64,000 nt of DNA from a virus. The DNA lies in IMG/VR virus record IMGVR_UViG_3300032665_000006, positions 62,001-126,000 of that record; one strand, 5' to 3'. The notes beneath the pieces were generated by a model that had not been told where the DNA came from, did no database searches, and saw only the letters and a program-made list of their open reading frames with translations. Position numbers and translations under genes: made by a program. This document shows, piece after piece, positions 1 to 64,000 of this stretch (position 1 is the first letter of the stretch; each line of letters begins with the position of its first letter).

Positions 1-1
1 C

Positions 2-1222
2 GGAGAAATTTTACCTTGCTGTATAAACAATCAAACTTTAAAGATTGGTAATTTATACGAGGATTCCGTTGAAACTATCTGGAATAATGATGTTTACAAA
101 TCTATTCGTACAGATATGTTGGCCGATACACCTATCGCTAGTTGCGAAAGATGTTACAAAGAAGAAGAATGGGGTAATAATCAATCATATAGAAAAGTAT
201 TCAATAATGAATACGGTAACAGATACGAAGATTTAGTTGAGCAATTAACAACGGAAGATGGCACCGCAACTAAGATGGAATTTAGACGCTGGGACTTTAG
301 ATTTAGTAATTTGTGTAACTTAGCCTGCACTAGTTGCGGCCCTAACTGTAGTAGTATGTGGGTAGAAATTGTTAATAAAATGGGGTTACCGCATAAAGGT
401 GATAAATTTCAAACAAGTAGACAAAATCTAGAACTTTTTATCGATACAATAAAAAAGCAAGCTGATATTGTTGATAATGTATATCTAGCTGGCGGCGAAC
501 CATTAATACAACCGGAACATTACGAAATTTTAAAACATATCGATGAAATTGGAAGATTGGATAAAATTAATTTTACTTATAGTACAAATTTAACATCACT
601 AACATACAAATCTACTAATGTTATGGACTACTGGAATAAAATGAAATATGTTAAAGTATTAGTAAGTCTTGATGAAGTAGACCCTGATAGATTGTATTAT
701 ATTAGATATCCATCTAAAGCAAGCGAAATTATAGACAATATTAAAACATTAAACAAAAATTTTACAGGCGATAATCGCAGATGGTCGATTACTCCAACTT
801 GGAGTATAATGAATATCCATAGAATAAAAGATATTGCTAGATTTTTTAAAGATAATAACTTATTACCGGCAACATTTGCTGATAGCGCAGAGTGGGAAGT
901 TGATTTACATAACATTCTTCTGCTATATCCAAATCATATGTCTATATCAGCGGCACCTCCAGAATGGAAACAGTATCTTCGAAAACAATTAGATGAATAT
1001 GTACAGTGGTATATAGACGAAATGCTTTCTATGAAAAACTCCCATGTTAAACAACGAGCTACTGATCTATTTTTAAGTAATATTAAAAGATTTTATGGTG
1101 CGCTCGATGATAATATACAAGTTGATCCAAAGATTCATAAAGATTGGTATTCAAGATTAGATAGAGTTAGAAATACTAGTTTTAATGACGCATTTCCTGA
1201 ACTAGCATGGAATTTAGCATAA
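2..1222 (+). CDS. Radical SAM protein with N-terminal twitch/SPASM-like cysteine region (5' partial)
   Basis: The frame is open from the first bases of the window, so the true start lies upstream. The translated N-terminus carries a Cys-Cys pair and later a C-x2-C pair, as in twitch/SPASM auxiliary cluster domains. A radical SAM motif C-x3-C-x2-C follows at nt 314-337 (CNLACTSC) and a GGEP-type motif (AGGEPL) near nt 490. Family knowledge: such enzymes bind a 4Fe-4S cluster and S-adenosylmethionine and often modify peptides. The next gene is an oxygenase 22 bases downstream on the same strand. The substrate cannot be read from sequence. An ATG at 116 is internal and is unlikely to be the start because cysteines of the same domain precede it. 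Confidence 0.85.
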   Translation, partial: GEILPCCINNQTLKIGNLYEDSVETIWNNDVYKSIRTDMLADTPIASCERCYKEEEWGNNQSYRKVFNNEYGNRYEDLVEQLTTEDGTATKMEFRRWDFRFSNLCNLACTSCGPNCSSMWVEIVNKMGLPHKGDKFQTSRQNLELFIDTIKKQADIVDNVYLAGGEPLIQPEHYEILKHIDEIGRLDKINFTYSTNLTSLTYKSTNVMDYWNKMKYVKVLVSLDEVDPDRLYYIRYPSKASEIIDNIKTLNKNFTGDNRRWSITPTWSIMNIHRIKDIARFFKDNNLLPATFADSAEWEVDLHNILLLYPNHMSISAAPPEWKQYLRKQLDEYVQWYIDEMLSMKNSHVKQRATDLFLSNIKRFYGALDDNIQVDPKIHKDWYSRLDRVRNTSFNDAFPELAWNLA

Positions 1223-1244
1223 GTATTAATGATAAGGAATTAAT

Positions 1245-2006
1245 ATGTCAATAATTGGTTTAGACCCAGCTCATTCCCCTTTTAAATATTTAGATGAATA
1301 TATAGATGAACCTAATTGGGAAACACTTCATAACGAAGTATGCTTAGGTATTGCTAAAGCAGAATGGAATAAAAAATTTGTATCTAGCGGTGTACATAAG
1401 GACTGGGCAGATAAGGAAATCACTACTACTTTTCTTAAATTAAAGGAAAGGTTGACCCCTGAACAGTTAGCCATATTTGTAACATTAAATTCTACAGACG
1501 AAAAGATAAAATATCTTAACGCATTAACACATACTCCGCATCCGTTTTGGGTAATATTTTTGCGGTGGAACAAAAGAGTAGAACAAACAGGGGTATATAA
1601 CAAAGCAGTACCAGAAGATTGTTTTTGGACTCCGAATGCTAAACACTTTCCAACTTTAGTAAAATTTATTGAATCTATGCCTTTTGAGGGAATAGGTCGT
1701 GTTATTTTCTTCATGACCGAAGCTAATAATCAAACAGTACCTCACTTTGATGTAGCTAACGAAGCACAACGAGCAGAAAAGTCTAACGATGATTTTATAT
1801 GGTTTACTACTAAACCAAACTCTAAAAGTATGTTTGTTATGAACGGTGAAACATTAGATAAAGTTTATGCTGATCCTGCCAAGAATTTTGTATGGTTTAA
1901 CGAAATGGATTTTCATGGAACTGACCCAGTTGACCACTTTAGTTTTTCTATTAGAATTGACGGTAAGTTTAAACCAGAAGTAAAAGAAGCTCTTACAAAG
2001 GGTTGA
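1245..2006 (+). CDS. 2OG-Fe(II) oxygenase-like protein
   Basis: 253 residues, preceded by AAGGAA 5 bases before the ATG. The C-terminal half carries PHFDVAN (an H-x-D iron-binding pair) and a later His (MDFHGTDPVDHF) followed by an Arg in SFSIRIDG. These are spaced like the H-x-D...H...R facial triad and 2-oxoglutarate-binding Arg of aspartyl/asparaginyl-hydroxylase-like enzymes. It directly follows the radical SAM gene and probably shares its transcript. It converges on the next gene with a 14-base 3' overlap. Iron-dependent hydroxylation is inferred from family; the substrate is unknown. Confidence 0.65.
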   Translation: MSIIGLDPAHSPFKYLDEYIDEPNWETLHNEVCLGIAKAEWNKKFVSSGVHKDWADKEITTTFLKLKERLTPEQLAIFVTLNSTDEKIKYLNALTHTPHPFWVIFLRWNKRVEQTGVYNKAVPEDCFWTPNAKHFPTLVKFIESMPFEGIGRVIFFMTEANNQTVPHFDVANEAQRAEKSNDDFIWFTTKPNSKSMFVMNGETLDKVYADPAKNFVWFNEMDFHGTDPVDHFSFSIRIDGKFKPEVKEALTKG

Positions 2007-2580
2007 GGTCTTTATTCCAAGGTGTATTAATAATACACTTATCTTTGTTATTCCACTTGTCAACGAATTGTTTGTAAGCTATCATAGCTTGTCTTTTTGA
2101 GATAAGAGGAAACTCATCCCATTCTCTTATTTCGAAGCCTTTATCTTTTAATTGTTTTAAAAAATCTACACGACTAGAATTAGACCAAGAAATATTATTG
2201 TTTATTGTTACATCTGGCGAATTGCCAAAATGTTTCTTAAGAATATCTTGATTACGCCATATCTCAATGTAGTCTATACTACGATCTATATCATTGCCAA
2301 CCTTAACACGCCATACTAAATCACCGTTAGCAGCAGAATCAAAGAAAATCTGATTATGAGCCTTCCAATCGCTAGTTAATTCTGCTGATTGTTTTCTTAT
2401 GTTTAATCCTGCTTTATCCAGCGATGGGTCAAAATAGTTATTGTAAAAAGTGTCGTTATCATTAAGATTTTTAATCCAAAGATATCTAACAGCCCATGTA
2501 CCTTTGTTGTCAGGGTCAATAAGAGCAGTCATAGCAACATTATCTTGTTCAGAAGAATGTTTATGTGGGATAACAATCAT
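1993..2580 (-). CDS. Unrecognised protein, co-transcribed with TauD-like gene
   Basis: 195 residues, not recognised. It is hydrophilic, rich in Asn, Asp and Trp, with no membrane segment or signal peptide. Its ATG overlaps the stop of the upstream TauD-like gene by four bases (ATGA), so the two are probably translationally coupled. The 3' end overlaps the convergent oxygenase gene by 14 bases. A GNAT-like fold or an oxygenase accessory role is conceivable from the neighbourhood, but no motif supports either. Confidence 0.7.
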   Translation of the reverse strand: MIVIPHKHSSEQDNVAMTALIDPDNKGTWAVRYLWIKNLNDNDTFYNNYFDPSLDKAGLNIRKQSAELTSDWKAHNQIFFDSAANGDLVWRVKVGNDIDRSIDYIEIWRNQDILKKHFGNSPDVTINNNISWSNSSRVDFLKQLKDKGFEIREWDEFPLISKRQAMIAYKQFVDKWNNKDKCIINTPWNKDLNPL

Positions 2581-3461
2581 TGCGGGAAATATTTGTTTTT
2601 ATGATCAGCCCATTCTTGATTATCTAAATGGTCTATGTTGATTCTATAAAAATGTCTGGTATCGGTAGTAGGATCAAATGTTAACGCAGTTCTTGCGTGA
2701 ACAAATGAATGATTATCATATACAGAAATATCATTGGTGTCCCACTTGTGTTGATATGTAAGAGCAGGAATTCTACCAAGGTGTGAAAGCCATTGTCTAA
2801 TTAAAAAACAATGTCCTTGAGATACACCGTCTATTTTTACATCGGTTATCCACGCACCTTTTTGTAATCCCCAGTTATAATGATTTAATCTTAATGATTT
2901 AGCACCAGTAATAGGATGAATTTTTAATAATGGAAATTCTTTTGTATCAGTACCTGGGTTATACCAACTCTGTTGGCATACTGTTACTTTGGGCAATACT
3001 TCTAACATTTCAGGAGTAAGATATTTAAAACTTTCTTCTAAGTTTAACCATATTGTTTGTCCCGATGTTTCTGGGCCTGGATTACTAGTGATCCACAAAC
3101 TTCTAAAAGGATATGGTTTATGTTCTCTATTTGGAATGTCAGCGTGCCATGGCATAAAGTCGGCAGGAATTTTTTTAATAAGTTCATTACTAAACGGGCT
3201 TATAACTTGAGGACCGTTTTTAGTATTAACATCTTCGGCTATTTCGTGTGAATATTCATAATCGGATCTTTGCCACGGCGATCCAAAATAAAAACTAAAT
3301 TCTGAATATTGTTCTTTTGTAAAGTTAACTTTTTTAAAAAATATTAACTTTCTTTCATAAATTAGATTGCGCCAGTAATCGGGAGTTTGCGTAAAAAATT
3401 CTTCAGGAGAATCTAATTGTATAACTGAACCCCATGTATCCTTTATGTTTGTAATTTTCAT
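2577..3461 (-). CDS. TauD/TfdA-family 2OG-Fe(II) dioxygenase
   Basis: 294 residues, the usual TauD length. Iron ligands are readable as H106-x-D108 (MPWHADIPN) and H255 (YDNHSFVHA), with the co-substrate Arg in TRHFYRINI (R269/R273). The reaction in this family is 2-oxoglutarate- and O2-dependent hydroxylation, often followed by C-S or C-N cleavage. It lies in a leftward run of overlapping genes (oxygenase, GNAT, PP-loop ATPase, desaturase). The ATG overlaps the upstream stop (ATGA). Substrate unknown; a tailoring enzyme for a small molecule or peptide is an inference from context. Confidence 0.85.
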   Translation of the reverse strand: MKITNIKDTWGSVIQLDSPEEFFTQTPDYWRNLIYERKLIFFKKVNFTKEQYSEFSFYFGSPWQRSDYEYSHEIAEDVNTKNGPQVISPFSNELIKKIPADFMPWHADIPNREHKPYPFRSLWITSNPGPETSGQTIWLNLEESFKYLTPEMLEVLPKVTVCQQSWYNPGTDTKEFPLLKIHPITGAKSLRLNHYNWGLQKGAWITDVKIDGVSQGHCFLIRQWLSHLGRIPALTYQHKWDTNDISVYDNHSFVHARTALTFDPTTDTRHFYRINIDHLDNQEWADHKNKYFPQ

Positions 3462-4066
3462 GATAATCTTGCGTCTATAATAAAGTTAATTCTATCCTGG
3501 TCACTACGATTTTCTAACCAATGCGGAACATGGTTGTTGACCCAGTATAACGAATCAACATCGAGAATACAGTTTTCATTTCTGATAGCAAAAATGTTAT
3601 CTTCTGCGGCTGTTACTGTAAAATGAAATCTATCATAATAACTAAAATATCTACCTTCATCTGTGTGTAAGTCTACAGTTGAATGAGCAGCTAATTTGCT
3701 TACAAAAATTCTGCCAAACTCTACTTGTTTAGCTCCTGTTTTTAATAATGTTTCTTCAAACCATTCTATTGATTTTTTAAAAATAGGTAAGTCAGCAGTT
3801 ACAGATTGAGTAACCATCATGTGTTGATTTGTTTGTAAAGTGTTTAACCCACGCGGCAAATCTTTTAAATGTCTTAAATGAATTGTTTCTGTATAGCGCA
3901 ATGCGTGAGTTACTGTTTGTCTATGTGTGCTAAGTTTCCATAAAAATGCAGTACTTGAATCATTGAAGTAATTTCTTAATTCGTTACCTAATTCTGTATT
4001 GGTATCTAATTTAAAACTATTTAAATCTTCGTCAAACAATTTATAAGGGCTGACTAAGCAATTCAC
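3458..4066 (-). CDS. Aspartyl/asparaginyl beta-hydroxylase-like 2OG-Fe(II) oxygenase
   Basis: 202 residues. The C-terminal half has VDLHTDEGRY (H-x-D), then NNHVPHWLENRSDQDR, a second His followed by an Arg that would bind 2-oxoglutarate, ending FIIDARL. This is the standard layout of the Asp/Asn beta-hydroxylase cupin. It overlaps both neighbours by four bases. It is one of at least thirteen oxygenase-like genes in the window. Whether it acts on a protein or on a metabolite made by this cluster cannot be told. Confidence 0.8.
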   Translation of the reverse strand: MNCLVSPYKLFDEDLNSFKLDTNTELGNELRNYFNDSSTAFLWKLSTHRQTVTHALRYTETIHLRHLKDLPRGLNTLQTNQHMMVTQSVTADLPIFKKSIEWFEETLLKTGAKQVEFGRIFVSKLAAHSTVDLHTDEGRYFSYYDRFHFTVTAAEDNIFAIRNENCILDVDSLYWVNNHVPHWLENRSDQDRINFIIDARLS

Positions 4067-4662
4067 AGATAGCCTCCGATTGGCGTATCTTTTCGGTATT
4101 CTCGTTTTAAGTATGTACAGCGAATAACAGTATCAGTTGGTAGTAAAATACGACTGAATAAAATAGTCCAGAAATTTTGGTGTATACATTTAGTTTTTGC
4201 TGGCACTATACATTCGTCAAAATAATCATATCTTTCTCTAGCTTCTTTACTAAAAGCAAATCGTCTTAGTAACTTACCGTGTTTTTCTGACCACAATGTA
4301 TAAAATCTATATCTACCTTGTTTTTCATTATATGCCATAGCAGCATCTAATAACATTCTAACATGATTCCTATTATTCGATGAGCGTATCATAGTACCAT
4401 ACCATACCGGCTCATTAGGACTAAGATAAAAAGATATTAAAGCTACAATTTTACCGTCATCGTCTTGTAATCCTAATGCTTTATAACGAACAAGTCCTGC
4501 CAAATATGTCTCTACAAATGAACTGTGATATATTTTCTCGATAGGATTTGTGTCAGTGGGTACAAAATAACTAGCGTGTAAGTCTGTGCCCATAAAATTT
4601 TTAGTATAGAACAAATGTACAACTGCATCAATATGCGTATGGTCTAATTCTATAATTTTCAT
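4063..4662 (-). CDS. GNAT-like N-acyltransferase
   Basis: 199 residues. It shows a GNAT-like alternation: an N-terminal 'ELDHTHIDAVVHLF' helix start, a central strand KIVALISFYL, an expected acetyl-CoA-binding helix region (RNHVRMLLDAAMAYNEKQG), and a late Phe-rich strand. The classical R/Q-x-x-G-x-G/A loop is not obvious. It overlaps the PP-loop ATPase gene 5' of it and the oxygenase 3' of it. A second GNAT/PP-loop pair lies at 6421-7912. Acyl transfer to an amine is the family role; confidence is moderate because key residues are degenerate. Confidence 0.55.
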   Translation of the reverse strand: MKIIELDHTHIDAVVHLFYTKNFMGTDLHASYFVPTDTNPIEKIYHSSFVETYLAGLVRYKALGLQDDDGKIVALISFYLSPNEPVWYGTMIRSSNNRNHVRMLLDAAMAYNEKQGRYRFYTLWSEKHGKLLRRFAFSKEARERYDYFDECIVPAKTKCIHQNFWTILFSRILLPTDTVIRCTYLKREYRKDTPIGGYL

Positions 4663-5576
4663 ATTTCGCCTCTTAATTGTTTTAATGCTAAGTCGTATGG
4701 CACACCATCTAAGCTAAACTCTAATCTTTTAACTTGGTCGAACCCAATATCTTCATATGCTTGGCCATTGAATGCTAATAAACTTTCAAAACCATGTTTC
4801 TTTTCTTTTTTTCTAAATTGTGAATACATTTTTTCTAGTATAGCATTTTTACTTGATGCTGCTGTTAGTTTATAGTTATATTTGTCTGTTACTAATTTTT
4901 TAATACCGTCTGATTCTAAGTAATATAATAGTAATTCGGGGGTATAGCTATACCATTCGTTAACTAATGGAAGATTATACTTTAAACTAAATCGCATAGC
5001 ACTAGCATCTTCATTTTCTCGAAACGCATAATACCAGTAACTACCTGCGGGTTCAACTTGTCTTGTTACTCCGGCTTCACCGCCCATAACAGCTGGTTGT
5101 CCTAAATTTAATATATTTTTATAAACCATAATATAGGTTAGCTGAGTGCTTTGAATTTGCTCGCCAAACTCAGTAGCTTCGCCTGAAAAGAAAAATTCAT
5201 GTACATTAAAATCTATAATATGAAGTTTAACATCTAATTCTCTAGCAATAGCTTCTGCTTCAGCAACTTCGCTAGCATTGTAGTTATTTTCAAATCTAAT
5301 TACAGCACATTGTGGTTTAAATCCGTTGTGTATAAAATTACGCAGTACAATTTCGCTATCGGTGCCGCCTGATAAAAATAGTATAAGATCTTTACCAAAA
5401 TCTTCTCGTACTAAATGAGCAGTTCTGTGTAATTCTTCTTCAAAAGAACTTGTGCGATACTGGTCTGGGTCAACCGCACCTAACGAAACTACAAATTTCT
5501 CAACAGGAGTTTCTCGGTAACCATACTCTCGTCCACCGATTGTGTATTTTAAATGATTCTGATATGTAAAATACAT
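4659..5576 (-). CDS. PP-loop ATPase, asparagine-synthase-like (no glutaminase domain)
   Basis: 305 residues. The PP-loop signature SGGTDSE is near residue 69 (LILFLSGGTDSEIVLR), followed by a beta-strand and the FENNYNASEVAEAEAI helix region typical of asparagine-synthase C-terminal domains. There is no N-terminal Cys glutaminase domain, so ammonia or an amine would have to come from elsewhere. Family reaction: ATP adenylates a carboxylate or amide, then amide or C-N bond formation. It overlaps the desaturase stop/start at 5576 and the GNAT gene. It is closest in layout to the gene at 6986-7912. Confidence 0.75.
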   Translation of the reverse strand: MYFTYQNHLKYTIGGREYGYRETPVEKFVVSLGAVDPDQYRTSSFEEELHRTAHLVREDFGKDLILFLSGGTDSEIVLRNFIHNGFKPQCAVIRFENNYNASEVAEAEAIARELDVKLHIIDFNVHEFFFSGEATEFGEQIQSTQLTYIMVYKNILNLGQPAVMGGEAGVTRQVEPAGSYWYYAFRENEDASAMRFSLKYNLPLVNEWYSYTPELLLYYLESDGIKKLVTDKYNYKLTAASSKNAILEKMYSQFRKKEKKHGFESLLAFNGQAYEDIGFDQVKRLEFSLDGVPYDLALKQLRGEI

Positions 5577-6394
5577 TAGCCCTTGCGATCAGCAAATATT
5601 TTTTGTCTACTTTCTTTAGTAGCAATCAAAGGTACAAAGAATAAACTTGAATCCCATTCTTTTTTGTTACCACTTACAGTAGTTCCAAAGTCATAGGCAC
5701 TTGCTTTTTCGTGATGATTGTTGTGCCAACCTTGACCCCAAGTAATCCAAGCAAGTAATGGAACATTTCTACTTTGATCTTTGGTTTCAAAATTTCTATA
5801 ACCAAATTCTGGAGTGTGGCAAAATACATTAATATTGCTTTCCATATACAAGCTCAGTGCCGCAGGAACAATAAAACCAAATAATAACAACTGCCAAGAA
5901 ATAAGACCAACAATTAAGTAAGTACCTAATACAATCCAGTTATAATGTTTAGCAATCCAAACGTGCATAGGATCTTTAAGTAAATCTATAGCAAACTTAG
6001 GATTGAAATATTGATCCCAGTCGTATAACCAACTATGCCAAGCATACCACCACCCTTTAGTAGGTGTGTGAGCGTCTTTATCTGTGTCGGAGTATCTGTG
6101 ATGGCTGCCCCGGTGTATGGCTGCCCACCCTAATGGACTACCTTGTAAACTTAAACAGGATAACCAAAGTATAATTGGCTTTAATCCCCATCGTAATTCG
6201 ATAGCACGATGACTTACATAACGATGTAGTCCAACGGCTACGCCTAATCCTTCAATTAAGATCCACCCAATTAATACTTCTAAGGCATTTAGCCATGTAA
6301 AGTTAAAAAATATTAAGTAAGCAAGTGTGCCAAACCAGGCAACAGCGTGAATTGGATATAATACATAATAAAGGAAGGAATTTGTTTTAGGCAT
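5576..6394 (-). CDS. Membrane fatty-acid (acyl-CoA delta-9 type) desaturase
   Basis: 272 residues. All three histidine boxes of the SCD/desaturase family are present: HRYVSH (57-62), HRGSHH (94-99) and HNNHH (224-228). Hydrophobic segments lie near residues 12-50, 72-92 and 152-180. The family inserts a cis double bond into an acyl chain using a di-iron centre in the membrane. It heads a leftward operon with a PP-loop ATPase and a GNAT protein, so a modified acyl group may be a building block. A TTAAATA box lies 5 bases before the ATG, back to back with one for the rightward gene. Confidence 0.9.
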   Translation of the reverse strand: MPKTNSFLYYVLYPIHAVAWFGTLAYLIFFNFTWLNALEVLIGWILIEGLGVAVGLHRYVSHRAIELRWGLKPIILWLSCLSLQGSPLGWAAIHRGSHHRYSDTDKDAHTPTKGWWYAWHSWLYDWDQYFNPKFAIDLLKDPMHVWIAKHYNWIVLGTYLIVGLISWQLLLFGFIVPAALSLYMESNINVFCHTPEFGYRNFETKDQSRNVPLLAWITWGQGWHNNHHEKASAYDFGTTVSGNKKEWDSSLFFVPLIATKESRQKIFADRKG

Positions 6395-6399
6395 ATCTA

Positions 6400-6413
6400 T
6401 ATTTAAGTAAATA
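6400..6413. promoter_or_regulatory. Divergent late-like promoter boxes
   Basis: The bases 6400-6406 read TTAAATA on the minus strand, 5 bases before the desaturase ATG. The bases 6407-6413 read GTAAATA on the plus strand, 7 bases before the ATG at 6421. Both resemble the core of the T4 late promoter (TATAAATA). No Shine-Dalgarno fits between box and start on either side. Confidence 0.5.
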
Positions 6414-6420
6414 TCACACC

Positions 6421-6996
6421 ATGATTAAAATAGTTGACCTTGCTACTTCTTTTGATAAAACTTTGTGGGATCAATTTCAAAAATATGTGTTGACAACAAC
6501 CGATGAATTGAAATATAATTATATCGGATTGGAACCACAAGATTTTGTTTCGTTTCCTGCGGTAGTGATTGATAATGCAATTATATGCTTTAGTGCCTTA
6601 CAAGTCAATAGTGATTGGTGGGGTAAAGGTATTGGCAGAGTTAGTACTAGAATGTGGATACATCCTGATTACAGACATACGGGAAAGTTTACTAGCGGAG
6701 CCAAATTTCTCAACACTACTTATTGCTTACCGTTACAGCTAGCAAAAGCAAAACTAATTGGATTAGACTGTGTATTTATTAGTAGAGAGTCTAATTTGCT
6801 TGGGTTTGAAGAATATTTAAAGTTAATTAAAGTTAACAGTAAAGTTGATTTTGTAATGGAGCCAAGCAAATATGCTATTAACGGGCCTTGCTTAGTAGAT
6901 GATCCTGAAAGTATGAAGCAATGGGTTATGTTACATTATTTGACTGATGCGGGTCAAGATTGTTGGAATAGGAATATGAAAAAATATGTTTTATAA
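6421..6996 (+). CDS. GNAT-like N-acyltransferase
   Basis: 191 residues. The central motif region (WWGKGIGRVSTRMWIHPDYRHTGKF) resembles the beta4-alpha3 segment of GNAT acetyltransferases, including an 'IHPDYRHTG' acetyl-CoA-binding loop. The stop overlaps the ATG of the next PP-loop ATPase by 11 bases, mirroring the GNAT/PP-loop pair on the opposite strand at 4063-5576. Acyl-transfer to an amine is the inferred role; substrate unknown. Confidence 0.6.
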   Translation: MIKIVDLATSFDKTLWDQFQKYVLTTTDELKYNYIGLEPQDFVSFPAVVIDNAIICFSALQVNSDWWGKGIGRVSTRMWIHPDYRHTGKFTSGAKFLNTTYCLPLQLAKAKLIGLDCVFISRESNLLGFEEYLKLIKVNSKVDFVMEPSKYAINGPCLVDDPESMKQWVMLHYLTDAGQDCWNRNMKKYVL

Positions 6997-7912
6997 AAAT
7001 AATTGGTTTGCTTGGACATACGACGATGGCCCTGAATATGGCCCTAAACTACATCCTACAGCAAAATTTGAATTAGTTCTTAGAAATACAATTGATCGTC
7101 CTGTAAAAAGTTATTACGAGGAATTGCTAGAGAACGGCCGAGTTATTAGGGATACCTTTTCGGGTCCTCTCGATTTATTATTTTCTGGCGGTGTTGATAG
7201 TGAAATTATATTGCGGGTTTACAAGGATCTTGGCATTCCAATTAATGTTTACATTTTTAAATACGAAAACGATTACAACTTGCCAGAGTACACACAAGCA
7301 ATTAAGTCTTGCGATAAGTTAAATGTTACACCTAAAATAATAGATTTTAATTTACAAAAGTTTTTTGAAAACGAAGCATATGACATACAACAAAAAGTAT
7401 TTGCTTCGGCTTCTGGGTGGATACCACATATGAAATTAACGGAATATTGTGATGGTTTGCCTATTATAGGAAGTGGAAATCCGTATATTCGAAGAAGAAG
7501 TAGAGATATGTCGCAAAAATATCCTTGGGTATTTGAGTTAGATGAAAAATGTCATCATTGGGCGGTATATCATAAAACTATAGATCGTCCTTGTATAACT
7601 GATTGGTACGAATATTCGCCCGAAGTAATTGTATCTTATTTTAAATTACCGGTTGTACAAAAACTGTTAAATGACGAAGTTCCAGGAAAGTTGTCTAATG
7701 AATCTACAAAGGTACAAGTACATCAAGAATATTGGCCTGATTTAGATTTAAGACAAAAGCTAATAGGATTCGAAGGTCCACAGCCCGATAAATCTAAGCC
7801 CGATGTACAGCCATTTATGTTAGACTTTGGCAAAAAATATATTCGTGGAATTGTTACAGATAAAACTTATATTTTTTCAGAAGAAGAGTTGCTTAATCGG
7901 ATCGGTTCTTAG
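6986..7912 (+). CDS. PP-loop ATPase, asparagine-synthase-like
   Basis: 308 residues. The PP-loop is SGGVDSE (LLFSGGVDSEIILR, about residues 67-73), followed by a YENDYNLPEYTQAI segment matching the FENNYNASEVAEAEAI segment of the protein encoded at 4659-5576. The two are clear paralogues. No glutaminase domain is present. The start overlaps the GNAT gene, suggesting coupled translation. The 3' end overlaps the convergent Rieske gene by 20 bases. ATP-dependent amidation or amine ligation is the family-based expectation. Confidence 0.75.
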   Translation: MFYKNNWFAWTYDDGPEYGPKLHPTAKFELVLRNTIDRPVKSYYEELLENGRVIRDTFSGPLDLLFSGGVDSEIILRVYKDLGIPINVYIFKYENDYNLPEYTQAIKSCDKLNVTPKIIDFNLQKFFENEAYDIQQKVFASASGWIPHMKLTEYCDGLPIIGSGNPYIRRRSRDMSQKYPWVFELDEKCHHWAVYHKTIDRPCITDWYEYSPEVIVSYFKLPVVQKLLNDEVPGKLSNESTKVQVHQEYWPDLDLRQKLIGFEGPQPDKSKPDVQPFMLDFGKKYIRGIVTDKTYIFSEEELLNRIGS

Positions 7913-8735
7913 TGACCCATTGCCCAAAGTGAATACAGTGGTCCTCTAATCGATTCACTGTTTTCATTAACGGGAAATATTTTCCTTTTTGTAATTCGAT
8001 AGTTTCGACATCTTCAAGGAATACATCTTCTAAAGTTTCAAATTCTACTCGCTTAGAAGGCAATGTTTCTGGGTCATAATAGAATTGTGTCATCCAGCTA
8101 AATCCAAACTCATTATTTGCGTCATCTGGTATAGTATAGTTAACAGATAAACAACCAGGACTATATTCAACAAATACATACGGGTATATAAACAACCACC
8201 AGCCAGTTGAACAAGTTTGTAATATCCAGCCGTCGCCTTGCTCCATGCCTACTTCATCTAAATTAGTAACTTCGGCAAGAGCTGGGTGTACTACATCTTC
8301 GCCTTTACGAATATGTAACAAATCTGCTTGAATTTCCATCATCCATAGCCAGCTGCCAGAACTTTTTCCGTTGTTGGCGTGACTAAATTCTAAATTTGTT
8401 TCTTTAGCAAGGTCGTTAACCCAGTAATGATCTGGCTCAACAAAATCTTTAAACACTAATCCAGACTTTCCGATCTGAGCCTTACCGCATCCGATGTTAC
8501 GGTCGTTGTTAAGCGGCTTGCCATCTTTATCCCATTCAAACCCGTGAAACTTACATACAATATTCTCTACAAATTCACCCGGGTTCGCTAACGGATACAT
8601 TCTATGTGGACATAACCGATGGAACAAGTTTACATCTGTTTGATTATTATTTAAAATATATTCTGGAGTAACAAAATTTTGGGCAGATAGTACTGATTTA
8701 TGGGCTAGTATTTTTGGAGGTTTATTGAATATCAT
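7893..8735 (-). CDS. Rieske [2Fe-2S] aromatic-ring-hydroxylating-type oxygenase
   Basis: 280 residues. The Rieske ligands are C42-P-H44 and C61-x2-H64 (CPHR ... CKFHGFEW), 17 residues apart as in ring-hydroxylating oxygenase alpha subunits. The C-terminal part should hold the mononuclear iron site; a D/E-x-H-x-R pattern is not obvious except around LLHIRKGEDVVHPALAEV. Family role: monooxygenation or demethylation using electrons from a ferredoxin reductase, which is not seen nearby. An AATAAATA box sits 4 bases before the ATG. Confidence 0.8.
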   Translation of the reverse strand: MIFNKPPKILAHKSVLSAQNFVTPEYILNNNQTDVNLFHRLCPHRMYPLANPGEFVENIVCKFHGFEWDKDGKPLNNDRNIGCGKAQIGKSGLVFKDFVEPDHYWVNDLAKETNLEFSHANNGKSSGSWLWMMEIQADLLHIRKGEDVVHPALAEVTNLDEVGMEQGDGWILQTCSTGWWLFIYPYVFVEYSPGCLSVNYTIPDDANNEFGFSWMTQFYYDPETLPSKRVEFETLEDVFLEDVETIELQKGKYFPLMKTVNRLEDHCIHFGQWVTKNRSD

Positions 8736-8739
8736 AATG

Positions 8740-8747
8740 TATTTATT
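8740..8747 (-). promoter_or_regulatory. Late-like promoter box for Rieske gene
   Basis: AATAAATA on the minus strand ends 4 bases before the ATG at 8735. It is back to back with the plus-strand box at 8769-8775. Confidence 0.45.
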
Positions 8748-8768
8748 TTAGCACCTATTGTAGCTAAT

Positions 8769-8775
8769 GTAAATA
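8769..8775 (+). promoter_or_regulatory. Late-like promoter box for DUF2061 gene
   Basis: GTAAATA on the plus strand ends 4 bases before the ATG at 8780, with no room for a ribosome binding site. Confidence 0.4.
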
Positions 8776-8779
8776 GAGT

Positions 8780-9019
8780 ATGGACACATTTAAAATTAAA
8801 TTTCAAGAACGAATCCCACGCAGTTTGGGCAAAGTTATTACTTGGCGCATTATCTTATCTATTCAATATTTCATTATTGGGTATGCTACTACAGGTAGTT
8901 TGGCAAAAGCCGCTGGCTTAGTTGGAATCACTACCGTTGTTAATAGTGCCATCTACTACTTACACGAAAGAGCTTGGAATAAGTCTAATTGGGGTAAAGT
9001 AGAAACTATTGACGATTAA
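8780..9019 (+). CDS. DUF2061 small membrane protein
   Basis: 79 residues, matching the DUF2061 pattern: a short amphipathic N-terminus (SLGKVITWRI), a hydrophobic segment ending in Gly (IQYFIIGYATTGS), a second one, then a YYLHERAWN motif. Two membrane segments in the inner membrane are expected. Function unknown in this family. Its 3' end overlaps the convergent PP-loop gene by 14 bases. Confidence 0.85.
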   Translation: MDTFKIKFQERIPRSLGKVITWRIILSIQYFIIGYATTGSLAKAAGLVGITTVVNSAIYYLHERAWNKSNWGKVETIDD

Positions 9020-10163
9020 TAGTATTCATTGGCCCAATTTTGTAATGTTGTATAAAAAATTGTAAGCCATCCGGGGTACCATCGTCTTTGTATTTTAAAA
9101 ACTTGGTTGCGTTTTTTGTAACGTAATCAAGTCCCTCTTGCCAAATTTTGTGTGCGGCGTGGTCTTTATATCCTGAAGTAAACCAAGTATCAAATTCACT
9201 ATGCCAGTCACTAGTTGATTTATCAGTTTGAAACCATGATTGGTCCCAATTAGAATATATTACTGGTTTAATCATTGGTTCTTGTATTAGTCGCCAAGTG
9301 TCAGAACTTAAATTTTTACGATGCCAAATTTCTTGATACTGTGGATTAGCTTCTAAGAACCGTTTAATTACATGGCATTGTTTACATAAAATATCTACGG
9401 CATCTGGGCTCCAGTAGAAAAACTCCAACGCTGAATTTGTGTAATCTTTAAAACTATCGTCAATCGGTACTATATTAACGCCTTTATCAGTAAAGTACAT
9501 ATGAAGATTATTGTTTTCGATAACAGTTCTGGGTTTGTCGATACCAACCACCATAGCTACTTTGTGTGCTTTATCAAATTGTTTTCTAACATCTTTAAAG
9601 TATGAATAATTATATCTTGTTACATTAAGAGGATTTAATCCTTCTTTACGGTCTAACACCCAGCTAGCATCTCCATACGAAGTAAAAGCATCGAATAAAT
9701 TTTCGGTTAAATCTAATATAGTTATTTTAGTTCTTGGAATAAGATGTGCTACTTCTTTTAAACGAGGTATAGTTTGTAATTGATGTTCGGCTCCGGTATT
9801 CCAACTAGCTTTTTGTTTAGGATCTAATACAACAAATTTATCCCATGCTGTTGACATATGGTTAACAACAATTTCATCGATATGTAATCCTTGGCGAATA
9901 AAACTCATTAAAATGTTGTGACTATCTGATCCACCGCTATAACTTAGTATCAGGTAATCGTACTTTTCTCTTAGATTCCTGGTGCGTTCGTCATATAACT
10001 GGTCTAAAGTTTTTTCGGGTTCCTTAGTCCAGTCGTATGCGGCAAAAAATTCTCGATTAAAATTCCATTTAACTTCTTTGTTAACTGATGCCGCAAATAA
10101 GCAAGCACGAATTTTAGATTCAAACTTGATACCATCTACTTCATAAAAGCTGTTAATAATCAT
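9006..10163 (-). CDS. PP-loop ATPase, larger asparagine-synthase-like subfamily
   Basis: 385 residues. The PP-loop SYSGGSDSHN is near residue 73, followed by LMSFIRQGLHIDEIVV. This layout (about 390 residues, PP-loop near 75, a 'DELYDLR/YKLR' helix before it, and a late 'F.D.YTNSALEFFYW' segment) matches the tandem genes at 14655-17038, so three proteins form one subfamily distinct from the 305-residue pair. It has no glutaminase domain. It overlaps the upstream flavoprotein gene by four bases. ATP-dependent ligation or amidation is inferred. Confidence 0.75.
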   Translation of the reverse strand: MIINSFYEVDGIKFESKIRACLFAASVNKEVKWNFNREFFAAYDWTKEPEKTLDQLYDERTRNLREKYDYLILSYSGGSDSHNILMSFIRQGLHIDEIVVNHMSTAWDKFVVLDPKQKASWNTGAEHQLQTIPRLKEVAHLIPRTKITILDLTENLFDAFTSYGDASWVLDRKEGLNPLNVTRYNYSYFKDVRKQFDKAHKVAMVVGIDKPRTVIENNNLHMYFTDKGVNIVPIDDSFKDYTNSALEFFYWSPDAVDILCKQCHVIKRFLEANPQYQEIWHRKNLSSDTWRLIQEPMIKPVIYSNWDQSWFQTDKSTSDWHSEFDTWFTSGYKDHAAHKIWQEGLDYVTKNATKFLKYKDDGTPDGLQFFIQHYKIGPMNTINRQ

Positions 10164-11050
10164 AATTCTAATGTAGCAGTAAGTTCTTGTAGTATATCGG
10201 CTACAGATTTGATAGTAGTAATGTTATCAATAGACGTTCCAACAAATACATGACCATAGTTAGGATTTTTTATGCCTATCTTTAATCCAGCAGTATGATT
10301 AAAATCTTCGTTATCTAATTTTCTAAAGACTAGCGAATTTTGTCGTGCGCCTTGGTCGAATCTGGTGATATCAGCAGACGAAGATTCGATAAATTTAAGT
10401 TTAGTTTCGTTTGAAATTCGACTCTCTTCTGAAGCTGCTAATACTGTGCCGAGACCAACAGCTAGCGCACCGTTATCTATAAAATACTTAACTTGCTCGG
10501 CGGTACCGATGCCACCAGAAACAATGATATAAGCATTTGGACATTTATCTTTTATAATGCCAAATAGTTCAGTGAGGTCGTTGTACCCTCGACCAGCTCC
10601 GTTCACTCCTTTAAGTATGAATCCATCTACATCTGTCCGAATATCCTTAATACCTAAACATTTTACAAACACTTTAATATTGTTAGCTTTTAATTTTGAT
10701 AAAGCATCTGAAATCAATAAAGTATCAGCACCATCGGAATCTAATATAAGTTCAATAAATTCAATTTTATACTTTATTATAATATTCAATATCTTATCTA
10801 GAACTAATTCGTTTAAGCTAATACTAAACAACAATTTACTGTCGTTGAATTCTTGTTGATACACAATAAAATCTTCTTCCATTTTAGCTAAGTCAATTTC
10901 GATACCGTAGTTGAACACAGATAGGCTAGGAATGCCACCAGCATATCGAACAGCTTTTGCTAATTTAATATCGGATACTTGATTCATAGCCATGGCTACT
11001 ATTGGATATTTACAACCTAACACTTCTTTAAATTTGTTGTTAGAACTCAT
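10160..11050 (-). CDS. Nitronate monooxygenase / 2-nitropropane dioxygenase-like flavoprotein
   Basis: 296 residues from the chosen ATG (MSSNNKFKEV). A longer in-frame extension to 11128 adds hydrophobic residues but precedes the late-like box, so it was not used. The TIM-barrel FMN enzyme pattern is visible: an N-terminal KYPIVAMAMNQVSD, a central GRGYND, then IIVSGGIGTAEQVKYFIDNGALAVGLGT, the phosphate-binding Gly motif. Family members oxidise alkyl nitronates or act as FMN-dependent dehydrogenases. Its place between PP-loop genes suggests a redox step on a nitrogen-containing intermediate, which is inference. Confidence 0.8.
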   Translation of the reverse strand: MSSNNKFKEVLGCKYPIVAMAMNQVSDIKLAKAVRYAGGIPSLSVFNYGIEIDLAKMEEDFIVYQQEFNDSKLLFSISLNELVLDKILNIIIKYKIEFIELILDSDGADTLLISDALSKLKANNIKVFVKCLGIKDIRTDVDGFILKGVNGAGRGYNDLTELFGIIKDKCPNAYIIVSGGIGTAEQVKYFIDNGALAVGLGTVLAASEESRISNETKLKFIESSSADITRFDQGARQNSLVFRKLDNEDFNHTAGLKIGIKNPNYGHVFVGTSIDNITTIKSVADILQELTATLEL

Positions 11051-11058
11051 ATAAAAAA

Positions 11059-11066
11059 TATTTAGC
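11059..11066 (-). promoter_or_regulatory. Late-like promoter box for flavoprotein gene
   Basis: GCTAAATA on the minus strand lies 8 bases before the ATG at 11050. This supports the shorter start for the flavoprotein. Confidence 0.4.
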
Positions 11067-11119
11067 TTAAAAACTGGGCACAAAAAAATAAACAAGTAAA
11101 TAGTATACAGAGGTATTTG

Positions 11120-11593
11120 ATGATACAAAATCCAACAAAAGGTAGTTTAATAGGAACCGAACAGGATAAACTTGGAGCCACAGTATTGGTTAGTTTTATT
11201 GATGCTATAGGTGGATCGCCATTAGTTCCTTTGCTTATGAAAAACTTTGCAAAATTAATCGAAGACGGTCATGGTGCTAACTATGTAGCATTTGGTAACA
11301 AGAACAAAGCTGTTTATATAGAAGTTGATAATAAGATTGTGGGACATATCGTTTATTATCATATACCGGACGATTCGCTAAACACAGCCCGGATCATACT
11401 TAGTTGGGTTGACGAAAATTATCGACAACGCGGCCTTTATAAAATTTTACACAAATACTTTGAATTAGTTTTAAAAACTGCTGGGTCTAAGCGTATTGCT
11501 AGCTATGTGGCTATAGACAATATCGCTCGTTTATCGAGTTGCGAGTCAGTTGGTATGCAAAAACATTCTTATCGAATGGAAAAATTTTTATAA
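11120..11593 (+). CDS. GNAT-family acetyltransferase
   Basis: 157 residues from ATG 11120. That codon was chosen over a TTG three bases earlier because AGAGG lies 6 bases upstream. The acetyl-CoA loop region reads ILSWVDENYRQRGLYKIL (the R-Q-R-G-L pattern replacing Q/R-x-x-G-x-G/A), and the C-terminal strand is YVAIDNIARLSSCESVGM, matching 'N..a...ye..GF'. It converges on the amidohydrolase with a 6-base overlap. This is the clearest GNAT of the three in the cluster. Substrate unknown. Confidence 0.85.
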   Translation: MIQNPTKGSLIGTEQDKLGATVLVSFIDAIGGSPLVPLLMKNFAKLIEDGHGANYVAFGNKNKAVYIEVDNKIVGHIVYYHIPDDSLNTARIILSWVDENYRQRGLYKILHKYFELVLKTAGSKRIASYVAIDNIARLSSCESVGMQKHSYRMEKFL

Positions 11594-12658
11594 TCTAAAC
11601 AATTTTTCGGCATTGCGAAATGCTATATTTTCTATATCTTGTTCCGAAAGCCCGGAAACGTATAAATCGCTGGTATCTTTCCATTTGTTTAATCCGCTAG
11701 GGTCGTGGTGTGGATAATCTGTACTAAACAGTAATCGTTTTGGACCAACATATTCCATTAAAACATTAAAACTAGGTCTCATTTCTATGTCAATAGTAAA
11801 ATATATATTTTCTTTGATATAACTAAAAGGATGATTTTTACATTTATATAGACTTGGATCACGAGTATAAGACTCTGCTATATTCTTCAAAATTTTGCCT
11901 ATCATTAGTTGGGCGCCTTCTGTTAGTATTATTTGAAGTTTTGGATGTCGGTCGAATATATTGTCAGATAATAAATCATAAACGCCCATCTCTAATCGAC
12001 CTACAGGTTTATTATTTGCAATAAGTTTAATGCGTTCTGGTAAAGAATATGCTATATCGTGCTGCATTGAAAAATGCGTGAATATAACAATATCATTCTT
12101 TTCACACATATCGTAAAATTCCTCCATACGGTCAATAGCTGACCACGGGACATCTCCTTTTGTAGTAGGATCGTACACAGTATAATGTAAGTATGCTACT
12201 TTAAAATTATTATCAATAGCCCACTGTAATTCTAACAATGCCATATCCATATCTTGAAATGGCAGTAATGCGACCCCAAAGAATCTGTCTGGATATTGAT
12301 CTACGATATTTTTAACTACTATATTATAGCTATGGGCCATGGCAGCTCCAAGATTTTTTTCGGTTGAATAGTTAAACCTCATAGCTCGCTCCTGCGGAGC
12401 AAGCAATTGCATATCAACTTTCATCTTTGCTAAATCTTTAAATCTTTCGACTATGTTAGTAAGCCCGTATAAATCGCAATGAAGTGTATCTGGTTTGCTG
12501 TCGGTTTTGTTTATAATTGGATCTTTAGCATATTGTATATCAAACAATCTACCATCTTGATCAAAAAATAGCTTAGGTAAATCTTGTTTAAGGTTGTCTG
12601 GTACAAAGTCAAATATTTCTGGGGGAATAATATGACTGTCACAATCGATTATTTTCAT
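11588..12658 (-). CDS. Amidohydrolase-2 (ACMSD-like) metal-dependent hydrolase/decarboxylase
   Basis: 356 residues from ATG 12658 (MKIIDCDSHI), placed 5 bases after a GTAAATA box. An N-terminal D-x-D-x-H (residues 5-9), a central HFSMQHD near the second metal-binding strand, and LLFSTDYPHHDPSG, the catalytic Asp near the C-terminus, identify the PF04909 amidohydrolase family. Members hydrolyse or decarboxylate aromatic or lactone substrates. Direct neighbours are a binding-protein gene upstream and a GNAT gene downstream, so an uptake-plus-catabolism or tailoring link is possible but unproven. Confidence 0.85.
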   Translation of the reverse strand: MKIIDCDSHIIPPEIFDFVPDNLKQDLPKLFFDQDGRLFDIQYAKDPIINKTDSKPDTLHCDLYGLTNIVERFKDLAKMKVDMQLLAPQERAMRFNYSTEKNLGAAMAHSYNIVVKNIVDQYPDRFFGVALLPFQDMDMALLELQWAIDNNFKVAYLHYTVYDPTTKGDVPWSAIDRMEEFYDMCEKNDIVIFTHFSMQHDIAYSLPERIKLIANNKPVGRLEMGVYDLLSDNIFDRHPKLQIILTEGAQLMIGKILKNIAESYTRDPSLYKCKNHPFSYIKENIYFTIDIEMRPSFNVLMEYVGPKRLLFSTDYPHHDPSGLNKWKDTSDLYVSGLSEQDIENIAFRNAEKLFRL

Positions 12659-12663
12659 AATAG

Positions 12664-12670
12664 TATTTAC
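12664..12670 (-). promoter_or_regulatory. Late-like promoter box for amidohydrolase
   Basis: GTAAATA on the minus strand ends 5 bases before the ATG at 12658. It lies just inside the 3' end of the upstream gene. Confidence 0.45.
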
Positions 12671-13587
12671 TTCGATACATCCAAGATTTTGACCCATTTA
12701 TTGTAAGTAGGCTCTACTTCTCTTTCTATATAATCATTTTTTGGATTCATATCGATATTATAATCTTGTTCTTTATAAAAGTTAACTCTATTAGCTTTCA
12801 TAAAACCGACAGTTATACTTCGAACAAGCAAATCTATGTCTTTAGTATCACGACTTACAGTTATTCCAAAATAATTAACTAATGTAGGAACTGGAGCATA
12901 CTTAGTAATACTAGGAACTCCGTTGATTCCGGTAGGTTGTGCTACACCTAAAATGCGTACTTGTGACCCTCGCAGATTTAACGATCCATACGCATCTGAA
13001 ACCATATCTACTTGTCCGCTCAGCAGAGCCATAAGCTCTTCGTTGCCGCCTTTGTATCTAATTGCCTGAATGTCGTGATGACTATATTTGGCAATTTGTT
13101 TAACTAACATTTCGTGGGATTCTCCACCAACAGCAATGTTAATACTTTGTCTTGGAATTTTTTTATCAAACAAATCGCCGATTGATTTAAATTTACTGTC
13201 TGGTCTTACTGCGATAGCTAGTGGACTAGTTATTACTGGGCCAATAACCTTTAATCGATCAATAAAGTTATTTTCAGGATGTACAAGTGCTTCAAATAAA
13301 ACTTGGCCACCCGATGTACCTAATATTGATTTGTTTGTTTGAGGTTTTTCAAAATAAGTTTTTAATGCGATAGAACCATTTGCTCCAGGTCGTTCTAATA
13401 CAATAAATTTTAAACGCCCAGCAGTATCAGCATCACTAACAAAAGTTCTAATGATAGTATTGGCGCCTCCAGCACCATATCCTACTGTAACCACAACATC
13501 GTCTGACTCTGTAGTCCAAGGCATAGTATATGTGCCGGCCCATACCAAATTGCTAGTTAACAGTAATAATAAAAGTAGTTTTTTCAT
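12667..13587 (-). CDS. TctC/Bug-family periplasmic solute-binding protein
   Basis: 306 residues with a clear signal peptide (two Lys, then a run of Leu, cleavage after about Val-Trp-Ala at residue 17). Mature sequence motifs fit tripartite tricarboxylate transporter receptors: VTVGYGAGGANT near the start, LERPGANGSIA, then GGNEELMALLSGQVDMVSD and VRILGVAQP. Such proteins bind carboxylates in the periplasm; this family is most expanded in betaproteobacteria. No membrane permease is encoded nearby, so it would have to serve a host transporter or another purpose such as sensing. Confidence 0.9.
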   Translation of the reverse strand: MKKLLLLLLLTSNLVWAGTYTMPWTTESDDVVVTVGYGAGGANTIIRTFVSDADTAGRLKFIVLERPGANGSIALKTYFEKPQTNKSILGTSGGQVLFEALVHPENNFIDRLKVIGPVITSPLAIAVRPDSKFKSIGDLFDKKIPRQSINIAVGGESHEMLVKQIAKYSHHDIQAIRYKGGNEELMALLSGQVDMVSDAYGSLNLRGSQVRILGVAQPTGINGVPSITKYAPVPTLVNYFGITVSRDTKDIDLLVRSITVGFMKANRVNFYKEQDYNIDMNPKNDYIEREVEPTYNKWVKILDVSK

Positions 13588-13621
13588 AATCTAATACTTA
13601 TCTTGTTATTTGCGTTGCCAT

Positions 13622-13650
13622 AAAAAAAGCACTCCGAAGAGTGCTTTGAT
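13622..13650 (-). terminator. Rho-independent terminator with UUCG loop
   Basis: On the minus strand AAAGCACTC-TTCG-GAGTGCTTTTTTT forms a 9-bp stem with a UUCG tetraloop and a T run. It lies 16 bases after the stop of the DctP-like gene. Confidence 0.9.
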
Positions 13651-13665
13651 TTTATTACTATTTAA

Positions 13666-14622
13666 TTAAGCATTTTTAATGCGGTTAACCAAATCATCAG
13701 AGAAGTATGTAGTATACTTGTCATAGATTGGAGCCATCATGGCTTTGAACTTAGCAACTTCTGCTTCATCCCATTTAACAACATTAACACCGTTAGCACG
13801 GCACTCTGCTTCAACACGAATAGCGTCTTCAACACTTTCGACACGCTCAATCTTAGCACTAGCTACACCAGCTGCTTTCATAGCGGCTTGCTGTTCTTCT
13901 GTTAATGTATTCCAAAACTCACGATTAACGATGATACTAGTACAAGCAACATTATGCTCCATATCATTGATGAATGGTAATGCTTTGTCATTGTTTAAAG
14001 GATAGTAACGTGTGTAAGTACACTCGCCAGCTTCTACTTCACCGGACAATGTGCGTTCTGTTAATTCTTCAACTGGGAAGAATGTAGTTTCAGCACCTAA
14101 CGCATCAAATGTGTCTTTGATAACTGGCCCACTACTAACACGGAACTTAACGCCTTTAAAATCTTCTACACTAGCAATAGACTTAGTAGCAGGAATAGTT
14201 CTATAACCACCAGAGTAAGTAAATGCTAATGCTTTGATCTTTTCGCCGCCTTCTGATTCTAATTTACCTAAAAGTTCTTCACCGATAGCACCGTCAAATA
14301 CACGAGCTGCATGATCATGATCTTTAAACAAGAAAGGCATATCGATAACATTTAATGTACGGGAATAGCGATCAGCTAACCATGTTGTGTATAATTGACT
14401 TACTTGGATCTTACCAGCTTCCATTAAATCTAATACATCTTTTTTGCCGACTGGGACACCGTTGTTGTATTTTTCGCTGTATTCACTATCAGTTAATACT
14501 TCGATTTCGATCTGTCCTGGAACACGCTCTTCTAGCGCATCCTTGAAAAATTTAGCAGCACGGATAAACAAATATGCTGGATCGTGAGCAATAACCCACA
14601 CAATTTTTTTACTTTGACTCAT
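13666..14622 (-). CDS. TRAP-transporter DctP-family substrate-binding protein, without signal peptide
   Basis: 318 residues, with a strong AAGGAG 7 bases before the ATG and its own terminator. Family features: IPATKSIASVEDFKGVKFRVSSGPVIKDTFDALGAETTFFPVEELTERTLSGEVEAGE, which contains the conserved DLKGLKiR and EvyTALq-like segments, followed by REFWNTLTEEQQAAMKAA near the C-terminus. Oddly, the N-terminus is MSQSKKIVWVIAHDPAYLF with no cleavable signal, so the protein should stay in the cytoplasm. That argues against simple uptake. Codon usage is visibly richer in G and C than its neighbours, suggesting recent transfer or high expression. No TRAP permease is present. Confidence 0.9.
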   Translation of the reverse strand: MSQSKKIVWVIAHDPAYLFIRAAKFFKDALEERVPGQIEIEVLTDSEYSEKYNNGVPVGKKDVLDLMEAGKIQVSQLYTTWLADRYSRTLNVIDMPFLFKDHDHAARVFDGAIGEELLGKLESEGGEKIKALAFTYSGGYRTIPATKSIASVEDFKGVKFRVSSGPVIKDTFDALGAETTFFPVEELTERTLSGEVEAGECTYTRYYPLNNDKALPFINDMEHNVACTSIIVNREFWNTLTEEQQAAMKAAGVASAKIERVESVEDAIRVEAECRANGVNVVKWDEAEVAKFKAMMAPIYDKYTTYFSDDLVNRIKNA

Positions 14623-14654
14623 TTTTATCTCCTTTAGATAATGTACAGTTTTAT

Positions 14655-15830
14655 TTATTCGATTTTTCCGATAACATATCGATTGCTATATAAACGAAAA
14701 CCAGTGCCCTTTGGACGCAGATATTTGTGTTTAATATTCCTAAAAAAGTGGGTAAAATCACTAACAATAAGCTGATGCAATCGTGTTTCGCGATGATTTT
14801 TGTAAAACCAATAGTCATGACTAGCCATGAATACTTCTTTAGCTTTTTTAGCTTGGAAACTAGAAGTCATATCAATATCAGGGTATATAATAGGCACTAT
14901 AGCCCGTTCGTAAGTCCCATTCCTGCTAGCAATAAATTCTTTCTTTTCAGGCGACCATAAAGTTTCGTAATTTTCAACATATCTGTGTTTACTCCAGTCA
15001 AATATGTAATCTTTTATATACTGGTATTGTGGTAACTTAATCATTTTAATTATTTCGTGCGACTGTTTTATTACTATCTCGGGCAATCTTGGAGTTGAAT
15101 AAAACAACACAATATCAACATTATCGTAAAATTGATCAAATGGTTGTCGGGGAACATTGATACTAGCATCGTTAAATTCGGTATAAATTGTATCATTTTC
15201 AAAAGATAACTTTGGCTTTTCTATTCCGTAAACAACGGCTATTCGTTTGCCTTGATCAGCTAATGCTTTAAGATGTGTTAGTTGATCTAGCCGATATCTG
15301 GCAACAGTAGTAGGATGAATATGATCCGAAGATTGATAAAGCCATTCGTCGGTTTTATAGTCCAACATAGTTTTAAAAAAGTCATTAATAGAAATTTTTA
15401 TATCAGGATGCGACATAGATACTTCGTGTAAATATGGCATAGTAGTTAACAGCCATTCACTTGCGTTATTGCTAGCCGCAGTATCAGTTGATGCTTTAAA
15501 ATCTCGTAAGCCAGTTAACGGTACTCCGGCAACTACTTCGTCTACACGAATATTATTGTTTAAAAAACTGTGAAGTACGTTAGTGCTATCAGCACCTCCG
15601 CTAAACATAACTACAACATAATCATATTCATCTCTGATTTGACGTGCTCTAATTTTGTAAAGCTCGGTTAATGATAAAGTTGGCTCAATAGTCCAATTAG
15701 TTTGGTTGAACTTGTCTATATGAAAGTCCCAAGTAATATCAGCTTCAGTTTTGCCTGCTTCTAAAATAGCTTCAATTTTATCTAGATATACTTTATTGTC
15801 AACAATATACTTGCCTAAATATTCCTTCAT
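14655..15830 (-). CDS. PP-loop ATPase, tandem copy 2
   Basis: 391 residues. The PP-loop MFSGGADSTN is near residue 77, followed by VLHSFLNNNIRVDEVVAG. It is closely related to the adjacent upstream gene: shared segments include LSLTELYKIRARQIRDEYDYV, INDFF and KEVF..SHDYWF. The start overlaps the upstream stop by four bases. No glutaminase domain or metal-binding tail is present. Tandem duplication is evident. Function by family: ATP-dependent activation of a carboxylate or amide. Confidence 0.75.
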   Translation of the reverse strand: MKEYLGKYIVDNKVYLDKIEAILEAGKTEADITWDFHIDKFNQTNWTIEPTLSLTELYKIRARQIRDEYDYVVVMFSGGADSTNVLHSFLNNNIRVDEVVAGVPLTGLRDFKASTDTAASNNASEWLLTTMPYLHEVSMSHPDIKISINDFFKTMLDYKTDEWLYQSSDHIHPTTVARYRLDQLTHLKALADQGKRIAVVYGIEKPKLSFENDTIYTEFNDASINVPRQPFDQFYDNVDIVLFYSTPRLPEIVIKQSHEIIKMIKLPQYQYIKDYIFDWSKHRYVENYETLWSPEKKEFIASRNGTYERAIVPIIYPDIDMTSSFQAKKAKEVFMASHDYWFYKNHRETRLHQLIVSDFTHFFRNIKHKYLRPKGTGFRLYSNRYVIGKIE

Positions 15831-17038
15831 TGTATATTTTCCAAAAATTGTTTGTAGTGGCCAATCTTATAGCGTTGTGTGTATAATTTAAAACCAGTTT
15901 GTTGTGGTGACAAGTACATAGGGTTTATATTTTTATAAAATAATTTAAAATCACTTTCTAATAGTTGTGAAGTCCGTGTGTCTTTGTGTAATTGGTCAAA
16001 CCAACTACTTTGAGGCGGCAAAAAAGCTACTGTAGATTTTTGACACTGAAACACCGGAGTAACTGTTGACGGATATATAGCAGGAACAATACCGCGTTGA
16101 TAATCTCCTTTTATATTAACAACAGCACTATCGTTTGGATCCTTACTTTTCCAAAAGCCAGGATTGCCCATATTTCGTACAGCGTCTACTAACCAACGAT
16201 TTTCTTTTTTGTGAATATACTTAGCAGTTACATGACTCTGCTTAACTAAAACTTCGGGCATTTCTGGACCCCAGTAAAACAAGATACGATTAACATTAGG
16301 ATAAAGAATGTCAAAAGGTAACACAACATTATTAACTCCTAAATCAGTAATCATAGTATAAACATTACCGTGTTCATCATATCGCAACAACGGTTTATCG
16401 CAACCCCACACTATGCCTATGCGTTTGCCTGCTTCGGCCATGTCTTTAAGATACTTAAATTTGTTCAAGTCACCCTTGCCAGTTACTGAGGGTGTAATCC
16501 AGTCGGGGCATTTATAAAGCCAATCATCAGTTTTACTATTAATAATATCTTCGAAAAAATCATTAATAGTAACTTTGACTTTTGGAAAGTTTACAGAAAT
16601 TTCATGTAGCAATGGAAACAATGCGTATTTTGTTTCGCTCATTGTATTGCTAGCAGAAGTATCTTTATCGTTCCAATCCCAGTTACTTAATCCGGACATA
16701 GGAGCTGATCCAATTACTTCGTCTACATGGATACCATTATTTAAAAAACTTTTAATTACATTGGTACTATCAGCGCCGCCGCTACACATAACGATTACAT
16801 AATCGTATGAATCTCTAATTTGTTGGGCTCTTAGGCGATAAAGTTCGTCTAAGGATAACGCTGGCTCGGTAAGCCAGTCTATTTGATTGAATACATCTCT
16901 ATGAAAATTCCATCTAATTTCAGTAAGCGTTTTTTGTGCTTCTAAAACAGCTTCAATTTTGCTTATAAAAACTTTATTATTAACGCTGTAATGCCCAGCT
17001 TCCCAATAAGAAGCTGGAAAATTTTCGTAAAGATTCAT
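15827..17038 (-). CDS. PP-loop ATPase, tandem copy 1
   Basis: 403 residues. The PP-loop MCSGGADSTN is near residue 82 with VIKSFLNNGIHVDEVIGS following. It is a paralogue of the downstream tandem copy and, more distantly, of the gene at 9006-10163. The conserved late segment LFYWGPEMPEVLVKQSH parallels LFYSTPRLPEIVIKQSH in copy 2. Translation is probably coupled to its neighbours. The divergence between copies suggests two related substrates or a heteromeric complex rather than simple redundancy. Confidence 0.75.
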   Translation of the reverse strand: MNLYENFPASYWEAGHYSVNNKVFISKIEAVLEAQKTLTEIRWNFHRDVFNQIDWLTEPALSLDELYRLRAQQIRDSYDYVIVMCSGGADSTNVIKSFLNNGIHVDEVIGSAPMSGLSNWDWNDKDTSASNTMSETKYALFPLLHEISVNFPKVKVTINDFFEDIINSKTDDWLYKCPDWITPSVTGKGDLNKFKYLKDMAEAGKRIGIVWGCDKPLLRYDEHGNVYTMITDLGVNNVVLPFDILYPNVNRILFYWGPEMPEVLVKQSHVTAKYIHKKENRWLVDAVRNMGNPGFWKSKDPNDSAVVNIKGDYQRGIVPAIYPSTVTPVFQCQKSTVAFLPPQSSWFDQLHKDTRTSQLLESDFKLFYKNINPMYLSPQQTGFKLYTQRYKIGHYKQFLENIQ

Positions 17039-17042
17039 CTAA

Positions 17043-17348
17043 TTAGGAAACGGTCTCGTTGCTAAGAGTTGTTAAACCAATCGAAGCATTATACGCAGAT
17101 CTTTCGGTAGCAAGTGGTCTTGTTAATCTAGCAGAATGCCAAGCTGCGTAATTTTCTACAGTATCAAATACTACTGTATAAACTTTAGTATTTTCGTCTG
17201 TGTTTTCGTAGTGTTGACTAACAAATCCTGGTTGCTGTGAAGTCCAAACATCATGAGCAGTTGCTTTAGCTTTGTTGTCGGCGCTTACATCGCCATAAAA
17301 AGTTGTACCAGCTGGTTTTCTTGAATAAATCGTAAGGGTAATTGCCAT
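17043..17348 (-). CDS. Small unrecognised protein
   Basis: 101 residues with a good ribosome site (AGGAGATATTTAAATG). The sequence alternates short strands and helices, and the segment YTVVFDTVENYAAWHSAR resembles the dimeric ferredoxin-like (ABM/Dabb-type) fold, but this is weak. It sits between the glycosyltransferase-like gene and the PP-loop tandem, within one leftward transcript. Confidence 0.65.
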   Translation of the reverse strand: MAITLTIYSRKPAGTTFYGDVSADNKAKATAHDVWTSQQPGFVSQHYENTDENTKVYTVVFDTVENYAAWHSARLTRPLATERSAYNASIGLTTLSNETVS

Positions 17349-18977
17349 TTAAATATCTCCTAATAGTATATTATTTAGTGATAATACTTTAGCAAACTCT
17401 GATTCTAACCAATTAAAATCATTGATTAACCCTAATGCTTCTAAGTCACCACTATTTGTTTTGCCATAATTGTAACCAGCAATAGCACCTTTAATAGCCC
17501 ATTCTCCGTAAGGTTTGTATTTGCCCTCTGAACACCAAACTTTAAGTCGTTTTTGACTTTCCCGGGATAGTTGTCGTTTCATAATGCCCCCACTTAGTTT
17601 AGCACATTCTCTGAACGCACTACGCCAAGTATTAAATTCACTGGTATTAAACGCAGTAACATTACTAATTCTATCCATAATTTTAAATTTTTTGCTAATA
17701 CTAGTAGTCATATCAGTATTAGATGGATCTGCTAATAACATTAATTCTTTAGGGATTAATTTAACTCCGCCATAGCCGTATTCTAGATTATTGACAGGAT
17801 TTATACTACGCCAAACATGAACACAGTCACGATCAAACAAATTAGGTTGGAATGTAAAATCCCATTCTTCCATTAACCAAGCATCACCGTCTACAACATA
17901 AAACATATCGGTAGTTACTAATTCGGCGGCACACTTGTGAGCGTTAACAATTCCGTTAACTCCATCTACACGAAATGCTTGCGGAACTTTTTCTAAAACA
18001 CGTTGCCAATTATCTTCAGCATTGGGTTCGTTATAACTTATAAACACAACATCTAATTGCTCAGGCAAATCAACTTTAATTTTTCCTACTACTTTAACAC
18101 CTTTTGATTCGTGCGGGATAATTTTAGCAGCCCAAATTTCCTCGTAACTGTTAACTAATGTATCGTCGACAAGCCAGATATGTTCATAATTTAAATCATA
18201 GTAAGGAATTTTATCTTCTATTGTGTAATTTAATTCAGGCAATGCTGGGTTATAAACTATCTTAGGTTTAACATATCCCATATCTTTTACAGGCTTAACA
18301 CCACCGCCTCGAACTTTTAATTTAATGGCCCATACTCTATCGAGCGTAGGATTAAACTGATTATCTAAGTACCATACACATTCGTACTTTAAATCATACC
18401 ATTGCATCTTATAATCAAAGTTATAATCTATTTTGGGAATATCGCGGTTATAAATAGTTCTAATTAACACATCGAGTGTCAGATAGCCCATATCCTTTGT
18501 ACCCGATACTCCAAAGTCCGTTGCTTGAGCTTTTAATGCCCATACTTTATCGGGGGTGGGATTAAACTCAGGATCGATATACCAAACTAATTGATATTTT
18601 AAGTCACTTAAATTCAATGTAGTAGAGGTTGGGTCATTAATAAACGGAATAGAACTATCTATGTCCGGATTTCTTTCCCATGTAATATTAATGTCATCTA
18701 GTGTTATAGTATAGAATCGTTTGATAGTCTGCCAAGATTTAGTAAAGTATTTTACTATCCACTGGCCTTGGCAATTCCACACGGTTGAATATTCATTTTG
18801 ATATTTTTCCAAATCTATTTTTTCAAATAAACCCAAATGACTAAATTCTGGATTAATAACAATAAACTCATCTCGGCCTTGCCCTAGTTCGTATAAAGCA
18901 TTGTTATAATCTAAGGAAATACCTTTCCATTCTACTTTTTCTACTTCTTCTTTAGGTACTATATAAACATTAATCAT
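17349..18977 (-). CDS. Glycosyltransferase-like protein with three internal repeats
   Basis: 542 residues from ATG 18977, which overlaps the epimerase stop (ATGA). The N-terminal half holds three imperfect repeats of about 45-65 residues (around residues 126-167, 195-237 and 261-301 from this start), each with a W-Y/L-V/I-D...W-A-hydrophobic-K core and a 'KDMGY' end in two. The C-terminal half looks like a GT-A enzyme: DVVFISYNEPNA, then a VVDGDAW motif that would bind the nucleotide-sugar metal. Inferred role: sugar transfer onto a surface or cluster product, fitting the adjacent epimerase. Confidence 0.6.
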   Translation of the reverse strand: MINVYIVPKEEVEKVEWKGISLDYNNALYELGQGRDEFIVINPEFSHLGLFEKIDLEKYQNEYSTVWNCQGQWIVKYFTKSWQTIKRFYTITLDDINITWERNPDIDSSIPFINDPTSTTLNLSDLKYQLVWYIDPEFNPTPDKVWALKAQATDFGVSGTKDMGYLTLDVLIRTIYNRDIPKIDYNFDYKMQWYDLKYECVWYLDNQFNPTLDRVWAIKLKVRGGGVKPVKDMGYVKPKIVYNPALPELNYTIEDKIPYYDLNYEHIWLVDDTLVNSYEEIWAAKIIPHESKGVKVVGKIKVDLPEQLDVVFISYNEPNAEDNWQRVLEKVPQAFRVDGVNGIVNAHKCAAELVTTDMFYVVDGDAWLMEEWDFTFQPNLFDRDCVHVWRSINPVNNLEYGYGGVKLIPKELMLLADPSNTDMTTSISKKFKIMDRISNVTAFNTSEFNTWRSAFRECAKLSGGIMKRQLSRESQKRLKVWCSEGKYKPYGEWAIKGAIAGYNYGKTNSGDLEALGLINDFNWLESEFAKVLSLNNILLGDI

Positions 18978-19924
18978 TTTTGTATAAGCCAATCGTAGTA
19001 TTCTTGAAATCCTTCTTCTATATCTATAGTAGGATAGTAGCCAAAGTCGCTCCGTGCTCGCATAGTGTTTAATTGACCTCGAACTGGGAAGTTATTATCT
19101 CTAGATTTTACAATTACTGTGCCTTTACCTGCAATTTTAACAGCTAAATTTGCCGCATCTAACAAAGTACGTGATTGTCCGCGAGTGATATTATAAGTAC
19201 CATTGAGTGTATTTTCACTTACAGCCGCCAATGCTATCCCTGTGGCCGCATCGTCGATAAAAGTAAAGTCTAAGGTATCATCGATGCCGTTAACTATAAG
19301 TTCTCCGCCCTCGATAGCAGTAGTCAAATATTTACTGACTACTCTGTCAACTACATCATATGGTCCGTATATAGCACTAGGGCGAATAATAGTATAATCC
19401 AAATTATATTGACGACTATAATCCTGTACTAGCCATTCGCCGGCTAATTTCATTATACCATATGCGCCAATAGGCCTACAGTCGGCAGCTTCATCCATCC
19501 CATCAAAAAATTCGTGTTTACCAAAGTTTCCGTACACCATAGATGAACTTACATAAACAAACTTTTTAACTTTATGCTTAACACTTAGGTCTAATAAGTT
19601 AAGTAGCCCTTCGCTCATCACACGACTGCCCCATGTTGGGTTACTATTAACTACTTTTTGTCTAGGAAAGCTAGCTAAGTGTATTACAACATCTACACCT
19701 TCGAATATGCTATCATCAAAAGGTTTTTCAATGCTAGCAATACAAATATCACGAGTTTTAATGCGACACATACGCTCAAGCATTAAGTAATCTAATTCTG
19801 GTTGTGGAATAACGCCGTAAGTTGTTTTGTTATCGATAATAGCAACGTCGTGGCGGAAACTTTCGAGTACACGAACTACATTGTGTCCTACGAAACCTAA
19901 TCCACCGGTTACTAATATTTTCAT
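18974..19924 (-). CDS. NAD-dependent nucleotide-sugar epimerase/dehydratase
   Basis: 316 residues from ATG 19924 (MKILVTGGLGFVG). The Rossmann motif is T-G-G-x-G-F-V-G at residues 5-12, the catalytic Tyr-Lys pair lies in YGIMKLAGE, and a Ser-rich SSSMVYG precedes it, as in extended SDR sugar epimerases. It is followed without a gap by the glycosyltransferase-like gene, so the two probably make and transfer a sugar. Confidence 0.9.
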   Translation of the reverse strand: MKILVTGGLGFVGHNVVRVLESFRHDVAIIDNKTTYGVIPQPELDYLMLERMCRIKTRDICIASIEKPFDDSIFEGVDVVIHLASFPRQKVVNSNPTWGSRVMSEGLLNLLDLSVKHKVKKFVYVSSSMVYGNFGKHEFFDGMDEAADCRPIGAYGIMKLAGEWLVQDYSRQYNLDYTIIRPSAIYGPYDVVDRVVSKYLTTAIEGGELIVNGIDDTLDFTFIDDAATGIALAAVSENTLNGTYNITRGQSRTLLDAANLAVKIAGKGTVIVKSRDNNFPVRGQLNTMRARSDFGYYPTIDIEEGFQEYYDWLIQK

Positions 19925-20151
19925 ACAAATAGTCCGTGAATGTAAATACCAACCATGATTAAGTTTAATATGATTAAAGAAGGCTCCTTCCATAAGAAAC
20001 TTAACATAACCCATAGGCTAGCATTTAATAAACCTGAAAATTTATAGTAAGGAGCAACATCGTGTGCAGTTAACACTACATGAGTAAGAGCAACAAAAGT
20101 AGCTAACCACTTTATATAAAAGTCTAAAGGTTTGTTTAAGAGTTTTTCCAC
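19921..20151 (-). CDS. Small membrane protein
   Basis: 76 residues from a GTG at 20151 that overlaps the end of the upstream gene; earlier ATGs lie inside that gene. Three hydrophobic stretches are visible (FYIKWLATFVALTHVVLT, LNASLWVMLSFLW, LIILNLIMVGIYIHGLF), so it is probably an inner-membrane protein. It overlaps the epimerase ATG by four bases. No function can be assigned. Confidence 0.6.
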   Translation of the reverse strand: MEKLLNKPLDFYIKWLATFVALTHVVLTAHDVAPYYKFSGLLNASLWVMLSFLWKEPSLIILNLIMVGIYIHGLFV

Positions 20152-20474
20152 TTGAGTGCCCAATAAGTTTGATCTTGCTCGGATAATCGAGCAATAATGT
20201 AATAGGTCCAACCAAAATTATAAGGATTCAACGCACGGTGCCAAAAAGGTTTTTCGACAGCGTGTTCCATAACCCAACGGCCTGCTTCAGTCTCTTGCCA
20301 TTCCCATATAGGTTGCGCTACATATAAATCTGGATCTTCGACATCGCCCATATTAATTTGATGAACCTTAACATCGGAAAACATTACAGTTTTGTCGCCA
20401 ATAAGTTTCCATTCAGGTTCTTTGAATAGCTTGTCAGCTTCTTCGGATCGATTTGAATATTTTATGCCAGCCAT
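20136..20474 (-). CDS. Small phage protein of the aromatic-tail family
   Basis: 112 residues. It ends DQTYWALKWKNS, the W-x-L-K-W signature shared with about a dozen small proteins in this window. A promoter -10 box (TATAAT) lies 5 bases before the ATG, implying a leaderless or nearly leaderless transcript. No known domain recognised. Confidence 0.7.
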   Translation of the reverse strand: MAGIKYSNRSEEADKLFKEPEWKLIGDKTVMFSDVKVHQINMGDVEDPDLYVAQPIWEWQETEAGRWVMEHAVEKPFWHRALNPYNFGWTYYIIARLSEQDQTYWALKWKNS

Positions 20475-20479
20475 ACTAT

Positions 20480-20508
20480 ATTATAGCATGGCTTATCTTA
20501 CTTTACAA
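20480..20508 (-). promoter_or_regulatory. Sigma70-like promoter
   Basis: TTGTAA-N17-TATAAT on the minus strand. The -10 box ends 5 bases before the ATG at 20474. The -35 is imperfect. The promoter overlaps the end of the thyX remnant. Confidence 0.55.
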
Positions 20509-20736
20509 GGAATTCGGTAACCATTGGAAAGATTGATTCCAAGGCAGCGGCACAGGCTTGTGCTACTTCTCTATGTTCCTTTTGAGTCTCTGGGCCAGAG
20601 CGTAATTCAATATGTTGTTTTGGTTAGCAGGATTGCTAACACGAGCGCAGTAAGCAACTAGCTCTTGAGCATTTACAATGCCTTGTTCTGCTAGTTCCTT
20701 ACTTGGCTGTGACGATGATACTAATGAGACTTTCAA
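20498..20736 (-). pseudogene. thyX: thyX remnant with internal deletion and frameshift
   Basis: Frame 1 runs from TTG 20736 (overlapping the upstream TGA) to a stop at 20563. It reads MKVSLVSSS...ELVAYCARVSNPANQNN, the N-terminus of flavin-dependent thymidylate synthase. From about 20620 to the stop at 20498 another frame reads HIELRSGPETQKEHREVA..., matching the ThyX C-terminal substrate-binding segment. About 130 residues between them, including the FAD/dUMP-binding RHR region, are missing, so no working enzyme is encoded here. Either a true deletion or an assembly error is possible. Confidence 0.8.
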
Positions 20737-21035
20737 AGTTTTCCTAATAACTTATCTGTTTCGGGCTGAACTAAGGCAGCCACGCTTTTAATATCAACAA
20801 CAAAGTCTACGTCTTTAATATCAGAGTCCATTTCAGAAAATGTTCTGGAAACTAATGACTCGATATCTTCAATTTGTAAACCTTGTTTGATAAGTGTATG
20901 TAAGTTAATTGTGCGTTGCTTACCATCATTTAACTTAATTACAATCTTTTTAATACATTCCAGTGGTACATCTGTTTTGTTTACTTCTTTAACAATAATT
21001 TCCCACTGGTCCAATAACTCATCAATTGGATGCAT
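20733..21035 (-). CDS. Conserved-looking hypothetical protein
   Basis: 100 residues, acidic, predicted helical with a central IVIKLNDGKQRTINL beta-hairpin. It overlaps the upstream AT-hook-like gene by 14 bases and its TGA overlaps the TTG start of the thyX remnant, so it is part of one leftward operon. Function unknown. Confidence 0.75.
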   Translation of the reverse strand: MHPIDELLDQWEIIVKEVNKTDVPLECIKKIVIKLNDGKQRTINLHTLIKQGLQIEDIESLVSRTFSEMDSDIKDVDFVVDIKSVAALVQPETDKLLGKL

Positions 21036-21774
21036 CGCTCACCGCGGCTTCTGCTTTAGGTGGACGGCCACGACGCTTAGGAGCTTCGGCTTGTGGAGGA
21101 GTCCAGGTAGCTTCACCTAAATTCACACCAGGAGTCATACGCTCGGCATCTTTTTTCATACGAGCAGCTTCGGCGATCATAGAATTAGCTTCTACTTCCA
21201 TGCGTTTGGCTTGTGCTAGCATATTAGCAGCGATTTGACGGTCACTTAAAACGCCATCTTGTGGGGCATTAAGATTGTTTGGCTCAACAAAGCGTGACTC
21301 TGCGGCTTGCTGTTTAGCAAGTTGTTCTTCTTTGTATTGAGCTTCGGCAGCACGTTTAACACTTGGATCAACCATACCTCGTGAGGCATCATTTTGTTCC
21401 ATTTTCTTACGAGCTTCGTCGCCTTTATTCATTTCGTTAACCATTTTGTTAAGTTCATCTAAACGAATAGTTGCGCCAGTTGCCGGGGTCATAATAACAT
21501 CAGCAGTACGAATCTTTTTAATCATACGCTCGTTGTGTAATGTTTCGAGAATAGGACGACCATCTGGAAGCATAGAACGATGTAAAGCATCGGCTAACTG
21601 ATTAGCTTGCTGACCTACATCGCTTTCTACTACACGCTGGATAGCATCTTGCCAAGAAGCATTAAGAATCTCGGGATAGATGACCAAGCACATATGATCT
21701 TCTTGTGGTACTTCGCGATACAATACTAAGACTTTGCGGTCTCCATTTTTTCCTACGTGTTTAATCTGTGCCAT
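21022..21774 (-). CDS. Hypothetical protein with C-terminal AT-hook-like motif
   Basis: 250 residues from ATG 21774, chosen because AGGAGG lies 7 bases upstream. The N-terminal 90 residues look globular (VLVLYREVPQEDHMCLVIYPEIL). The middle, about residues 110-225, is a long Ala/Lys/Glu/Gln helix, probably coiled coil. The C-terminus is KRRGRPPKAEA, an AT-hook-like minor-groove binding motif. DNA or nucleoid association is inferred from that motif only. Confidence 0.75.
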   Translation of the reverse strand: MAQIKHVGKNGDRKVLVLYREVPQEDHMCLVIYPEILNASWQDAIQRVVESDVGQQANQLADALHRSMLPDGRPILETLHNERMIKKIRTADVIMTPATGATIRLDELNKMVNEMNKGDEARKKMEQNDASRGMVDPSVKRAAEAQYKEEQLAKQQAAESRFVEPNNLNAPQDGVLSDRQIAANMLAQAKRMEVEANSMIAEAARMKKDAERMTPGVNLGEATWTPPQAEAPKRRGRPPKAEAAVSDASN

Positions 21775-21775
21775 G

Positions 21776-22024
21776 TTATCCTCCTTGGACGCTATCAGAC
21801 GATGCTGCGGTTGTATCTTCATCAGCAGTACCGTCGGCTTCGGCAGCTTCTTGTGCTGCTTTAGCTTTTGCTACTACTGAATTTAGAAAAGCTGTGAGCT
21901 TGTCATAGACAGCTCCAACTTGTGTTAGTTCGGCTCCCTGGAATGCTCCGCGAGATGCCGCGAGATCTAAAATGTTGCGTACAGCATCTAGATCCGCTAC
22001 TGTGATTTGATTTGTATTTTCCAT
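21776..22024 (-). CDS. Small hypothetical protein with acidic tail
   Basis: 82 residues from ATG 22024, which lies 5 bases after an ATTAAATA box. It is predicted helical (ADLDAVRNILDLAASRGAF, LTQVGAVYDKLTAFLNSV) and ends in an Ala/Asp/Glu/Ser-rich tail. It is one base upstream of the AT-hook-like gene. Function unknown; its start uses the same short-leader late-like pattern as the oxygenase genes. Confidence 0.7.
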   Translation of the reverse strand: MENTNQITVADLDAVRNILDLAASRGAFQGAELTQVGAVYDKLTAFLNSVVAKAKAAQEAAEADGTADEDTTAASSDSVQGG

Positions 22025-22029
22025 ATAGA

Positions 22030-22037
22030 TATTTAAT
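22030..22037 (-). promoter_or_regulatory. Late-like promoter box
   Basis: ATTAAATA on the minus strand, 5 bases before the ATG at 22024 and just after a terminator. Confidence 0.4.
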
Positions 22038-22053
22038 AAAGATCCGCACCCAC

Positions 22054-22086
22054 AAAAAATAAAATGCCCCATTTATAGGGCATTTT
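22054..22086 (-). terminator. Rho-independent terminator
   Basis: On the minus strand AAAATGCCC pairs with GGGCATTTT across an 8-base loop and is followed by a T-rich tract. It ends the transcript of the small membrane-protein operon. Confidence 0.85.
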
Positions 22087-22106
22087 GGTAAAACTGAGAA
22101 GTGTTT

Positions 22107-22271
22107 TTACTTGTTTAACGCTAAGTTTAACCAAATTATTCCACCACTAACTAAGGCATTGAGATAATCTCCGCGGCCAAGACATTCAACAACATTAAGG
22201 CTTAACCAACCAATAACAAACCATGTAATTTTAGTTTGATTTACTAGATACCAAAATTTAAATTTTTCCAT
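22107..22271 (-). CDS. Small membrane protein (54 aa)
   Basis: 54 residues, ATG at 22271, stop at 22107. Two hydrophobic stretches (TWFVIGWLSLNVV and LNALVSGGIIWLNLAL) separated by ECLGRGDY suggest a membrane hairpin. It begins 2 bases after the lipoprotein gene's stop and is the last gene before the terminator. Confidence 0.65.
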   Translation of the reverse strand: MEKFKFWYLVNQTKITWFVIGWLSLNVVECLGRGDYLNALVSGGIIWLNLALNK

Positions 22272-22273
22272 AA

Positions 22274-22774
22274 TTAATCCAGTGGGAAAGGTGAAACAAT
22301 AATGCGAGGCTCAATATACAATGGAGCTGCTTTTTTAGTCTTAGGATTTACACACAATACCCAAGTACCTTCTGCTGACGCAGGGCTATACAATCCATTC
22401 GGATCTGCTTGCGGTATAGCAGCAACGCCATGGGCGTAATCGCTAATACGCTGTGGGTTAGTATATTGTGTAGCATAAGGTAATCCAAACCCAACAGAGT
22501 CACATAGTTTATGACGATTGCCATTTAAGTCTACAATGTAAGTAGTAGTTGGCGTATTTTGATCACGCAACTCGATGATGTCTTTCATCATACGCTTTTC
22601 TGCAAAGTTAGTAATAGCAGGGAAGCCAACTGACTCCACACCTTGTTTGCTTAATTCTTCTTGTTTACGACGCTCAATCTGTGTTGAGGTTGGATTATCA
22701 TCGCAAGCTGTTAGCAAACATGACAAACCTAAAATGGCAATAAATGGTGCTACTGTAAAGATTTTATTTTTCAT
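22274..22774 (-). CDS. Putative lipoprotein
   Basis: 166 residues. A lipoprotein signal is clear: MKNK, hydrophobic FTVAPFIAILGLSCL, lipobox LTAC with Cys at residue 24. The mature part has a predicted coiled segment then YIVDLNGNRHKLCDSVGFG. Two Cys in the mature region could form a disulfide. It overlaps the upstream gene by one base. Likely envelope-located in the infected cell; specific role unknown. Confidence 0.8.
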   Translation of the reverse strand: MKNKIFTVAPFIAILGLSCLLTACDDNPTSTQIERRKQEELSKQGVESVGFPAITNFAEKRMMKDIIELRDQNTPTTTYIVDLNGNRHKLCDSVGFGLPYATQYTNPQRISDYAHGVAAIPQADPNGLYSPASAEGTWVLCVNPKTKKAAPLYIEPRIIVSPFPLD

Positions 22775-23112
22775 TATTGTTTTCCTGATCTTAAATCGTT
22801 ATAAAAGTTACGCAAATTTGGCGGCATCTTATCTTCTGGATACACACTAAAGCGATGTAATACAATGGCACGAACAGCATCTTTATGTTCTTTATCTGCG
22901 TTAACATATTCCAACTGTAAGTTTTCCAAATCACGAATCATACCATCGTTGTACTGTTCAGATTGTTTGAACACTTGATTATCCACAGCGCGATATTTAG
23001 GCGCAAAGAATTTATATGACTCGTACCCGCCATAACTTAATCCAAAAACTACCAATACAAATAATACAATGCCAATAATACTTGAAAATACTAATTCAAA
23101 AAAATCCTTCAT
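22774..23112 (-). CDS. Single-pass membrane protein
   Basis: 112 residues from ATG 23112, which follows AAGGAAAC and overlaps the previous stop (ATGA). One strong N-terminal membrane segment (LVFSSIIGIVLFVLVVFGLSYG, residues 6-27), then a charged helical domain. It is upstream of the lipoprotein gene; the two may act together in the envelope. Confidence 0.75.
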   Translation of the reverse strand: MKDFFELVFSSIIGIVLFVLVVFGLSYGGYESYKFFAPKYRAVDNQVFKQSEQYNDGMIRDLENLQLEYVNADKEHKDAVRAIVLHRFSVYPEDKMPPNLRNFYNDLRSGKQ

Positions 23113-23270
23113 TCTGTTTCCTTTCTTCCTTCCTTCCAACTAGCACCAAAGCATATTGCTAGTACAAATAACCACCCGCTACCATCTTTATAATAATAAA
23201 GATAACTTGCGCCACCTAATAACGCAAGATTATACAATGCTACAATTAAAAATTCCAAAGTTCTGTTCAT
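23109..23270 (-). CDS. Small membrane protein (53 aa)
   Basis: 53 residues with two hydrophobic segments (LEFLIVALYNLALLGGASYLYYY and GWLFVLAICFGASW). The ATG overlaps the upstream stop (TAATG) and its TGA overlaps the next ATG, so it is translationally coupled on both sides. Function unknown. Confidence 0.7.
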   Translation of the reverse strand: MNRTLEFLIVALYNLALLGGASYLYYYKDGSGWLFVLAICFGASWKEGRKETE

Positions 23271-23719
23271 TAAAATGGTGCCTCTTCATCTTCTTCTTTG
23301 TTGCCAAACTTCAATAAGTCCCATATTTTTTTCTGTTCTTCTTTTTTCTGTTTAGCTTCATCCTCTCGGCGTCTGCGTTCAACATATTTTTCAATTGCTG
23401 CCTTGCGTTTTTTATCGTTAGTTAATCCAATAGCATCGTCTGTAATATAAACAAACTCCATACCTTGTAAAAAGTATCTAGCTTCTTCGATGGTACCAGT
23501 AAACACAGCCGCATTTCGCGACCAGCAAGGATGATGATTATCTACAGGAGTTAAACTAATATTATCGCCCGACATTTCGTCAATCCATGTACCTGTCCAA
23601 GACGCTGTAGAATGAGAATACGCTGTAGTATGATTCTCTGGTTCGCGAATCTTTAGCCCTAATTTAGCGGCTAATTCTTCTAAGCGTCGAATACGCTCTA
23701 TGGTTGCCCAGCCAGTCAT
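23270..23719 (-). CDS. Hypothetical protein with charged C-terminal tail
   Basis: 149 residues from ATG 23719 (after AAAGGA, overlapping the upstream TGA). N-terminal helix (TIERIRRLEELAAKLGL) followed by an aromatic-rich region, then a very charged Lys/Glu coiled-coil tail (RRREDEAKQKKEEQKK). It has no signal peptide. No function recognised. Confidence 0.7.
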   Translation of the reverse strand: MTGWATIERIRRLEELAAKLGLKIREPENHTTAYSHSTASWTGTWIDEMSGDNISLTPVDNHHPCWSRNAAVFTGTIEEARYFLQGMEFVYITDDAIGLTNDKKRKAAIEKYVERRRREDEAKQKKEEQKKIWDLLKFGNKEEDEEAPF

Positions 23720-23961
23720 TGTTTTTCCTTTAACATATCCCACATTAATGTAGGATCAGTTTTTGGCACAACTGCTATAGCCTTAACCCACCCTTTTTCA
23801 ACAGCCCAGACAATATTATCAGCAATATGCTTTGGGCAACGGTCTGTAACTTCGATGCTAGCACGATTAGCTAAAGTATAAGGGCCGTTTAGTTGAAAAC
23901 TAGGATCACCTTTGCGTAAGGTTACCCAAGGAGTGTCACCGACAGTAAAGTTTATGGACAT
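23716..23961 (-). CDS. Small hypothetical protein
   Basis: 81 residues, soluble-looking, with beta-rich N-terminus (FTVGDTPWVTLRKGD) and C-terminal helix. It overlaps both neighbours by a few bases. It resembles small accessory proteins found in T4-like phages but was not identified. Confidence 0.65.
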   Translation of the reverse strand: MSINFTVGDTPWVTLRKGDPSFQLNGPYTLANRASIEVTDRCPKHIADNIVWAVEKGWVKAIAVVPKTDPTLMWDMLKEKQ

Positions 23962-24113
23962 AGTTTTACAATCTCTTCAGCACTACGACCAGTCTTGACC
24001 AACTCTAATCTACATTCTTTAGAACTTTTCATTGCTAGGCCACCCCCTACCATCATAGCAACGATAACAAAACCGATGCCTAGGAATAACCATTTTTCAA
24101 ACTGTGTAATCAT
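23952..24113 (-). CDS. Small membrane protein (53 aa)
   Basis: 53 residues: one hydrophobic segment (WLFLGIGFVIVAMMVGGGLAM) then a charged tail KSSKECRLELVKTGRSAEEIVKL. The ATG overlaps the upstream TGA (ATGA) and the 3' end overlaps the next ATG. Function unknown. Confidence 0.7.
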   Translation of the reverse strand: MITQFEKWLFLGIGFVIVAMMVGGGLAMKSSKECRLELVKTGRSAEEIVKLCP

Positions 24114-24289
24114 TGATTAGTTTCCTTGGGAGACAACCATACAGTAATATCAAATATTTTTAGTCCAATATACCAAGCACCTAGAACTTGTAACACAGTT
24201 TCGGTCGTTTCTTTGTAGTTAAACAAACAACCCCAATAAACAATGGTCAATCCTGCGCCTAATAAGATTCTTTTGGTCATATAATTCAT
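24110..24289 (-). CDS. Small membrane protein (59 aa)
   Basis: 59 residues, hydrophobic segments ILLGAGLTIVYWGCLF and VLQVLGAWYIGLKIF. The ATG overlaps the VWA-protein stop (TAATG). It begins the run of small membrane-protein genes that follows the VWA gene. Confidence 0.65.
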   Translation of the reverse strand: MNYMTKRILLGAGLTIVYWGCLFNYKETTETVLQVLGAWYIGLKIFDITVWLSPKETNQ

Positions 24290-25575
24290 TAGTGACTCTT
24301 TTCTTCTTCGTAATAAGCATATTGGCCAAATGGCGGAACAATACTAGTAGTACCATGCATAATGAACACAGTATCACAGTACAACTCATCGCCCCAACTA
24401 CCGCATGGATATCCGTCTGTAAACATAATATGACGCTTAGGTTGGATATCATTTGCTTTAAAATAATCAAATACACAGTCAAAGTCTGTACCGCCGCCGC
24501 CTTGTACTTCGTAATCGCAGATAGTATCCAAGTTATCACTATCATACTGCTGTGGATTGTAAGTGTTAGTATCAAAAGTTACAATATGAATCTTGTATGC
24601 TGGAAAGGTATCCATAATACCTTGTACTTCTGCTAAGAAGTCTTTAAGCATCTTTTCGCAAATAGATCCTGATGCGTCAATGCTAATAGCAATATCAATC
24701 ATAGGATCCAATTGCATACCTGGCATAACAGCATCCATATGCCAACCCCTGCGACTTGCTCGCATCCAAGTAAAGTCAGACTTAATGGTAGATTCAAGTT
24801 GCATACGCAACAATTCACGCCAGTCCATTTTAGGAGCTGTCATATCTTGAATCATACGGCGTATGCCTGCTGGCAAGTTACCAGCACCGTCTGATGCGGC
24901 CGCGGCCGCTAGTACAGCTTCTTTAATCTCATCACGAATTTGATCTCTTTCAGATTGCGACAATTTGGGACGACCTTTACCTGGTTGATCACCATTGCCA
25001 CTACCACCTTCGCCGTCATCTTCGCCATCCAAATGGTCATCGAGCAATTTGTCGATGAGATCTTCCATGTTAATCTTTTCAGCATTTTCGTACAAGATAT
25101 CGTAGACTTGTTCGTAGCTCATACCGTCGTATTTTGGATCATATAAACAAGGAACGGTAGTAATCTTTTCACCCACACGATGTTTAATCAAGTCCTGATT
25201 AACGCAATAGTCCGCGGCAATGTTAGATAATGTTGGGTCTCGGTCGCCTCGTCTACCCATGTGGTCGTAAACACAATGTAATACTTCGTGTCCAAATAAG
25301 AATTCAATTTCTTTTGGACGAAGCATTTCAATAAAGCGAGAATTGTAGTAAAAATTACGACCATCTGTGGCGGCTGTAGTACACCACTCGTCGGCATTGA
25401 TTAACTTTAAACGAGTAGCTAAATTACCAAAGAAGCTAGCACGAAGCAATAAACCCACACGGGCAGTAATCAATTTTTCGCGAACTATAGCATCTAACTT
25501 AGGGTCCATTGGACCTAGCAAGTCTTTGTACTTGTCTTTTTCTTTAGTGTTTGCTGTAGTACCTGCTGTAGACAT
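24289..25575 (-). CDS. VWA-like protein with zincin HExxH motif
   Basis: 428 residues. An N-terminal metallopeptidase-like domain carries HEVLH (96-100). A Gly/Asp/Glu-rich linker (183-200) follows, then a von Willebrand A domain with the MIDAS start D300-A-S-G-S and a later TDG. This two-part layout is found in phage and bacterial proteins paired with a MoxR ATPase, here encoded 3 kb upstream at 28574-29659. Likely an AAA+/VWA remodelling pair; the target is unknown. A perfect TTGACA-N17-TATAAT promoter precedes it. Confidence 0.85.
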   Translation of the reverse strand: MSTAGTTANTKEKDKYKDLLGPMDPKLDAIVREKLITARVGLLLRASFFGNLATRLKLINADEWCTTAATDGRNFYYNSRFIEMLRPKEIEFLFGHEVLHCVYDHMGRRGDRDPTLSNIAADYCVNQDLIKHRVGEKITTVPCLYDPKYDGMSYEQVYDILYENAEKINMEDLIDKLLDDHLDGEDDGEGGSGNGDQPGKGRPKLSQSERDQIRDEIKEAVLAAAAASDGAGNLPAGIRRMIQDMTAPKMDWRELLRMQLESTIKSDFTWMRASRRGWHMDAVMPGMQLDPMIDIAISIDASGSICEKMLKDFLAEVQGIMDTFPAYKIHIVTFDTNTYNPQQYDSDNLDTICDYEVQGGGGTDFDCVFDYFKANDIQPKRHIMFTDGYPCGSWGDELYCDTVFIMHGTTSIVPPFGQYAYYEEEKSH

Positions 25576-25604
25576 TCTGTATCCTTTTTATTAACTATAC
25601 TACT

Positions 25605-25633
25605 ATTATACAATTATATGAATTCTTTGTCAA
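25605..25633 (-). promoter_or_regulatory. Consensus sigma70 promoter for VWA gene
   Basis: TTGACA (25633-25628), 17-base spacer, TATAAT (25610-25605) on the minus strand. A leader with AAAGGA leads to the ATG at 25575. Confidence 0.85.
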
Positions 25634-25935
25634 CCAGTGTATTTTAGGGTAAAAAGTGCTAGTTCTGCGTCGGATTTGAAGTATAATCGCATTTCATTGT
25701 GTTCCGTGTGCCATGCCCACGAATTCAGTGTTTCTAAGCCCTTTTCACCCACACCTAATGTAATCCACTTACGTTCTACTCCAGGGCCAAAGGTATCCCA
25801 ACACCAGTTACGATACTCCATAAATTTTGCTACTCTGTTTTCGCTACCCCAAATATCAAGTGTGATTTCGACATGATACTTCATAATATTATAGCAAGTA
25901 TGTCTTCGATCTAATTTGGTGACTTTATAATTCAT
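25630..25935 (-). CDS. Aromatic-tail family protein
   Basis: 101 residues. Ends SDAELAL-FTLKYTG, the family F-x-L-K-Y signature. Start MNYKVTK is supported by a -10 box only 5 bases upstream and by sister genes that also begin MNY. A shorter start at 25884 is possible. It has conserved features with sisters: W/D-rich centre and 'YRNWCWDTFGPG'. Function unknown. Confidence 0.7.
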   Translation of the reverse strand: MNYKVTKLDRRHTCYNIMKYHVEITLDIWGSENRVAKFMEYRNWCWDTFGPGVERKWITLGVGEKGLETLNSWAWHTEHNEMRLYFKSDAELALFTLKYTG

Positions 25936-25940
25936 ACTAC

Positions 25941-25969
25941 AGTATAATACAGATTGATTTTATTGTCAA
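25941..25969 (-). promoter_or_regulatory. Sigma70 promoter, leaderless arrangement
   Basis: TTGACA-N17-TATACT on the minus strand. The -10 ends 5 bases before the ATG at 25935, so transcription would start at or next to the start codon. Confidence 0.8.
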
Positions 25970-26160
25970 TAACGAATCATTCTTATTGTAAATTCGAACT
26001 GGTCAATAATTACTAAAGTGTTTCGTAGGGTATAATATTGATAATAAGTGGTTAGCCAAACGATACCGCCGCTAGTTGTTCTTACAGGCGGCCACGCATA
26101 TTTTATAGTATAAATGGTACCGTTAAGTTTAAATGAGCTGTTCATTCTCCGTTTGGACAT
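25966..26160 (-). CDS. Small hypothetical protein
   Basis: 64 residues, aromatic-rich, basic, ending EFTIRMIRY. The ATG at 26160 lies 5 bases after a CTTAAATA box. An alternative ATG at 26145 overlaps the upstream gene's end. The C-terminus may be a degenerate form of the neighbouring family signature. Function unknown. Confidence 0.5.
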   Translation of the reverse strand: MSKRRMNSSFKLNGTIYTIKYAWPPVRTTSGGIVWLTTYYQYYTLRNTLVIIDQFEFTIRMIRY

Positions 26161-26425
26161 TTATATATTTAAGTACAAACCAAGATAATGCTGATTCGTT
26201 ATAAAAATCCAAGTGAATTTGATCTGAATAGCTGAATCTAGTTGAATCTTCGTACCAAGGGACTAATGCTTTATGATGTCTAACTGTAAAACCAAGTTCT
26301 CTTTTAAGGCGCCAAGAAATAGCAAAAATATGCTCACCAAAATCTTTTTTAATTTGATCCCGAACATAGGACCAATCGTATGGCTCTTCAAATATTATTA
26401 AGTTAGGTTTAATTTGAATTTTCAT
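26129..26425 (-). CDS. Aromatic-tail family protein
   Basis: 98 residues. The family signature is SALSWFVLKYIN near the C-terminus, followed by a short tail. The centre includes ISWRLKRELGFTVRHH, similar in placement to the 'WF' segments of its sisters. It overlaps the next gene in the run by four bases. Function unknown. Confidence 0.7.
   Translation of the reverse strand: MKIQIKPNLIIFEEPYDWSYVRDQIKKDFGEHIFAISWRLKRELGFTVRHHKALVPWYEDSTRFSYSDQIHLDFYNESALSWFVLKYINVQTENEQLI
26166..26173 (-). promoter_or_regulatory. Late-like promoter box
   Basis: CTTAAATA on the minus strand, 5 bases before the ATG at 26160, inside the upstream coding region. Confidence 0.35.
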
Positions 26426-26631
26426 TCTCTACCCTCTAACTGATCTAATGTTCGTTTGGCGTGCCAACCCATACGGCCTTCTACATCCATTCGTCTAATA
26501 TCATCTAATGCTGTACGCATAATTTCGTTTTCTTCTTCTAACTTATAAACACGGTTGCGTAGGTTGCTGGCATCTGCCCATGACATAATCATAGATACTA
26601 ACTTAGCAAATAACGCACTCCAATCTATCAT
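26422..26631 (-). CDS. Small coiled-coil protein
   Basis: 69 residues. An N-terminal amphipathic helix (WSALFAKLVSMIMSWAD) is followed by a heptad-patterned coiled coil (LRNRVYKLEEENEIMRTALDDIRRM). It overlaps both neighbours (ATGA). Perhaps a membrane-associated or oligomeric small phage protein; not recognised. Confidence 0.7.
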   Translation of the reverse strand: MIDWSALFAKLVSMIMSWADASNLRNRVYKLEEENEIMRTALDDIRRMDVEGRMGWHAKRTLDQLEGRE

Positions 26632-26945
26632 TTTCCTTGATGTTTCAACATAAAAATAAGATACTTTTGTTCATCGGTAACTTCATTTTCCAAACTCATT
26701 TCTCCGTTAGGAGTTAATTTTAATTTAACACCATAGTTATCATTTAACCAAGAATAAAAATCAACTTGTGGGTGATCTGTAGTATCAAACTCCTTTTTAG
26801 CCGATACAATCTGCATCCAAATAGTTTTACTATCTCCGATAATAGTATCTATTCTTGCCGCCTGACTATTATAATATTCGTCTTTAGCTGTATCGGGTAA
26901 TTGCTGACTAAATTTTTTCAGTCTTTTTTGCCAATCGTTATTCAT
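26628..26945 (-). CDS. Aromatic-tail family protein
   Basis: 105 residues ending EQKYLIFMLKHQGK (F-M-L-K-H signature). A central FYSWLNDNYGVKLKL matches the 'W-x-x-x-N-Y/F-G' segment seen in sister proteins. It overlaps both neighbours. Function unknown. Confidence 0.7.
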   Translation of the reverse strand: MNNDWQKRLKKFSQQLPDTAKDEYYNSQAARIDTIIGDSKTIWMQIVSAKKEFDTTDHPQVDFYSWLNDNYGVKLKLTPNGEMSLENEVTDEQKYLIFMLKHQGK

Positions 26946-27330
26946 CTTTGGGCCATGGACTCGGCGTCCACCCTAATTTTAATAAATCTTCGGCTACTTC
27001 TTCAGTAACAGTTCCTTCCGGTACATACTGCTTTATAGCCATTTGCTGTTCATCTTCTAAGTAGTCATAAGATGCTACACCGCCTATTCCTGAACAGTAC
27101 CAATCCATATAATCTTCAACTGCTATATCATTACGCAACTCGGCTACAATGCCGCCGGCACTACGCCAACTACAAGTCCAGTACTCATCATTAAGTACTG
27201 GCCAAACTTCTTGTGGCTGCCAGCGCATATTACATAATGCGGCATAGATATTTTGAGCGTAACGATTCTCTTTGATTTTTTCTATGAACCAAGGAGAATT
27301 TTTCATATCGTCTTCTAAATCTCGTTCCAT
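26938..27330 (-). CDS. Hypothetical protein
   Basis: 130 residues from ATG 27330, which overlaps the upstream TAA (TAATG). Acidic, Trp-rich (CNMRWQPQEVWPVLNDEYWTCSWRSAGGIVAELRN). It lacks the aromatic-tail signature but sits inside that gene run; the 'TCSWRSAGGIVAELR...YMDWYCSGIGG' region suggests a compact globular domain. Function unknown. Confidence 0.7.
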   Translation of the reverse strand: MERDLEDDMKNSPWFIEKIKENRYAQNIYAALCNMRWQPQEVWPVLNDEYWTCSWRSAGGIVAELRNDIAVEDYMDWYCSGIGGVASYDYLEDEQQMAIKQYVPEGTVTEEVAEDLLKLGWTPSPWPKDE

Positions 27331-27539
27331 TATACCCACCGTAACATAAACATCGTGGCTTCGGAGCCGTCAATAAAATACCAAGATTGTAGTTCTCCAA
27401 CAGGAGGTGTTGTAGCCCAACGGTCATCTAAATTCTCCATACACCATTGTTGCATCTCAAAACTTTTTTCTAGTGATTCAACTTTAGTATCAATTTTATG
27501 TTGAAAGTCCCGCCAACTATAGCTGTATTCTTCGCTCAT
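27330..27539 (-). CDS. Aromatic-tail family protein
   Basis: 69 residues ending SEATMFMLRWV (F-M-L-R-W signature). The upstream part holds MQQWCMENLDDRW, equivalent to the W-x-x-x-N segment of the family. Overlaps both neighbours. Function unknown. Confidence 0.7.
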   Translation of the reverse strand: MSEEYSYSWRDFQHKIDTKVESLEKSFEMQQWCMENLDDRWATTPPVGELQSWYFIDGSEATMFMLRWV

Positions 27540-27781
27540 GGTCCCCAGCGCATTAAAAAGTTAATACGATCAAAGTCAGTATCAAACTGTAATACCATAC
27601 CTTGTTGATGTTCGATACCCCGCGGCAAACGCTCGTTCATCCAGTTTAGTATTTCCCGTTCGTTATCGGCCCACCAATTATAATCTACAATCATTAGTCC
27701 TGGTAAAGGACTAGCTGGGCTATTCGCTAATTGAAATCTACTTGTTTTTAATATAGCTGGGGTACCAGGGCGATTAATCAT
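27536..27781 (-). CDS. Aromatic-tail family protein
   Basis: 81 residues ending FDRINFLMRWGP (F-L-M-R-W signature), with WWADNEREILNWMNERL in the middle, close to WWQKNRDSIIEWL in the gene at 28300-28500. The two are evident paralogues. Overlaps both neighbours. Function unknown. Confidence 0.7.
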   Translation of the reverse strand: MINRPGTPAILKTSRFQLANSPASPLPGLMIVDYNWWADNEREILNWMNERLPRGIEHQQGMVLQFDTDFDRINFLMRWGP

Positions 27782-28050
27782 TCTCCAAATTTCCTTGCTT
27801 TCAATTTAATCCAAGTAAATTCTTTTGGATCTACTTCACCCCAAGAAGTATTACCACGAGGAGCCTTTACTAGTGTAACTCCGTTGGCATTTTCCAGCCA
27901 AACCCTAATAGCATCTTTAAAAGCAAAATCGTGAATAGCATGATTCATACGACCGCCTTGCGCCGGACTACAATCGGTAAGCATATAATAGCCACCACCT
28001 GGACGACCTAATACACTAATATTTTCGGGAATTTCATAATAGTAATTCAT
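27778..28050 (-). CDS. Aromatic-tail family protein
   Basis: 90 residues with KEFTWIKLKARKFGE at the C-terminus (W-I-K-L-K variant of the signature). Begins MNYYYEI, like other members beginning MNY. Overlaps both neighbours by four and 17 bases. Function unknown. Confidence 0.65.
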   Translation of the reverse strand: MNYYYEIPENISVLGRPGGGYYMLTDCSPAQGGRMNHAIHDFAFKDAIRVWLENANGVTLVKAPRGNTSWGEVDPKEFTWIKLKARKFGE

Positions 28051-28303
28051 TATCTTCTTGTCCGTACTTTAATTTGAACCAACTTAATTCTTCATCGCCT
28101 TTTACATATATCATGTATATTTGATATACTATATGAAACGACCAATGTTCGTTATCGATTTTCTCACCGTGGGCTAAACTTTCACAAGGACCGTAAGTTT
28201 GGCTAAACCAGTTCCTAGCTTCATGAAAGTTCAACATACCGTGTACTTGTACACCATATTTGAAATTTCTCTTATCTTTGGTATTGTGTAAGTTATAATT
28301 CAT
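28034..28303 (-). CDS. Aromatic-tail family protein
   Basis: 89 residues from ATG 28303 overlapping the upstream TGA. Signature ELSWFKLKYGQED near the C-terminus, and EARNWFSQTYGPCESL in the centre, matching EYRNWCWDTFGPG in the gene at 25630. These two are close paralogues. Function unknown. Confidence 0.7.
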   Translation of the reverse strand: MNYNLHNTKDKRNFKYGVQVHGMLNFHEARNWFSQTYGPCESLAHGEKIDNEHWSFHIVYQIYMIYVKGDEELSWFKLKYGQEDNELLL

Positions 28304-28500
28304 TGCTGTGGCCAACGAAGTAAAAAATAAGTACGACGCTCTGGTTCTTTAATAAACAGCATAGCACCATTCATACCAACATCCTTAGGATCAGCCCCTA
28401 GCCACTCAATAATAGAGTCTCTATTCTTTTGCCACCAGTTATTATTCATAATAACACATAACTCTGGCGCATCTAGTTCGGAGCAAAATTCGTAGTTCAT
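28300..28500 (-). CDS. Aromatic-tail family protein
   Basis: 66 residues ending RRTYFLLRWPQQ (F-L-L-R-W signature), with NNNWWQKNRDSIIEWLG in the middle. First gene of the leftward run of overlapping small genes after the MoxR gene and the structured spacer. Function unknown. Confidence 0.7.
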   Translation of the reverse strand: MNYEFCSELDAPELCVIMNNNWWQKNRDSIIEWLGADPKDVGMNGAMLFIKEPERRTYFLLRWPQQ

Positions 28501-28514
28501 AACTTATAAAAGGA

Positions 28515-28565
28515 AGGAGGGCGGTGCGAACACAGCCCTGTGTACAAACACTACACCACCCTCCT
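28515..28565 (-). other. Structured intergenic RNA hairpin
   Basis: A 12-base arm at 28515-28526 pairs with 28554-28565 (one mismatch), enclosing a second 6-bp hairpin (ACACAG/CTGTGT). It lies between the MoxR stop and the small-gene run. There is no T run, so it is not a standard terminator. It may stabilise or process the transcript. Confidence 0.6.
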
Positions 28566-28573
28566 GTTAGCTA

Positions 28574-29659
28574 TTAAGCTGATGCGTTCAAGATGTACTT
28601 GCCATACTTCTTATGGAACTCATCGAAGTTTTTCAACTTAGTTGGTTGGAATGGAAGATTGTACACAGTTAACGCAATACGAGCACCCATAACTACCAAT
28701 TCAGTTTCAAAGTTCTTCATCATGTAAGCAAAGAAGTAATCTGCCATAGTGTGGAAGTCTTTGTCTGCTACTTTCTTCTCTACAGCATCTTTGAGCTCAT
28801 AGCACATAGAAATAACTAGAGAATACATAGCTGAAACTTCTTTAACATCTAGGGTAGTAACTTTACCAGACAAAATGTCTTCTGGCTTAGGCATACGACC
28901 AGCAATCTTACGGTGTCCGTTAAACTTAATAGCAAGTCCTTCACCAATAGTACCAGAAATCAAGTTAGTAATTGTATCTTCATCACCATCTTCTTCTGAT
29001 AAAATTTCGCTTACAAAAGACCAACTACGAGGAGTAGCAAACGCACGACTTGAAGATTTAGGATCAAAGTCATACAAGTCTTGTTTATTAGAGCCTAAGT
29101 AACCAATAATATCCTTGTGGATGTTATGAGTAACGGCCCAATCTTGCCAGCTAGCGAAGTCTGTTTTCATCTCCTGGTGAATGAAACGATTAGCTAGCGG
29201 AGTAGGCATACGATATGTAACACCTTTGTCTGACTCACGATTACCAGCCGCAACCATAACAACATTATCTGGCAATTTATATTTGCCAATGCGTCGATTC
29301 AAAATTAGTTGATATGCCGCAGCTTGTACTGAAGGAGCCGCAGAGTTCATTTCGTCTAAGAATAGAACAACTACTGGATACTGACTAGCTAATTCTTCGG
29401 ATGGCAAATCAATAGGCTCGGCCCAATCCATCTTGCCAACTTCTTTATTATAAAACGGGATACCACGAATATCTGTCGGCTCCATTTGACCTAGACGTAA
29501 GTCAATCATATGGCCACCTAATTCAGTAGCAATATCAGCTACCAATTCTGATTTACCAATACCTGGAGGCCCCCACAAAAATAGTGGACGCTTGTGTTTG
29601 AAAGCCTTGAGCAAAGAGCGTTTGGCTTGTACCGATGTTACTTGTCTAGTTTCTGACAT
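28574..29659 (-). CDS. MoxR-family AAA+ ATPase
   Basis: 361 residues. Walker A GPPGIGKS (30-37), Walker B VVLFLDEMN (D101-E102), sensor-like VVMVAAGNRES and arginine region NRFIHQEM are all present. MoxR ATPases act as chaperones with VWA-domain partners; the partner here is at 24289-25575. A consensus sigma70 promoter ends 45 bases upstream and AAAGGAAA serves as ribosome site. Found with VWA partners in many large phages; target unknown. Confidence 0.9.
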   Translation of the reverse strand: MSETRQVTSVQAKRSLLKAFKHKRPLFLWGPPGIGKSELVADIATELGGHMIDLRLGQMEPTDIRGIPFYNKEVGKMDWAEPIDLPSEELASQYPVVVLFLDEMNSAAPSVQAAAYQLILNRRIGKYKLPDNVVMVAAGNRESDKGVTYRMPTPLANRFIHQEMKTDFASWQDWAVTHNIHKDIIGYLGSNKQDLYDFDPKSSSRAFATPRSWSFVSEILSEEDGDEDTITNLISGTIGEGLAIKFNGHRKIAGRMPKPEDILSGKVTTLDVKEVSAMYSLVISMCYELKDAVEKKVADKDFHTMADYFFAYMMKNFETELVVMGARIALTVYNLPFQPTKLKNFDEFHKKYGKYILNASA

Positions 29660-29695
29660 GGGCTGTGTTTCCTTTATAAGTGATTAATTTAACTA

Positions 29696-29890
29696 CTAAA
29701 CTACATTATACGATTTAATGAATTTATTGTCAACCTGCTTAGATTCATCCATAAACACCCGTATTGCTCTTAATTCTGTGGGCGAAAGTTGTCGAAAATG
29801 CTTAACCATAAGTTCGATCCCTCTCAAAGGATCTACTTGATTAGCTTCTGAAAAATCGAGGATGATGTCAACGGCATTTTCTAAGTTCAT
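29696..29890 (-). CDS. Small hypothetical protein
   Basis: 64 residues from ATG 29890, set by the -10 box ending 6 bases upstream. Helical, mildly charged, with LRAIRVFMDESKQVDNKFIKSYNVV at the C-terminus. The promoter of the MoxR gene lies inside its last codons. A longer frame reaches 30031 but would start upstream of the promoter. Confidence 0.6.
   Translation of the reverse strand: MNLENAVDIILDFSEANQVDPLRGIELMVKHFRQLSPTELRAIRVFMDESKQVDNKFIKSYNVV
29705..29733 (-). promoter_or_regulatory. Consensus sigma70 promoter for MoxR gene
   Basis: TTGACA-N17-TATAAT on the minus strand, located within the 3' end of the upstream small gene. Confidence 0.85.
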
Positions 29891-29896
29891 ACAGCT

Positions 29897-29925
29897 ATTA
29901 TAGCAATATATCAATTTGTCGTCAA
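29897..29925 (-). promoter_or_regulatory. Sigma70 promoter, leaderless arrangement
   Basis: TTGACG-N17-TATAAT on the minus strand, -10 box 6 bases from the ATG at 29890. Confidence 0.8.
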
Positions 29926-29932
29926 CCTGGGT

Positions 29933-29940
29933 GCTAAATA
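29933..29940 (+). promoter_or_regulatory. Late-like promoter box
   Basis: GCTAAATA on the plus strand, 3 bases before the ATG at 29944 of the broken oxygenase gene. Confidence 0.35.
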
Positions 29941-29943
29941 TAG

Positions 29944-30443
29944 AATGTACACTATTATTGAAGATTGTAGCCCTTATTACATTAGATTTACCCATCAAGG
30001 ACTTGATCAAATTATTAATATATGTAAACAAAATGCCTATGAAAGATTCTATAAATTTTGATTCTAATCGTGTAGCGTTGTTTATTACAGAACCAGGAAT
30101 TAAATCATCGATTCATAAAGACGGGAGTAAAATGCGTTGCGGTATCAATGTTACATTGACTGTATTAGATGATTGTTGTAAAACAAAATGGTATAGTGAT
30201 GAATCTCTAAGTCGAGCGCCAAAACAATATAATGGGTACAGTCGCATTCGTTATCCAATTATAGAACCAGCACCAGTAAAAACAACAGTATTTGGAGCGA
30301 ACGAATGTATTTTATTCAATACTGATATCTATCATTCCTGGGATAACTCAATATCAACTAATACAAGAACTGTACTAACATTAAGAAATGTTGGCGGAGA
30401 TTTATATTTTGATGAAGTTAAAAAATTGCTATTTGAATATTAA
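29944..30443 (+). pseudogene. 2OG-Fe(II) oxygenase-like gene broken by a frameshift/deletion
   Basis: From ATG 29944 the first frame reads MYTIIEDCSPYYIRFTHQG, a typical N-terminus of a phage oxygenase family, then runs to a stop near 30058. A different frame, open across the same stretch, carries the rest from about 30030: MPMKDSINFDSNRVALF, SIHKDG (iron H-x-D), NECILFNTDIYHSWDN (second His) and RTVLTLRN (Arg), ending at 30443. The two parts must have been one protein. A small internal deletion plus frameshift, or a sequencing error, separates them. Confidence 0.7.
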
Positions 30444-30757
30444 CGGCCACGACCAGCACTACGGGTTGGTGGCTTTTTAGCTGGACCAGCCGAAGGCTTT
30501 ACTTTAACTTTCTTTTCAACAGTAGCATTAACTTCAGAACCATCTACATGAGTCTTGCCCTGCTTCTTTGCTAATGCTTTAGCTAGTGTATCTGATAATT
30601 TTGACATTTCTCGTTCCTTTTTCTTAGCATCTAATTTTTTCATTAACTTGCGCCATTCAGCTTTAGTTAATTGTTTGCCCCAGTTAGTATTTTTAACTTC
30701 GGCTGCCATAGGACGACTAATGGGTCTACCTGGGTCTATATTTTTCTTAGTTACCAT
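30440..30757 (-). CDS. Small basic hypothetical protein
   Basis: 105 residues, very Lys/Arg-rich, with helical centre (LTKAEWRKLMKKLDAKKKEREMSKL) and a Pro/Lys/Arg tail ending TRSAGRGR. Likely nucleic-acid binding from composition only. It overlaps the upstream HNH gene by one base and the broken oxygenase by four. Confidence 0.65.
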   Translation of the reverse strand: MVTKKNIDPGRPISRPMAAEVKNTNWGKQLTKAEWRKLMKKLDAKKKEREMSKLSDTLAKALAKKQGKTHVDGSEVNATVEKKVKVKPSAGPAKKPPTRSAGRGR

Positions 30758-31173
30758 TAATAACTCTTATCCAACGAATATCTAACTCGTCTTGCGTGTC
30801 TTCCGTTGCCGCGGTTAGCACCTTTATAAGTTGGTGTTTGACTATGACAATTTGGACAAATCATACATAAATTCTTTGGAAGATTATTTTGACTATTGCC
30901 ATCCTTATGTTCCAATTCTAATACAATAGGCTTACCGTTATGTTCAGTAATACCACAGTAAGCGCATTTATTATCTTGTTGGGCCAACAAATAACGCTTA
31001 ATTGATAATTTAGTTCCATTAACTCCAGTACCGGTTTCGTCGCCATTTAACCATTTACTAATAAATTGCGCTTGCCGATCCACAGATTGACATTTAATAG
31101 AACAATATATGTTACTTTTACTATGTTTAAATCTAGATTCAGTATTACAAGTTTTACAAGTGTAAGTTTTCAT
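30757..31173 (-). CDS. HNH endonuclease with zinc ribbon
   Basis: 138 residues. An N-terminal C-x2-C...C-x3-C zinc knuckle (CKTCN, YCSIKC), then CAYCGITEHNG and LELEHKDGNSQNNLPKNLCMICPNCHSQTPTYKG, which form the HNH catalytic core (H-K-D-G, N, H). AGGAGT precedes the ATG. It is a paralogue of the gene at 47665-48048. Probably a free-standing homing endonuclease placed next to two tRNA genes. Confidence 0.9.
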   Translation of the reverse strand: MKTYTCKTCNTESRFKHSKSNIYCSIKCQSVDRQAQFISKWLNGDETGTGVNGTKLSIKRYLLAQQDNKCAYCGITEHNGKPIVLELEHKDGNSQNNLPKNLCMICPNCHSQTPTYKGANRGNGRHARRVRYSLDKSY

Positions 31174-31228
31174 GGTATATCACTCCTTACTTTTATTTAT
31201 GTTCTACCTGTAATATTTAAAATTTTTT

Positions 31229-31302
31229 TGGTGCCCCTTGACAGAATCGAACTGCCATGTCAAGATTACAAATCTAGCATATTACCATTATATTAAAGGG
31301 GC
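31229..31302 (-). tRNA. tRNA-Thr(TGT)
   Basis: Cloverleaf on the minus strand with anticodon loop TTTGTAA and T-loop TTCGATT; CCA is encoded. The anticodon stem has one mismatch. A second tRNA with this anticodon is at 47591. Confidence 0.85.
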
Positions 31303-31316
31303 TATACTTCTAATTT

Positions 31317-31393
31317 TGGCTCCCCGACCTGGGCTCGAACCAGGGACCTGCGGATTAACAGTCCGTTACTCTACCAACTGAGCTATCAGGGAA
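31317..31393 (-). tRNA. tRNA-Asn(GTT)
   Basis: Standard cloverleaf, loop CTGTTAA, CCA encoded. The acceptor and D-arm are nearly identical to the second tRNA-Asn at 47421, indicating duplication. Confidence 0.95.
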
Positions 31394-31402
31394 TTGTACT
31401 AC

Positions 31403-31642
31403 TTACTCTACTACCGACTCCACCACCGCTTCTGCGGATACTGCTTCTACTGCTTTGACGAATCCTGGACGACTTTTTAATTCATTAATTCTACGATGAA
31501 TTTTAGCAATATTCTTTTTACGAGCGTTTGATAATAGTTTTTCTAATTGCTCAATGTTCAACGGACCCAAACGCTCTTTACCATTCTTGGTACGCATTGG
31601 ATCTGCTTTACGACTTTTTTGATTTCCACCTTTGGTTGCCAT
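31403..31642 (-). CDS. Small basic hypothetical protein
   Basis: 79 residues: a Lys/Arg-rich N-terminus (KGGNQKSRKADPMRTKNGKER), then a helix (NIEQLEKLLSNARKKNIAKIHRRINEL) and an Ala/Val/Glu-rich tail. The pattern recurs in phage proteins of unknown role. It is followed by the two tRNA genes. Confidence 0.65.
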   Translation of the reverse strand: MATKGGNQKSRKADPMRTKNGKERLGPLNIEQLEKLLSNARKKNIAKIHRRINELKSRPGFVKAVEAVSAEAVVESVVE

Positions 31643-31661
31643 GTAAGTTCCTTTGTTATTT

Positions 31662-31877
31662 TTACTTATTAGCGATGTTGATCATGGCTAAAATTTCGTC
31701 TACGGATTCTCTAACTTCCCAAGTACCGTATGGTGGGCAAAATATAAAAGTTTTGCGATCAATACTACCGTCAGGATTAGTTACATCATCCATGATCATA
31801 GAAACTATTACATCGGTGTTAAGCGCAAGAGGTTTGTTGTTGAATTCGGTAGATGCTGAAGTTAAATGTATAAACAT
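31662..31877 (-). CDS. FlbD-like small protein
   Basis: 71 residues. The N-terminus MFIHLTSASTEFNNKPLALNTDVIVSM follows the FlbD-like pattern 'I-x-L-T...G-P-L-x-L-N-x-D-x-I'. Such short proteins are common in phages; role unknown. Confidence 0.6.
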   Translation of the reverse strand: MFIHLTSASTEFNNKPLALNTDVIVSMIMDDVTNPDGSIDRKTFIFCPPYGTWEVRESVDEILAMINIANK

Positions 31878-31898
31878 GAGTTCTTTCTATTTTAATAA

Positions 31899-32465
31899 TT
31901 ATGCTATAAATCCAAGTGCTGATAATTTTTCACGAACTTCTTTGTAAGTAAAATGATTACCAAATTGTATCGATAATGTGATTCTATGTACATCGCTGTT
32001 ATTAACAACTCTATGAGGTATAGTAGTGTTAACTAAACAGCCATGTCCAAATGCTGATTCCTCGTATGTATCATGTAGAGTACTATCCTTGGTACCAGCC
32101 GCCAAATGCTTATAATTTTTATCAGGTTTAGGTAATATTAATTTTGAATTCCACTGAATAAGGCCAGTGCCTTCTAATACCCAATTGATAGCAAACATAG
32201 TAGTTTCTGAATTAGTTCCGTCGATATGCCAAGGAAAAGATCCATTGGGTCGCCATCTAAAAATTCTAACTACAGTAGGAAAAATATTTTCAGCTGACAA
32301 ACTCTCTCTAATTTCCTTAGTCCAAAATAAATTTTTAGCACCTATTAACGGGTAAGCTCTCCATCGCGGAATATTATCTGTAATATCTGTAGGACTATTA
32401 GGCCATATTTTTTTGTAATTTATGTTTGGCGCAGGTAATGTAGTTTGAGTATAAAACTGATTCAT
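31899..32465 (-). CDS. 2OG-Fe(II) oxygenase-like protein
   Basis: 188 residues. Iron ligands W-H-I-D (PWHIDGTNS) and IPHRVVNNSDVHRITLSIQF (second His and the co-substrate Arg) are in the expected order. A CTTAAATA box lies 4 bases before the ATG. It belongs to the same broad group as the genes at 33747-37140. Confidence 0.75.
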   Translation of the reverse strand: MNQFYTQTTLPAPNINYKKIWPNSPTDITDNIPRWRAYPLIGAKNLFWTKEIRESLSAENIFPTVVRIFRWRPNGSFPWHIDGTNSETTMFAINWVLEGTGLIQWNSKLILPKPDKNYKHLAAGTKDSTLHDTYEESAFGHGCLVNTTIPHRVVNNSDVHRITLSIQFGNHFTYKEVREKLSALGFIA

Positions 32466-32469
32466 CTTA

Positions 32470-32477
32470 TATTTAAG
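32470..32477 (-). promoter_or_regulatory. Late-like promoter box
   Basis: CTTAAATA on the minus strand, 4 bases before the ATG at 32465, between that gene and tRNA-Ser. Confidence 0.4.
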
Positions 32478-32481
32478 ATTA

Positions 32482-32574
32482 TGGCGGAGAGCTAGGGATT
32501 CGAACCCCAGATGGACTGTTTAGATCCATGCCCGCTTAGTAGGCGGGTGCCTTCGACCGCTCGGCCAGCTCTCC
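32482..32574 (-). tRNA. tRNA-Ser with unusual anticodon ACT
   Basis: Class II tRNA with long variable arm, discriminator G and encoded CCA. The anticodon stem CCCGC/GCGGG holds the loop CTACTAA, giving ACT, which would read AGU by A34. A GCT serine tRNA is also present at 47224. Confidence 0.85.
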
Positions 32575-32585
32575 GTAATTCTTTT

Positions 32586-32885
32586 TTACTTATGACGCTT
32601 GGGCGGCGCTGTAGATTTTAGTAAGTACTCTCCAGCATCGATCTCGCCTGCTTCAATTTCTAATAGTACTGTAACTAAATCGCCATAAGCCGACTTAACC
32701 TTGCGAGTATGTCCGGTACGCAATTCGCGAATACGAGCGGCACCAATTGAAATTAATTCATATCGGCCAACGACTTTAGCAGCCGCTTCAGATGTGCGCC
32801 CGGTGGTGTCCGTTGGATCATATTTGGTTGGAACCAAGCGTGGAACAATTTTATCGCCAGTTAGTGGTTGTTGTACTAATTTCAT
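32586..32885 (-). CDS. RNA polymerase omega (RpoZ)-like protein
   Basis: 99 residues. The core AAKVVGRYELISIGAARIREL...G...VTVLLEIEAGEID aligns well with bacterial omega (NRFDLVLVAARRARQ...VIALREIEEGLI). The N-terminal 35 residues and the basic tail (PPKRHK) differ. Omega assists RNA polymerase assembly and, in some bacteria, ppGpp binding. A phage copy could replace or modulate the host subunit. Recognition is by motif only. Confidence 0.7.
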   Translation of the reverse strand: MKLVQQPLTGDKIVPRLVPTKYDPTDTTGRTSEAAAKVVGRYELISIGAARIRELRTGHTRKVKSAYGDLVTVLLEIEAGEIDAGEYLLKSTAPPKRHK

Positions 32886-32907
32886 ATATACCTTTATAGT
32901 GGTTGGA

Positions 32908-33072
32908 TTACTTTGTTAAAAATTGTGTGTTACGGAATGCTTTAAGGATTTCATAAGTCTTTTTCTTACTAGCCATAATTTGGCGACTAGCTTCTGCTCG
33001 TTTTTCAGTTTTAGACCATTGACCCGCTAATGTGCGCGAAAGTTCTGATGCTGTTTGTTGTGGTTTTGCCAT
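32908..33072 (-). CDS. Small basic protein (54 aa)
   Basis: 54 residues, ATG 33072, stop 32908. Helical and Lys/Arg/Ala-rich (LSRTLAGQWSKTEKRAEASRQIMASKKKTYEILKAF). Directly downstream of a TTGACT-N17-TATAAT promoter and 23 bases upstream of the omega-like gene. Function unknown; it is a candidate RNA-polymerase- or DNA-associated factor only by company. Confidence 0.65.
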   Translation of the reverse strand: MAKPQQTASELSRTLAGQWSKTEKRAEASRQIMASKKKTYEILKAFRNTQFLTK

Positions 33073-33096
33073 GATGGTTCCTTTTATGTAAGTTAT

Positions 33097-33125
33097 ATTA
33101 TACTACAATACTCGATGTTAGTCAA
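33097..33125 (-). promoter_or_regulatory. Consensus sigma70 promoter
   Basis: TTGACT-N17-TATAAT on the minus strand, driving the small basic protein and the omega-like gene. The stop of the upstream oxygenase gene overlaps it. Confidence 0.85.
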
Positions 33126-33759
33126 GCGGTTTGATGATTTCGTCTACCGATTTGTCTATTGCTACTGTAACAATTAATCTGGGCCCTTCGCTTAATACTA
33201 CAGCATGGGCACAATCGGTTTTTACAAAGGCACTAGGAGTTAATAAATTTGGAACGGATAATGTAGGTTCTTTTAGATATTCCCACCGCTCTTCTGGATT
33301 GGATCCTGGTATTGCTTTGCTTACATACTCTTGTCCGGTAATACTATGAAATTTCCAATCAACTAGTCGAGAATCGCCGTATTCCATATTGCCCCACCAA
33401 ACCATTGGGTCTTGGGGATTACCTTGAACCATTACATTAAATCGAGATTTAATTTTGTAAGCATTACCCTTGCTGAACTTTGCGTCCATATGTGGATTAC
33501 TTTTAATAGCATAAGGCATATTGCTAACAAATACATTTATGCCATAGTAACTTGTGTCGCAGTTATATTTAGATAAAAACTGTTTTAATTCTTGCCCTGC
33601 TAAACTATTTTGCCACTCGTTTTGATATTCGTACTGTGTAACATCTAAGTCGTGAAAGAATTTTCGATTGAATCTTTCTTCGTATCGATCCAATATCCAC
33701 TGTCTAGCAGTTTCAGAAAAAGCAAAATCTGTTTTGTGAAAGAAAGTCATTTTTTCCAA
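33118..33759 (-). CDS. 2OG-oxygenase-like protein, three-copy family
   Basis: 213 residues. Paralogue of the tandem genes at 49645-50890: shared FFHKTDF, WILDRYEERFN, AGQELKQFLSKYNCDTS, 'NPHMD' (H-x-D), GNPQDPMVWW, and a late LLTPSAFVKTDCAHAVVLSEGPRLIVTVA, where His and Arg complete the iron/2-oxoglutarate set. The real start could be M4 (TFFHKT), two codons into the next gene's overlap. Substrate unknown. Confidence 0.65.
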   Translation of the reverse strand: MEKMTFFHKTDFAFSETARQWILDRYEERFNRKFFHDLDVTQYEYQNEWQNSLAGQELKQFLSKYNCDTSYYGINVFVSNMPYAIKSNPHMDAKFSKGNAYKIKSRFNVMVQGNPQDPMVWWGNMEYGDSRLVDWKFHSITGQEYVSKAIPGSNPEERWEYLKEPTLSVPNLLTPSAFVKTDCAHAVVLSEGPRLIVTVAIDKSVDEIIKPLD

Positions 33760-34364
33760 TAAGGGGTAAGGTCTTTGGGCATTTCGTAATCATTACGATT
33801 CATTAGTATTTCGATATTATTATATTGTTCGTTTCCGGTCCACGGAGCACCGACTGCTAATGTAACCTTAACTTCGTCGGCAGTATTAACCATACCATGA
33901 GCCCAGCCACCGTCCATTAGAAAAGGACCTTCTGCACTTGGAGCGTACTTGTTACCATCTTTGGTTATAAAATATAAAGTATCAGTGCGCCCTTGTAATA
34001 TAATTCTAAATTTGTGCTGTTTGGTATTAAGCTCGTGTGGATCACAATCTATGTGTTCGTAGTTAGCTACTCCAGGTTGCGTAATTAATGCCATAACTCT
34101 AGACTTCATGCCCATCCACGGAAATACTACATTATCAAACCAATCGCTAATAAGTTTTGGAGTATGGGCGTTCCAATTAAATTCTCCCGGCAAACTATTT
34201 GACGCTATCATGCCACCTTTGCTCATTAAAGGAATCATTTTGGTATGTCTATAGTCGTCCCAAAAACTATATCTGTCTGGAATGTTTAAAATTTGTTCAG
34301 CCGCCTCTTTTTGATCTAGAGCAACTAAATTCACACTAGCAAAGAGTAAGTTATCATTTGGCAT
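33747..34364 (-). CDS. 2OG-Fe(II) oxygenase-like protein
   Basis: 205 residues from ATG 34364, 5 bases after a TATAAATA box. EHIDCDPHE (H-x-D) and WAHGMVNTADEVKVTLAVG (second His, no clear Arg) fit an Asp/Asn-hydroxylase-like cupin. It is divergent from the rightward oxygenase run at 34389 onwards. Confidence 0.65.
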   Translation of the reverse strand: MPNDNLLFASVNLVALDQKEAAEQILNIPDRYSFWDDYRHTKMIPLMSKGGMIASNSLPGEFNWNAHTPKLISDWFDNVVFPWMGMKSRVMALITQPGVANYEHIDCDPHELNTKQHKFRIILQGRTDTLYFITKDGNKYAPSAEGPFLMDGGWAHGMVNTADEVKVTLAVGAPWTGNEQYNNIEILMNRNDYEMPKDLTPYWKK

Positions 34365-34369
34365 GGTGA

Positions 34370-34383
34370 TATTTATATAAATA
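34370..34383. promoter_or_regulatory. Palindromic divergent T4-late-like promoter
   Basis: 34370-34377 is TATAAATA on the minus strand and 34376-34383 is TATAAATA on the plus strand, overlapping by two bases. Each box ends 5 bases before an ATG (34364 and 34389). This is an exact match to the T4 late core. Confidence 0.65.
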
Positions 34384-34388
34384 TTTTT

Positions 34389-34967
34389 ATGGACCACTAT
34401 AAATTAATCAATTGGGATTCGGCACCAATTGAAGAAATCTTATCTATTATTACAATACAAAATAAGGATCGCGAACAAGTGGTTCCTATAAACAAAGAAA
34501 CTGAACAAAAAATTTTAGAATTATTAAAAGTTAATGTGTCTAAAATTGATAGACGAAGAATTATGTTAGTGTACTTTCCGCCCAACAAAGCTATAAACAT
34601 ACATTCAGACAAACCCAAAGAAACTAAAGATCCAGGAAAACTACACAGATGTATATTCTTACCTTTGAAGAATTGTGAGAATTTAATATGGTCTTGGTTT
34701 GAACCTGCCGATCCTTCAAAAATATTTTACTACGGAGAATCAGAAAACTGGCAAACAGTTCCTATGATACATTATAAGTATGCTAAGGAAATTGAAAGCG
34801 TTGTTTGTGACAAACCATTTTTAAGTGATATTGGTACTTTCCATGCTTTACGCAATACTAGTGATAGTCCAGCGATTGGTATTAGCATTAGATTAATGCC
34901 CTGGGCATGGGAAACATTAGATACTGATCCTGTACTGCCACCCATTGATGCTATTACACTAAGATGA
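34389..34967 (+). CDS. 2OG-Fe(II) oxygenase-like protein
   Basis: 192 residues. NIHSDKPKE (H-x-D), then a late FHALRNTSDSPAIGISIRL with His and Arg in the expected spacing. First gene of a rightward run whose members overlap by four to eight bases. Substrate unknown. Confidence 0.65.
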   Translation: MDHYKLINWDSAPIEEILSIITIQNKDREQVVPINKETEQKILELLKVNVSKIDRRRIMLVYFPPNKAINIHSDKPKETKDPGKLHRCIFLPLKNCENLIWSWFEPADPSKIFYYGESENWQTVPMIHYKYAKEIESVVCDKPFLSDIGTFHALRNTSDSPAIGISIRLMPWAWETLDTDPVLPPIDAITLR

Positions 34968-35503
34968 AATATTACAAATACTTAGATTTAAATTTTGAAA
35001 CAGTTTCCGCAAAATTAAACGATTACATAAACAAACACAGTCAACTATTTTTAGTGGACCAAAGAACTTCGTCTTGGAAATCAGTTGACTTAACTGACCT
35101 TTTAAAAGATGTGCCTGAATTAAGCGAAATGCTAGCTCCTTTAAACATTACATTAAGATATGCGGCATTTTTTGTTAGCGATTATGCTACCGGAACTTTA
35201 CACATAGACCACGACATAAATTCTAATTGTAGAATAATCATACCAGTATTAAATTGTGAAAATACCGAAACTAGGTTTTTTACTACTAGCGCGGCACCTG
35301 AAAAAGTTTTACAACCTAATGGTATCCCGTTATTGAAATTAGATCCATCTAAATGTACTCATGTTGATCAATATTATCTTGATAAACCTTTGATATTTAG
35401 AAATGATCAACCGCATCAAGTAGTGAGTAATAATCCAAATAATCCACGCATATCTTTTACAATGGGGTTTGTCGAAGATATAGAATATCTATTATATGAA
35501 TAA
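34964..35503 (+). CDS. 2OG-Fe(II) oxygenase-like protein
   Basis: 179 residues. LHIDHDINSNCRIIIPVLNC (H-x-D) and PHQVVSNNPNNPRISFTMGF (His, Arg). Sequence and layout resemble the leftward gene at 36014-36586 (HIDQG...RLLMPVKNCQ...PHGVYTNPNLTEPRLSVTIGF), so these two are paralogues. Overlaps both neighbours. Confidence 0.75.
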   Translation: MKYYKYLDLNFETVSAKLNDYINKHSQLFLVDQRTSSWKSVDLTDLLKDVPELSEMLAPLNITLRYAAFFVSDYATGTLHIDHDINSNCRIIIPVLNCENTETRFFTTSAAPEKVLQPNGIPLLKLDPSKCTHVDQYYLDKPLIFRNDQPHQVVSNNPNNPRISFTMGFVEDIEYLLYE

Positions 35504-36059
35504 TTATTGTGTTGATCTTAGCCTAGATTTACCACTGTTCAAATCAGAACTATCTCCTGTTGAATTTTTAAAACAAAATTACGAACTAACAGGACATTTT
35601 CAAATTAATATTAGTGACCTAAGTGTTGAGCTAGTAGAATTTTTAAATAAGCTGGGGTTAGCTGTAAGATTAGTTGAAATTTTTTATAGACAACCTTATG
35701 GTGGCGGGAATATACATAGTGATACAGAAGTAGCAGGTGACTATGCTAAATTAAATTGGGTTTATGGCAACGGCACAATGTATTGGTACAAAACAAACAA
35801 AAATTATACGCCCACAGTTCTTAATACTACAGCTATTAAATCTTACGCTTTATATTATAATGAACCAGAAGTAGAGTTAGTACATTCACAAAAAGTAGGA
35901 CAACCTAGTTTAGTACAAGTAGGATGTCCTCACAGAGTAGTTAATAGTGATACTGAAAGATTTTGTATAAGTCTGGTATTTGAAACAATCAGTACTAAAG
36001 AAAGATTAACTTTTCAAGAAGCTGTAACTGTATTTTCTGAATTCATTAAAACTAAATGA
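35496..36059 (+). CDS. 2OG-Fe(II) oxygenase-like protein
   Basis: 187 residues. NIHSDTEV (H-x-D), GCPHRVVNSDTERFCISLVF (His and Arg). More similar to the gene at 36616 (both keep 'L/I-N-W-V/I-Y-G/N' after the H-x-D site). It overlaps the convergent oxygenase gene by 46 bases at the 3' end, a large overlap in this genome. Confidence 0.75.
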   Translation: MNNYCVDLSLDLPLFKSELSPVEFLKQNYELTGHFQINISDLSVELVEFLNKLGLAVRLVEIFYRQPYGGGNIHSDTEVAGDYAKLNWVYGNGTMYWYKTNKNYTPTVLNTTAIKSYALYYNEPEVELVHSQKVGQPSLVQVGCPHRVVNSDTERFCISLVFETISTKERLTFQEAVTVFSEFIKTK

Positions 36060-36586
36060 ATCGGGTAATCACCAAAACCAATAGTAACACTTAATCTTGG
36101 CTCAGTTAAGTTTGGATTAGTATAAACTCCATGCGGTACTTTTGAATTAAACACAACAGGTTGAATTAATTCAATAGAACCAATTTCTGGCATTGGATTA
36201 ACTGCGGATATAGTTAAAAAACTATTACCGTTGGGATTGAATCGTTCTTCTACTTGATTACCGTTTAAGGCATAGAACTTTGTATAACTACCTTGGCAAT
36301 TTTTAACAGGCATTAACAGTCTATATTTGGCAGGACCTTGATCAATATGAATTTTGCCATCGTCACCTGGCGTTCTGTGTATTATAGAAATCATTTTAAT
36401 GGGACAATTAACTAATTTAGCACAAGAATCTATTAACTCAGGAACAAAAGACAACACCTCTTCTAGATTAAGCGTATTCCAATCGTATTTGTCTTCAAGT
36501 ATTGTTGTATGGTTAACTACATAATCGTATAACTTATTTGATATAAGTTCTTGATTATCTATTGTTAAAAATTTGTATAATTCCAT
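36014..36586 (-). CDS. 2OG-Fe(II) oxygenase-like protein
   Basis: 190 residues. KIHIDQGPAKYRLLMPVKNC (H-x-D) and VPHGVYTNPNLTEPRLSVTIGF (His, Arg). Paralogue of the gene at 34964. Its 3' end overlaps the rightward oxygenase gene by 46 bases. A TAATAAATA box ends 5 bases before the ATG. Confidence 0.75.
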   Translation of the reverse strand: MELYKFLTIDNQELISNKLYDYVVNHTTILEDKYDWNTLNLEEVLSFVPELIDSCAKLVNCPIKMISIIHRTPGDDGKIHIDQGPAKYRLLMPVKNCQGSYTKFYALNGNQVEERFNPNGNSFLTISAVNPMPEIGSIELIQPVVFNSKVPHGVYTNPNLTEPRLSVTIGFGDYPIHLVLMNSENTVTAS

Positions 36587-36591
36587 AGCAG

Positions 36592-36611
36592 TATTTATTA
36601 CCTAATAAATA
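36592..36611. promoter_or_regulatory. Divergent late-like promoter boxes
   Basis: TAATAAATA occurs on the minus strand at 36592-36600 and on the plus strand at 36603-36611, 5 and 4 bases before the ATGs at 36586 and 36616. Confidence 0.55.
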
Positions 36612-36615
36612 GTTC

Positions 36616-37140
36616 ATGACTGAATTTATGTATAAATTGGATTTGCCACCATTAGATGAAATTCTTACAGATTTTGGAAAGAAAGAATTACTAATAGGCA
36701 AAGACAAAACATTGTACAAACAATACCATCCCAAAGATCTAGTTAAACCCGAATGGTTATCATGGCGTGGTATTGAATGGGATTTTGTTAACTTTTTCTA
36801 TAAAAATAATTATCAAGGAATAATACACATTGACGGACCTGGCGTATGGGGCATTAATTGGATATACAACGGATACGGTACTATGGAATACTGGAGACCC
36901 GAAGATGTGGATCAGCACCCAGCAGAATATGATGATATAGGTAGTAAGCGAAGTGAATGTTTTGCCAAAGTAGAACCAATTAAAGTTTATAAAACTATGC
37001 CGGGAGCATACTTAACAGATGCGTCGGTTCCACATCGTCCTTCGGGATATAACGGAAGGTACGCTTTTAGTTTACGATGCTATAGTAAAAATATAACTTG
37101 GCAAGAAGCAATTGATAAATTTCAAGATTTGTTTATATGA
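36616..37140 (+). CDS. 2OG-Fe(II) oxygenase-like protein
   Basis: 174 residues. IIHIDGPGVWGINWIYNG (H-x-D) and VPHRPSGYNGRYAFSLRC (His, Arg), ending in an amphipathic helix. It overlaps the following sulfotransferase-like gene by four bases. Confidence 0.75.
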   Translation: MTEFMYKLDLPPLDEILTDFGKKELLIGKDKTLYKQYHPKDLVKPEWLSWRGIEWDFVNFFYKNNYQGIIHIDGPGVWGINWIYNGYGTMEYWRPEDVDQHPAEYDDIGSKRSECFAKVEPIKVYKTMPGAYLTDASVPHRPSGYNGRYAFSLRCYSKNITWQEAIDKFQDLFI

Positions 37141-37733
37141 TTAATATTAATGCTACTAAAAAACCTATTATTATATTTGCTAGTCCTAGAACTGGTAGTA
37201 CTGCGCTAGGGCATCATTTGGAAAGTCTTTATCCTAATCTTAAATATTATAACGAACCTAATTTTTTTGTTGACGAAATGAAAAATTTTATGGATAGATT
37301 CGACAGTGGCAATGATGATTATATTTTAAAATTAATGGGCACCTCATTAAATGTCTATCCATCTCATGTTATTGCTAAAATGTTTTCTAACGAAGTATTC
37401 AAAATTAAAATAACTCGTAAAGATATTATAGAACAAACAGCAAGTCATTATGTAGCAAATGAAAGAGATTTATGGGATTATAAGGATGTTGATGATAACA
37501 CTTGTAATAATTTAGCCTCACATAATATTGAAATTAATATAGATAGAGTTAATAAAAGTATTGAGTGTGTTGAATTTGATAACATGATTATCAGTAAGAT
37601 TTCTGCCGACTTAGAATTATATTACGAAGATTTTGAAGAATTTAAATCGCCAACTAAAAGAACTCCGTTACCGCTTAACTACCCGTTGCTTCTTCATGTA
37701 ATAAAAAAGTTATATAGTACCAGGGTCAGTTAA
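37137..37733 (+). CDS. Sulfotransferase-like P-loop protein
   Basis: 198 residues. The 5'-phosphosulfate-binding loop IIFASPRTGSTALGHHLES near residue 12 identifies the sulfotransferase / Stf0-like fold. A later KIKITRKDIIEQTASHYVAN resembles the 3'-phosphate-binding segment. Family reaction: sulfate transfer from PAPS to a hydroxyl or amine, which an oxygenase could create; that link is inference. Confidence 0.75.
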   Translation: MININATKKPIIIFASPRTGSTALGHHLESLYPNLKYYNEPNFFVDEMKNFMDRFDSGNDDYILKLMGTSLNVYPSHVIAKMFSNEVFKIKITRKDIIEQTASHYVANERDLWDYKDVDDNTCNNLASHNIEINIDRVNKSIECVEFDNMIISKISADLELYYEDFEEFKSPTKRTPLPLNYPLLLHVIKKLYSTRVS

Positions 37734-38336
37734 ATCAAGTTGAGCAAAGCCCCACGCTCTTTCAGTACAACCGTTACAAACATTACATCTGCCTACTTGA
37801 TATTTTTCATCGGCACAACTATGAGTAATATAAAATAATACTTGTTGATTAAGTTTACATATCATATCTATGATATGACTTTTATTAATTTTCTGAAATG
37901 GGGTTTTAAATCTAGCGGTTTCTCTGCTAGGTATTGGCTCCCAATTAACCATATGTTGTGGCAACTGTTCTATCACGCCAGCATATACTATATTAAACCC
38001 TAATGTAAGAGCTTCGTCTACTGCCGATTTTACTTGTTGTTCTTCTGGGAGAGTATTGTCGCCAACTATCTGTGGATCTTGGAATGGCAATTGAAATAGC
38101 GGATTGATGTGTCCAACAACTAAGCTACTACAATATCTAGATCCTTCTTTACGCATTATAGAGATAGGCAGTATTTCGTGTACATTACCTCTTAGTTTGT
38201 TTTCTAATAATAGCAAGTAATATAAGATTGCGCTGTCTGTGCCGCCGCTAACTAATACTCCTATTTTAGATTTCTTTTTAGGAAGAGTAATTGATATAGT
38301 GCGTTGGTCGTCTTTTGGTCCGCAAGTAATATTCAT
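37710..38336 (-). CDS. QueC-like PP-loop protein
   Basis: 208 residues. The PP-loop is VSGGTDSAI (29-37). The C-terminus carries CNVCNGCTERAWGFAQ after an earlier Cys (HSCADEKYQ), matching the C...C-x2-C-x2-C zinc site of QueC (7-cyano-7-deazaguanine synthase). Length is close to QueC (about 220). A QueE-like gene occurs at 61176-62030, but QueD and GTP cyclohydrolase are not in the window. An alternative is another PP-loop ligase with a zinc site. Confidence 0.65.
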   Translation of the reverse strand: MNITCGPKDDQRTISITLPKKKSKIGVLVSGGTDSAILYYLLLLENKLRGNVHEILPISIMRKEGSRYCSSLVVGHINPLFQLPFQDPQIVGDNTLPEEQQVKSAVDEALTLGFNIVYAGVIEQLPQHMVNWEPIPSRETARFKTPFQKINKSHIIDMICKLNQQVLFYITHSCADEKYQVGRCNVCNGCTERAWGFAQLDLTDPGTI

Positions 38337-38343
38337 TGTACTC

Positions 38344-38350
38344 TATTTAG
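38344..38350 (-). promoter_or_regulatory. Late-like promoter box
   Basis: CTAAATA on the minus strand, 7 bases before the ATG at 38336. Confidence 0.35.
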
Positions 38351-38353
38351 TGG

Positions 38354-38441
38354 TGGTGCCCCGGATGAGATTCGAACTCACAACTAGGTTTTTCCTTCTT
38401 CCTTTTGAGAGAAGTGCGTCTGCCAATTTCGCCACCGGGGC
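38354..38441 (-). tRNA. tRNA-Leu(CAA)
   Basis: Class II cloverleaf, anticodon loop CTCAAAA, T-loop TTCGAAT, CCA encoded. It stands alone between the QueC-like gene and the small-gene operon. Confidence 0.9.
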
Positions 38442-38445
38442 AATA

Positions 38446-38595
38446 CTACATTGCGGGACCGTTGCCGTTCCTAAATCCTATAGTTCCACCTTCGGCTCCT
38501 GTCTGACGCTGTCCTAACCTGTAGCCACCAAAGAACAGCATAATAGTGGCCACTACACCAAACAAAAATCCCACGACTTTAACTTGTTGATCCAT
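38446..38595 (-). CDS. Small membrane protein with GF-NGNGP C-terminal tail
   Basis: 49 residues. One membrane segment (VVGFLFGVVATIMLFFGGYRLG). The last residues are GGTIGFRNGNGPAM, nearly identical to the tail GGEVGFKNGNGPVM of the unrelated metallophosphoesterase at 41576. The ATG overlaps the upstream TAA (TAATG). Confidence 0.7.
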   Translation of the reverse strand: MDQQVKVVGFLFGVVATIMLFFGGYRLGQRQTGAEGGTIGFRNGNGPAM

Positions 38596-38684
38596 TATCG
38601 TTGCCTCATAATAAAATAGGTTATTACGGAGCCAATGATATAGCCCGCCACATAGGGCAAGTAGTATTGTAAATATTCCATCAT
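38595..38684 (-). CDS. Very small membrane protein (29 aa)
   Basis: 29 residues: MMEYLQYYLPYVAGYIIGSV followed by ITYFIMRQR. One membrane segment. Start and stop overlap neighbours (ATGA and TAATG), which supports it as a real gene despite its size. Confidence 0.6.
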   Translation of the reverse strand: MMEYLQYYLPYVAGYIIGSVITYFIMRQR

Positions 38685-38938
38685 AGTTCAACTCCAAAAT
38701 GGTCTTGAATTCTTCGTTTAACTTCATGTAAAGCACCATTGTAATCTGTGTATAGTTCATTGCTGGTCCAACTGCCATCTACATTACGATTTACTAAATC
38801 ATCAGTAACACTAACACATTCCCGCACAATTAACTCGGCGAATTTCATTCTACTAAATGAATAGTATTCTTCGCCAGTGATAGGGTCAATTAGTTTTTCT
38901 TGTGCTAATGCAGAGAGTTCGTTAAATTTCTCGTTCAT
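38681..38938 (-). CDS. MNEK-family small protein
   Basis: 85 residues: begins MNEKFNELSALAQ, contains KFAELIVREC and ends HFGVEL. Six such genes occur in this window, sharing MNE[KR]x[KR]xL, KFAELI-V/A-x-E/D-C/I and a terminal H-F-G-V-E. Soluble, helical. Function unknown. Confidence 0.75.
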   Translation of the reverse strand: MNEKFNELSALAQEKLIDPITGEEYYSFSRMKFAELIVRECVSVTDDLVNRNVDGSWTSNELYTDYNGALHEVKRRIQDHFGVEL

Positions 38939-39105
38939 TAATAATTCTCTTTAACAATACAGAAAGCTGGCTTTTTATATTCTTCGACGATGTTTTGTTC
39001 TTTAATAAACTTATTCATCTCGGGTGCAGTAAAGAACATTTTATGTATAACTGGCTTGTGAGTTGATGTATCTACTACTGATAGAAACCATGATTTTACG
39101 GCCAT
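38938..39105 (-). CDS. Small hypothetical protein (55 aa)
   Basis: 55 residues, ATG 39105, stop 38938 overlapping the next ATG (TAATG). Reads MAVKSWFLSVVDTSTHKPVIH...FCIVKENY; a small beta/alpha protein. Function unknown. Confidence 0.65.
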   Translation of the reverse strand: MAVKSWFLSVVDTSTHKPVIHKMFFTAPEMNKFIKEQNIVEEYKKPAFCIVKENY

Positions 39106-39106
39106 T

Positions 39107-39337
39107 TTATTTTGCTTTCTGATATTGTCGTTTAATTTGTTCTACTGCGTGAGTAACTGATGCATTGTATCCGTTTTCCCAGTCTTGATAGCCGGCAGCT
39201 GGTTCAGCAATTTTCTGACTTTTAATAATCTTGCAAATGTCACGGGCAATCAATTCTGCTAACAAGTTAGCACGGCCAGCAAGTTCCGGAGCAGCAAATC
39301 CTGCTTCGAGCATTAGTTCTCTAATCTTCTCGTTCAT
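39107..39337 (-). CDS. MNEK-family small protein
   Basis: 76 residues: MNEKIRELMLEAGF start and LLAELIARDICKI centre. It lacks the HFGVE tail and ends IKRQYQKAK. Divergent member of the six-copy family. Confidence 0.7.
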   Translation of the reverse strand: MNEKIRELMLEAGFAAPELAGRANLLAELIARDICKIIKSQKIAEPAAGYQDWENGYNASVTHAVEQIKRQYQKAK

Positions 39338-39338
39338 A

Positions 39339-39440
39339 TTAAAAGTATCCTAAAAAATGTAATACACCTAAAACTATCCATGATATACCATAAGGAATAG
39401 ACCACCAACTCATTCTCTCTACATACTCTGTATCAGTCAT
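39339..39440 (-). CDS. Very small membrane protein (33 aa)
   Basis: 33 residues with one hydrophobic segment (IPYGISWIVLGVLHFLG). The ATG overlaps the upstream TGA. Similar in size and position to the 29-residue protein near 38.6 kb. Confidence 0.55.
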   Translation of the reverse strand: MTDTEYVERMSWWSIPYGISWIVLGVLHFLGYF

Positions 39441-39736
39441 TCTTCAACTCCAAAATGTTGTTTAATACTATTAGACAATTCTTCTCGCCATTCTTGATCC
39501 CACGATTGGTAATCCTTTTGGTCAACCACTCCTATACATTCCCGAACAGTTTCAATTGTTCCATCGCTACGACCCTGGATGTAGCCTGCGCTAAAGTATT
39601 TGGCTTCAAACTCTTTCTCCAGCAACTCGGCGAACTTTTCTCTTAAGGGCTCGGGAAGCATAATGGTAGCAAACTGATGTTCCTTTGAAAACTCTTTTAA
39701 AGCCGTGTCCCAAAGGTTTTTAATATTCTCGTTCAT
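39437..39736 (-). CDS. MNEK-family small protein
   Basis: 99 residues: MNENIKNLW start, EKFAELLEKEF centre, IKQHFGVEE end. Overlaps both neighbours by four bases. Longest member of the family. Confidence 0.75.
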   Translation of the reverse strand: MNENIKNLWDTALKEFSKEHQFATIMLPEPLREKFAELLEKEFEAKYFSAGYIQGRSDGTIETVRECIGVVDQKDYQSWDQEWREELSNSIKQHFGVEE

Positions 39737-39972
39737 TCTTCAACTCCGAAAACTGAAATTTTCTTAACCATATCACCTAACCGCAGTTCCACAGATAAAC
39801 GACGCTCGTTTCCGTTAAACATGCCGTCGCTAACTACAGCCGTATTAGCGATTTCATTAAACAATAACTCGGCGAACTTTTCTTTATCAAAAATCCAACC
39901 TTCGCCGCTGTTTGATGTTGGCTCAATATAAGTTGTAGCCTGTTCAGCAAGTTCTCGAATTCGTTCGTTCAT
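39733..39972 (-). CDS. MNEK-family small protein
   Basis: 79 residues: MNERIRELAEQATTYIEP start, KFAELLFNEI centre, KKISVFGVEE end. Overlaps both neighbours by four bases. Confidence 0.75.
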   Translation of the reverse strand: MNERIRELAEQATTYIEPTSNSGEGWIFDKEKFAELLFNEIANTAVVSDGMFNGNERRLSVELRLGDMVKKISVFGVEE

Positions 39973-40208
39973 CTTTCAACTCCAAAATGTTGTAAAATCT
40001 GTTCGCTACAATGTTCTCTACTTCTAACATCATCGCCAGGTCCTGGACGGCTAACACACAGTAAAGCACATTCCTTAACAATCAACTCGGCGAACTTCTC
40101 CAAGTATTCTTCAGGAGTATAGTTGTCTATCATTTCTCTGCCACTATCGTCCCAAAGTGTAAATCCTATGCCAGCATCAAGGGCAAGTTGTTTAATCTTC
40201 TCGTTCAT
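39969..40208 (-). CDS. MNEK-family small protein
   Basis: 79 residues: MNEKIKQLALDAGI start, EKFAELIVKECALLC centre, ILQHFGVER end. The best match to the family consensus in this tandem run. Confidence 0.75.
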   Translation of the reverse strand: MNEKIKQLALDAGIGFTLWDDSGREMIDNYTPEEYLEKFAELIVKECALLCVSRPGPGDDVRSREHCSEQILQHFGVER

Positions 40209-40480
40209 ATTAATTTTCCATTCAATTCAATGACACGATATAATCTATTACATTCAGTGGTCATTGCTTCCACCAACATGGTCAACCGGTCCACTTCAAT
40301 TTGTAATTCATCTGCTCGAACCATTTCGTGTGAGTGTGCCGAGAACAGCAGGTCTCGTTCCTTTTGTAGCTGGCGTAGCTTTGCCTCAGCTTTTATTAAA
40401 TATGCTTCAGCATTTCCATAGTAGGATTCTGCGCCGGCAAGCATGGTTTTTATTTCATCAGCTAGTTCATTTGCGTTCAT
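40205..40480 (-). CDS. Coiled-coil hypothetical protein
   Basis: 91 residues from ATG 40480 overlapping the upstream TAA. Almost entirely heptad-patterned (AYLIKAEAKLRQLQKERDLL ... ELQIEVDRLTMLVEAM). Oligomeric; function unknown. Confidence 0.7.
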   Translation of the reverse strand: MNANELADEIKTMLAGAESYYGNAEAYLIKAEAKLRQLQKERDLLFSAHSHEMVRADELQIEVDRLTMLVEAMTTECNRLYRVIELNGKLI

Positions 40481-40770
40481 TACCATTGTTCTGTTCCAAA
40501 TTTTAGTCTAAACCATACAGCATCTGCAGGATCTCTAAAATAGACCACGGTGTAATCTTCGGACCGGTCAGCCACAGGACTGCGGCGGTGCCGGGTCCTG
40601 CCCCAGCTCTTGTCGTGATATGCTTCTATTGTAACCGGGGTGATCAATCTAGCAAACCAACGGCGGCCTTTTTGAACTCCAGCCGGTCCAAAGTTCTCTT
40701 CACAAAATGCGTATGTATAATACCAGGCGGCTGAATTACCTGCTCGAATTCGTGTAGTTGCTGTGCCCAT
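40480..40770 (-). CDS. Aromatic-tail family protein
   Basis: 96 residues from ATG 40770 overlapping the upstream TAA. Ends ADAVWFRLKFGTEQW (F-R-L-K-F signature). Centre FCEENFGPAGVQKGRRWF aligns with 'TFGPG.....' of the gene at 25630. Visible codon bias towards G and C compared with neighbours. Confidence 0.7.
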   Translation of the reverse strand: MGTATTRIRAGNSAAWYYTYAFCEENFGPAGVQKGRRWFARLITPVTIEAYHDKSWGRTRHRRSPVADRSEDYTVVYFRDPADAVWFRLKFGTEQW

Positions 40771-41132
40771 TATTCTACCCACCATTCAATTTTAGGATTT
40801 GTTTTTTCATACTGTTCAACCAATTGGTCCATAGTCCACAAGTCATCAGTTTCAATAGTTTCTAACCATTTACCAAATTGAGCCCACGATGAATCTTTCA
40901 TAGGATCAACACCAATTTCCGCACCCCACGGACCTAACCCTGTGCCACAACAATCAATACGACCACATGAATAACTTTGTAGTATCTCATCATACTCAAA
41001 TGATTCACCAGCTTTTCTGCCAGTGAGTTTGGAATCTTCTGTTAGTGTTCGGGTGACCCGTTTGGTCAATCCGCGATCTATATACCATTGCAAGTTAATA
41101 ACACCCATCCAATTTGTAGAATACCTAATCAT
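40770..41132 (-). CDS. Hypothetical protein
   Basis: 120 residues. Contains a Cys-rich Gly segment SCGRIDCCGTGLGPWGAEIG that could bind metal. Overlaps the downstream gene (TAATG). No family recognised. Confidence 0.65.
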   Translation of the reverse strand: MIRYSTNWMGVINLQWYIDRGLTKRVTRTLTEDSKLTGRKAGESFEYDEILQSYSCGRIDCCGTGLGPWGAEIGVDPMKDSSWAQFGKWLETIETDDLWTMDQLVEQYEKTNPKIEWWVE

Positions 41133-41134
41133 CG

Positions 41135-41404
41135 TTAACTCCAGGCCAAACGGAAAAAGGTTGCCAACTGCTCGGAAGCAAATCTATAGCCCAATTCGGT
41201 CTGCTGATAATCGGTTCCACACTGATAGCCATGATCAACTAACCACTGACTCATGCCTTCGCATCGTTGAGCGATTTCTTTACGGATCTCAAGTCTGTCC
41301 TGATTCTTACCTGTGCCTAGACTAGTATAGCGACGCACCAAATCCGCATAAAACGGTTCGGTATCTACAGCAATACAAAGATGTGGGTATAGTAGTTGAC
41401 TCAT
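41135..41404 (-). CDS. Small hypothetical protein, possible aromatic-tail member
   Basis: 89 residues ending LATFFRLAWS, a near match to the F-x-L-K/R-W signature. The ATG at 41404 is 6 bases after a TATAAT box, so the mRNA would be leaderless. It heads a leftward operon that runs on to the MNEK genes. Confidence 0.7.
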   Translation of the reverse strand: MSQLLYPHLCIAVDTEPFYADLVRRYTSLGTGKNQDRLEIRKEIAQRCEGMSQWLVDHGYQCGTDYQQTELGYRFASEQLATFFRLAWS

Positions 41405-41410
41405 GCTACT

Positions 41411-41439
41411 ATTATACTATCTTCAGTATTAAGAGTCAA
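41411..41439 (-). promoter_or_regulatory. Consensus sigma70 promoter, leaderless arrangement
   Basis: TTGACT-N17-TATAAT on the minus strand; -10 ends 6 bases before the ATG at 41404. Confidence 0.85.
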
Positions 41440-41445
41440 GTCGTA

Positions 41446-41486
41446 AAAACCCACTAAAGTGTGCTTCTGTGAGAGGCAGGGTGGGT
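41446..41486 (-). terminator. Possible terminator
   Basis: On the minus strand ACCCAC pairs with GTGGGT across a 26-base loop, followed by TTTTT. Lies 90 bases after the phosphoesterase stop; the intervening bases hold no convincing gene. Confidence 0.45.
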
Positions 41487-41575
41487 ATGTGGCTTTTTGG
41501 CTACAGTTTTATTGTTTGGTGGCCAATCTTTCCACGGCTTGTTGAGCCATGGCCCGGAATGGACCCGAGGAAGGA

Positions 41576-42181
41576 CTACATTACGGGTCCATTCCCATTC
41601 TTAAATCCGACTTCCCCTCCCTGCTCTTTAATCCTCTTTAATACATCTTCAAATAAGATTGGAGCAAAGTCGGGTAGTTGTTCAACGGACACATTGAAAT
41701 ATCGTGGATCAATCTCGTCGCTATATAGAATTTTGCCGGTCTTGGCATCAACTCCGCGTGGCTTCATTACACGATTGGCGTGGAGGTGGCCGTGGATTGA
41801 GCAACCAAATCTACCTAGCGATTCTTCATGAATAGGAATATGGCTAAGAATCATTCCATTCATCACATGATATGCACGAAGTTCACGGAAGTATTTCCGG
41901 TAGTCCTCATCTTTAAAAATGTCGTGATTACCACGAATAAGAACCTTGTCTCCGTTAAGTCTATCCATAATAGGCAATGCTTTTCGATTCATAACAACAT
42001 CACCTAAGTGGTAAACTTTGTCGTTAGGTCGTACTCTTTCGTTCCATGCTGTAATCATGGCCTCATCCATCTCCTCAGCAGAGTCCCACGGGCGAAGTTT
42101 TGTAACCCCATCACTACGAGTGAAGCGACATACACCGGCATGACCAAAGTGTGTATCGCTAACTAAAAATACTGCTGGCAT
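41576..42181 (-). CDS. Metallophosphoesterase with GF-NGNGP tail
   Basis: 201 residues. Calcineurin-like motifs: SDTHFGH (8-14), LGDVV, IRGNHD, and SHIPIH...IHGHLHANR. Catalyses phosphate-ester hydrolysis with a two-metal centre; substrate unknown. The last 14 residues, GGEVGFKNGNGPVM, match the tail of the small membrane protein at 38446. A TTGACA-N17-TATAAT promoter lies 31 bases upstream, followed by AAAGGAG. Confidence 0.9.
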   Translation of the reverse strand: MPAVFLVSDTHFGHAGVCRFTRSDGVTKLRPWDSAEEMDEAMITAWNERVRPNDKVYHLGDVVMNRKALPIMDRLNGDKVLIRGNHDIFKDEDYRKYFRELRAYHVMNGMILSHIPIHEESLGRFGCSIHGHLHANRVMKPRGVDAKTGKILYSDEIDPRYFNVSVEQLPDFAPILFEDVLKRIKEQGGEVGFKNGNGPVM

Positions 42182-42211
42182 ATTATGCTCCTTTCTCTAA
42201 GTTAATAAAAC

Positions 42212-42240
42212 ATTATACTATAAAAGTATTTTTTTGTCAA
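42212..42240 (-). promoter_or_regulatory. Consensus sigma70 promoter
   Basis: TTGACA-N17-TATAAT on the minus strand, driving the phosphoesterase gene. It lies just after tRNA-Met and so also separates the tRNA array from the next operon. Confidence 0.9.
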
Positions 42241-42243
42241 TTC

Positions 42244-42319
42244 TGGTGGAAATGGAGGGATTCGAACCCCCGACCTTGTCCGTATGAAGGACCTGCTCTA
42301 CCAACTAAGCTACATTTCC
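42244..42319 (-). tRNA. tRNA-Met(CAT)
   Basis: Standard cloverleaf with acceptor GGAAATG/CATTTCC, loop TTCATAC, CCA encoded. Probably elongator Met; a lysidine-type Ile cannot be excluded. Last gene of the leftward array. Confidence 0.9.
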
Positions 42320-42343
42320 GTAAATGAAAAAAGGCGTAGAGTA

Positions 42344-42745
42344 TTATCCCCAAACCTCTTTATATTTTTCTAAAGCCTTTTTTCTTGCTAACACAAGTCT
42401 AATTTTCATTTCATCCGAAATGTCTTGTACATCAGCTGTTTGGTCGACTAGCTCTGGACGACGATATCCAATTTGAAACTCTGGAGTTTCATCGTAATAG
42501 TCATCATCGTTATCATTTAAAAATACACGAGCTAACGGTCGCTTAGGTAGATGTAGTTTTGCCTTCGTTCTTGTGATGATAGCACGGACCCGACCGTTTG
42601 CTGTCGCAGTTGGGGCAACCCATTCTAAGCGATTGGAATCCAAAGACTGTGCCAACTCGGCTGAGCTTTTCTGGCTTATTATTACTAAAGTCGCGAGTGT
42701 TAATACTTGTAACAGGGTGGGTATACATGAGTTTCTCCTAAGCAT
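42344..42745 (-). CDS. Small exported hypothetical protein
   Basis: 133 residues. The N-terminus looks like a signal peptide (MLRRNSCIPTLLQVLTLATLVIISQ, cleavage near SSA). The mature part is charged with an acidic patch (FLNDNDDDYYDETPEFQIGYRRPELVDQ) and a C-terminal helix. It sits between tRNA-Arg and tRNA-Met. Function unknown. Confidence 0.6.
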   Translation of the reverse strand: MLRRNSCIPTLLQVLTLATLVIISQKSSAELAQSLDSNRLEWVAPTATANGRVRAIITRTKAKLHLPKRPLARVFLNDNDDDYYDETPEFQIGYRRPELVDQTADVQDISDEMKIRLVLARKKALEKYKEVWG

Positions 42746-42806
42746 ACTATATTAACGCTTAAGAGTTACACTAAGTTGACAATAATATTGCCAAAATTAT
42801 ATCTTT

Positions 42807-42881
42807 TGGTCCGGCGTACAGGAATCGAACCCATATTCATCGGGTAGAAGCCGATTGTACTATCCATTGTACTAACGCCAG
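42807..42881 (-). tRNA. tRNA-Arg(TCT)
   Basis: Cloverleaf with loop CTTCTAC, T-loop TTCGATT, CCA encoded. Acceptor CTGGCGT/ACGCCGG starts with C1. Confidence 0.9.
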
Positions 42882-42883
42882 CT

Positions 42884-43002
42884 TATATTGAAACACACTA
42901 GAAGAACCGTGACGAGCGGATTCATTTACCTTCCTCCAACAAGCGGAAGCCCATACCGGTCAGATATGGTGCCACTACTAAGGATTAATGTGCTTCAATA
43001 TA
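42884..43002 (-). ncRNA. Structured RNA element with 14-bp terminal stem
   Basis: Bases 42884-42897 pair with 42989-43002 over 14 bp (one G-U). Inside are three small hairpins (CCATA/TATGG, CTTCC/GGAAG, CCG/CGG). It lies between tRNA-Arg and tRNA-Lys and is transcribed with them. It is not a tRNA: there is no anticodon or T-loop. Its layout resembles the element at 48589-48696. Confidence 0.6.
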
Positions 43003-43178
43003 AACTGGTCCAGGCGCAGAGATTTGAACTCTGAAAGTTCGGGTAAAAGCCGAATATGATAGCCAGTTTCATCACACCTGGATTGTTTTTCTTGCTTGCG
43101 TAGAGCTTTATTGCTCTTGCGGTGCGAGCCCGCTTTCCGTTTATTTGCTAGTACAGCAAATATATTTCTTGCTTTCAT
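42978..43178 (-). CDS. Small basic protein whose frame runs through tRNA-Lys
   Basis: 66 residues. The first 33 (MKARNIFAVLANKRKAGSHR...KQEKQS) look like small basic phage proteins. The frame then reads straight through the whole tRNA-Lys gene (43006-43081) and stops at 42978. SD-like AAAGGAG precedes the ATG. Processing of the tRNA would remove the stop codon from the mRNA. Confidence 0.55.
   Translation of the reverse strand: MKARNIFAVLANKRKAGSHRKSNKALRKQEKQSRCDETGYHIRLLPELSEFKSLRLDQFILKHINP
43006..43081 (-). tRNA. tRNA-Lys(TTT)
   Basis: Cloverleaf with acceptor CCAGGTG/CGCCTGG, loop CTTTTAC, T-loop TTCAAAT, CCA encoded. Overlapped on the same strand by a coding frame. Confidence 0.9.
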
Positions 43179-43190
43179 TTTACTTCTCCT

Positions 43191-43610
43191 TTAAAAATCT
43201 GTTAGTGGAACTAGTTCCTCTAAATTTACAACATCGGTCCAATCTTCAATATGGCCCGAGTAGTAACCGTTGTGTTCGTTGCGTACTTCAAAATCAATAT
43301 ATCCACGGTTAGTGCGAATAGTAAAGAAGCCATCTTCGACTACTTCTGCGTATTCGTCATCTGTCTCAACATTGACCCACTCTTTTTCTTCTACAGCAGT
43401 AACTAACGCACCACGTAGCAAATCAAAAGTGTTACCTTCTCCAATTACATCTCTACCTTGAAAGTGATTAATGTAAACAGTATTACAACAATCGCCACAT
43501 ACATAAAATCCTAATACTTCTCCTTCGATGGTACGAAATGCAACTCTATCATGGTCTTCGTTTAGGAAAATACCATTAATGCGTTTTCCAACTAGCTTGT
43601 TTAAAACCAT
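43191..43610 (-). CDS. Hypothetical protein (DUF7448-like)
   Basis: 139 residues, beta-rich, acidic: GKRINGIFLNEDHDRVAFRTIEGEVLGFYVCGDCCNTVYINH. The 'GDCCN' Cys pair and F-V-NE pattern resemble a small conserved phage family (DUF7448). Preceded by AAAAGGAG. Role unknown. Confidence 0.7.
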   Translation of the reverse strand: MVLNKLVGKRINGIFLNEDHDRVAFRTIEGEVLGFYVCGDCCNTVYINHFQGRDVIGEGNTFDLLRGALVTAVEEKEWVNVETDDEYAEVVEDGFFTIRTNRGYIDFEVRNEHNGYYSGHIEDWTDVVNLEELVPLTDF

Positions 43611-43642
43611 GCCATTCTCCTTTTAAAATTTAAAACATATTA

Positions 43643-43718
43643 GGGGTGACCTGTGGAATTCGAATCCACCCTATCGGAATCACAATCCGAGGTGCTAACC
43701 GCTAACACTAAGGCCACA
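43643..43718 (-). tRNA. tRNA-His(GTG)
   Basis: Anticodon loop TTGTGAT, T-arm GTGGA-TTCGAAT-TCCAC. The 3' end reads CCC-T, so CCA is not fully encoded and the usual G-1 is replaced by T. Ends approximate. Confidence 0.8.
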
Positions 43719-43731
43719 CCTAATATGTCTA

Positions 43732-43807
43732 TGGTGCACCCTCTTGGTTACGCTCCAAGCCATCCAGCTCTTAGAGCTGGCGCTTCCACTAGGTTAGCTT
43801 AGGGTGC
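43732..43807 (-). tRNA. tRNA-Leu-like (TAA), unusual
   Basis: Acceptor GCACCCT/AGGGTGC with encoded CCA; anticodon arm CCAGC-TCTAAGA-GCTGG gives TAA but position 33 is C, not T. The variable loop is only 4 bases (leucine tRNAs are class II) and the T-loop is AGCGTAA. Amino-acid identity is uncertain. Confidence 0.6.
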
Positions 43808-44017
43808 TCTACCTCTTGATATCCAACCATCATAGTTGTCGACATCTTTTACTTCGTCTACTCCTAGTTTACTCGTGCAGTTAGGATTTTCACTACACAT
43901 CGTAACAAAGGTATGTCCAAGGCTACGATGGAATTGAGACGCAGATAATGCCATACTTAAATCATCAAACACTTCTGCGTGTGGTTTATTATCCACAGTA
44001 TAATAAACTTTAAACAT
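43799..44017 (-). CDS. Small hypothetical protein
   Basis: 72 residues (start MFKVYYTVDNKPHAEVF; an ATG two codons earlier is also possible). Short beta-rich protein with a Cys pair (CSENPNC). Its last codons and stop lie inside the 5' end of the tRNA-Leu-like gene. Confidence 0.65.
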   Translation of the reverse strand: MFKVYYTVDNKPHAEVFDDLSMALSASQFHRSLGHTFVTMCSENPNCTSKLGVDEVKDVDNYDGWISRGRAP

Positions 44018-44033
44018 ATTCACTTTCTAAAAT

Positions 44034-44107
44034 TGGTACCTCGTGATGGTGTCGAACCACCGAGACCCACTTGTAAGGAGGGCAGTATACCGTTTACTTA
44101 ACGAGGC
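44034..44107 (-). tRNA. tRNA-Val(TAC)
   Basis: Acceptor GCCTCGT/ACGAGGT, loop CTTACAA, T-loop TTCGACA, CCA encoded. One mismatch in the anticodon stem. Confidence 0.85.
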
Positions 44108-44110
44108 ATT

Positions 44111-44184
44111 TGGTAGAGGTACTAAGATTTGAACTTAGACTAATGCCTTCAAAGGGCACGGTGCTGCCGTTACACTATACCTCA
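44111..44184 (-). tRNA. tRNA-Gln(TTG)
   Basis: Loop CTTTGAA, T-loop TTCAAAT, CCA encoded. Starts with T1, as glutamine tRNAs do. Confidence 0.9.
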
Positions 44185-44190
44185 ACAGTT

Positions 44191-44264
44191 TGGTTGCGGG
44201 TTCTGGAATCGCACCAGAGACTAGGGCTTATGAGACCCTCGAGATACTCCTTCTCCAACCCGCG
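44191..44264 (-). tRNA. Initiator tRNA-fMet(CAT)
   Basis: Acceptor CGCGGGT/ACCCGCA leaves C1 opposite A72 unpaired, the initiator hallmark. The anticodon stem GGGT/GCCC with loop CTCATAA keeps the G-C run. T-loop is TGCGATT. CCA encoded. Confidence 0.8.
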
Positions 44265-44270
44265 ATAGAT

Positions 44271-44345
44271 TGGTGGACCGTGGGAGAGTCGAACTCCCTA
44301 CTCCTGCGTGCAAGGCAGGTGTGTTCCCAATTATACCAACAGCCC
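44271..44345 (-). tRNA. tRNA-Ala(TGC)
   Basis: Loop CTTGCAC, T-loop TTCGACT, CCA encoded. The first 15 bases overlap the end of the HNH gene upstream. Confidence 0.9.
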
Positions 44346-44777
44346 TAAATTCTTTTGCCATTCATTAATAAATGGCAATACTTCGTGTTTCCATTTGCTA
44401 TGAACCATCTCGTGATGATTTGGGCATAGCGGTATTAAATTACTGGGCTTGTTATTTTTTCTATTCTCATCAATATGATGGATAGCAACAATCTTGTCAA
44501 ACCCGCAAATAATACACTTGTGTTCGTGATGCTGTTTTGCTATAGTCGCATAATGTGTGGCATTGTCTTTCCACCAAGAGCTTCTGTTATTAGCACAACT
44601 TCTACTACAAAATCTAGCTGTTTCAAATTGTTTGGTATTTTGTCTACCAGTCCAAACAAATTCTTTATTACAGCATCCGCAAATTTTAGTATGATCTTTT
44701 ACTGGACCATACTTTCTATTTACTTTTGCTATTTGACCAGCTTTATAAGATTCTGTATAATATTTTCCGTTATTCAT
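44331..44777 (-). CDS. HNH endonuclease
   Basis: 148 residues. CGCCNKEF and FCSRSCANN zinc ribbon, then CIICGFDKIVAIHHIDENRKNNKPSNLIPLCPNHHEMVHSKW, the HNH core (H-H-I-D, N, H). Free-standing homing-type nuclease. The stop codon lies inside the tRNA-Ala gene. Confidence 0.9.
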   Translation of the reverse strand: MNNGKYYTESYKAGQIAKVNRKYGPVKDHTKICGCCNKEFVWTGRQNTKQFETARFCSRSCANNRSSWWKDNATHYATIAKQHHEHKCIICGFDKIVAIHHIDENRKNNKPSNLIPLCPNHHEMVHSKWKHEVLPFINEWQKNLGLLV

Positions 44778-44792
44778 AATTTTTAATTACTT

Positions 44793-44866
44793 TGGAGCGG
44801 GTAGAGAGAATCGAACTCTCAACTAAACCTTGGCAAGGTCTCGGGTTACCATTACACCATACCCGC
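44793..44866 (-). tRNA. tRNA-Gly(GCC)
   Basis: Acceptor GCGGGTA/TACCCGC, loop TTGCCAA, T-loop TTCGATT, CCA encoded. Confidence 0.95.
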
Positions 44867-44870
44867 AAAT

Positions 44871-45386
44871 TTATAAAATACTTTCTAATAACTTCCTAAC
44901 ATCTAATGTAATAGGTTGTAAGTTATTTACTACTGTAGAATCTTTACATATCCAATTAGCAACAGGCAGTCCTGGTTTTAAATTAAACTGCCCGCTTTTT
45001 GTTTCAAGATTCCTATTACATTCGTCCCACGATAATTGCGATATAGCAAACTTATGCGGGGCTGACTGAATACATAACAAATAATCAAATGATTGATTAA
45101 ATTTAGACTTATTAGTATTTTGAAGTGAAACTCGTCCTGTAATTGTATTCTTCGGTGAAAACATATCAGCTACTGATTTAAATTCATATTTTGTATTAGT
45201 TTCTAAATCAATGCTATCATATCCTTCCTGGTCAACATACTTTAATCTTCCGTCTGTTGCTTTCTCTAATGCTAATGCTAGAACTTCGCCTTTGAGAAAT
45301 CTATAAGATGGCTTATTAAGTTGCTTGCCAAGTTTAACTAAACAATCAACTACGGGTTGATAATCTACATCCTTCAAAAAACTCAT
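44871..45386 (-). CDS. Putative PD-(D/E)XK nuclease in the tRNA array
   Basis: 171 residues. The motif YDSIDLETNTKYEFKSV places D...(E)xK with hydrophobic strands, as in restriction-type endonucleases. A preceding helix with Glu (LKGEVLALALEKA) fits the fold. The rest is unrecognised. It occupies a slot between two tRNA-Gly genes, like the HNH genes elsewhere in the array, so it may be another free-standing mobile nuclease. Confidence 0.6.
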   Translation of the reverse strand: MSFLKDVDYQPVVDCLVKLGKQLNKPSYRFLKGEVLALALEKATDGRLKYVDQEGYDSIDLETNTKYEFKSVADMFSPKNTITGRVSLQNTNKSKFNQSFDYLLCIQSAPHKFAISQLSWDECNRNLETKSGQFNLKPGLPVANWICKDSTVVNNLQPITLDVRKLLESIL

Positions 45387-45400
45387 AAGTTCCTTTAATT

Positions 45401-45474
45401 TGGAGCGGGATAAGAGAATCGAACTCTTGACCGAAGATTGGAAATCTGCTGTTTTACCATTAAACTAATCCCGC
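45401..45474 (-). tRNA. tRNA-Gly(TCC)
   Basis: Acceptor GCGGGAT/ATCCCGC, loop TTTCCAA, T-loop TTCGATT, CCA encoded. Close to tRNA-Gly(GCC) in sequence. Confidence 0.95.
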
Positions 45475-45476
45475 AT

Positions 45477-45516
45477 TGGTGTCGTAACGGCAGGGCCCTT
45501 CAGGATGAGTTACGAC
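45477..45516 (-). ncRNA. Acceptor minihelix with ACCA end (tRNA remnant?)
   Basis: GTCGTAA pairs with TTACGAC (7 bp) and is followed by ACCA, the same 3' format as the tRNAs here. The body between is only 22 bases, so D, anticodon and T arms cannot all exist. It may be a collapsed tRNA gene. Confidence 0.5.
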
Positions 45517-45670
45517 GTTACTACATTGAGGCATTGCACCGTAGCTTACGCTACCCCCATCAACTGCCTCAAATTTTGTGTAGGGCTTCCACCTACTCCC
45601 ACCTCGCTTTAAAGTCTGCGTGTCCAAGACTTAGTTCTATTGCTAGAACTGAAAATGTTACTTTCTAATA
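45517..45670 (-). ncRNA. Multi-hairpin non-tRNA region of the array
   Basis: Going leftward: AGTTCTA/TAGAACT, AAGTCT/AGACTT, GTAGG/CCTAC, then GAGGCA...TGCCTC enclosing GTAGC-GTAA-GCTAC with a GNRA loop. No open frame of note. Density of stems suggests a structured transcript rather than a spacer; the role is unknown. Confidence 0.5.
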
Positions 45671-45673
45671 CTT

Positions 45674-45708
45674 TGGTACCTCGGGCCGGAATCGAACCGT
45701 TCGCGTTA
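45674..45708 (-). pseudogene. tRNA 3'-half remnant
   Basis: Contains a T-loop TTCGATT in a weak stem, then CCCGAGGT and ACCA, directly after tRNA-Leu(TAA). There is no 5' half. Similar to the 3' end of tRNA-Val in this array. Confidence 0.5.
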
Positions 45709-45711
45709 TAT

Positions 45712-45797
45712 TGGTGCCCGGAGCCGGACTCGAACCGGCATGCCTTTTAAAGCGGAAGATTTTAAGTCTTCTATGTATACCATTTCATCACCCGGGC
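45712..45797 (-). tRNA. tRNA-Leu(TAA)
   Basis: Class II cloverleaf, acceptor GCCCGGG/CTCCGGGC region, loop CTTAAAA, T-loop TTCGAGT, CCA encoded. Its 5' end overlaps the upstream HNH gene by 10 bases. Confidence 0.9.
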
Positions 45798-46252
45798 GTT
45801 TGATCTATCTTGCGCCAACCTTTAGGTTTACCACCTTTTCTGTTAGCGGCAATTTTTGCCTTATGTTCTTCCGACTTTGGTTTTCCTTTATTTCCAGATC
45901 CATTAGTATTACCTAACATTACTTTGCTATTCATAGCAGATGCTTTTTCTAAACCATATTTTTCAACACGGCGTTCAAAAGGATTTTTATGTGTCCCAAA
46001 CTCTTTACCATCAATGATGATATTATCGTAATCAGTGCCCCAATACAAATGTTTTGGATTACTACATTTACTATTATTACAAGCATGACACAACAGTATG
46101 CGCCCGCTTGGAATAGTTGTATCTAAATATTGTGCTAATACACCTTTATGATTAGTAGAGTTACCGCCGCGTTCACAACAAGGCTCGGATAAGTCTAAGT
46201 GAGCCCTGCGTTCTTCGCGAGATTTTTTAATAAATTCTTCTACTATAATCAT
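45788..46252 (-). CDS. HNH endonuclease (His-Cys box-like) with NUMOD-like tail
   Basis: 154 residues from ATG 46252, 6 bases after a TATAAT box. CCERGGN, then LLCHACNNSKCSNPKHLYWGTDYDN, the zinc-bound HNH_3-type core, and a C-terminal KPKSEEHKAKIAANRKGG NUMOD3-like DNA-binding motif. The stop lies inside tRNA-Leu. A homing-type nuclease with its own strong leaderless promoter. Confidence 0.85.
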   Translation of the reverse strand: MIIVEEFIKKSREERRAHLDLSEPCCERGGNSTNHKGVLAQYLDTTIPSGRILLCHACNNSKCSNPKHLYWGTDYDNIIIDGKEFGTHKNPFERRVEKYGLEKASAMNSKVMLGNTNGSGNKGKPKSEEHKAKIAANRKGGKPKGWRKIDQTPG

Positions 46253-46258
46253 AACAGT

Positions 46259-46287
46259 ATTATATAGTAATAATTTATTACTGTCAA
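46259..46287 (-). promoter_or_regulatory. Consensus sigma70 promoter, leaderless arrangement
   Basis: TTGACA-N17-TATAAT on the minus strand, 6 bases before the HNH ATG at 46252. An internal promoter of the tRNA array. Confidence 0.85.
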
Positions 46288-46293
46288 ATATTT

Positions 46294-46378
46294 TGGTGGG
46301 CAAGGAGAGACTCGAACTCTCACGCCTTGCGGCACTGGCTTCTAAGACCAGCATGGCTACCAATTACATCACTCACCC
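46294..46378 (-). tRNA. tRNA-Leu(TAG)
   Basis: Class II, loop CTTAGAA, T-loop TTCGAGT, CCA encoded. 5' end overlaps the YkuK-like gene by 6 bases. Confidence 0.9.
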
Positions 46379-46843
46379 ATTTACTACTTTTAAACCTTTT
46401 AATCTATCTGCGGCATAACTAGCCGCAAACGCTTGTGGCTTAACTAGTGGCTCTACATTACATACGCCACGGATATAACCAATAGCTTGACTTACAACAT
46501 TAGAACTAGCATGAATTTCGTTAGGATTAATATCTAAATGTACTTCTACAGCACGACCTTCTAATACTTCTGCTAATTTTAAATACAATTCACTAACCTT
46601 AAACACTTCAGTCATTAATCTAGTATTAGGTTTATCACAACGGTCATAATCTCGTTCTCTAGTCACTTCACCAAATAACTTACAACCGTGATTACCGTCA
46701 ATATGTACAACAATAGCGGCTGTATAGTCAGCATACCATTCTTTGCCACGCTTAATTCGTTCAGAGTCCACACCAATATAAATCTTAGTGTCTGGACCTT
46801 GAGCATCTATAAACTTTTTGATTTGTGGTATGTTAAACTTCAT
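46373..46843 (-). CDS. YkuK/DUF458-like RNase H-fold protein
   Basis: 156 residues from ATG 46843 (MKFNIPQIKKF). IYIGVDSERIKRGKEWYADYTAAIVVHIDG matches the first strands of the RNase H-like YkuK family, with Asp in GVDSE; later acidic residues lie in EVHLDINPNE. May be a ribonuclease acting on RNA; it is encoded between tRNA-Trp and tRNA-Leu, so a tRNA-linked role is conceivable. The stop is inside tRNA-Leu(TAG). Confidence 0.75.
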   Translation of the reverse strand: MKFNIPQIKKFIDAQGPDTKIYIGVDSERIKRGKEWYADYTAAIVVHIDGNHGCKLFGEVTRERDYDRCDKPNTRLMTEVFKVSELYLKLAEVLEGRAVEVHLDINPNEIHASSNVVSQAIGYIRGVCNVEPLVKPQAFAASYAADRLKGLKVVNG

Positions 46844-46864
46844 TATTCTCTTTCTTAAGTTATT

Positions 46865-46938
46865 TGGCGTCCCGGCAGGGATTCGAACCCCGACCAACAG
46901 TTTTGGAGACTGCGATGCTACCGTTACACTACCAAGAC
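46865..46938 (-). tRNA. tRNA-Trp(CCA)
   Basis: Acceptor GTCTTGG/CCGGGAC, loop CTCCAAA, discriminator G, CCA encoded. Confidence 0.9.
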
Positions 46939-46958
46939 GTTGTACTACTATTTAATGT

Positions 46959-47035
46959 TGGTGCCTCAACCTAGACTCGAACTAGGGACCCTTGCGTTAT
47001 CAACACAATGCTCTAACCAACTGAGCTATTGAGGC
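46959..47035 (-). tRNA. tRNA-Ile(GAT)
   Basis: Acceptor GCCTCAA/TTGAGGC, loop TTGATAA, T-loop TTCGAGT, CCA encoded. A highly regular cloverleaf. Confidence 0.95.
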
Positions 47036-47036
47036 A

Positions 47037-47113
47037 TGGTGGGTCTTGAGAGACTCGAACTCCCAACCGCTAGTTTCGAAGACTAGAACTCTAATCCATT
47101 GAGCTAAAGACCC
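47037..47113 (-). tRNA. tRNA-Arg(TCG)
   Basis: Acceptor GGGTCTT/AAGACCC, loop CTTCGAA, T-loop TTCGAGT, CCA encoded. Only one base separates it from tRNA-Ile. Confidence 0.95.
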
Positions 47114-47116
47114 ATG

Positions 47117-47214
47117 TTTGGTAGTAGATATAGGTTATGATCCTATCCGTTGCAGCCCATCTGACCACTCTCCCAGGTTTATAAAACCCGGCCGCACACC
47201 AGTGCTATCTACCA
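47117..47214 (-). tRNA. tRNA-like gene, anticodon TAT, class II form
   Basis: Acceptor GGTAGAT/ATCTACT plus ACCA. Anticodon arm CGGGT-TTTATAA-ACCTG would read Ile (ATA). The variable region is about 27 bases, which no isoleucine tRNA has, the D-loop is 4 bases and the T-loop is ATCATAA. Identity uncertain; possibly degenerate. Confidence 0.5.
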
Positions 47215-47223
47215 TATTGTTAT

Positions 47224-47310
47224 TGGCGGAAAGTATTGGAGTCGAACCAATCCACCCATTGCTGAATGACAGATTAGCAATCTGTTGCCTTGCCGCTCGG
47301 CCAACTTTCC
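47224..47310 (-). tRNA. tRNA-Ser(GCT)
   Basis: Class II, loop TTGCTAA, T-loop TTCGACT, discriminator G, CCA encoded. Confidence 0.9.
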
Positions 47311-47319
47311 TTAATTGTT

Positions 47320-47414
47320 TGGCGGAAGACAGAGGAGTCGAACCCCACCCGGCTCTTCACCAGGACCTGGTTTTCAAGGCCAGTCGCAGGACCATCCCCG
47401 CTGCATTATCTTCC
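47320..47414 (-). tRNA. tRNA-Ser(TGA)
   Basis: Class II, loop CTTGAAA, long variable arm, T-loop TTCGACT, discriminator G, CCA encoded. Confidence 0.9.
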
Positions 47415-47420
47415 ATATTG

Positions 47421-47497
47421 TGGCTCCCCGAGCTGGGCTCGAACCAGCGACACCGTGATTAACAGTCACGTACTCTACCAACTGAGCTATCAGGGAA
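47421..47497 (-). tRNA. tRNA-Asn(GTT), second copy
   Basis: Loop CTGTTAA, CCA encoded. Shares its acceptor and D-arm with the copy at 31317; the anticodon and T stems differ. Confidence 0.95.
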
Positions 47498-47504
47498 TTG
47501 TTTT

Positions 47505-47583
47505 TGGTCTGTGAGGTAGGATTCGAACCTACAGCCTCCTGACTCCAGATCAGGCCGTCTACCAGATTGACATTACACACAGA
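47505..47583 (-). tRNA. tRNA-Pro(TGG)
   Basis: Anticodon arm CCTGA-TCTGGAG-TCAGG gives TGG with C at position 33 instead of T. T-loop TTCGAAT, CCA encoded. One mismatch closes the acceptor stem. Confidence 0.85.
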
Positions 47584-47590
47584 TTGTTAC

Positions 47591-47665
47591 TGGTGCCCCA
47601 GAATGGAATCGAACCACCGAACCCGGCTTACAAGACCGGACCTTTACCACTAAGGATACAAGGGC
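47591..47665 (-). tRNA. tRNA-Thr(TGT), second copy
   Basis: Loop CTTGTAA, T-loop TTCGATT, CCA encoded. Its first base is the last base of the upstream HNH stop codon. Confidence 0.9.
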
Positions 47666-48048
47666 TATTTTCTGTCTCTACCATTTCCTTTATTTTTAGC
47701 CTTATATGTAGGCGTCTGACTATGGCAGTTTGGGCATATTGCCCTTAAATTTTCTTCTTTGTTATTTTTATAATTCCCGTCGATATGATCTAATTCTAGA
47801 TATAGCGGAAGACCATTATGTTCTTCGATACCACAAATAAGACATTTATTATTTTGTTTTGCCCTTATATAACGATGTATATACATACTAGTTTGATGTT
47901 TGCCTCGAAGGCCATCTTCTAAACCAGACTTCCACCGTTCTATGTAACTTTGATGCATTCCTTCTAAGTAATGCTTGCCACAATAGATTCTTTTTTCTTT
48001 ATGTGTAAATACCGTAGAACATATTTTACAGCTATATTTTTGTAACAT
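47665..48048 (-). CDS. HNH endonuclease
   Basis: 127 residues. Zinc knuckle CKICSTVFTHKEKRIYC, then CLICGIEEHNG and LELDHIDGNYKNNKEENLRAICPNCHSQTPTYK, the HNH core. Paralogue of the gene at 30757 (shared CGI-EHNG and CPNCHSQTPTYK). Stop TAG at 47665-47667 abuts tRNA-Thr. Confidence 0.9.
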   Translation of the reverse strand: MLQKYSCKICSTVFTHKEKRIYCGKHYLEGMHQSYIERWKSGLEDGLRGKHQTSMYIHRYIRAKQNNKCLICGIEEHNGLPLYLELDHIDGNYKNNKEENLRAICPNCHSQTPTYKAKNKGNGRDRK

Positions 48049-48064
48049 ATAATCTTTCTTTAAC

Positions 48065-48141
48065 TGGCACTCTGTAGGGGTGACGATCCCCTCTTACCAA
48101 CGTGAAAGGCTGGGGTCCTAACCAACATAGACGAACAGAGT
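48065..48141 (-). tRNA. tRNA-Glu(TTC), copy 2
   Basis: Acceptor ACTCTGT/ACAGAGT, discriminator G, loop CTTTCAC, CCA encoded. The T-loop is ATCGTCA (A54 and T58 swapped). Confidence 0.85.
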
Positions 48142-48147
48142 ATAACT

Positions 48148-48225
48148 TGGCGTCCTCACCGGGTGTCGATCCCGGTCCTACACCTTGAAAGGGTGTTGAT
48201 CTAGCCAATCGTAATCTATGAGGAC
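48148..48225 (-). tRNA. tRNA-Glu(TTC), copy 1
   Basis: Acceptor GTCCTCA/TGAGGAC, discriminator G, loop CTTTCAA, CCA encoded. T-loop ATCGACA. Confidence 0.85.
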
Positions 48226-48231
48226 ATAACT

Positions 48232-48306
48232 TGGCGACTCCAGGGAGTAACGATCTCCCTCTTCCTCTTAGACAGAGAGGTGTGCGTCCATGAACACTTT
48301 GGAGCC
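48232..48306 (-). tRNA. tRNA-Asp(GTC)
   Basis: Acceptor GGCTCCA/TGGAGTC, discriminator G, loop CTGTCTA, CCA encoded. T-loop ATCGTTA (A54/T58). Confidence 0.85.
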
Positions 48307-48311
48307 TTTGT

Positions 48312-48385
48312 TGGTTGCGGGCTAGGGTAACGCTCCCTATTCCATCCTGGCTTATGAGACCGGAGTGTGGCTATCACAACCCGCA
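48312..48385 (-). tRNA. tRNA with anticodon CAT (Met or Ile2)
   Basis: Acceptor TGCGGGT/GCCCGCA fully paired (T1-A72), loop CTCATAA, CCA encoded, T-loop AGCGTTA. Elongator Met or lysidine-modified Ile cannot be distinguished here. Confidence 0.8.
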
Positions 48386-48393
48386 ATAGTTGT

Positions 48394-48471
48394 TGGAGGA
48401 ACGGGTCGGATTCGAACCGACGACTTTACAGTTTTGCAGACTGTTGCTTTGGGCCACTCAGCCACCGTTCC
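48394..48471 (-). tRNA. tRNA-Cys(GCA)
   Basis: Acceptor GGAACGG.../..CGTTCC, loop CTGCAAA, T-loop TTCGAAT, CCA encoded. Confidence 0.9.
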
Positions 48472-48480
48472 GTTATTGTT

Positions 48481-48565
48481 TGGTGGGTGGTCATGGAGTC
48501 GAACCAAGTATGCCAGAGGCGTCTGATTTACAGTCAGGTGCGGTCGCCAGTGCCGCTCACCACCC
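48481..48565 (-). tRNA. tRNA-Tyr(GTA)
   Basis: Class II, acceptor GGGTGGT region, loop CTGTAAA, T-loop TTCGACT, CCA encoded. First tRNA of the leftward array after the promoter. Confidence 0.9.
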
Positions 48566-48588
48566 ATATAACGCTCTCTTTAGAAAGC

Positions 48589-48696
48589 GTGTAATAAAGC
48601 ATACTAAGGCAATCATTTTTGCGCTGTGGAAAAGCGCCATGTCTTCGATCCGCGATGCCATTGACGGACCAGGTCTTTTAGTATGCTTTATTACGC
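48589..48696 (-). ncRNA. Structured RNA element with 17-bp terminal stem
   Basis: Bases 48591-48607 pair perfectly with 48678-48694 (extendable by two pairs). The 70-base interior has GCGCT/AGCGC and other short stems. It lies between the array promoter and the first tRNA. Same overall plan as the element at 42884-43002. No coding frame. Confidence 0.65.
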
Positions 48697-48793
48697 TGTA
48701 GTTTTTTGCTCCACAAAAGGAGTTTCATCGTACAGGCCGCCCGTTTACTAGATGTTTTAAGTGCCTAGCGTGGACCTCGTTCCCACATAACAC

Positions 48794-48822
48794 ACTATAC
48801 TACCTTACTGTTTATTTGTCAA
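48794..48822 (-). promoter_or_regulatory. Sigma70 promoter of the tRNA array
   Basis: TTGACA-N17-TATAGT on the minus strand, about 95 bases before the structured element and 230 before the first tRNA. Leader contains a CTCC/GGAG hairpin followed by A-rich bases but no clear terminator. Confidence 0.8.
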
Positions 48823-48986
48823 TCTTCTATTTGAAAATAAACAGCTTCTTTACGCTGCGAAGCAAGTAATACCTTTGCTCGCTCGATCTTATTCTGAATC
48901 AACTTCTGCTTTTGCTCATCACTGAGTGAATAACTATAAGCCTGTTCCACAATACGATCATTTAATTTACTATAATCTATTGTCAT
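48819..48986 (-). CDS. Small helical protein (55 aa)
   Basis: 55 residues, ATG 48986 after AAGGAAAG, TGA inside the -35 box of the array promoter. Charged helix (DEQKQKLIQNKIERAKVLLASQRKEA). Function unknown; being just before the tRNA array it could be co-regulated but has its own terminator upstream. Confidence 0.65.
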   Translation of the reverse strand: MTIDYSKLNDRIVEQAYSYSLSDEQKQKLIQNKIERAKVLLASQRKEAVYFQIED

Positions 48987-49002
48987 CTTTCTTTCCTTTT
49001 AA

Positions 49003-49033
49003 AAACAAAAAACCCGGAGTGTTTAGTTCCGGG
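49003..49033 (-). terminator. Rho-independent terminator
   Basis: CCCGGA/TCCGGG stem followed by TTTTTT on the minus strand, ending the transcript of the 53-residue gene. Confidence 0.9.
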
Positions 49034-49063
49034 TCCTTAAAGTTTGTGATATTAAAATATTAC

Positions 49064-49225
49064 TTAATCATCATATCCTTCTTGGACCCTACTATAATCT
49101 TTCCCTGCCTCAATCATATTAAAGCCACTATTATGAATTGTTGAGCGTAAAGAGGCTACCGGGCTCCAGCAGAGTGCTGAACCTTGTGCTATTTGATACG
49201 TTACGGACAATCTTGTATTTTTCAT
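49064..49225 (-). CDS. Small hypothetical protein (53 aa)
   Basis: 53 residues (MKNTRLSVTYQIAQGSALCW...EGYDD), polar, ending acidic. It has two tandem promoters upstream and its own terminator, so it is a strongly expressed single-gene unit. No family recognised. Confidence 0.7.
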   Translation of the reverse strand: MKNTRLSVTYQIAQGSALCWSPVASLRSTIHNSGFNMIEAGKDYSRVQEGYDD

Positions 49226-49234
49226 AATATGTTT

Positions 49235-49263
49235 ATTATAATGCTTAATTAATTCTTTGTCAA
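49235..49263 (-). promoter_or_regulatory. Consensus sigma70 promoter (proximal)
   Basis: TTGACA-N17-TATAAT on the minus strand, 9 bases before the ATG at 49225. Confidence 0.85.
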
Positions 49264-49307
49264 CCTTCTTTTTTACTTCTCTGAACTTTTATTTACCTAA
49301 TGTTGCA

Positions 49308-49336
49308 ATTATACGCATATTTCCATTGAAAGTCAA
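49308..49336 (-). promoter_or_regulatory. Consensus sigma70 promoter (distal)
   Basis: TTGACT-N17-TATAAT on the minus strand, 45 bases upstream of the proximal one. Confidence 0.85.
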
Positions 49337-49351
49337 CCACTTTTGGTAAAA

Positions 49352-49606
49352 TTAGTTGCCCCATCTTAAAAGGAAGAGTGATGAGTCGGTATCGCGAACA
49401 AAACTTACACCACATAAGTGTGGTTGATCCAATGTCCACATGGTCCAAGTCCAGTGTATGTAATGTCTACCTACTGTTGTTTCAAGCCAATATTCCATAG
49501 TATCCACTGCGGCGATCCAATCTAAATTTCCATTGGTTTCTATTATTGGCCAAGGCGCTACAGCTCTATAAGGAAGTTCAGGATGTTTGTCCCAAAGTGC
49601 TCGCAT
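49352..49606 (-). CDS. Aromatic-tail family protein
   Basis: 84 residues ending SSLFLLRWGN (F-L-L-R-W signature), with TMEYWLETTVGRHY in the centre. A GTAAATA box lies 5 bases before the ATG. Function unknown. Confidence 0.7.
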   Translation of the reverse strand: MRALWDKHPELPYRAVAPWPIIETNGNLDWIAAVDTMEYWLETTVGRHYIHWTWTMWTLDQPHLCGVSFVRDTDSSLFLLRWGN

Positions 49607-49611
49607 AGAAG

Positions 49612-49618
49612 TATTTAC
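49612..49618 (-). promoter_or_regulatory. Late-like promoter box
   Basis: GTAAATA on the minus strand, 5 bases before the ATG at 49606. Confidence 0.4.
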
Positions 49619-49644
49619 GAGCCCAGAACTTTCATTATATGCTA

Positions 49645-50259
49645 TTAATTGATTAGATCTTCTATAGATTTTTCGAACCCCACTGTAATTACTAATCTCG
49701 GTCCTGGGCTCAAATGTACGGTATGCACATAGTCTGTGCGTACAAATGCGCTAGGAGTTAGTAAATTTGATTCTGCAGCCGTAGCAGGGCCTAAATATTC
49801 CATTTTTTCTGCTACTGTTGTTCCTGGCATAGTTAGCCCAGTAAAAGGTAATCCAGTTCGAGTACTTACTTGAGTAATCGAGTATAGTCTTTTATCAGTA
49901 TGATGAAAATCGGTCCACCAATGCATAGGATCTTCTGGATTACCTTTTATTAATATATTAAATCTACTTTTTAAAATTTTATGGTTTTCGTTATCCACAT
50001 GGGGTCTTCCATAACCTTGATTTTCTAAATTAGCTAAATGTGCGGTTATGATTAGATTGGATGTATCACAATTATATTGCGACAAATAATTTAATAATTC
50101 TTGTCCAGCACTTACTTCACGCCATTCGTGCTGTAACTTTCTTTGATCCCAATCTAAATTATGATAAAAATTTTCATTAAAATGATTTTTATATCGATTA
50201 AGTATCCAATCTTTAGCTTCCTGCGAAAAATCAAAATCTGTTTTATGGAATAGTAACAT
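49645..50259 (-). CDS. 2OG-oxygenase-like protein, three-copy family
   Basis: 204 residues. LLFHKTDFDFSQEAKDWILNRY start, then YGRPHVDNEN (H-x-D), KGNPEDPMHWW, and LLTPSAFVRTDYVHTVHLSPGPRLVITVGF with late His and Arg. Tandem duplicate of the next gene upstream and paralogue of the gene at 33118. Start overlaps the upstream stop. Confidence 0.7.
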   Translation of the reverse strand: MLLFHKTDFDFSQEAKDWILNRYKNHFNENFYHNLDWDQRKLQHEWREVSAGQELLNYLSQYNCDTSNLIITAHLANLENQGYGRPHVDNENHKILKSRFNILIKGNPEDPMHWWTDFHHTDKRLYSITQVSTRTGLPFTGLTMPGTTVAEKMEYLGPATAAESNLLTPSAFVRTDYVHTVHLSPGPRLVITVGFEKSIEDLIN

Positions 50260-50890
50260 TGATTAACTCTTCTATACTTTTATCGAAAGGCACAGTAATT
50301 ACCAATCTTGGTCCAGGACTTAATTTTATAGTATGAATATAATCTGTGCGTACAAATGCGCTAGGAGTTAGTAAATTTGATGCTGTATCTGTAGCAGGAC
50401 CTAGATACTCCATTTTTTCTTCATTAGTGTGTCCTGGCATAGATAAACTACTAAATTCTTGATTAGTACGTGTATTTAAAACATTACTATAGTACAAGCG
50501 TTTATCTGTATGGTGAAAGTTAGTCCACCAAAGCATAGGATCTTCTGGATTACCAAGCACTATTATATTAAATTTTGAAGTTACTGTTATTTTACCTTTA
50601 GCAGGTCCGTATAATTGTTCGGCGTCAACGTGCGGGCGACTATAATATGGTATTGTTAAATTTGCCAGATGAGCAGTTATGATCAGATTAGATGTATCGC
50701 AATTATATTGAGAAAGGTAAGACAATAATTCTTCTCCAGCAATAGATGCTCGCCATTCATGTTGTAGTTGATTTTGAATCCAATCATAATTATGATAGAA
50801 ATTTAATTTGAAGTGATCTTTATATCGGTTAAGTAACCAATCTTTAGCTTCTTGTGAGAAATCAAAATTTGTTTTATGATATAACAGCAT
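50243..50890 (-). CDS. 2OG-oxygenase-like protein, three-copy family
   Basis: 215 residues. LLYHKTNFDFSQEAKDWLLNRY start, SRPHVDAEQ (H-x-D), LGNPEDPMLWW, and LLTPSAFVRTDYIHTIKLSPGPRLVITVPF. Near-identical over long DNA stretches to the downstream copy, showing recent duplication or gene conversion. Substrate unknown. Confidence 0.7.
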   Translation of the reverse strand: MLLYHKTNFDFSQEAKDWLLNRYKDHFKLNFYHNYDWIQNQLQHEWRASIAGEELLSYLSQYNCDTSNLIITAHLANLTIPYYSRPHVDAEQLYGPAKGKITVTSKFNIIVLGNPEDPMLWWTNFHHTDKRLYYSNVLNTRTNQEFSSLSMPGHTNEEKMEYLGPATDTASNLLTPSAFVRTDYIHTIKLSPGPRLVITVPFDKSIEELINVTIP

Positions 50891-51390
50891 TATAATTTCC
50901 TACTAGTATTATCAAATTCTATCATAGTGACTCTTTTATTATCTAAAAAATATTTAATACCGTTAATAACTTGATTAACATCAATGACTGTACGACCTAA
51001 TTCAACGCACCTAGCATTATTTTCAAGAAAACCTGGTATCAACAATAAACATCTTTCTGGATAAAATGGTTTATGATATTGATATGTTTCGTGTATTATT
51101 TTTTTATTAACTTGATATGGATTGGTGCTATAGTATCCAGCAATACTTCCAATAGTAATTAAAGTTACTTTTGAATCTTTTAAATCTTTTATGATATTTG
51201 CTTGTATAGTACCTGAATAGGCATTATTGAATACTATGTCCGCTGATTTCATTATAGACAAGCACTCGTCGTACTTTGTAGTTAAATCGTATCCGTTACT
51301 ACGACTTAACCCGATAACTTCTTCATTGGGGAATAATTCAACTATTTTGCTTCCTACTAAACCAGTATGTCCAGTGATTACTATCTTCAT
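50890..51390 (-). CDS. Short NAD(P)-dependent SDR/epimerase-like protein
   Basis: 166 residues. VITGHTGLVGSKIVELF (Rossmann G-x-x-G-x-x-G), TIGSIAGYYST and YQVNKKIIHE (Tyr-x3-Lys). Shorter than full epimerases, so it may be a minimal oxidoreductase. GTAAATA lies 4 bases before the ATG. Overlaps the oxygenase gene by one base. Confidence 0.8.
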   Translation of the reverse strand: MKIVITGHTGLVGSKIVELFPNEEVIGLSRSNGYDLTTKYDECLSIMKSADIVFNNAYSGTIQANIIKDLKDSKVTLITIGSIAGYYSTNPYQVNKKIIHETYQYHKPFYPERCLLLIPGFLENNARCVELGRTVIDVNQVINGIKYFLDNKRVTMIEFDNTSRKL

Positions 51391-51394
51391 TCTA

Positions 51395-51401
51395 TATTTA
51401 C
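51395..51401 (-). promoter_or_regulatory. Late-like promoter box
   Basis: GTAAATA on the minus strand, 4 bases before the ATG at 51390, immediately after a terminator. Confidence 0.45.
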
Positions 51402-51404
51402 CAA

Positions 51405-51431
51405 CAAAAAAAGGACCCGAAGGCCCTTTTA
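51405..51431 (-). terminator. Rho-independent terminator with UUCG loop
   Basis: AGGGCC-TTCG-GGTCCT with flanking A and T runs on the minus strand, just after the outer-membrane protein gene. Confidence 0.9.
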
Positions 51432-51447
51432 GTTTAACTCGTAAAAA

Positions 51448-51900
51448 TTAGAACGAGTACTTAACACCTGCGGTTACGATGTTGCCATTGTAAGCCTTAG
51501 TAATGTTATTACCTTTTTGGTAGGCATAATCAGCTACCAAATTTACATTCTTAACTACAGGATAGGCAATCCCTGCGCCAATAAATCCAGCACCACCATT
51601 ACCTACGCCAGGTTTTTGTGTGTCAATAAATGCAGCTCCAGCACGAACATTAGTTTGTACGGGACCTAGTTTGATAACGTCATAACTCACAGATGCTGTG
51701 TAACGATTAACATCAACAGCATTGGTAGTACTACGATCAAAAGTTCCTTGAACGCCAATTGCGCCAAATGATTGACCAACAGAAACGCCTGCGGTATCTT
51801 GTTTAGAGCCCATGTTGCGGCCACCAAAAACACCAACGTCAGTTGCGAAAGCAAAAGTAGTTGATGCTAATAATGCTACTGCTAAAATTACTTTTTTCAT
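51448..51900 (-). CDS. Outer-membrane beta-barrel protein
   Basis: 150 residues. Signal peptide MKKVILAVALLASTTFAFA, then alternating strands (ASVSYDVIKLGPVQTNVRAGAAF, NVNLVADYAYQKG) and a C-terminal GVKYSF ending in Phe, the outer-membrane insertion signal. About eight short strands fit an Ail/OmpA-like barrel. Could alter the infected cell surface, for example receptor masking; this is inference. Own terminator. Confidence 0.85.
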   Translation of the reverse strand: MKKVILAVALLASTTFAFATDVGVFGGRNMGSKQDTAGVSVGQSFGAIGVQGTFDRSTTNAVDVNRYTASVSYDVIKLGPVQTNVRAGAAFIDTQKPGVGNGGAGFIGAGIAYPVVKNVNLVADYAYQKGNNITKAYNGNIVTAGVKYSF

Positions 51901-52019
51901 ACTAATAGTTCCTTTATGTTTATACTACTGAACAAATATTTATTGTTTTTTTGCGTTGGCCTGCAAAAATTGCTAGGTTTTGGCATATTTTTAAGTTTAA
52001 TATACGCATATAATGAAGT

Positions 52020-52046
52020 CAAAAGAATAGGGGTCGAAGCCCCTAT
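52020..52046 (-). terminator. Terminator after tmRNA
   Basis: ATAGGGG-CTTCGA-CCCCTAT followed by TCTTTT on the minus strand. Confidence 0.9.
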
Positions 52047-52387
52047 CTGTTATTTTCTGTTTCGACGGATAACTCCGCAAAGCAGTGATTAAACTGCTAA
52101 TGTTTGGCGTTGTGCTGTACGAGCAGAGAAACGAATTCCCTTACCTGAAACAGTTACTTCGCCTTTAGATGCGTTTGCATTTAAGTTTTTCGCTTGATTT
52201 ACAGTCATCGCCTACTGTGTTGCCTCTTTCATTATCTCACCATGTCGAAACCTTGTCATCCCCACTGAAACATACTACAGCTTTTGGCCTCGCTACCGAT
52301 AACTCGGTTCGGTAATATGCTTCGGTGGAGATGCCGGGAATCGAACCCGGGTCCACAGCGCCTTCACTACGAAGGAATTACAACAAT
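52047..52387 (-). ncRNA. ssrA: Circularly permuted tmRNA (ssrA)
   Basis: Leftward order is 3'-half first. The acceptor piece (about 52387-52324) ends with T-arm CCGGG-TTCGATT-CCCGG and CATCTCC-ACC. After an intervening segment of about 60 bases, the coding piece begins at 52263 with GGGGATGACAAGGTTTCGAC, the tmRNA 5' hallmark. GGGGATG pairs with CATCTCC over 7 bp, closing the tRNA-like domain. The resume codon GCA-AAC starts at 52178 and the tag frame ends TTA-GCA-GTT-TAA at 52089, 29 codons, ending Leu-Ala-Val. tmRNA rescues stalled ribosomes; permuted forms need extra processing to give two RNA pieces. Confidence 0.9.
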
Positions 52388-52390
52388 TCT

Positions 52391-52594
52391 TTACAGCGGA
52401 AGAATATTTGATGCTTGCTTGCCTTTAGGGCCTGCCACTACATCGAATGTTACCGCTTGATTCTCTTTTAAACTCTTAAAACCATTTGTGCTAATTGCGG
52501 AAAAATGTGCAAACAATTCCTCACCACCAGCATCGGGGGTAATAAATCCAAACCCTTTTGCATCATTAAACCACTTTACTTTACCTGTTGCCAT
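52391..52594 (-). CDS. Cold-shock-domain protein
   Basis: 67 residues, the normal CspA size. RNA-binding motifs KGFGFI and (D/E)LFAHFSAI are present. Binds single-stranded RNA or DNA as a chaperone. The tmRNA acceptor piece follows within 4 bases of its stop, so the two share one sigma70 promoter and the transcript must be processed between them. Confidence 0.95.
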
Positions 52595-52621
52595 GTTACT
52601 TTACTTCCTTTATTAAAAACT

Positions 52622-52651
52622 ATTATACTACTATTTTACCTATTTTGTCAA
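52622..52651 (-). promoter_or_regulatory. Sigma70 promoter for cold-shock gene and tmRNA
   Basis: TTGACA-N18-TATAAT on the minus strand, 27 bases before the ATG at 52594. Confidence 0.85.
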
Positions 52652-52838
52652 CCAATTTGATATAAACAAGCGTAGCGTGATACTTAATATATCTAACCAC
52701 TCTAAAACTCAAATGAGCATTAGTAGGTATATTTAGTATTGATCGGTTCCGAATTGCTGGCAATGGACCACAACCTAATCTGCTCCACTCTTCTTCAGAG
52801 TAATAATACTGTTCAACTGGTTTTTTGTTCTGTTCCAT
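52623..52838 (-). CDS. Small hypothetical protein
   Basis: 71 residues: MEQNKKPVEQYYYSEEEWSRLG start, basic hydrophobic C-terminus (FRVVRYIKYHATLVYIKLVDKIGKIVV). A CTAAATA box lies 5 bases before the ATG. Its 3' end overlaps the cold-shock promoter. Confidence 0.6.
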   Translation of the reverse strand: MEQNKKPVEQYYYSEEEWSRLGCGPLPAIRNRSILNIPTNAHLSFRVVRYIKYHATLVYIKLVDKIGKIVV

Positions 52839-52843
52839 AAATC

Positions 52844-52850
52844 TATTTAG
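52844..52850 (-). promoter_or_regulatory. Late-like promoter box
   Basis: CTAAATA on the minus strand, 5 bases before the ATG at 52838. Confidence 0.4.
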
Positions 52851-52880
52851 TACTGGTAGGCCTTGTTACTTAAAGACATT

Positions 52881-52956
52881 TGGTGGTCCGGGTAGGACTT
52901 GCACCCACACTCCCCGAATTATGAGTTCGACGCTTTACTTTTTAAGCTACCGGGCC
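52881..52956 (-). tRNA. tRNA with anticodon CAT (Ile2-like or Met)
   Basis: Acceptor GGCCCGG/CCGGACC with one mismatch, loop CTCATAA, T-loop TGCAAGT, CCA encoded. The GGCCC start and CGAACTCATAATTCG arm resemble lysidine-type tRNA-Ile2. It has its own promoter. Confidence 0.8.
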
Positions 52957-52973
52957 ATCTTTACTACATTGTA

Positions 52974-53002
52974 AGTATAACATCGTTAGCTATAATTGTC
53001 AA
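52974..53002 (-). promoter_or_regulatory. Sigma70 promoter for single tRNA
   Basis: TTGACA-N17-TATACT on the minus strand, 18 bases before the tRNA 5' end. Confidence 0.85.
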
Positions 53003-53354
53003 GAAATTTTTCTAGACTACCATACAAATTAGCTAATACTGCTTCTTTACTACCAAAAAAAACAATAGACTTTGGTACACCTTTAGTAGTTATAATATAG
53101 TAAGGCATTTGAAGTTTTCTATCAAGGTCTAGTATTGTATGCTGATTAAACTTCATAGGATCATCAATGCGATATTCATAAAATTCAAGGTCTAATGTAT
53201 CGGCTAAAGCAAACCAACCTAATTGAGTTAATCTAAGTCCGCCAGTTGGACGCAAATTATACCACCATGATACTCTAGCTGATTCTACGCTAATGCGTTG
53301 TTCTTCCGGGAGTTGATTTACTAATTGTTCTGTAAGTTTGAGTTTGTTACGCAC
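52986..53354 (-). CDS. Hypothetical protein
   Basis: 122 residues from a GTG start. Pattern RVSWWYNLRPTGGLRLTQLGWFAL then YYIITTKGVPKSIVFFGSKEAVLANLYGSLEKFL resembles phage proteins seen next to small DNA-binding genes, but no family was identified. Its 3' end overlaps the tRNA promoter. Confidence 0.7.
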   Translation of the reverse strand: MRNKLKLTEQLVNQLPEEQRISVESARVSWWYNLRPTGGLRLTQLGWFALADTLDLEFYEYRIDDPMKFNQHTILDLDRKLQMPYYIITTKGVPKSIVFFGSKEAVLANLYGSLEKFLDNYS

Positions 53355-53361
53355 AGTAATA

Positions 53362-53649
53362 TCAAGGATATACTTTTTCGCCTTGCTTGAGTAACACTAC
53401 GCTAAACTTATCAGTTTTGAATTGTGTGTTGAGTTTTTTGGCAAGATTGATTGCGTGACCTGGATTACTAAAACTTACTTTTTTATATTTAGGTCCAGGG
53501 TACTGAACTAATAAATTAGAAGTTTTAAGATTAACTGGTTTATTATCAAAGTAAACGGCCCATACTCCTTCCGAAGCAAGTACTTGCTCGGTTTTGTATG
53601 TTTGCTTGTTTGTAAGCTCAGCTAAAATGGTTGGCTTGGGGCGACTCAC
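53362..53649 (-). CDS. Hypothetical protein
   Basis: 95 residues from GTG 53649, which overlaps the upstream TGA (GTGA). Mixed alpha/beta, with GVWAVYFDNKPVNLKT and GHAINLAKKLNTQF. Function unknown; it is always small and soluble-looking, linked to the GIY-YIG gene only by overlap. Confidence 0.65.
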   Translation of the reverse strand: MSRPKPTILAELTNKQTYKTEQVLASEGVWAVYFDNKPVNLKTSNLLVQYPGPKYKKVSFSNPGHAINLAKKLNTQFKTDKFSVVLLKQGEKVYP

Positions 53650-54248
53650 TTAGAATTCCTTTTGAATAGTTCTTTTCGTGCTTCAGATATTTTTTTACAA
53701 GTTTCTGGAGAACGCTTTTTACCTTTGTGGAGCAACGATATTTTTTGTTTGAATTCCTCACTTCGTGGAACCATTATTTGTTTAGCTCTAGCATCTTTTA
53801 TTTTTTGTTTTGTTTCGTCACTATGCTTTTTTCCTAACATAGTAGGCGCTTGTTTTGCTCTAGCAGTTCGAATCTTTTCTTTACTAGACTCTGTATGTCT
53901 ATAGTTTTTACTATTTTCTCTAATTTTTTGTCTAGTGGACTCTTTTACAGTACCGTAACTACCTCCCATTAATCCATCTTCGGGTTTAATGTTAGCCCAT
54001 TCTGCTGACTCGACAATTTTGTTTTCTGTAGAAAATTTTAAAGCGTATTCGACTAATGTTTCTTTATTATCGAATAGCTGACACCAAACGGTAGTAACAT
54101 CTAGACCGTGTTTATTAAGATGTGCCCGCCAGTGTACGCCAGATCCTAAATATTTGTTAGGATCCCGTATAGTTTTTCCAAAGTATTTTAGACCGGTAGT
54201 ATTATGTTGCTTAATGTACAACCAGGTAGGTTTAAACGGTTTCGACAT
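53646..54248 (-). CDS. GIY-YIG homing endonuclease with NUMOD3 repeats
   Basis: 200 residues. The GIY-YIG-like core WLYIKQHNTTGLKYFGKT...YLGSG (catalytic Tyr and Lys) is N-terminal. The C-terminal half has three NUMOD3-type DNA-binding repeats (KHSDETKQKIKDARAKQ and relatives). A free-standing Seg-like nuclease, expected to promote its own spread between phages. CTAAATA lies 7 bases before the ATG. Confidence 0.9.
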   Translation of the reverse strand: MSKPFKPTWLYIKQHNTTGLKYFGKTIRDPNKYLGSGVHWRAHLNKHGLDVTTVWCQLFDNKETLVEYALKFSTENKIVESAEWANIKPEDGLMGGSYGTVKESTRQKIRENSKNYRHTESSKEKIRTARAKQAPTMLGKKHSDETKQKIKDARAKQIMVPRSEEFKQKISLLHKGKKRSPETCKKISEARKELFKRNSK

Positions 54249-54255
54249 AGTATAT

Positions 54256-54262
54256 TATTTAG
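54256..54262 (-). promoter_or_regulatory. Late-like promoter box
   Basis: CTAAATA on the minus strand, 7 bases before the ATG at 54248. Confidence 0.35.
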
Positions 54263-54286
54263 TCATAATATACCTACTTATTTCAT

Positions 54287-54499
54287 TTATTTGAACCCAC
54301 CGCCATCAATTTTAAGTTCAATAACCTGGTCCTGCTGGGGCTTTAATGCGGCTGTTTGTAGGGTTCTAAGTTCAAGTAATAGCTCGGTTAAGTCCGCGGC
54401 CATGCCTTTAGCATCTTTCATTGGCATAACAAAGTCTTTACTACCCCGAGCATCATTACCTCGAACCCGCTCAATAAATTTTTGTAAGTGTAAGCTCAA
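54287..54499 (-). CDS. Small helical protein
   Basis: 70 residues from a TTG that overlaps the MazG TGA (TTGA). Helical, with LTELLLELRTLQTAALKPQQDQVIELKIDGGGFK at the end. Coupled to the MazG-like gene. Function unknown. Confidence 0.65.
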   Translation of the reverse strand: MSLHLQKFIERVRGNDARGSKDFVMPMKDAKGMAADLTELLLELRTLQTAALKPQQDQVIELKIDGGGFK

Positions 54500-54870
54500 T
54501 GTTCTCTCTTTAAAAAGTTAGCTAGCTTAGGTGGTTCCCATCCCAATGGTTTAAGAATTTTACCATCTTCACGACGGCGTACTTTGCCCAGTTGACGGTC
54601 AATTTTGGCAAAGTTAGTAGCCATTACCTCACGCCAAGCACCTTCACCATCTGCGCCCATCGAATTGATTGCTCCGATAGTAACGACAATAATATCGATT
54701 AAAGCATCAAGAGTTTCAACTTGATTTTTATTAGCAATAGCTACTTGTAGCTCGTCGTATTCTTCTGTAATCAATTTGGAGTAAAGTCTAAACTGATCAT
54801 CATTCATGCCTGAGATAGTCTGCTCGCAAGCTGTCATAAATTTTGCTGAATCCTTAAACGGGTTTGTCAT
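54496..54870 (-). CDS. MazG-like nucleotide pyrophosphohydrolase
   Basis: 124 residues from ATG 54870 (overlapping the GIY-YIG TGA). The E-x-x-E/D metal-binding pattern EEYDEL and LDALIDIIVVTIGAINSMG match the MazG/HisE all-alpha NTP pyrophosphatase fold. It may hydrolyse (d)NTPs or, as suggested for other phages, nucleotide alarmones. Predicted cytoplasmic. Confidence 0.8.
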   Translation of the reverse strand: MTNPFKDSAKFMTACEQTISGMNDDQFRLYSKLITEEYDELQVAIANKNQVETLDALIDIIVVTIGAINSMGADGEGAWREVMATNFAKIDRQLGKVRRREDGKILKPLGWEPPKLANFLKREH

Positions 54871-55487
54871 ACTTTTTCCTTTTTCTTTAATTGTGCGTTG
54901 CGTCTTGCTTCGGACCAAGGCTTACCTTTATGCTGTGATCCATAAATCTTTTTTCTCTCTTCTTCTGTAAGAGAACTTCTATGTTGTAATGCCTTTTCTT
55001 GCATCACTACTTTTGTATCTTCTGAATGTTCTTTATCTCTAAACGGATTATTTTCCTTCATCCATTCTCTGTGTTTTTCTTTTCTTCTCTTTGCTTCTTC
55101 TTTATCCTGTTGTATCTCTTCGTAAGTCTTGCCTTTGTTTTTACCTGGCTTACCTCTGCTGGCATTGCCTATTTTAGTTTTTGCTTCTTCGGTATGACTA
55201 AACGGACCACCATCGCCTGCTTCTGGTTTTAAGTTAGCCCACTCTGGACTATCTACTACCTGCCATAAGTCACTGTAGTACAGGCCCCAGGCTCTTATTT
55301 CTTCATTATCTTTACACTCTTTTAATATTTCTGTATCAACATCATTGCCGTGTTTCTCGATATGAGCTGACCAACGCTTACCAGAACCTTTGTAAGTGTA
55401 CGGATCTTGATTAGTCTTACCTAAATATTTTAATCCGGTTTTACGATGAGTTTTAATGTACAAGTAAATCATATTGTACTTAGTCAT
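54867..55487 (-). CDS. GIY-YIG homing endonuclease
   Basis: 206 residues. Core MIYLYIKTHRKTGLKYLGKT...YKGSG, then a charged helical tail with NUMOD3-like segments (SHTEEAKTKIGNASRGK). Paralogue of the other two GIY-YIG genes here. Sits directly upstream of the MazG gene. Confidence 0.9.
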   Translation of the reverse strand: MTKYNMIYLYIKTHRKTGLKYLGKTNQDPYTYKGSGKRWSAHIEKHGNDVDTEILKECKDNEEIRAWGLYYSDLWQVVDSPEWANLKPEAGDGGPFSHTEEAKTKIGNASRGKPGKNKGKTYEEIQQDKEEAKRRKEKHREWMKENNPFRDKEHSEDTKVVMQEKALQHRSSLTEEERKKIYGSQHKGKPWSEARRNAQLKKKEKV

Positions 55488-55504
55488 CGTAAAGGGTTAG
55501 TCAT

Positions 55505-55681
55505 TTATTTCTCTTGTATCTTTTTCACTTCTATACAAGCCCATCCCGATGCTGATTTAACAAGTACTCCATCATTCATTTCGCATTGGTTAGCTCTTTG
55601 TATTTGCTGATAAATCAAAAAAGGAACGGATAACAATATCAATAAAAGTATTGGCGGCCAAATTTTTTCAATTAAATTCAT
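55505..55681 (-). CDS. Small membrane protein (58 aa)
   Basis: 58 residues. One N-terminal membrane segment (IWPPILLLILLSVPFLIY), then a short domain with two Cys (NQCEMNDGVL...GWACIEV) likely periplasmic. ATG overlaps the upstream TGA. Confidence 0.7.
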   Translation of the reverse strand: MNLIEKIWPPILLLILLSVPFLIYQQIQRANQCEMNDGVLVKSASGWACIEVKKIQEK

Positions 55682-56127
55682 TTAGGTAGTGCCTCTTCTT
55701 TAGTTTGAAATGGACCCTCGTAAGGGTAGCGTTGTAATACAATTAATTTAGGATCTTGCATAGCCGCCCAATGACGACCTTTCTTGACTGTGTACCAACC
55801 AGCCGCATACCAAGATTTACTTTTCTTTGTTTTAGTGTAAACTGGTAGCTTTTGTGGAACGTCCCACATAGGATTATATACACGACCTGCTGCCGGAAAG
55901 CCATGTACTATATTGGTTGTTTTCTTTTTCTCAGGTTTAATAATAGCTTCAAAAGTAACATTGATATTTCGTTCAACTAATTTAATACTTTTGTATTGTG
56001 CTACTACTTGATTATTAATCTTAACTTGATAGCCGCCATCGCAGGCTTCAATGTTCCCTACTTTATTATTATTTTCTTGTAAAATCCAAAACTGTTTATC
56101 TATTACGGGTTTAGCTACTAGACTCAT
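55678..56127 (-). CDS. Hypothetical protein
   Basis: 149 residues. Beta-rich: FWILQENNNKVGNIEACDGGYQVKINNQ, then IVHGFPAAGRVYNPMWDVPQKLPVYTKTKKSKSWYAAGWYTV. The layout recurs in T4-like phages but the function is unknown. Overlaps both neighbours. Confidence 0.7.
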   Translation of the reverse strand: MSLVAKPVIDKQFWILQENNNKVGNIEACDGGYQVKINNQVVAQYKSIKLVERNINVTFEAIIKPEKKKTTNIVHGFPAAGRVYNPMWDVPQKLPVYTKTKKSKSWYAAGWYTVKKGRHWAAMQDPKLIVLQRYPYEGPFQTKEEALPK

Positions 56128-56306
56128 TTAGTCATCCTTTTTCTACATTGTTCTTTTACTGCTACAGGATAGTCGGGACTAATCTCTGCGATACCACAAT
56201 CATACTTTACTGTTACATGGCGTACATCTGCGGGCCAAAATGCTAAGGCTAATATAGTTAACAATACAGCAAATGTTACCGTAGTCCAAAACATATCTTT
56301 AGCCAT
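56124..56306 (-). CDS. Small membrane protein (60 aa)
   Basis: 60 residues from ATG 56306. Membrane segment FWTTVTFAVLLTILALAFW, then a short domain with two Cys (KYDCGIAEISPDYPVAVKEQC) that could form a disulfide outside the cytoplasm. Similar plan to the 58-residue protein next door. Confidence 0.7.
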   Translation of the reverse strand: MAKDMFWTTVTFAVLLTILALAFWPADVRHVTVKYDCGIAEISPDYPVAVKEQCRKRMTK

Positions 56307-56307
56307 A

Positions 56308-56520
56308 TTATTCTTCAACTCCAAAATGTTCTTTAATTACTCTGCCTACACCTAGAGTAATACCTTCGGCTTCTGAATTATGGTCATTGGCAACTTCGGC
56401 ACATTCCTGAACAATCAACTCGGCGAACTTGGCTAAATCGTCGTGCGACATATTGCCATCGCTTAGATTATTATCAGTGATACCAGCCTGTTCAGCAAGT
56501 TGTTTAATCTTCTCGTTCAT
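56308..56520 (-). CDS. MNEK-family small protein
   Basis: 70 residues: MNEKIKQLAEQAGI start, LAKFAELIVQECAEV centre, IKEHFGVEE end. Sixth member of the family, 16 kb from the tandem run at 38.7-40.2 kb. Start at 56520 set by family alignment. Confidence 0.8.
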   Translation of the reverse strand: MNEKIKQLAEQAGITDNNLSDGNMSHDDLAKFAELIVQECAEVANDHNSEAEGITLGVGRVIKEHFGVEE

Positions 56521-56553
56521 TGCTTTAATTCCCAAATTTAATTGTATGCTACT

Positions 56554-56582
56554 ATTGTAACAGAATTTAACCATACGGTCAA
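56554..56582 (-). promoter_or_regulatory. Sigma70-like promoter
   Basis: TTGACC-N17-TACAAT on the minus strand, 33 bases before the MNEK-family ATG at 56520. Confidence 0.75.
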
Positions 56583-56693
56583 CTATTTTGGTAACCTAAT
56601 AAAATTAACGAAAGATAAATATGAACTAAATAAGTGTAGTTCGCGATCCTGGCAGATCCAACTACTCTAACAGTTAAAAAGGAACTATTAGCA

Positions 56694-57434
56694 ATGACTA
56701 TTTACACGCTTTACATTAAGACGCATAAGAAAACAGGACTAAAATATTTAGGTCAAACTCATTACGATCCCTATGAATACAAAGGTTCGGGGATTGATTG
56801 GAAAAAACATATTAAACAGTATGGAGACGATATTACTACTCAAGTTATTTATTCCGGAAAAAATCGTAATGAAATGTCGTCCTTGGGCAGATATTACAGC
56901 AACCTATACCGCATTACAACTTCTGTGGATGATTTTGGCAACAGAATTTGGGCTAACAGAACTATAGAAAACGGTGGAGGCGGATGGAACATAGGTAAAA
57001 CATACTCTACAGAAGAACGAAAAAAGTTTGGGCATACTAAGCATAAGGGTTCTAAACGAACAGATAAACAAAAACAAAAAATGAAGGATAATCACGCAGA
57101 TTTTTCTGGTAGCAATAATCCTAACTATGGCAAAAAAGCAAAAGATTCAACACTTACAAAAATGAGAGTCTCAAAAGTAAGAGTATGTCGCATAGTTGAT
57201 CGCAAAGAAATGTCTGTAAACGAACTTACTGGCTGGATTAAGCGAGGCTGTAATCTAAAAGACAACTATCGACATGATCCTACTATCTATTCATTTACTA
57301 ACCTAATAACTAACGAAACTATTACTGCTACTAAACGAGAAATGATTGAACGATACAATCTAGATCAAAGTGCTATGAGTAGAGTATTAACCAGAAAGTT
57401 AAAATCTACTAAGGGATGGTCTTTAACTTTGTAG
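56694..57434 (+). CDS. GIY-YIG homing endonuclease
   Basis: 246 residues, the only rightward gene in this part. Core YTLYIKTHKKTGLKYLGQT...YKGSG, then a NUMOD3-like segment (KRTDKQKQKMKDNH) and a C-terminal NUMOD1/helix-turn-helix-like region (ATKREMIERYNLDQSAMSRVL). A hairpin (GTAGTT/AACTAC outer stem, GATC inner) lies at 56637-56668 before its AAAAAGGAAC ribosome site. Paralogue of the other two. It overlaps the exonuclease gene by 12 bases. Confidence 0.9.
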   Translation: MTIYTLYIKTHKKTGLKYLGQTHYDPYEYKGSGIDWKKHIKQYGDDITTQVIYSGKNRNEMSSLGRYYSNLYRITTSVDDFGNRIWANRTIENGGGGWNIGKTYSTEERKKFGHTKHKGSKRTDKQKQKMKDNHADFSGSNNPNYGKKAKDSTLTKMRVSKVRVCRIVDRKEMSVNELTGWIKRGCNLKDNYRHDPTIYSFTNLITNETITATKREMIERYNLDQSAMSRVLTRKLKSTKGWSLTL

Positions 57435-58424
57435 TGATCCAGTGTAGTGCTTATTAAGCCAATCACCAAATGTTGCTGCGTTTTCGCTTACCTTTGTAAG
57501 TTCGTAACGCCCACAAAATTTAAGGAAGTGACTACCAACTTGTCCTACATCCTTGTGACTAATTTGTTCCTTAATAGTATCATCTACTACTTCTTTAACA
57601 TCATCTGGTTGCGCTGTTAAATCTACTAATGCTACATTACGCTGATAATCGTCCAACACACGATGTTCTACACCATCTGGATCCGTCCAGCGTTGTAGCA
57701 TCATATTGTTCCAATTATATCCCTTTTTGTCCTTGTCAGCGAATGCCTCCACAAGGCCAACCTTGTTTTTAGTGCCCTTTGTTCTGACACCGGGAAATGC
57801 CGAAAAGACATTGTCGCTCGAATCGCCGCGCATACATTTCTCAAAAAGTAACCACTGTGGATCCGGTATTGTTTTTGGTTCTTTAGTTTTCTTGTCGATG
57901 ACTGGTCTACCTTTGGCATCAAAGATTCCTTCTATAGTATGTAATTCGTCGGTAATTCCGTTATACTGCTTGACATTTTGTGCTAATAATTGAACAAAGT
58001 CAGTATCACTGCTGATAATAACGTGTTCATCTTGTGGATGTAATGCGATCCAACGAGCTATAATATCATCCCCTTCTGCTGTTGGGCAACGGATAACACT
58101 ACAGTTTGTTTTCTCTGACAAGTATTTAGTCAAGGAATCATAGGTTTCCCAGAACATCTTATCTTCTTCTTGTTCTGCTTCTGTAAGCGCAGCTCTAGAT
58201 ACAGCACGATTAGCCTTATATGGTTTGTAGAAGTCTTTGCGCCAACTGCGCCCTTCTAAAGCAAATACCACATGATCCGCCTCAAATCGACGAGCCATTT
58301 TGTTAGCGGCCATTAATGTTACATGGAGGGCAAATCCTACCTTTTCCCAAGTATCACTAGCACGAAAGGCTCCATGTCTAGCACGAAAGAAAAGATTAGC
58401 GGTATCTATAAGAACATATTTCAT
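57423..58424 (-). CDS. 5'-3' exonuclease (phage RNase H / FEN-like)
   Basis: 333 residues. Metal-binding motifs of the PIN/FEN family are clear: LIDTANLFFRARH, EGDDIIARW, ISSDTDFVQLL, then GDSSDNVFSAFPGVRTKG, the helix-hairpin-helix approach. Removes RNA primers or 5' flaps in replication. The ATG at 58424 is 6 bases after TATACT, so the mRNA would be leaderless. Confidence 0.9.
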   Translation of the reverse strand: MKYVLIDTANLFFRARHGAFRASDTWEKVGFALHVTLMAANKMARRFEADHVVFALEGRSWRKDFYKPYKANRAVSRAALTEAEQEEDKMFWETYDSLTKYLSEKTNCSVIRCPTAEGDDIIARWIALHPQDEHVIISSDTDFVQLLAQNVKQYNGITDELHTIEGIFDAKGRPVIDKKTKEPKTIPDPQWLLFEKCMRGDSSDNVFSAFPGVRTKGTKNKVGLVEAFADKDKKGYNWNNMMLQRWTDPDGVEHRVLDDYQRNVALVDLTAQPDDVKEVVDDTIKEQISHKDVGQVGSHFLKFCGRYELTKVSENAATFGDWLNKHYTGSLQS

Positions 58425-58430
58425 ACAAAC

Positions 58431-58459
58431 AGTATAGCAGAACTTATATTAAAAGTCAA
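58431..58459 (-). promoter_or_regulatory. Sigma70 promoter, leaderless arrangement
   Basis: TTGACT-N17-TATACT on the minus strand, 6 bases before the exonuclease ATG. Confidence 0.8.
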
Positions 58460-58998
58460 ACGAAATTGTTGGTAATAATGTAATTTAGGAGTAAACGGTT
58501 CCAAAAAGAATGCCCGTCTTTACCAAAATGCTTAGAATTTGGGGATACCGTTTCGATATTGGCATTACGAATTTTATCTTCGTAAGTATCTGATATAAAG
58601 CTATTGTTCCAATCGTGTTGGATGTTAAAAGATTGGCTACTGTTAAAAAATATATGTTTAATATTTTGGTTGGCTAATTCCAAATGAAATTGCCAAATTT
58701 TTCCTTCATCTTCAGCAGTAGCAGGCCATTGGATAATAACTAAAACATCCTGCTTTTTCTCGTCTAACCATTTTTTTGTTGCGGCTATAATATCATCGGT
58801 GGTATTATCAACATACGCTTCGCAATGAAAACTATAACGAAGGGCTAGACTTAACATCTTGCCCCAACTGATTGCTATATTATCAGGATGCGGTAGTTGG
58901 CCTAAATGAGCTATTCTTGCGTCATCGCCGGCAACAATATATTGATTTACAGCTTCGGCGGCTGTGGTGTGACTATCACCGTTTACATATAATATCAT
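58456..58998 (-). CDS. SGNH/GDSL-like hydrolase
   Basis: 180 residues. Block I is VNGDSHT with the nucleophile Ser at residue 9; the C-terminal block has FGKDGHSFWNRLL, the D-x-x-H pair of SGNH esterases. VIIQWPATAED carries a possible block III. Substrate unknown; seen in large phages near nucleotide-sugar genes. Overlaps the upstream gene by four bases. Confidence 0.75.
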   Translation of the reverse strand: MILYVNGDSHTTAAEAVNQYIVAGDDARIAHLGQLPHPDNIAISWGKMLSLALRYSFHCEAYVDNTTDDIIAATKKWLDEKKQDVLVIIQWPATAEDEGKIWQFHLELANQNIKHIFFNSSQSFNIQHDWNNSFISDTYEDKIRNANIETVSPNSKHFGKDGHSFWNRLLLNYIITNNFV

Positions 58999-59468
58999 TG
59001 TTGTTTTAAGAGTTTAAAAGTTTCAGCTTCGACTACACGTCTGCGTAAACTACTACTTGAAAACGAATGGTCACGATCGTTAAAAATACATTCGATACCT
59101 CGTCGATAACATTCACTCTTTCCAGTAAATTCTTTATCCTCATACTCAATACCCAATACACGAACATCCAAAGGCAGTATTAGAAGCAAATCAACTAAGT
59201 CTTGTTCTGTTTGATAAACAACAACTTCGTCTACATAGCGACAAGCGGCTAATTGTATTTGCCGTTCAACAATACTTTGTACAGGTTTGTTTTTAGTATC
59301 TCGGTCAATAGTAGGATCTGTTTGCAATCCAGCAATTAAGTAATCACAATGGTTCTTAGCTTCGGATAGCATAGCAATATGCCCAGCGTGTAGCATATCA
59401 AAAGTACTAAAGGTAATACCAATCTTTTTACCTTCTTCTGTAAGTCTGCGAATGTGATTAAAAATCAA
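58995..59468 (-). CDS. Cytidylyltransferase-like protein
   Basis: 157 residues. GITFSTFDMLHAGHIAML has the nucleotidyltransferase H-x-G-H site, and SSSSLRRRV near the C-terminus matches the family's S-T-x-x-R position. Closest in form to glycerol-3-phosphate cytidylyltransferase. Expected to make a CDP-activated alcohol for surface decoration. Overlaps both neighbours. Confidence 0.85.
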   Translation of the reverse strand: MIFNHIRRLTEEGKKIGITFSTFDMLHAGHIAMLSEAKNHCDYLIAGLQTDPTIDRDTKNKPVQSIVERQIQLAACRYVDEVVVYQTEQDLVDLLLILPLDVRVLGIEYEDKEFTGKSECYRRGIECIFNDRDHSFSSSSLRRRVVEAETFKLLKQQ

Positions 59469-59830
59469 CTTACTTCACTCCTGCCATCGCCAACATCGCG
59501 ACTTTTAACTACTCGCGGCGACATTGCTTCGTATTGTTCTGCTGTTTCTAATACTACATTACGACATACTGCGGTAAACCAACGATCAATAATATCTGCG
59601 TCTGTATCTTTAGGATCCATCATATAGCCATGGCGAACCAAATCGGCAATCATTTTGTCATTCCAATCAAATTCAAATGCGCCTGAATTAATATCGTTAG
59701 GATCTATGTCCATACTTAATACTTCAAAGTATGCTTCGCCTTTTTCAGTAGCAACTTGTTTAGCTGACTTAGCTTGTTGTTGCGCTACAGCCGCAATTGG
59801 CTTCTTTTTAAAAAAATCAAATATTCCCAT
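59465..59830 (-). CDS. Hypothetical protein
   Basis: 121 residues. MGIFDFFKKKPIAAVAQQQ start, then an acidic region (MDIDPNDINSGAFEFDWNDKMIADLVRHGYMM) and a helical C-terminus. A widespread T4-like phage protein form by its sequence flavour; function unknown. Overlaps MetK by one base. Confidence 0.7.
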   Translation of the reverse strand: MGIFDFFKKKPIAAVAQQQAKSAKQVATEKGEAYFEVLSMDIDPNDINSGAFEFDWNDKMIADLVRHGYMMDPKDTDADIIDRWFTAVCRNVVLETAEQYEAMSPRVVKSRDVGDGRSEVS

Positions 59831-60933
59831 TACTGATCCTTAAACAAATTTATTTCTTCCCATGGCAAATCTTTTTTGCCAAAGTGACCATAGTTAGTAG
59901 TCTTACTGTATATAGGTCTAAACAGCTTAAAGCGATTAATAATACCTAACGGAGTTAAATCTACATTATTATAAATCCACTCTGTTAACGCACGACTATC
60001 ACCGTCTGACTCTATATAAAAACTCATAGGTTGTGCTACCCCAATAGCATAACTAATTTGTACAGTAGCCCAGTTAGCACGACCAGCGGCAACAATATTC
60101 TTAGCCAAATAGCGAGCCATGTAAGCGGCGCTACGGTCTACCTTAGTAGGATCCTTGCCACTAAACGCACCACCGCCGTGTGGGCTATATCCACCGTATG
60201 TGTCTACAATAATCTTACGACCTGTTAATCCTGTGTCACCATCAGGACCACCTACTACAAAACGCCCTGTTGGGTTAATATAAAATTCTGTCTTTTCATC
60301 TACAAATTCTGTAGGTAATATATTACGAATAATATTGCCAACGTCTTTACGAACAGTTTCGATATCAACATCGGCATTATGTTGTGTAGAACAAACTACT
60401 TTAGCAATACGAATAGGTTTGGCATCATCGCTGTATTCAAAAGTAACTTGACTCTTAGCATCTGGTCCAAGATAGTTAAGTACACCTTGTTTACGAACTT
60501 GTGTTAACCCTTCTACAATTCTATGACTCCAGTAAATTGCCGAAGGCATAAAGTTTTCTGTTTCGTTACAAGCATATCCAAACATTAATCCTTGGTCGCC
60601 TGCGCCAAAGTTGTCTGTGCCTAACGCAATATCTGCGGACTGGCCATGTAGCAAGTTAATAATTTTAACAGTACGCCAATCAAATCCTGACTGCTCGTAA
60701 CCAATATCTTTGATGACTCGACGAATAGCTGATTCTACTTCTTCTGAATGTAATACACCTTTATATTCTCCAGCAACAATTACTGTATCTGTAGTTACCA
60801 ATGTTTCACAAGCACAACGAAGACTAGTGTCTTCTTTACTCATTACTAAATCTAAAATAGCATCACTAATAGCATCTGCTACTTTGTCTGGATGTCCTTC
60901 TGATACTGATTCGCTTGTGAATAGATAGCTCAT
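59830..60933 (-). CDS. metK: S-adenosylmethionine synthetase
   Basis: 367 residues from ATG 60933 (overlapping the upstream TAA). Signature motifs are present: SVSEGHPDKVADAISDAILD, GAGDQGLMFGYACNE and GGGAFSGKDPTKVDRSAAY. Makes S-adenosylmethionine from ATP and Met. In this window two radical SAM enzymes would consume its product. Slightly shorter than E. coli MetK (384). No missing catalytic motif. Confidence 0.97.
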   Translation of the reverse strand: MSYLFTSESVSEGHPDKVADAISDAILDLVMSKEDTSLRCACETLVTTDTVIVAGEYKGVLHSEEVESAIRRVIKDIGYEQSGFDWRTVKIINLLHGQSADIALGTDNFGAGDQGLMFGYACNETENFMPSAIYWSHRIVEGLTQVRKQGVLNYLGPDAKSQVTFEYSDDAKPIRIAKVVCSTQHNADVDIETVRKDVGNIIRNILPTEFVDEKTEFYINPTGRFVVGGPDGDTGLTGRKIIVDTYGGYSPHGGGAFSGKDPTKVDRSAAYMARYLAKNIVAAGRANWATVQISYAIGVAQPMSFYIESDGDSRALTEWIYNNVDLTPLGIINRFKLFRPIYSKTTNYGHFGKKDLPWEEINLFKDQ

Positions 60934-61151
60934 TAATTTCCTTTTAATTTCCATATAAGATGTTCGGTACTGCTATGCCATTTGTATTGATACGCTGGTT
61001 CGCCTGGCCCGGACCATCCAGCTACGCCACGATAGGCATATTCTAGCCAGATTAACTTATTACTTAGCGCACATTTATGGGGTAGCCAAGAAAATTTGAG
61101 TTCCCAAAATGCCTTTCTATAAAAAGGATCGATTAAATCAGGTATAGGCAT
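60933..61151 (-). CDS. Aromatic-tail family protein
   Basis: 72 residues from ATG 61151 (AAGGA nine bases upstream); a TTG at 61175 next to the QueE stop would add 8 residues. Ends STEHLIWKLKGN (W-K-L-K signature variant). Centre GVAGWSGPGEPAYQYKW. Coupled to metK by TAATG. Confidence 0.65.
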   Translation of the reverse strand: MPIPDLIDPFYRKAFWELKFSWLPHKCALSNKLIWLEYAYRGVAGWSGPGEPAYQYKWHSSTEHLIWKLKGN

Positions 61152-61175
61152 ACCATGAAATCCTTGTGGATACAA

Positions 61176-62030
61176 TCAAGTACCCCAGTCGTTTTTCCAA
61201 AGAACCACTTGAAGTCTATCACTATAGCGTAAGCCATTTGCCATAGCTAGTTCTGCTACTCGACGATTATTCAAAGTATAAACACTTTCAACCCCGCCAA
61301 CTGGCATTAAGTAAATTGGGCCTTTAAACCCAGCCGCTTGATAAATTTGCGATACTGCTAGTGCTTCTTCGGCATCTTCTTCTGTAGAGATTACAAATTT
61401 TAAATAAGTGTATCCAACTTCTTGATATTCGCAAACTACTTCAGGCTTAATAGCATCTTCACGCAATTCACCAGAGCAACTTAATTTAGCACTAACACTA
61501 AATGTAACTTGTTTAGGCTTGCCAACTCCATCTAATGACCAGTTAATCAAAAACTCTTTAAACTCTGGACTTAGCTTTTGAGTGCCATTCGTTTCAAAAG
61601 TAATTTCTCGTAAATTGGCCATCTTAGGATTGTTCAGCAAGTCTGGATAAGCACGTTGCCAACCTAACAAAGGTTCTCCGCCTGTGATAACCAAGTGCTC
61701 AGTGCCCCACTGACCAAATGGCAGAATCTCCATAATGCGATTAGCAATAGCATCTGACTCCATTAAAGGACTTAAATCTTTAAAGCGCGGATCCCAACTA
61801 GCATAGCTATCACATCCTGTACTTACTAATGGCAAGTCTTCATATTTGGTAAACATATGAGCAACTTCTGCTATTTCTTCTACTTCTGTGCTAAGTTGAC
61901 CTTTGGGCATACCAAATCCAGCACAGCGGAAATTACAGCCGAAAGTTCTAAGGAATATACTGGGCACTCCCATATAGCGACCTTCGCCTTGAATACTATA
62001 AAATAGTTCTGCTACTTTTAATTTACTCAC
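61176..62030 (-). CDS. queE: QueE-like radical SAM enzyme with split cysteine motif
   Basis: 284 residues. LFYSIQGEGRYMGVPSIFLRTFGC is the QueE N-terminus. The cluster cysteines appear as C32-x3-C36 and C73 (TGCDSY), with about 36 residues inserted between second and third. HLVITGGEPLLGW is the GGEP motif. QueE converts CPH4 to 7-carboxy-7-deazaguanine. A QueC-like gene lies at 37710, but QueD and GTP cyclohydrolase are not seen. Preceded by a zinc-ribbon-like protein gene. Confidence 0.8.
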   Translation of the reverse strand: MSKLKVAELFYSIQGEGRYMGVPSIFLRTFGCNFRCAGFGMPKGQLSTEVEEIAEVAHMFTKYEDLPLVSTGCDSYASWDPRFKDLSPLMESDAIANRIMEILPFGQWGTEHLVITGGEPLLGWQRAYPDLLNNPKMANLREITFETNGTQKLSPEFKEFLINWSLDGVGKPKQVTFSVSAKLSCSGELREDAIKPEVVCEYQEVGYTYLKFVISTEEDAEEALAVSQIYQAAGFKGPIYLMPVGGVESVYTLNNRRVAELAMANGLRYSDRLQVVLWKNDWGT

Positions 62031-62316
62031 CGAATTCCTCTCTCATCATTTGATCATGTTCATTTTCTTCTTTAGCACCTTTCCGTGCTTTTTGTTCTTG
62101 ATAGCCGCGACTACCGTCTCCTTTGCCTTTTACTCTGCGCCCACACTCCGTACATTCGTGAAATCCTTGTACAAACTCTTTTCCACTATCAAATGTTATT
62201 ACTTCTGTGCCTTCGATTGTGAATTTTTTGTAACACTGGTTAAAGGTACAAACCACTTTCATAGTTTCAGGATCTATAAAAGATACGTCTACTTTTTTCT
62301 TTGACAATTTACTCAT
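62023..62316 (-). CDS. Zinc-ribbon-like hypothetical protein
   Basis: 97 residues from ATG 62316 (overlapping the upstream TGA). CTFNQCYK and HECTECGRRVKGKG provide four Cys for one zinc site, followed by a basic then acidic helical tail. Function unknown; position between the phosphoribosyltransferase and QueE suggests a link to purine or tRNA/DNA-base chemistry, which is only inference. Confidence 0.7.
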   Translation of the reverse strand: MSKLSKKKVDVSFIDPETMKVVCTFNQCYKKFTIEGTEVITFDSGKEFVQGFHECTECGRRVKGKGDGSRGYQEQKARKGAKEENEHDQMMREEFGE

Positions 62317-62867
62317 TTCTTCCACCACCCTTCATAAGGAAAATTAACCCATCGAGGGTCTTCGTTTTTATTAATCTCCATACCAGCATAGTTAATAGTT
62401 AATTCACTCTTACTTGGTAAGTTATCGATTAGTACTGCTACTCGTACATTGTTGCCCCAAACTTGTTCCCAAACTTCTGTAGCCTGCGGTAAGCAACTTG
62501 ATTGCCAATCTTGTTTAATCCAGTTTAGAGTAGCACCTGTATCATTAATATCATCAACGATAAGAATATTTTTGCGTAGCTTTTTCTTAGAATATGATTC
62601 GTGATCTTTGCGGATTTCTAAGTTGACATACCCAAAGGCATCACTTGCCATTCCGCAATCACTTACACAATCTTGATCATCCCGTAATGATACTTTAAGT
62701 GTTTGCATTGGCACGTCTAGATATTGGGATATAAGAACAGCTGGAAGTAACCCGCCACGAGTAAGTCCTACAACATAATCGGGTTTCCAGCCGTCTTTCG
62801 TAATTTGACGTAGAATGTCTTGAGTTAAACATTCTACGTCTTTGTAAGTTAAATTAGTATGGTCCAT
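62313..62867 (-). CDS. Purine-type phosphoribosyltransferase
   Basis: 184 residues from ATG 62867. VVGLTRGGLLPAVLIS and ILIVDDINDTGATL, the PRPP-binding loop, are diagnostic; the WVNFPYEGWW end is typical of Gpt/Hpt-like members. Salvages a purine or related base by adding ribose-5-phosphate. A leaderless sigma70 promoter drives the phosphoribosyltransferase-QueE-MetK operon. Confidence 0.9.
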   Translation of the reverse strand: MDHTNLTYKDVECLTQDILRQITKDGWKPDYVVGLTRGGLLPAVLISQYLDVPMQTLKVSLRDDQDCVSDCGMASDAFGYVNLEIRKDHESYSKKKLRKNILIVDDINDTGATLNWIKQDWQSSCLPQATEVWEQVWGNNVRVAVLIDNLPSKSELTINYAGMEINKNEDPRWVNFPYEGWWKK

Positions 62868-62873
62868 ACAAGT

Positions 62874-62902
62874 ATTATACACACTTGTATTTAGGTCGTC
62901 AA
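62874..62902 (-). promoter_or_regulatory. Consensus sigma70 promoter, leaderless arrangement
   Basis: TTGACG-N17-TATAAT on the minus strand, 6 bases before the ATG at 62867. Confidence 0.85.
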
Positions 62903-62906
62903 GCTA

Positions 62907-63800
62907 TTACGATAAAATTTGGCGAATACCTTCTTCAAACGACATAGGATTATAGTCAGGCATAATCGAACGAAGTTTGGTAATATCAGGACGGCGATTA
63001 GCAACAGAACCTGGCATACTTGGTAACTGTTCAAATACTGCGTCTGGATGACCTAATTCGGTAGCAATAACTTTAACAGCATCACCAATTGAAATCTCGC
63101 GGTCATTGCCCACATTAACCAATTCACGAGTAGTGTTTTCGGCAACATAGATACTAGCACGGATAGCATCTGATACATGACAGAAGCTACGAGTTTCTTG
63201 TGCGCCGATTACAGAGAAAATACCGTTTTTAATCTTGTTAATTTGGTCACCTAAGAAATGACCTTGTTTACTGTTTTCACCATATACATTAAAGTAACGG
63301 ATCATAACATAAGGTAAGTCCGAATTAGCCAAATAGTTTTCACTAGTAATCTTAGCCAAACGATAACTCCAACGAGCATTGTGTATATCTTTAATAAACA
63401 CATCTGAATTCTCTGGAACTGGACTCGTAGGATCATCTGCTACAATTTCACTGCTCGAAGCATATACTAAGCTCTTAAGATTAGTACATTTACGAGCAAA
63501 ATTGAAAATGTTTAAATCGCAAACAAAGTTATTTTCTAATACCTTGTTAGGCATTTTGTAAAAGTTAGTTGTACCGTTAATAGCACCATAGTGATAAATG
63601 TAATCAAAATCAGTTGGCAATAATTCATCAAACAATACTGTGTTATTTAAGTCAGCGGCAACAAACTTATCACAATCAGGAATACTTGAACTACGACTAT
63701 GATTATCTAGTGCCCATACTTCATTGCCAGCGGCTTTAAGTTGTTTACAAAATTCTGTGCCTAGCAATCCGCTAGCGCCTGTAATTAAAATTTTAGCCAT
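62907..63800 (-). CDS. NAD-dependent nucleotide-sugar epimerase/dehydratase
   Basis: 297 residues. ILITGASGLLGTEF (Rossmann), SLVYASSSEIV, and WSYRLAKITSE (Tyr-x3-Lys) mark an extended SDR sugar epimerase. It overlaps the downstream end of the dehydrogenase gene; together they would supply an oxidised or epimerised nucleotide sugar. Confidence 0.9.
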   Translation of the reverse strand: MAKILITGASGLLGTEFCKQLKAAGNEVWALDNHSRSSSIPDCDKFVAADLNNTVLFDELLPTDFDYIYHYGAINGTTNFYKMPNKVLENNFVCDLNIFNFARKCTNLKSLVYASSSEIVADDPTSPVPENSDVFIKDIHNARWSYRLAKITSENYLANSDLPYVMIRYFNVYGENSKQGHFLGDQINKIKNGIFSVIGAQETRSFCHVSDAIRASIYVAENTTRELVNVGNDREISIGDAVKVIATELGHPDAVFEQLPSMPGSVANRRPDITKLRSIMPDYNPMSFEEGIRQILS

Positions 63801-64000
63801 TTACAATTTTCTCATTATCTTTAATAGTTGCTTCAATCATAGCGAAGTCAAGTCCTAAGTTCTTAACTAAGTTAGCCCACGCACTTGTATCTTTTGGCAA
63901 GCAATGTCCGCCAAAGCCACGCAAGTTTTCATTACACATCAAATATGCTGGATTAATACAATCACGCTTGGTAATAGCATTGTAAACATTATTATAATCT
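63793..64000 (-). CDS. UDP-glucose/GDP-mannose dehydrogenase, C-terminal fragment (partial)
   Basis: The stop is at 63793 and the gene continues past the window edge. The visible residues include the catalytic NENLRGFGGHCLPKDTSAWA, the Cys site of UDP-glucose 6-dehydrogenase-type enzymes. Oxidises nucleotide sugar C6 to a carboxylate. Coupled to the epimerase ATG by an 8-base overlap. Confidence 0.9.
   Translation of the reverse strand, partial: DYNNVYNAITKRDCINPAYLMCNENLRGFGGHCLPKDTSAWANLVKNLGLDFAMIEATIKDNEKIVNG

Follow-up and report, generated by a model that had tools for sequence, protein, structure and literature searches.

By definition, a TRAP binding protein is a receptor that works outside the cytoplasm. 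The phage sponges Tad1, Tad2 and Acb2 act by stoichiometric sequestration in the cytosol and are presumed to be expressed early; to our knowledge, their family is unrelated to DctP. Solute receptors without a linked permease are represented by the orphan TctC/Bug proteins (PMC5812351), a binding protein encoded by a phage is represented by cyanophage PstS (PMC3429862), and the carboxylate selectivity of TRAP binding proteins is given by an arginine of the SiaP Arg147 type (PMC4646407). No precedent for cytosolic use of a TRAP binding protein was found in the literature searched, and neither a viral DctP family nor a cytosolic TRAP receptor was described in the open-licence literature covered; many of the matches there concerned the nucleotide dCTP, and automatic DctP names are present on some database entries. 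The phage protein reported here is read, with a probability of roughly 0.5, as a cytosolic, late-expressed and very abundant carboxylate-binding protein that would act as a trap or buffer.

The window, the whole stretch of 64,000 nucleotides that was analysed, belongs to a record of 133,477 bases from a T4-like phage, in the rest of which capsid-protein, scaffold, protease, portal and baseplate-like ORFs were recognized, mainly by inspection. The capsid ORF of this record is 77–96% identical to those of five other DctP-carrying phage records. The ORF at 13666–14622 (minus strand, 318 aa) matched PF03480 (DctP) at 2.8e-45 over profile positions 12–283 of 286 and scored 121.3 bits with NCBIfam TRAP_S1, for which the cut-off is 50. 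An AlphaFold2 model, built with the family alignment as input, had a pLDDT of 93.5, and its top Foldseek matches in the PDB were solved TRAP binding proteins with TM values of 0.84–0.86, including 4xfe (E=5e-26, TM 0.86). The product is therefore predicted, from profile matches and model, to be a complete two-domain DctP-family (TRAP) binding protein, in agreement with the initial annotation, which had described a full-length TRAP substrate-binding homologue. Its putative pocket residues are Q76, R141, R161, E200, R205 and H223. R161, which from an alignment with 4xfe and from the SiaP sequence we take to be the equivalent of SiaP Arg147, is matched by an arginine in 131 of 146 viral copies and lost in 15, and the other five residues are near invariant among viral copies. 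Whole-domain sequence, modelled fold and the putative carboxylate-binding arginine all place the protein in the DctP family. With a dN/dS of 0.06 against its nearest relatives, the window gene is under strong purifying selection, and residue conservation indicates that the ligand pocket is retained in the phage proteins.

The first β-strand of the model spans residues 5–11, so that no sequence stands ahead of the mature domain; the cytoplasmic-type N-terminus noted initially was thus borne out. The suggested check for an upstream, in-frame, signal-coding start found no ATG, GTG or TTG in the 21 codons back to the stop, and a missed start codon was ruled out. Signal-less homologues in other phages, also proposed as a check, were sought in IMG/VR, where a first scan with the window DctP as single query gave 20 loci and a profile scan gave 462 stretches encoding relatives, the best 80 of which were taken for study. 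The carriers are phages of several T4-like lineages; the phage-record collection contained no relative above ~26% identity. All 95 full-length viral copies examined begin at the mature N-terminus, without a signal peptide. In most, the start codon lies 1–8 residues ahead of a near-invariant motif, [KR]-W-V-[IL]-A-H-[ED]-P, usually with a Shine–Dalgarno sequence directly upstream. Maximum N-terminal hydrophobicity (KD12) was 0.2–1.45 in these 95 copies, compared with 2.1–3.1 in clearly exported bacterial relatives and 1.5–2.8 in TctC proteins encoded by phages in the same cassettes. Because the N-terminus is the same in every viral relative examined, chance was ruled out as the source of the signal-less form, and this conservation together with dN/dS excluded an isolated oddity or decaying gene.

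An independent argument for the cytosol comes from one phage lineage in which the gene is divided. About nine distinct loci have the break at the same position, immediately ahead of the arginine-bearing strand, so that an ORF of ~158 aa encodes the N-terminal half and one or two ORFs of ~162 aa encode the C-terminal half; split copies were recorded at L017:6001–7542, L020:6001–7539, L225:7287–8249, L228, L281, L288, L291, L307, L316, L319 and L320. Two alternative C-terminal ORFs are present in each of L017, L020 and L316, and a terminator-like hairpin lies between the halves in L017. Comparison of L017 with L020 gave dN/dS values of 0.03–0.07 for all split parts, indicating purifying selection. 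Assembly error was ruled out by the single breakpoint in about nine loci and by an independent viral structure library, which lists two DctP entries of half length (159 and 162 aa). A signal peptide would be required on each half if the halves were exported but on neither if they were cytosolic, and none was found on either. Such proteins would offer a natural two-piece binder, presumably for carboxylates. Judged from the absence of a missed start, the signal-less form common to many phages and the split forms, a cytoplasmic location of phage DctP is well supported.

The initial annotation had also stated that no permease is encoded, and neither DctM nor TctA was found in the 133-kb record. 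A search of 22 phage records (that of the window and 21 related ones, some of them fragments) by DctM alone, in which control genomes were positive, gave none, and the idea of a TRAP permease elsewhere in the phage was set aside; TctA was found in 3 of the 22. Phage-encoded TctA permeases occur at L142:3805–5097, L331 and L332, and that of L142 adjoins an exported SBP-like protein, DctP and a PP-loop gene. With the signal peptide for a periplasmic location absent from the window DctP and the viral relatives examined, and a linked DctM permease looked for and absent, the protein falls outside the definition of a TRAP transporter receptor.

The nearest clearly exported relatives, ~38–42% identical to the window protein, are found in Bdellovibrionota/Bacteriovoracaceae (L028, L032, L034–L037, L039 and L041), with a canonical signal peptide followed directly by the motif WVLAHEP. 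In a phylogenetic tree these exported sequences group in a single supported clade that excludes the signal-less ones; the tree requires the signal to have been gained or lost three times, in directions that it does not reveal. Signal-less copies also occur on a few bacterial chromosomes (L027, L029, L030 and L044). In two bacterial MAG contigs (L029:3784–6657 and L044:4150–6936) such a copy is preceded by genes for an MFS carboxylate transporter and a 200-aa protein, and L027:3–2117 opens inside the same arrangement; in Bacteriovorax the pair is flanked by flagellin and other genes. The L029 transporter matched an oxalate/formate antiporter model above its cut-off. A possible 2OG-Fe(II) oxygenase pattern was seen in the 200-aa protein. 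Bacteriovorax genomes contain both exported and signal-less paralogues. L031, a 504-kb contig of a MAG labelled 'bacterium', carries several gene clusters otherwise seen in viral contigs; it could be a phage of very large size that was assigned to a bacterial bin. A very divergent extra paralogue was noted at L150:4535–5596, with a DUF2061 gene between it and the family copy.

Sequence features around the gene point to strong late expression. The strong ribosome site reported initially is the Shine–Dalgarno sequence AAAGGAGAT (14627–14635, minus strand), 4 nt ahead of the ATG, and SD-like sites were found at 36 of 43 DctP genes from nonredundant loci. A T4-type late-promoter-like motif, AATAAATA, lies at 14652–14659 (minus strand), 36 nt ahead of the start codon, and matches NATAAATA. 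The motif NATAAATA, the late promoter of the T4-like cyanophage S-PM2 (PMC2984593), was found upstream of 24 of 43 DctP genes and of 60 of 409 other ORFs (p=7e-9). Shuffled upstream regions gave 2.3 matches on average and at most 7, which ruled out AT-richness alone as the cause. The contrast shrinks when the comparison is confined to genes preceded by a gap of 30 nt or more (20/35 versus 40/165, p=4e-4), and the motif is absent within 150 nt upstream of the capsid genes themselves. Just downstream of the window gene, a 9-bp hairpin (13647–13626) followed by a T run forms a putative intrinsic terminator (13619–13647, minus strand), as had been claimed; terminator-like hairpins follow 25 of 43 DctP genes and 23 of 391 other ORFs (p=2e-16). 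The different codon use pointed out earlier proved to be specifically virion-like. When codon adaptation was scored with virion genes as the reference set, DctP had the highest value of 96 ORFs in the window phage (0.773), above the capsid protein (0.744), its PP-loop neighbours (0.61–0.66) and TctC (0.64). Among nine other phages with a findable capsid gene, DctP had the top rank in seven and came second and third in one phage each. The gene thus looks like a self-contained late transcription unit at virion-protein level, and the protein is probably abundant; because codon use of the PP-loop neighbours is ordinary, these are not expected at the same level.

Late expression at coat-protein level would fit a virion protein equally well. 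The strongest rival is that DctP is an accessory decoration or tail-associated protein built on the TRAP fold, a reading that we consider possible yet on balance unlikely. Virions assemble in the cytoplasm, so a virion component would have no signal, and codon adaptation equal to or above that of the capsid protein and a late-type promoter would follow. In one marine lineage the gene lies within the morphogenesis operon, with tail tube or head closure genes on one side and portal or packaging genes on the other. Its settings vary widely, however, from this virion operon to the uvsX/helicase replication region, the vicinity of Fe-S genes and metabolic islands, and so no structural role can be deduced from a fixed place in the virion operon. 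Conservation of the ligand pocket is strong, inspection of the viral copies found no N-terminal extension able to serve as the capsid-targeting sequence typical of T4-like internal head proteins, and the linkage to PP-loop and TctC genes would be left unexplained.

That linkage is seen in the window itself. The gene at 14655–15830 (minus strand) encodes a 391-aa protein of the N-type ATP-pyrophosphatase family (PP-loop SGGADS; SGGxDS is invariant in this family, termed A3), the model of which had a pLDDT of 87.9 and a weak LarE/NAD synthetase-like core. Two A3 paralogues, at 15827–17038 and 9006–10163 (both minus strand), are 45% and 29% identical to it. All three lie in a 17-kb island that encodes five PP-loop proteins (4659–5576, 6986–7912, 9006–10163, 14655–15830 and 15827–17038) from at least two families, two of the proteins being QueC-like and three A3, in the company of TauD, Asp/Asn hydroxylase-like, desaturase, radical SAM, Rieske and nitronate monooxygenase genes. 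Across loci, PP-loop genes of two families, with the N-type motif SGGxDS, occupy 34 of 162 positions within two genes of DctP and 15 of 380 positions further out (p=2e-9); 12 of 41 nonredundant loci have none within three genes. In a reciprocal search of 80 loci of the window PP-loop family, DctP was found within 4 kb in 39 and TctC in 44, in orders such as P-T-D, P-T-P-T-D and P-T-D-T (P, PP-loop; T, TctC; D, DctP), whereas 79 loci of the second family gave DctP in 20 and TctC in 11. An identity of the partner as asparagine synthase, QueC or LarE was rejected, the PP-loop motif or nucleotide-binding core being all that is common to both; profile matches to known PP-loop enzymes were all under curated cut-offs, and Foldseek TM values were ~0.2.

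The neighbour on the other side (12667–13587, minus strand) is, as first noted, a TctC/Bug-type binding protein with an obvious signal peptide (PF03401, 4.9e-8; N-terminal MKKLLLLLLLTSNLVWA, KD12 2.47), and TctC adjoins DctP in 12 of the 41 nonredundant loci. The amidohydrolase at 11588–12697 is 98% identical to the copy in L002 (dS 0.07), whereas the neighbouring DctP has a dS of 0.43 and TctC is 59% identical, which points to a recent exchange at the amidohydrolase gene.

A phage metabolic cassette is most likely the setting of DctP. The phage protein would start where signal peptidase cleaves its bacterial relatives, and hence would fold and function in the cytoplasm of the infected cell. 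With a promoter and terminator of its own, it would be produced late and at the level of virion proteins, and it would bind a small carboxylate in the retained TRAP pocket, acting as a stoichiometric trap or buffer and not as a receptor for a TRAP importer. Within the cassette, exported TctC would capture the carboxylate, a TctA-type carrier (that of the host or, in some phages, their own) would import it, cytosolic DctP would hold it and the neighbouring ATP-pyrophosphatase would activate it. Strong late expression speaks for sequestration or buffering, recurrent linkage to ATP-pyrophosphatase genes speaks for a role in a pathway, and the retained pocket and absent permease fit binding rather than transport; abundance, carboxylate ligand, trapping and pathway order are all inferred. 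The initial annotation had imagined a cytoplasmic binding protein that sequesters a metabolite or carries a pathway intermediate: the location stands on sequence grounds and the binding role is consistent with pocket and permease data, while sequestering or carrying is conjecture. A point in favour is that bacterial signal-less copies adjoin an oxalate/formate-type carboxylate antiporter. Counted against the trap are the ordinary codon use of the PP-loop genes, the loci without a nearby PP-loop gene, the loss of R161 in 15 copies, capsid genes without NATAAATA and the weaker promoter enrichment in gap-matched genes. The fullest version, in which a widespread cassette captures, imports, traps and activates and a cytosolic TRAP receptor, two-part in some phages, counts as one of the infected cell's most abundant proteins, is put forward only tentatively.

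A cytosolic and putatively abundant protein in a stand-alone cassette without a permease, sometimes duplicated or split, could instead be a counter-defence sponge for a carboxylate-bearing host immune signal. This appears improbable, as late-type control would be late for counter-defence, the neighbours are metabolic and defence models show no resemblance: in a search with such models DctP, TctC and the PP-loop proteins of the window went unmatched, and one partner family matched the PP-loop of DndC weakly. It is also very doubtful that DctP leaves the cytosol by non-classical export or lysis, serving host TRAP permeases or removing outside nutrients. Fold and pocket are indeed those of periplasmic receptors, but the signal-less form is conserved and in places even split, and classical export was available, since TctC in these same cassettes has retained a classical signal peptide. 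A misannotated start or a functionless, decaying transporter gene found no support and can be dismissed given the lack of an upstream start, the low dN/dS (0.04–0.06) and the top codon adaptation.

As a cytosolic carboxylate trap or buffer, DctP would be a TRAP receptor turned into a permease-free phage protein with a coat-protein codon signature, present in hundreds of environmental phage contigs. If this is true, the infected cell would be stocked with a trap for small molecules, and phages would be intervening in metabolism through a protein that annotation pipelines classify under transport. With DctP-type TRAP binding proteins (SiaP, PDB 4xfe, PF03480) it has sequence, two-domain fold and the carboxylate-selecting arginine in common. 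It differs from SiaP-type proteins in having no signal peptide, no DctM permease and a near-invariant W-V-[IL]-A-H-[ED]-P start, and also in its virion-like codon use, late-type control and split versions. The Bdellovibrionota/Bacteriovoracaceae proteins share the mature N-terminal motif but carry a canonical signal peptide and form a separate clade. A stoichiometric mode would be common to DctP and Tad1, Tad2 and Acb2, whereas the ligand of DctP is presumably a carboxylate metabolite. Like DctP, cyanophage PstS is a phage-encoded binding protein, but host PstS is a periplasmic ABC-type phosphate receptor, whereas the window DctP is signal-less and TRAP-type (PMC3429862). Orphan TctC/Bug proteins resemble DctP in lacking a linked permease, and a TctC adjoins the window DctP, but they are exported and belong to another binding-protein family (PMC5812351).
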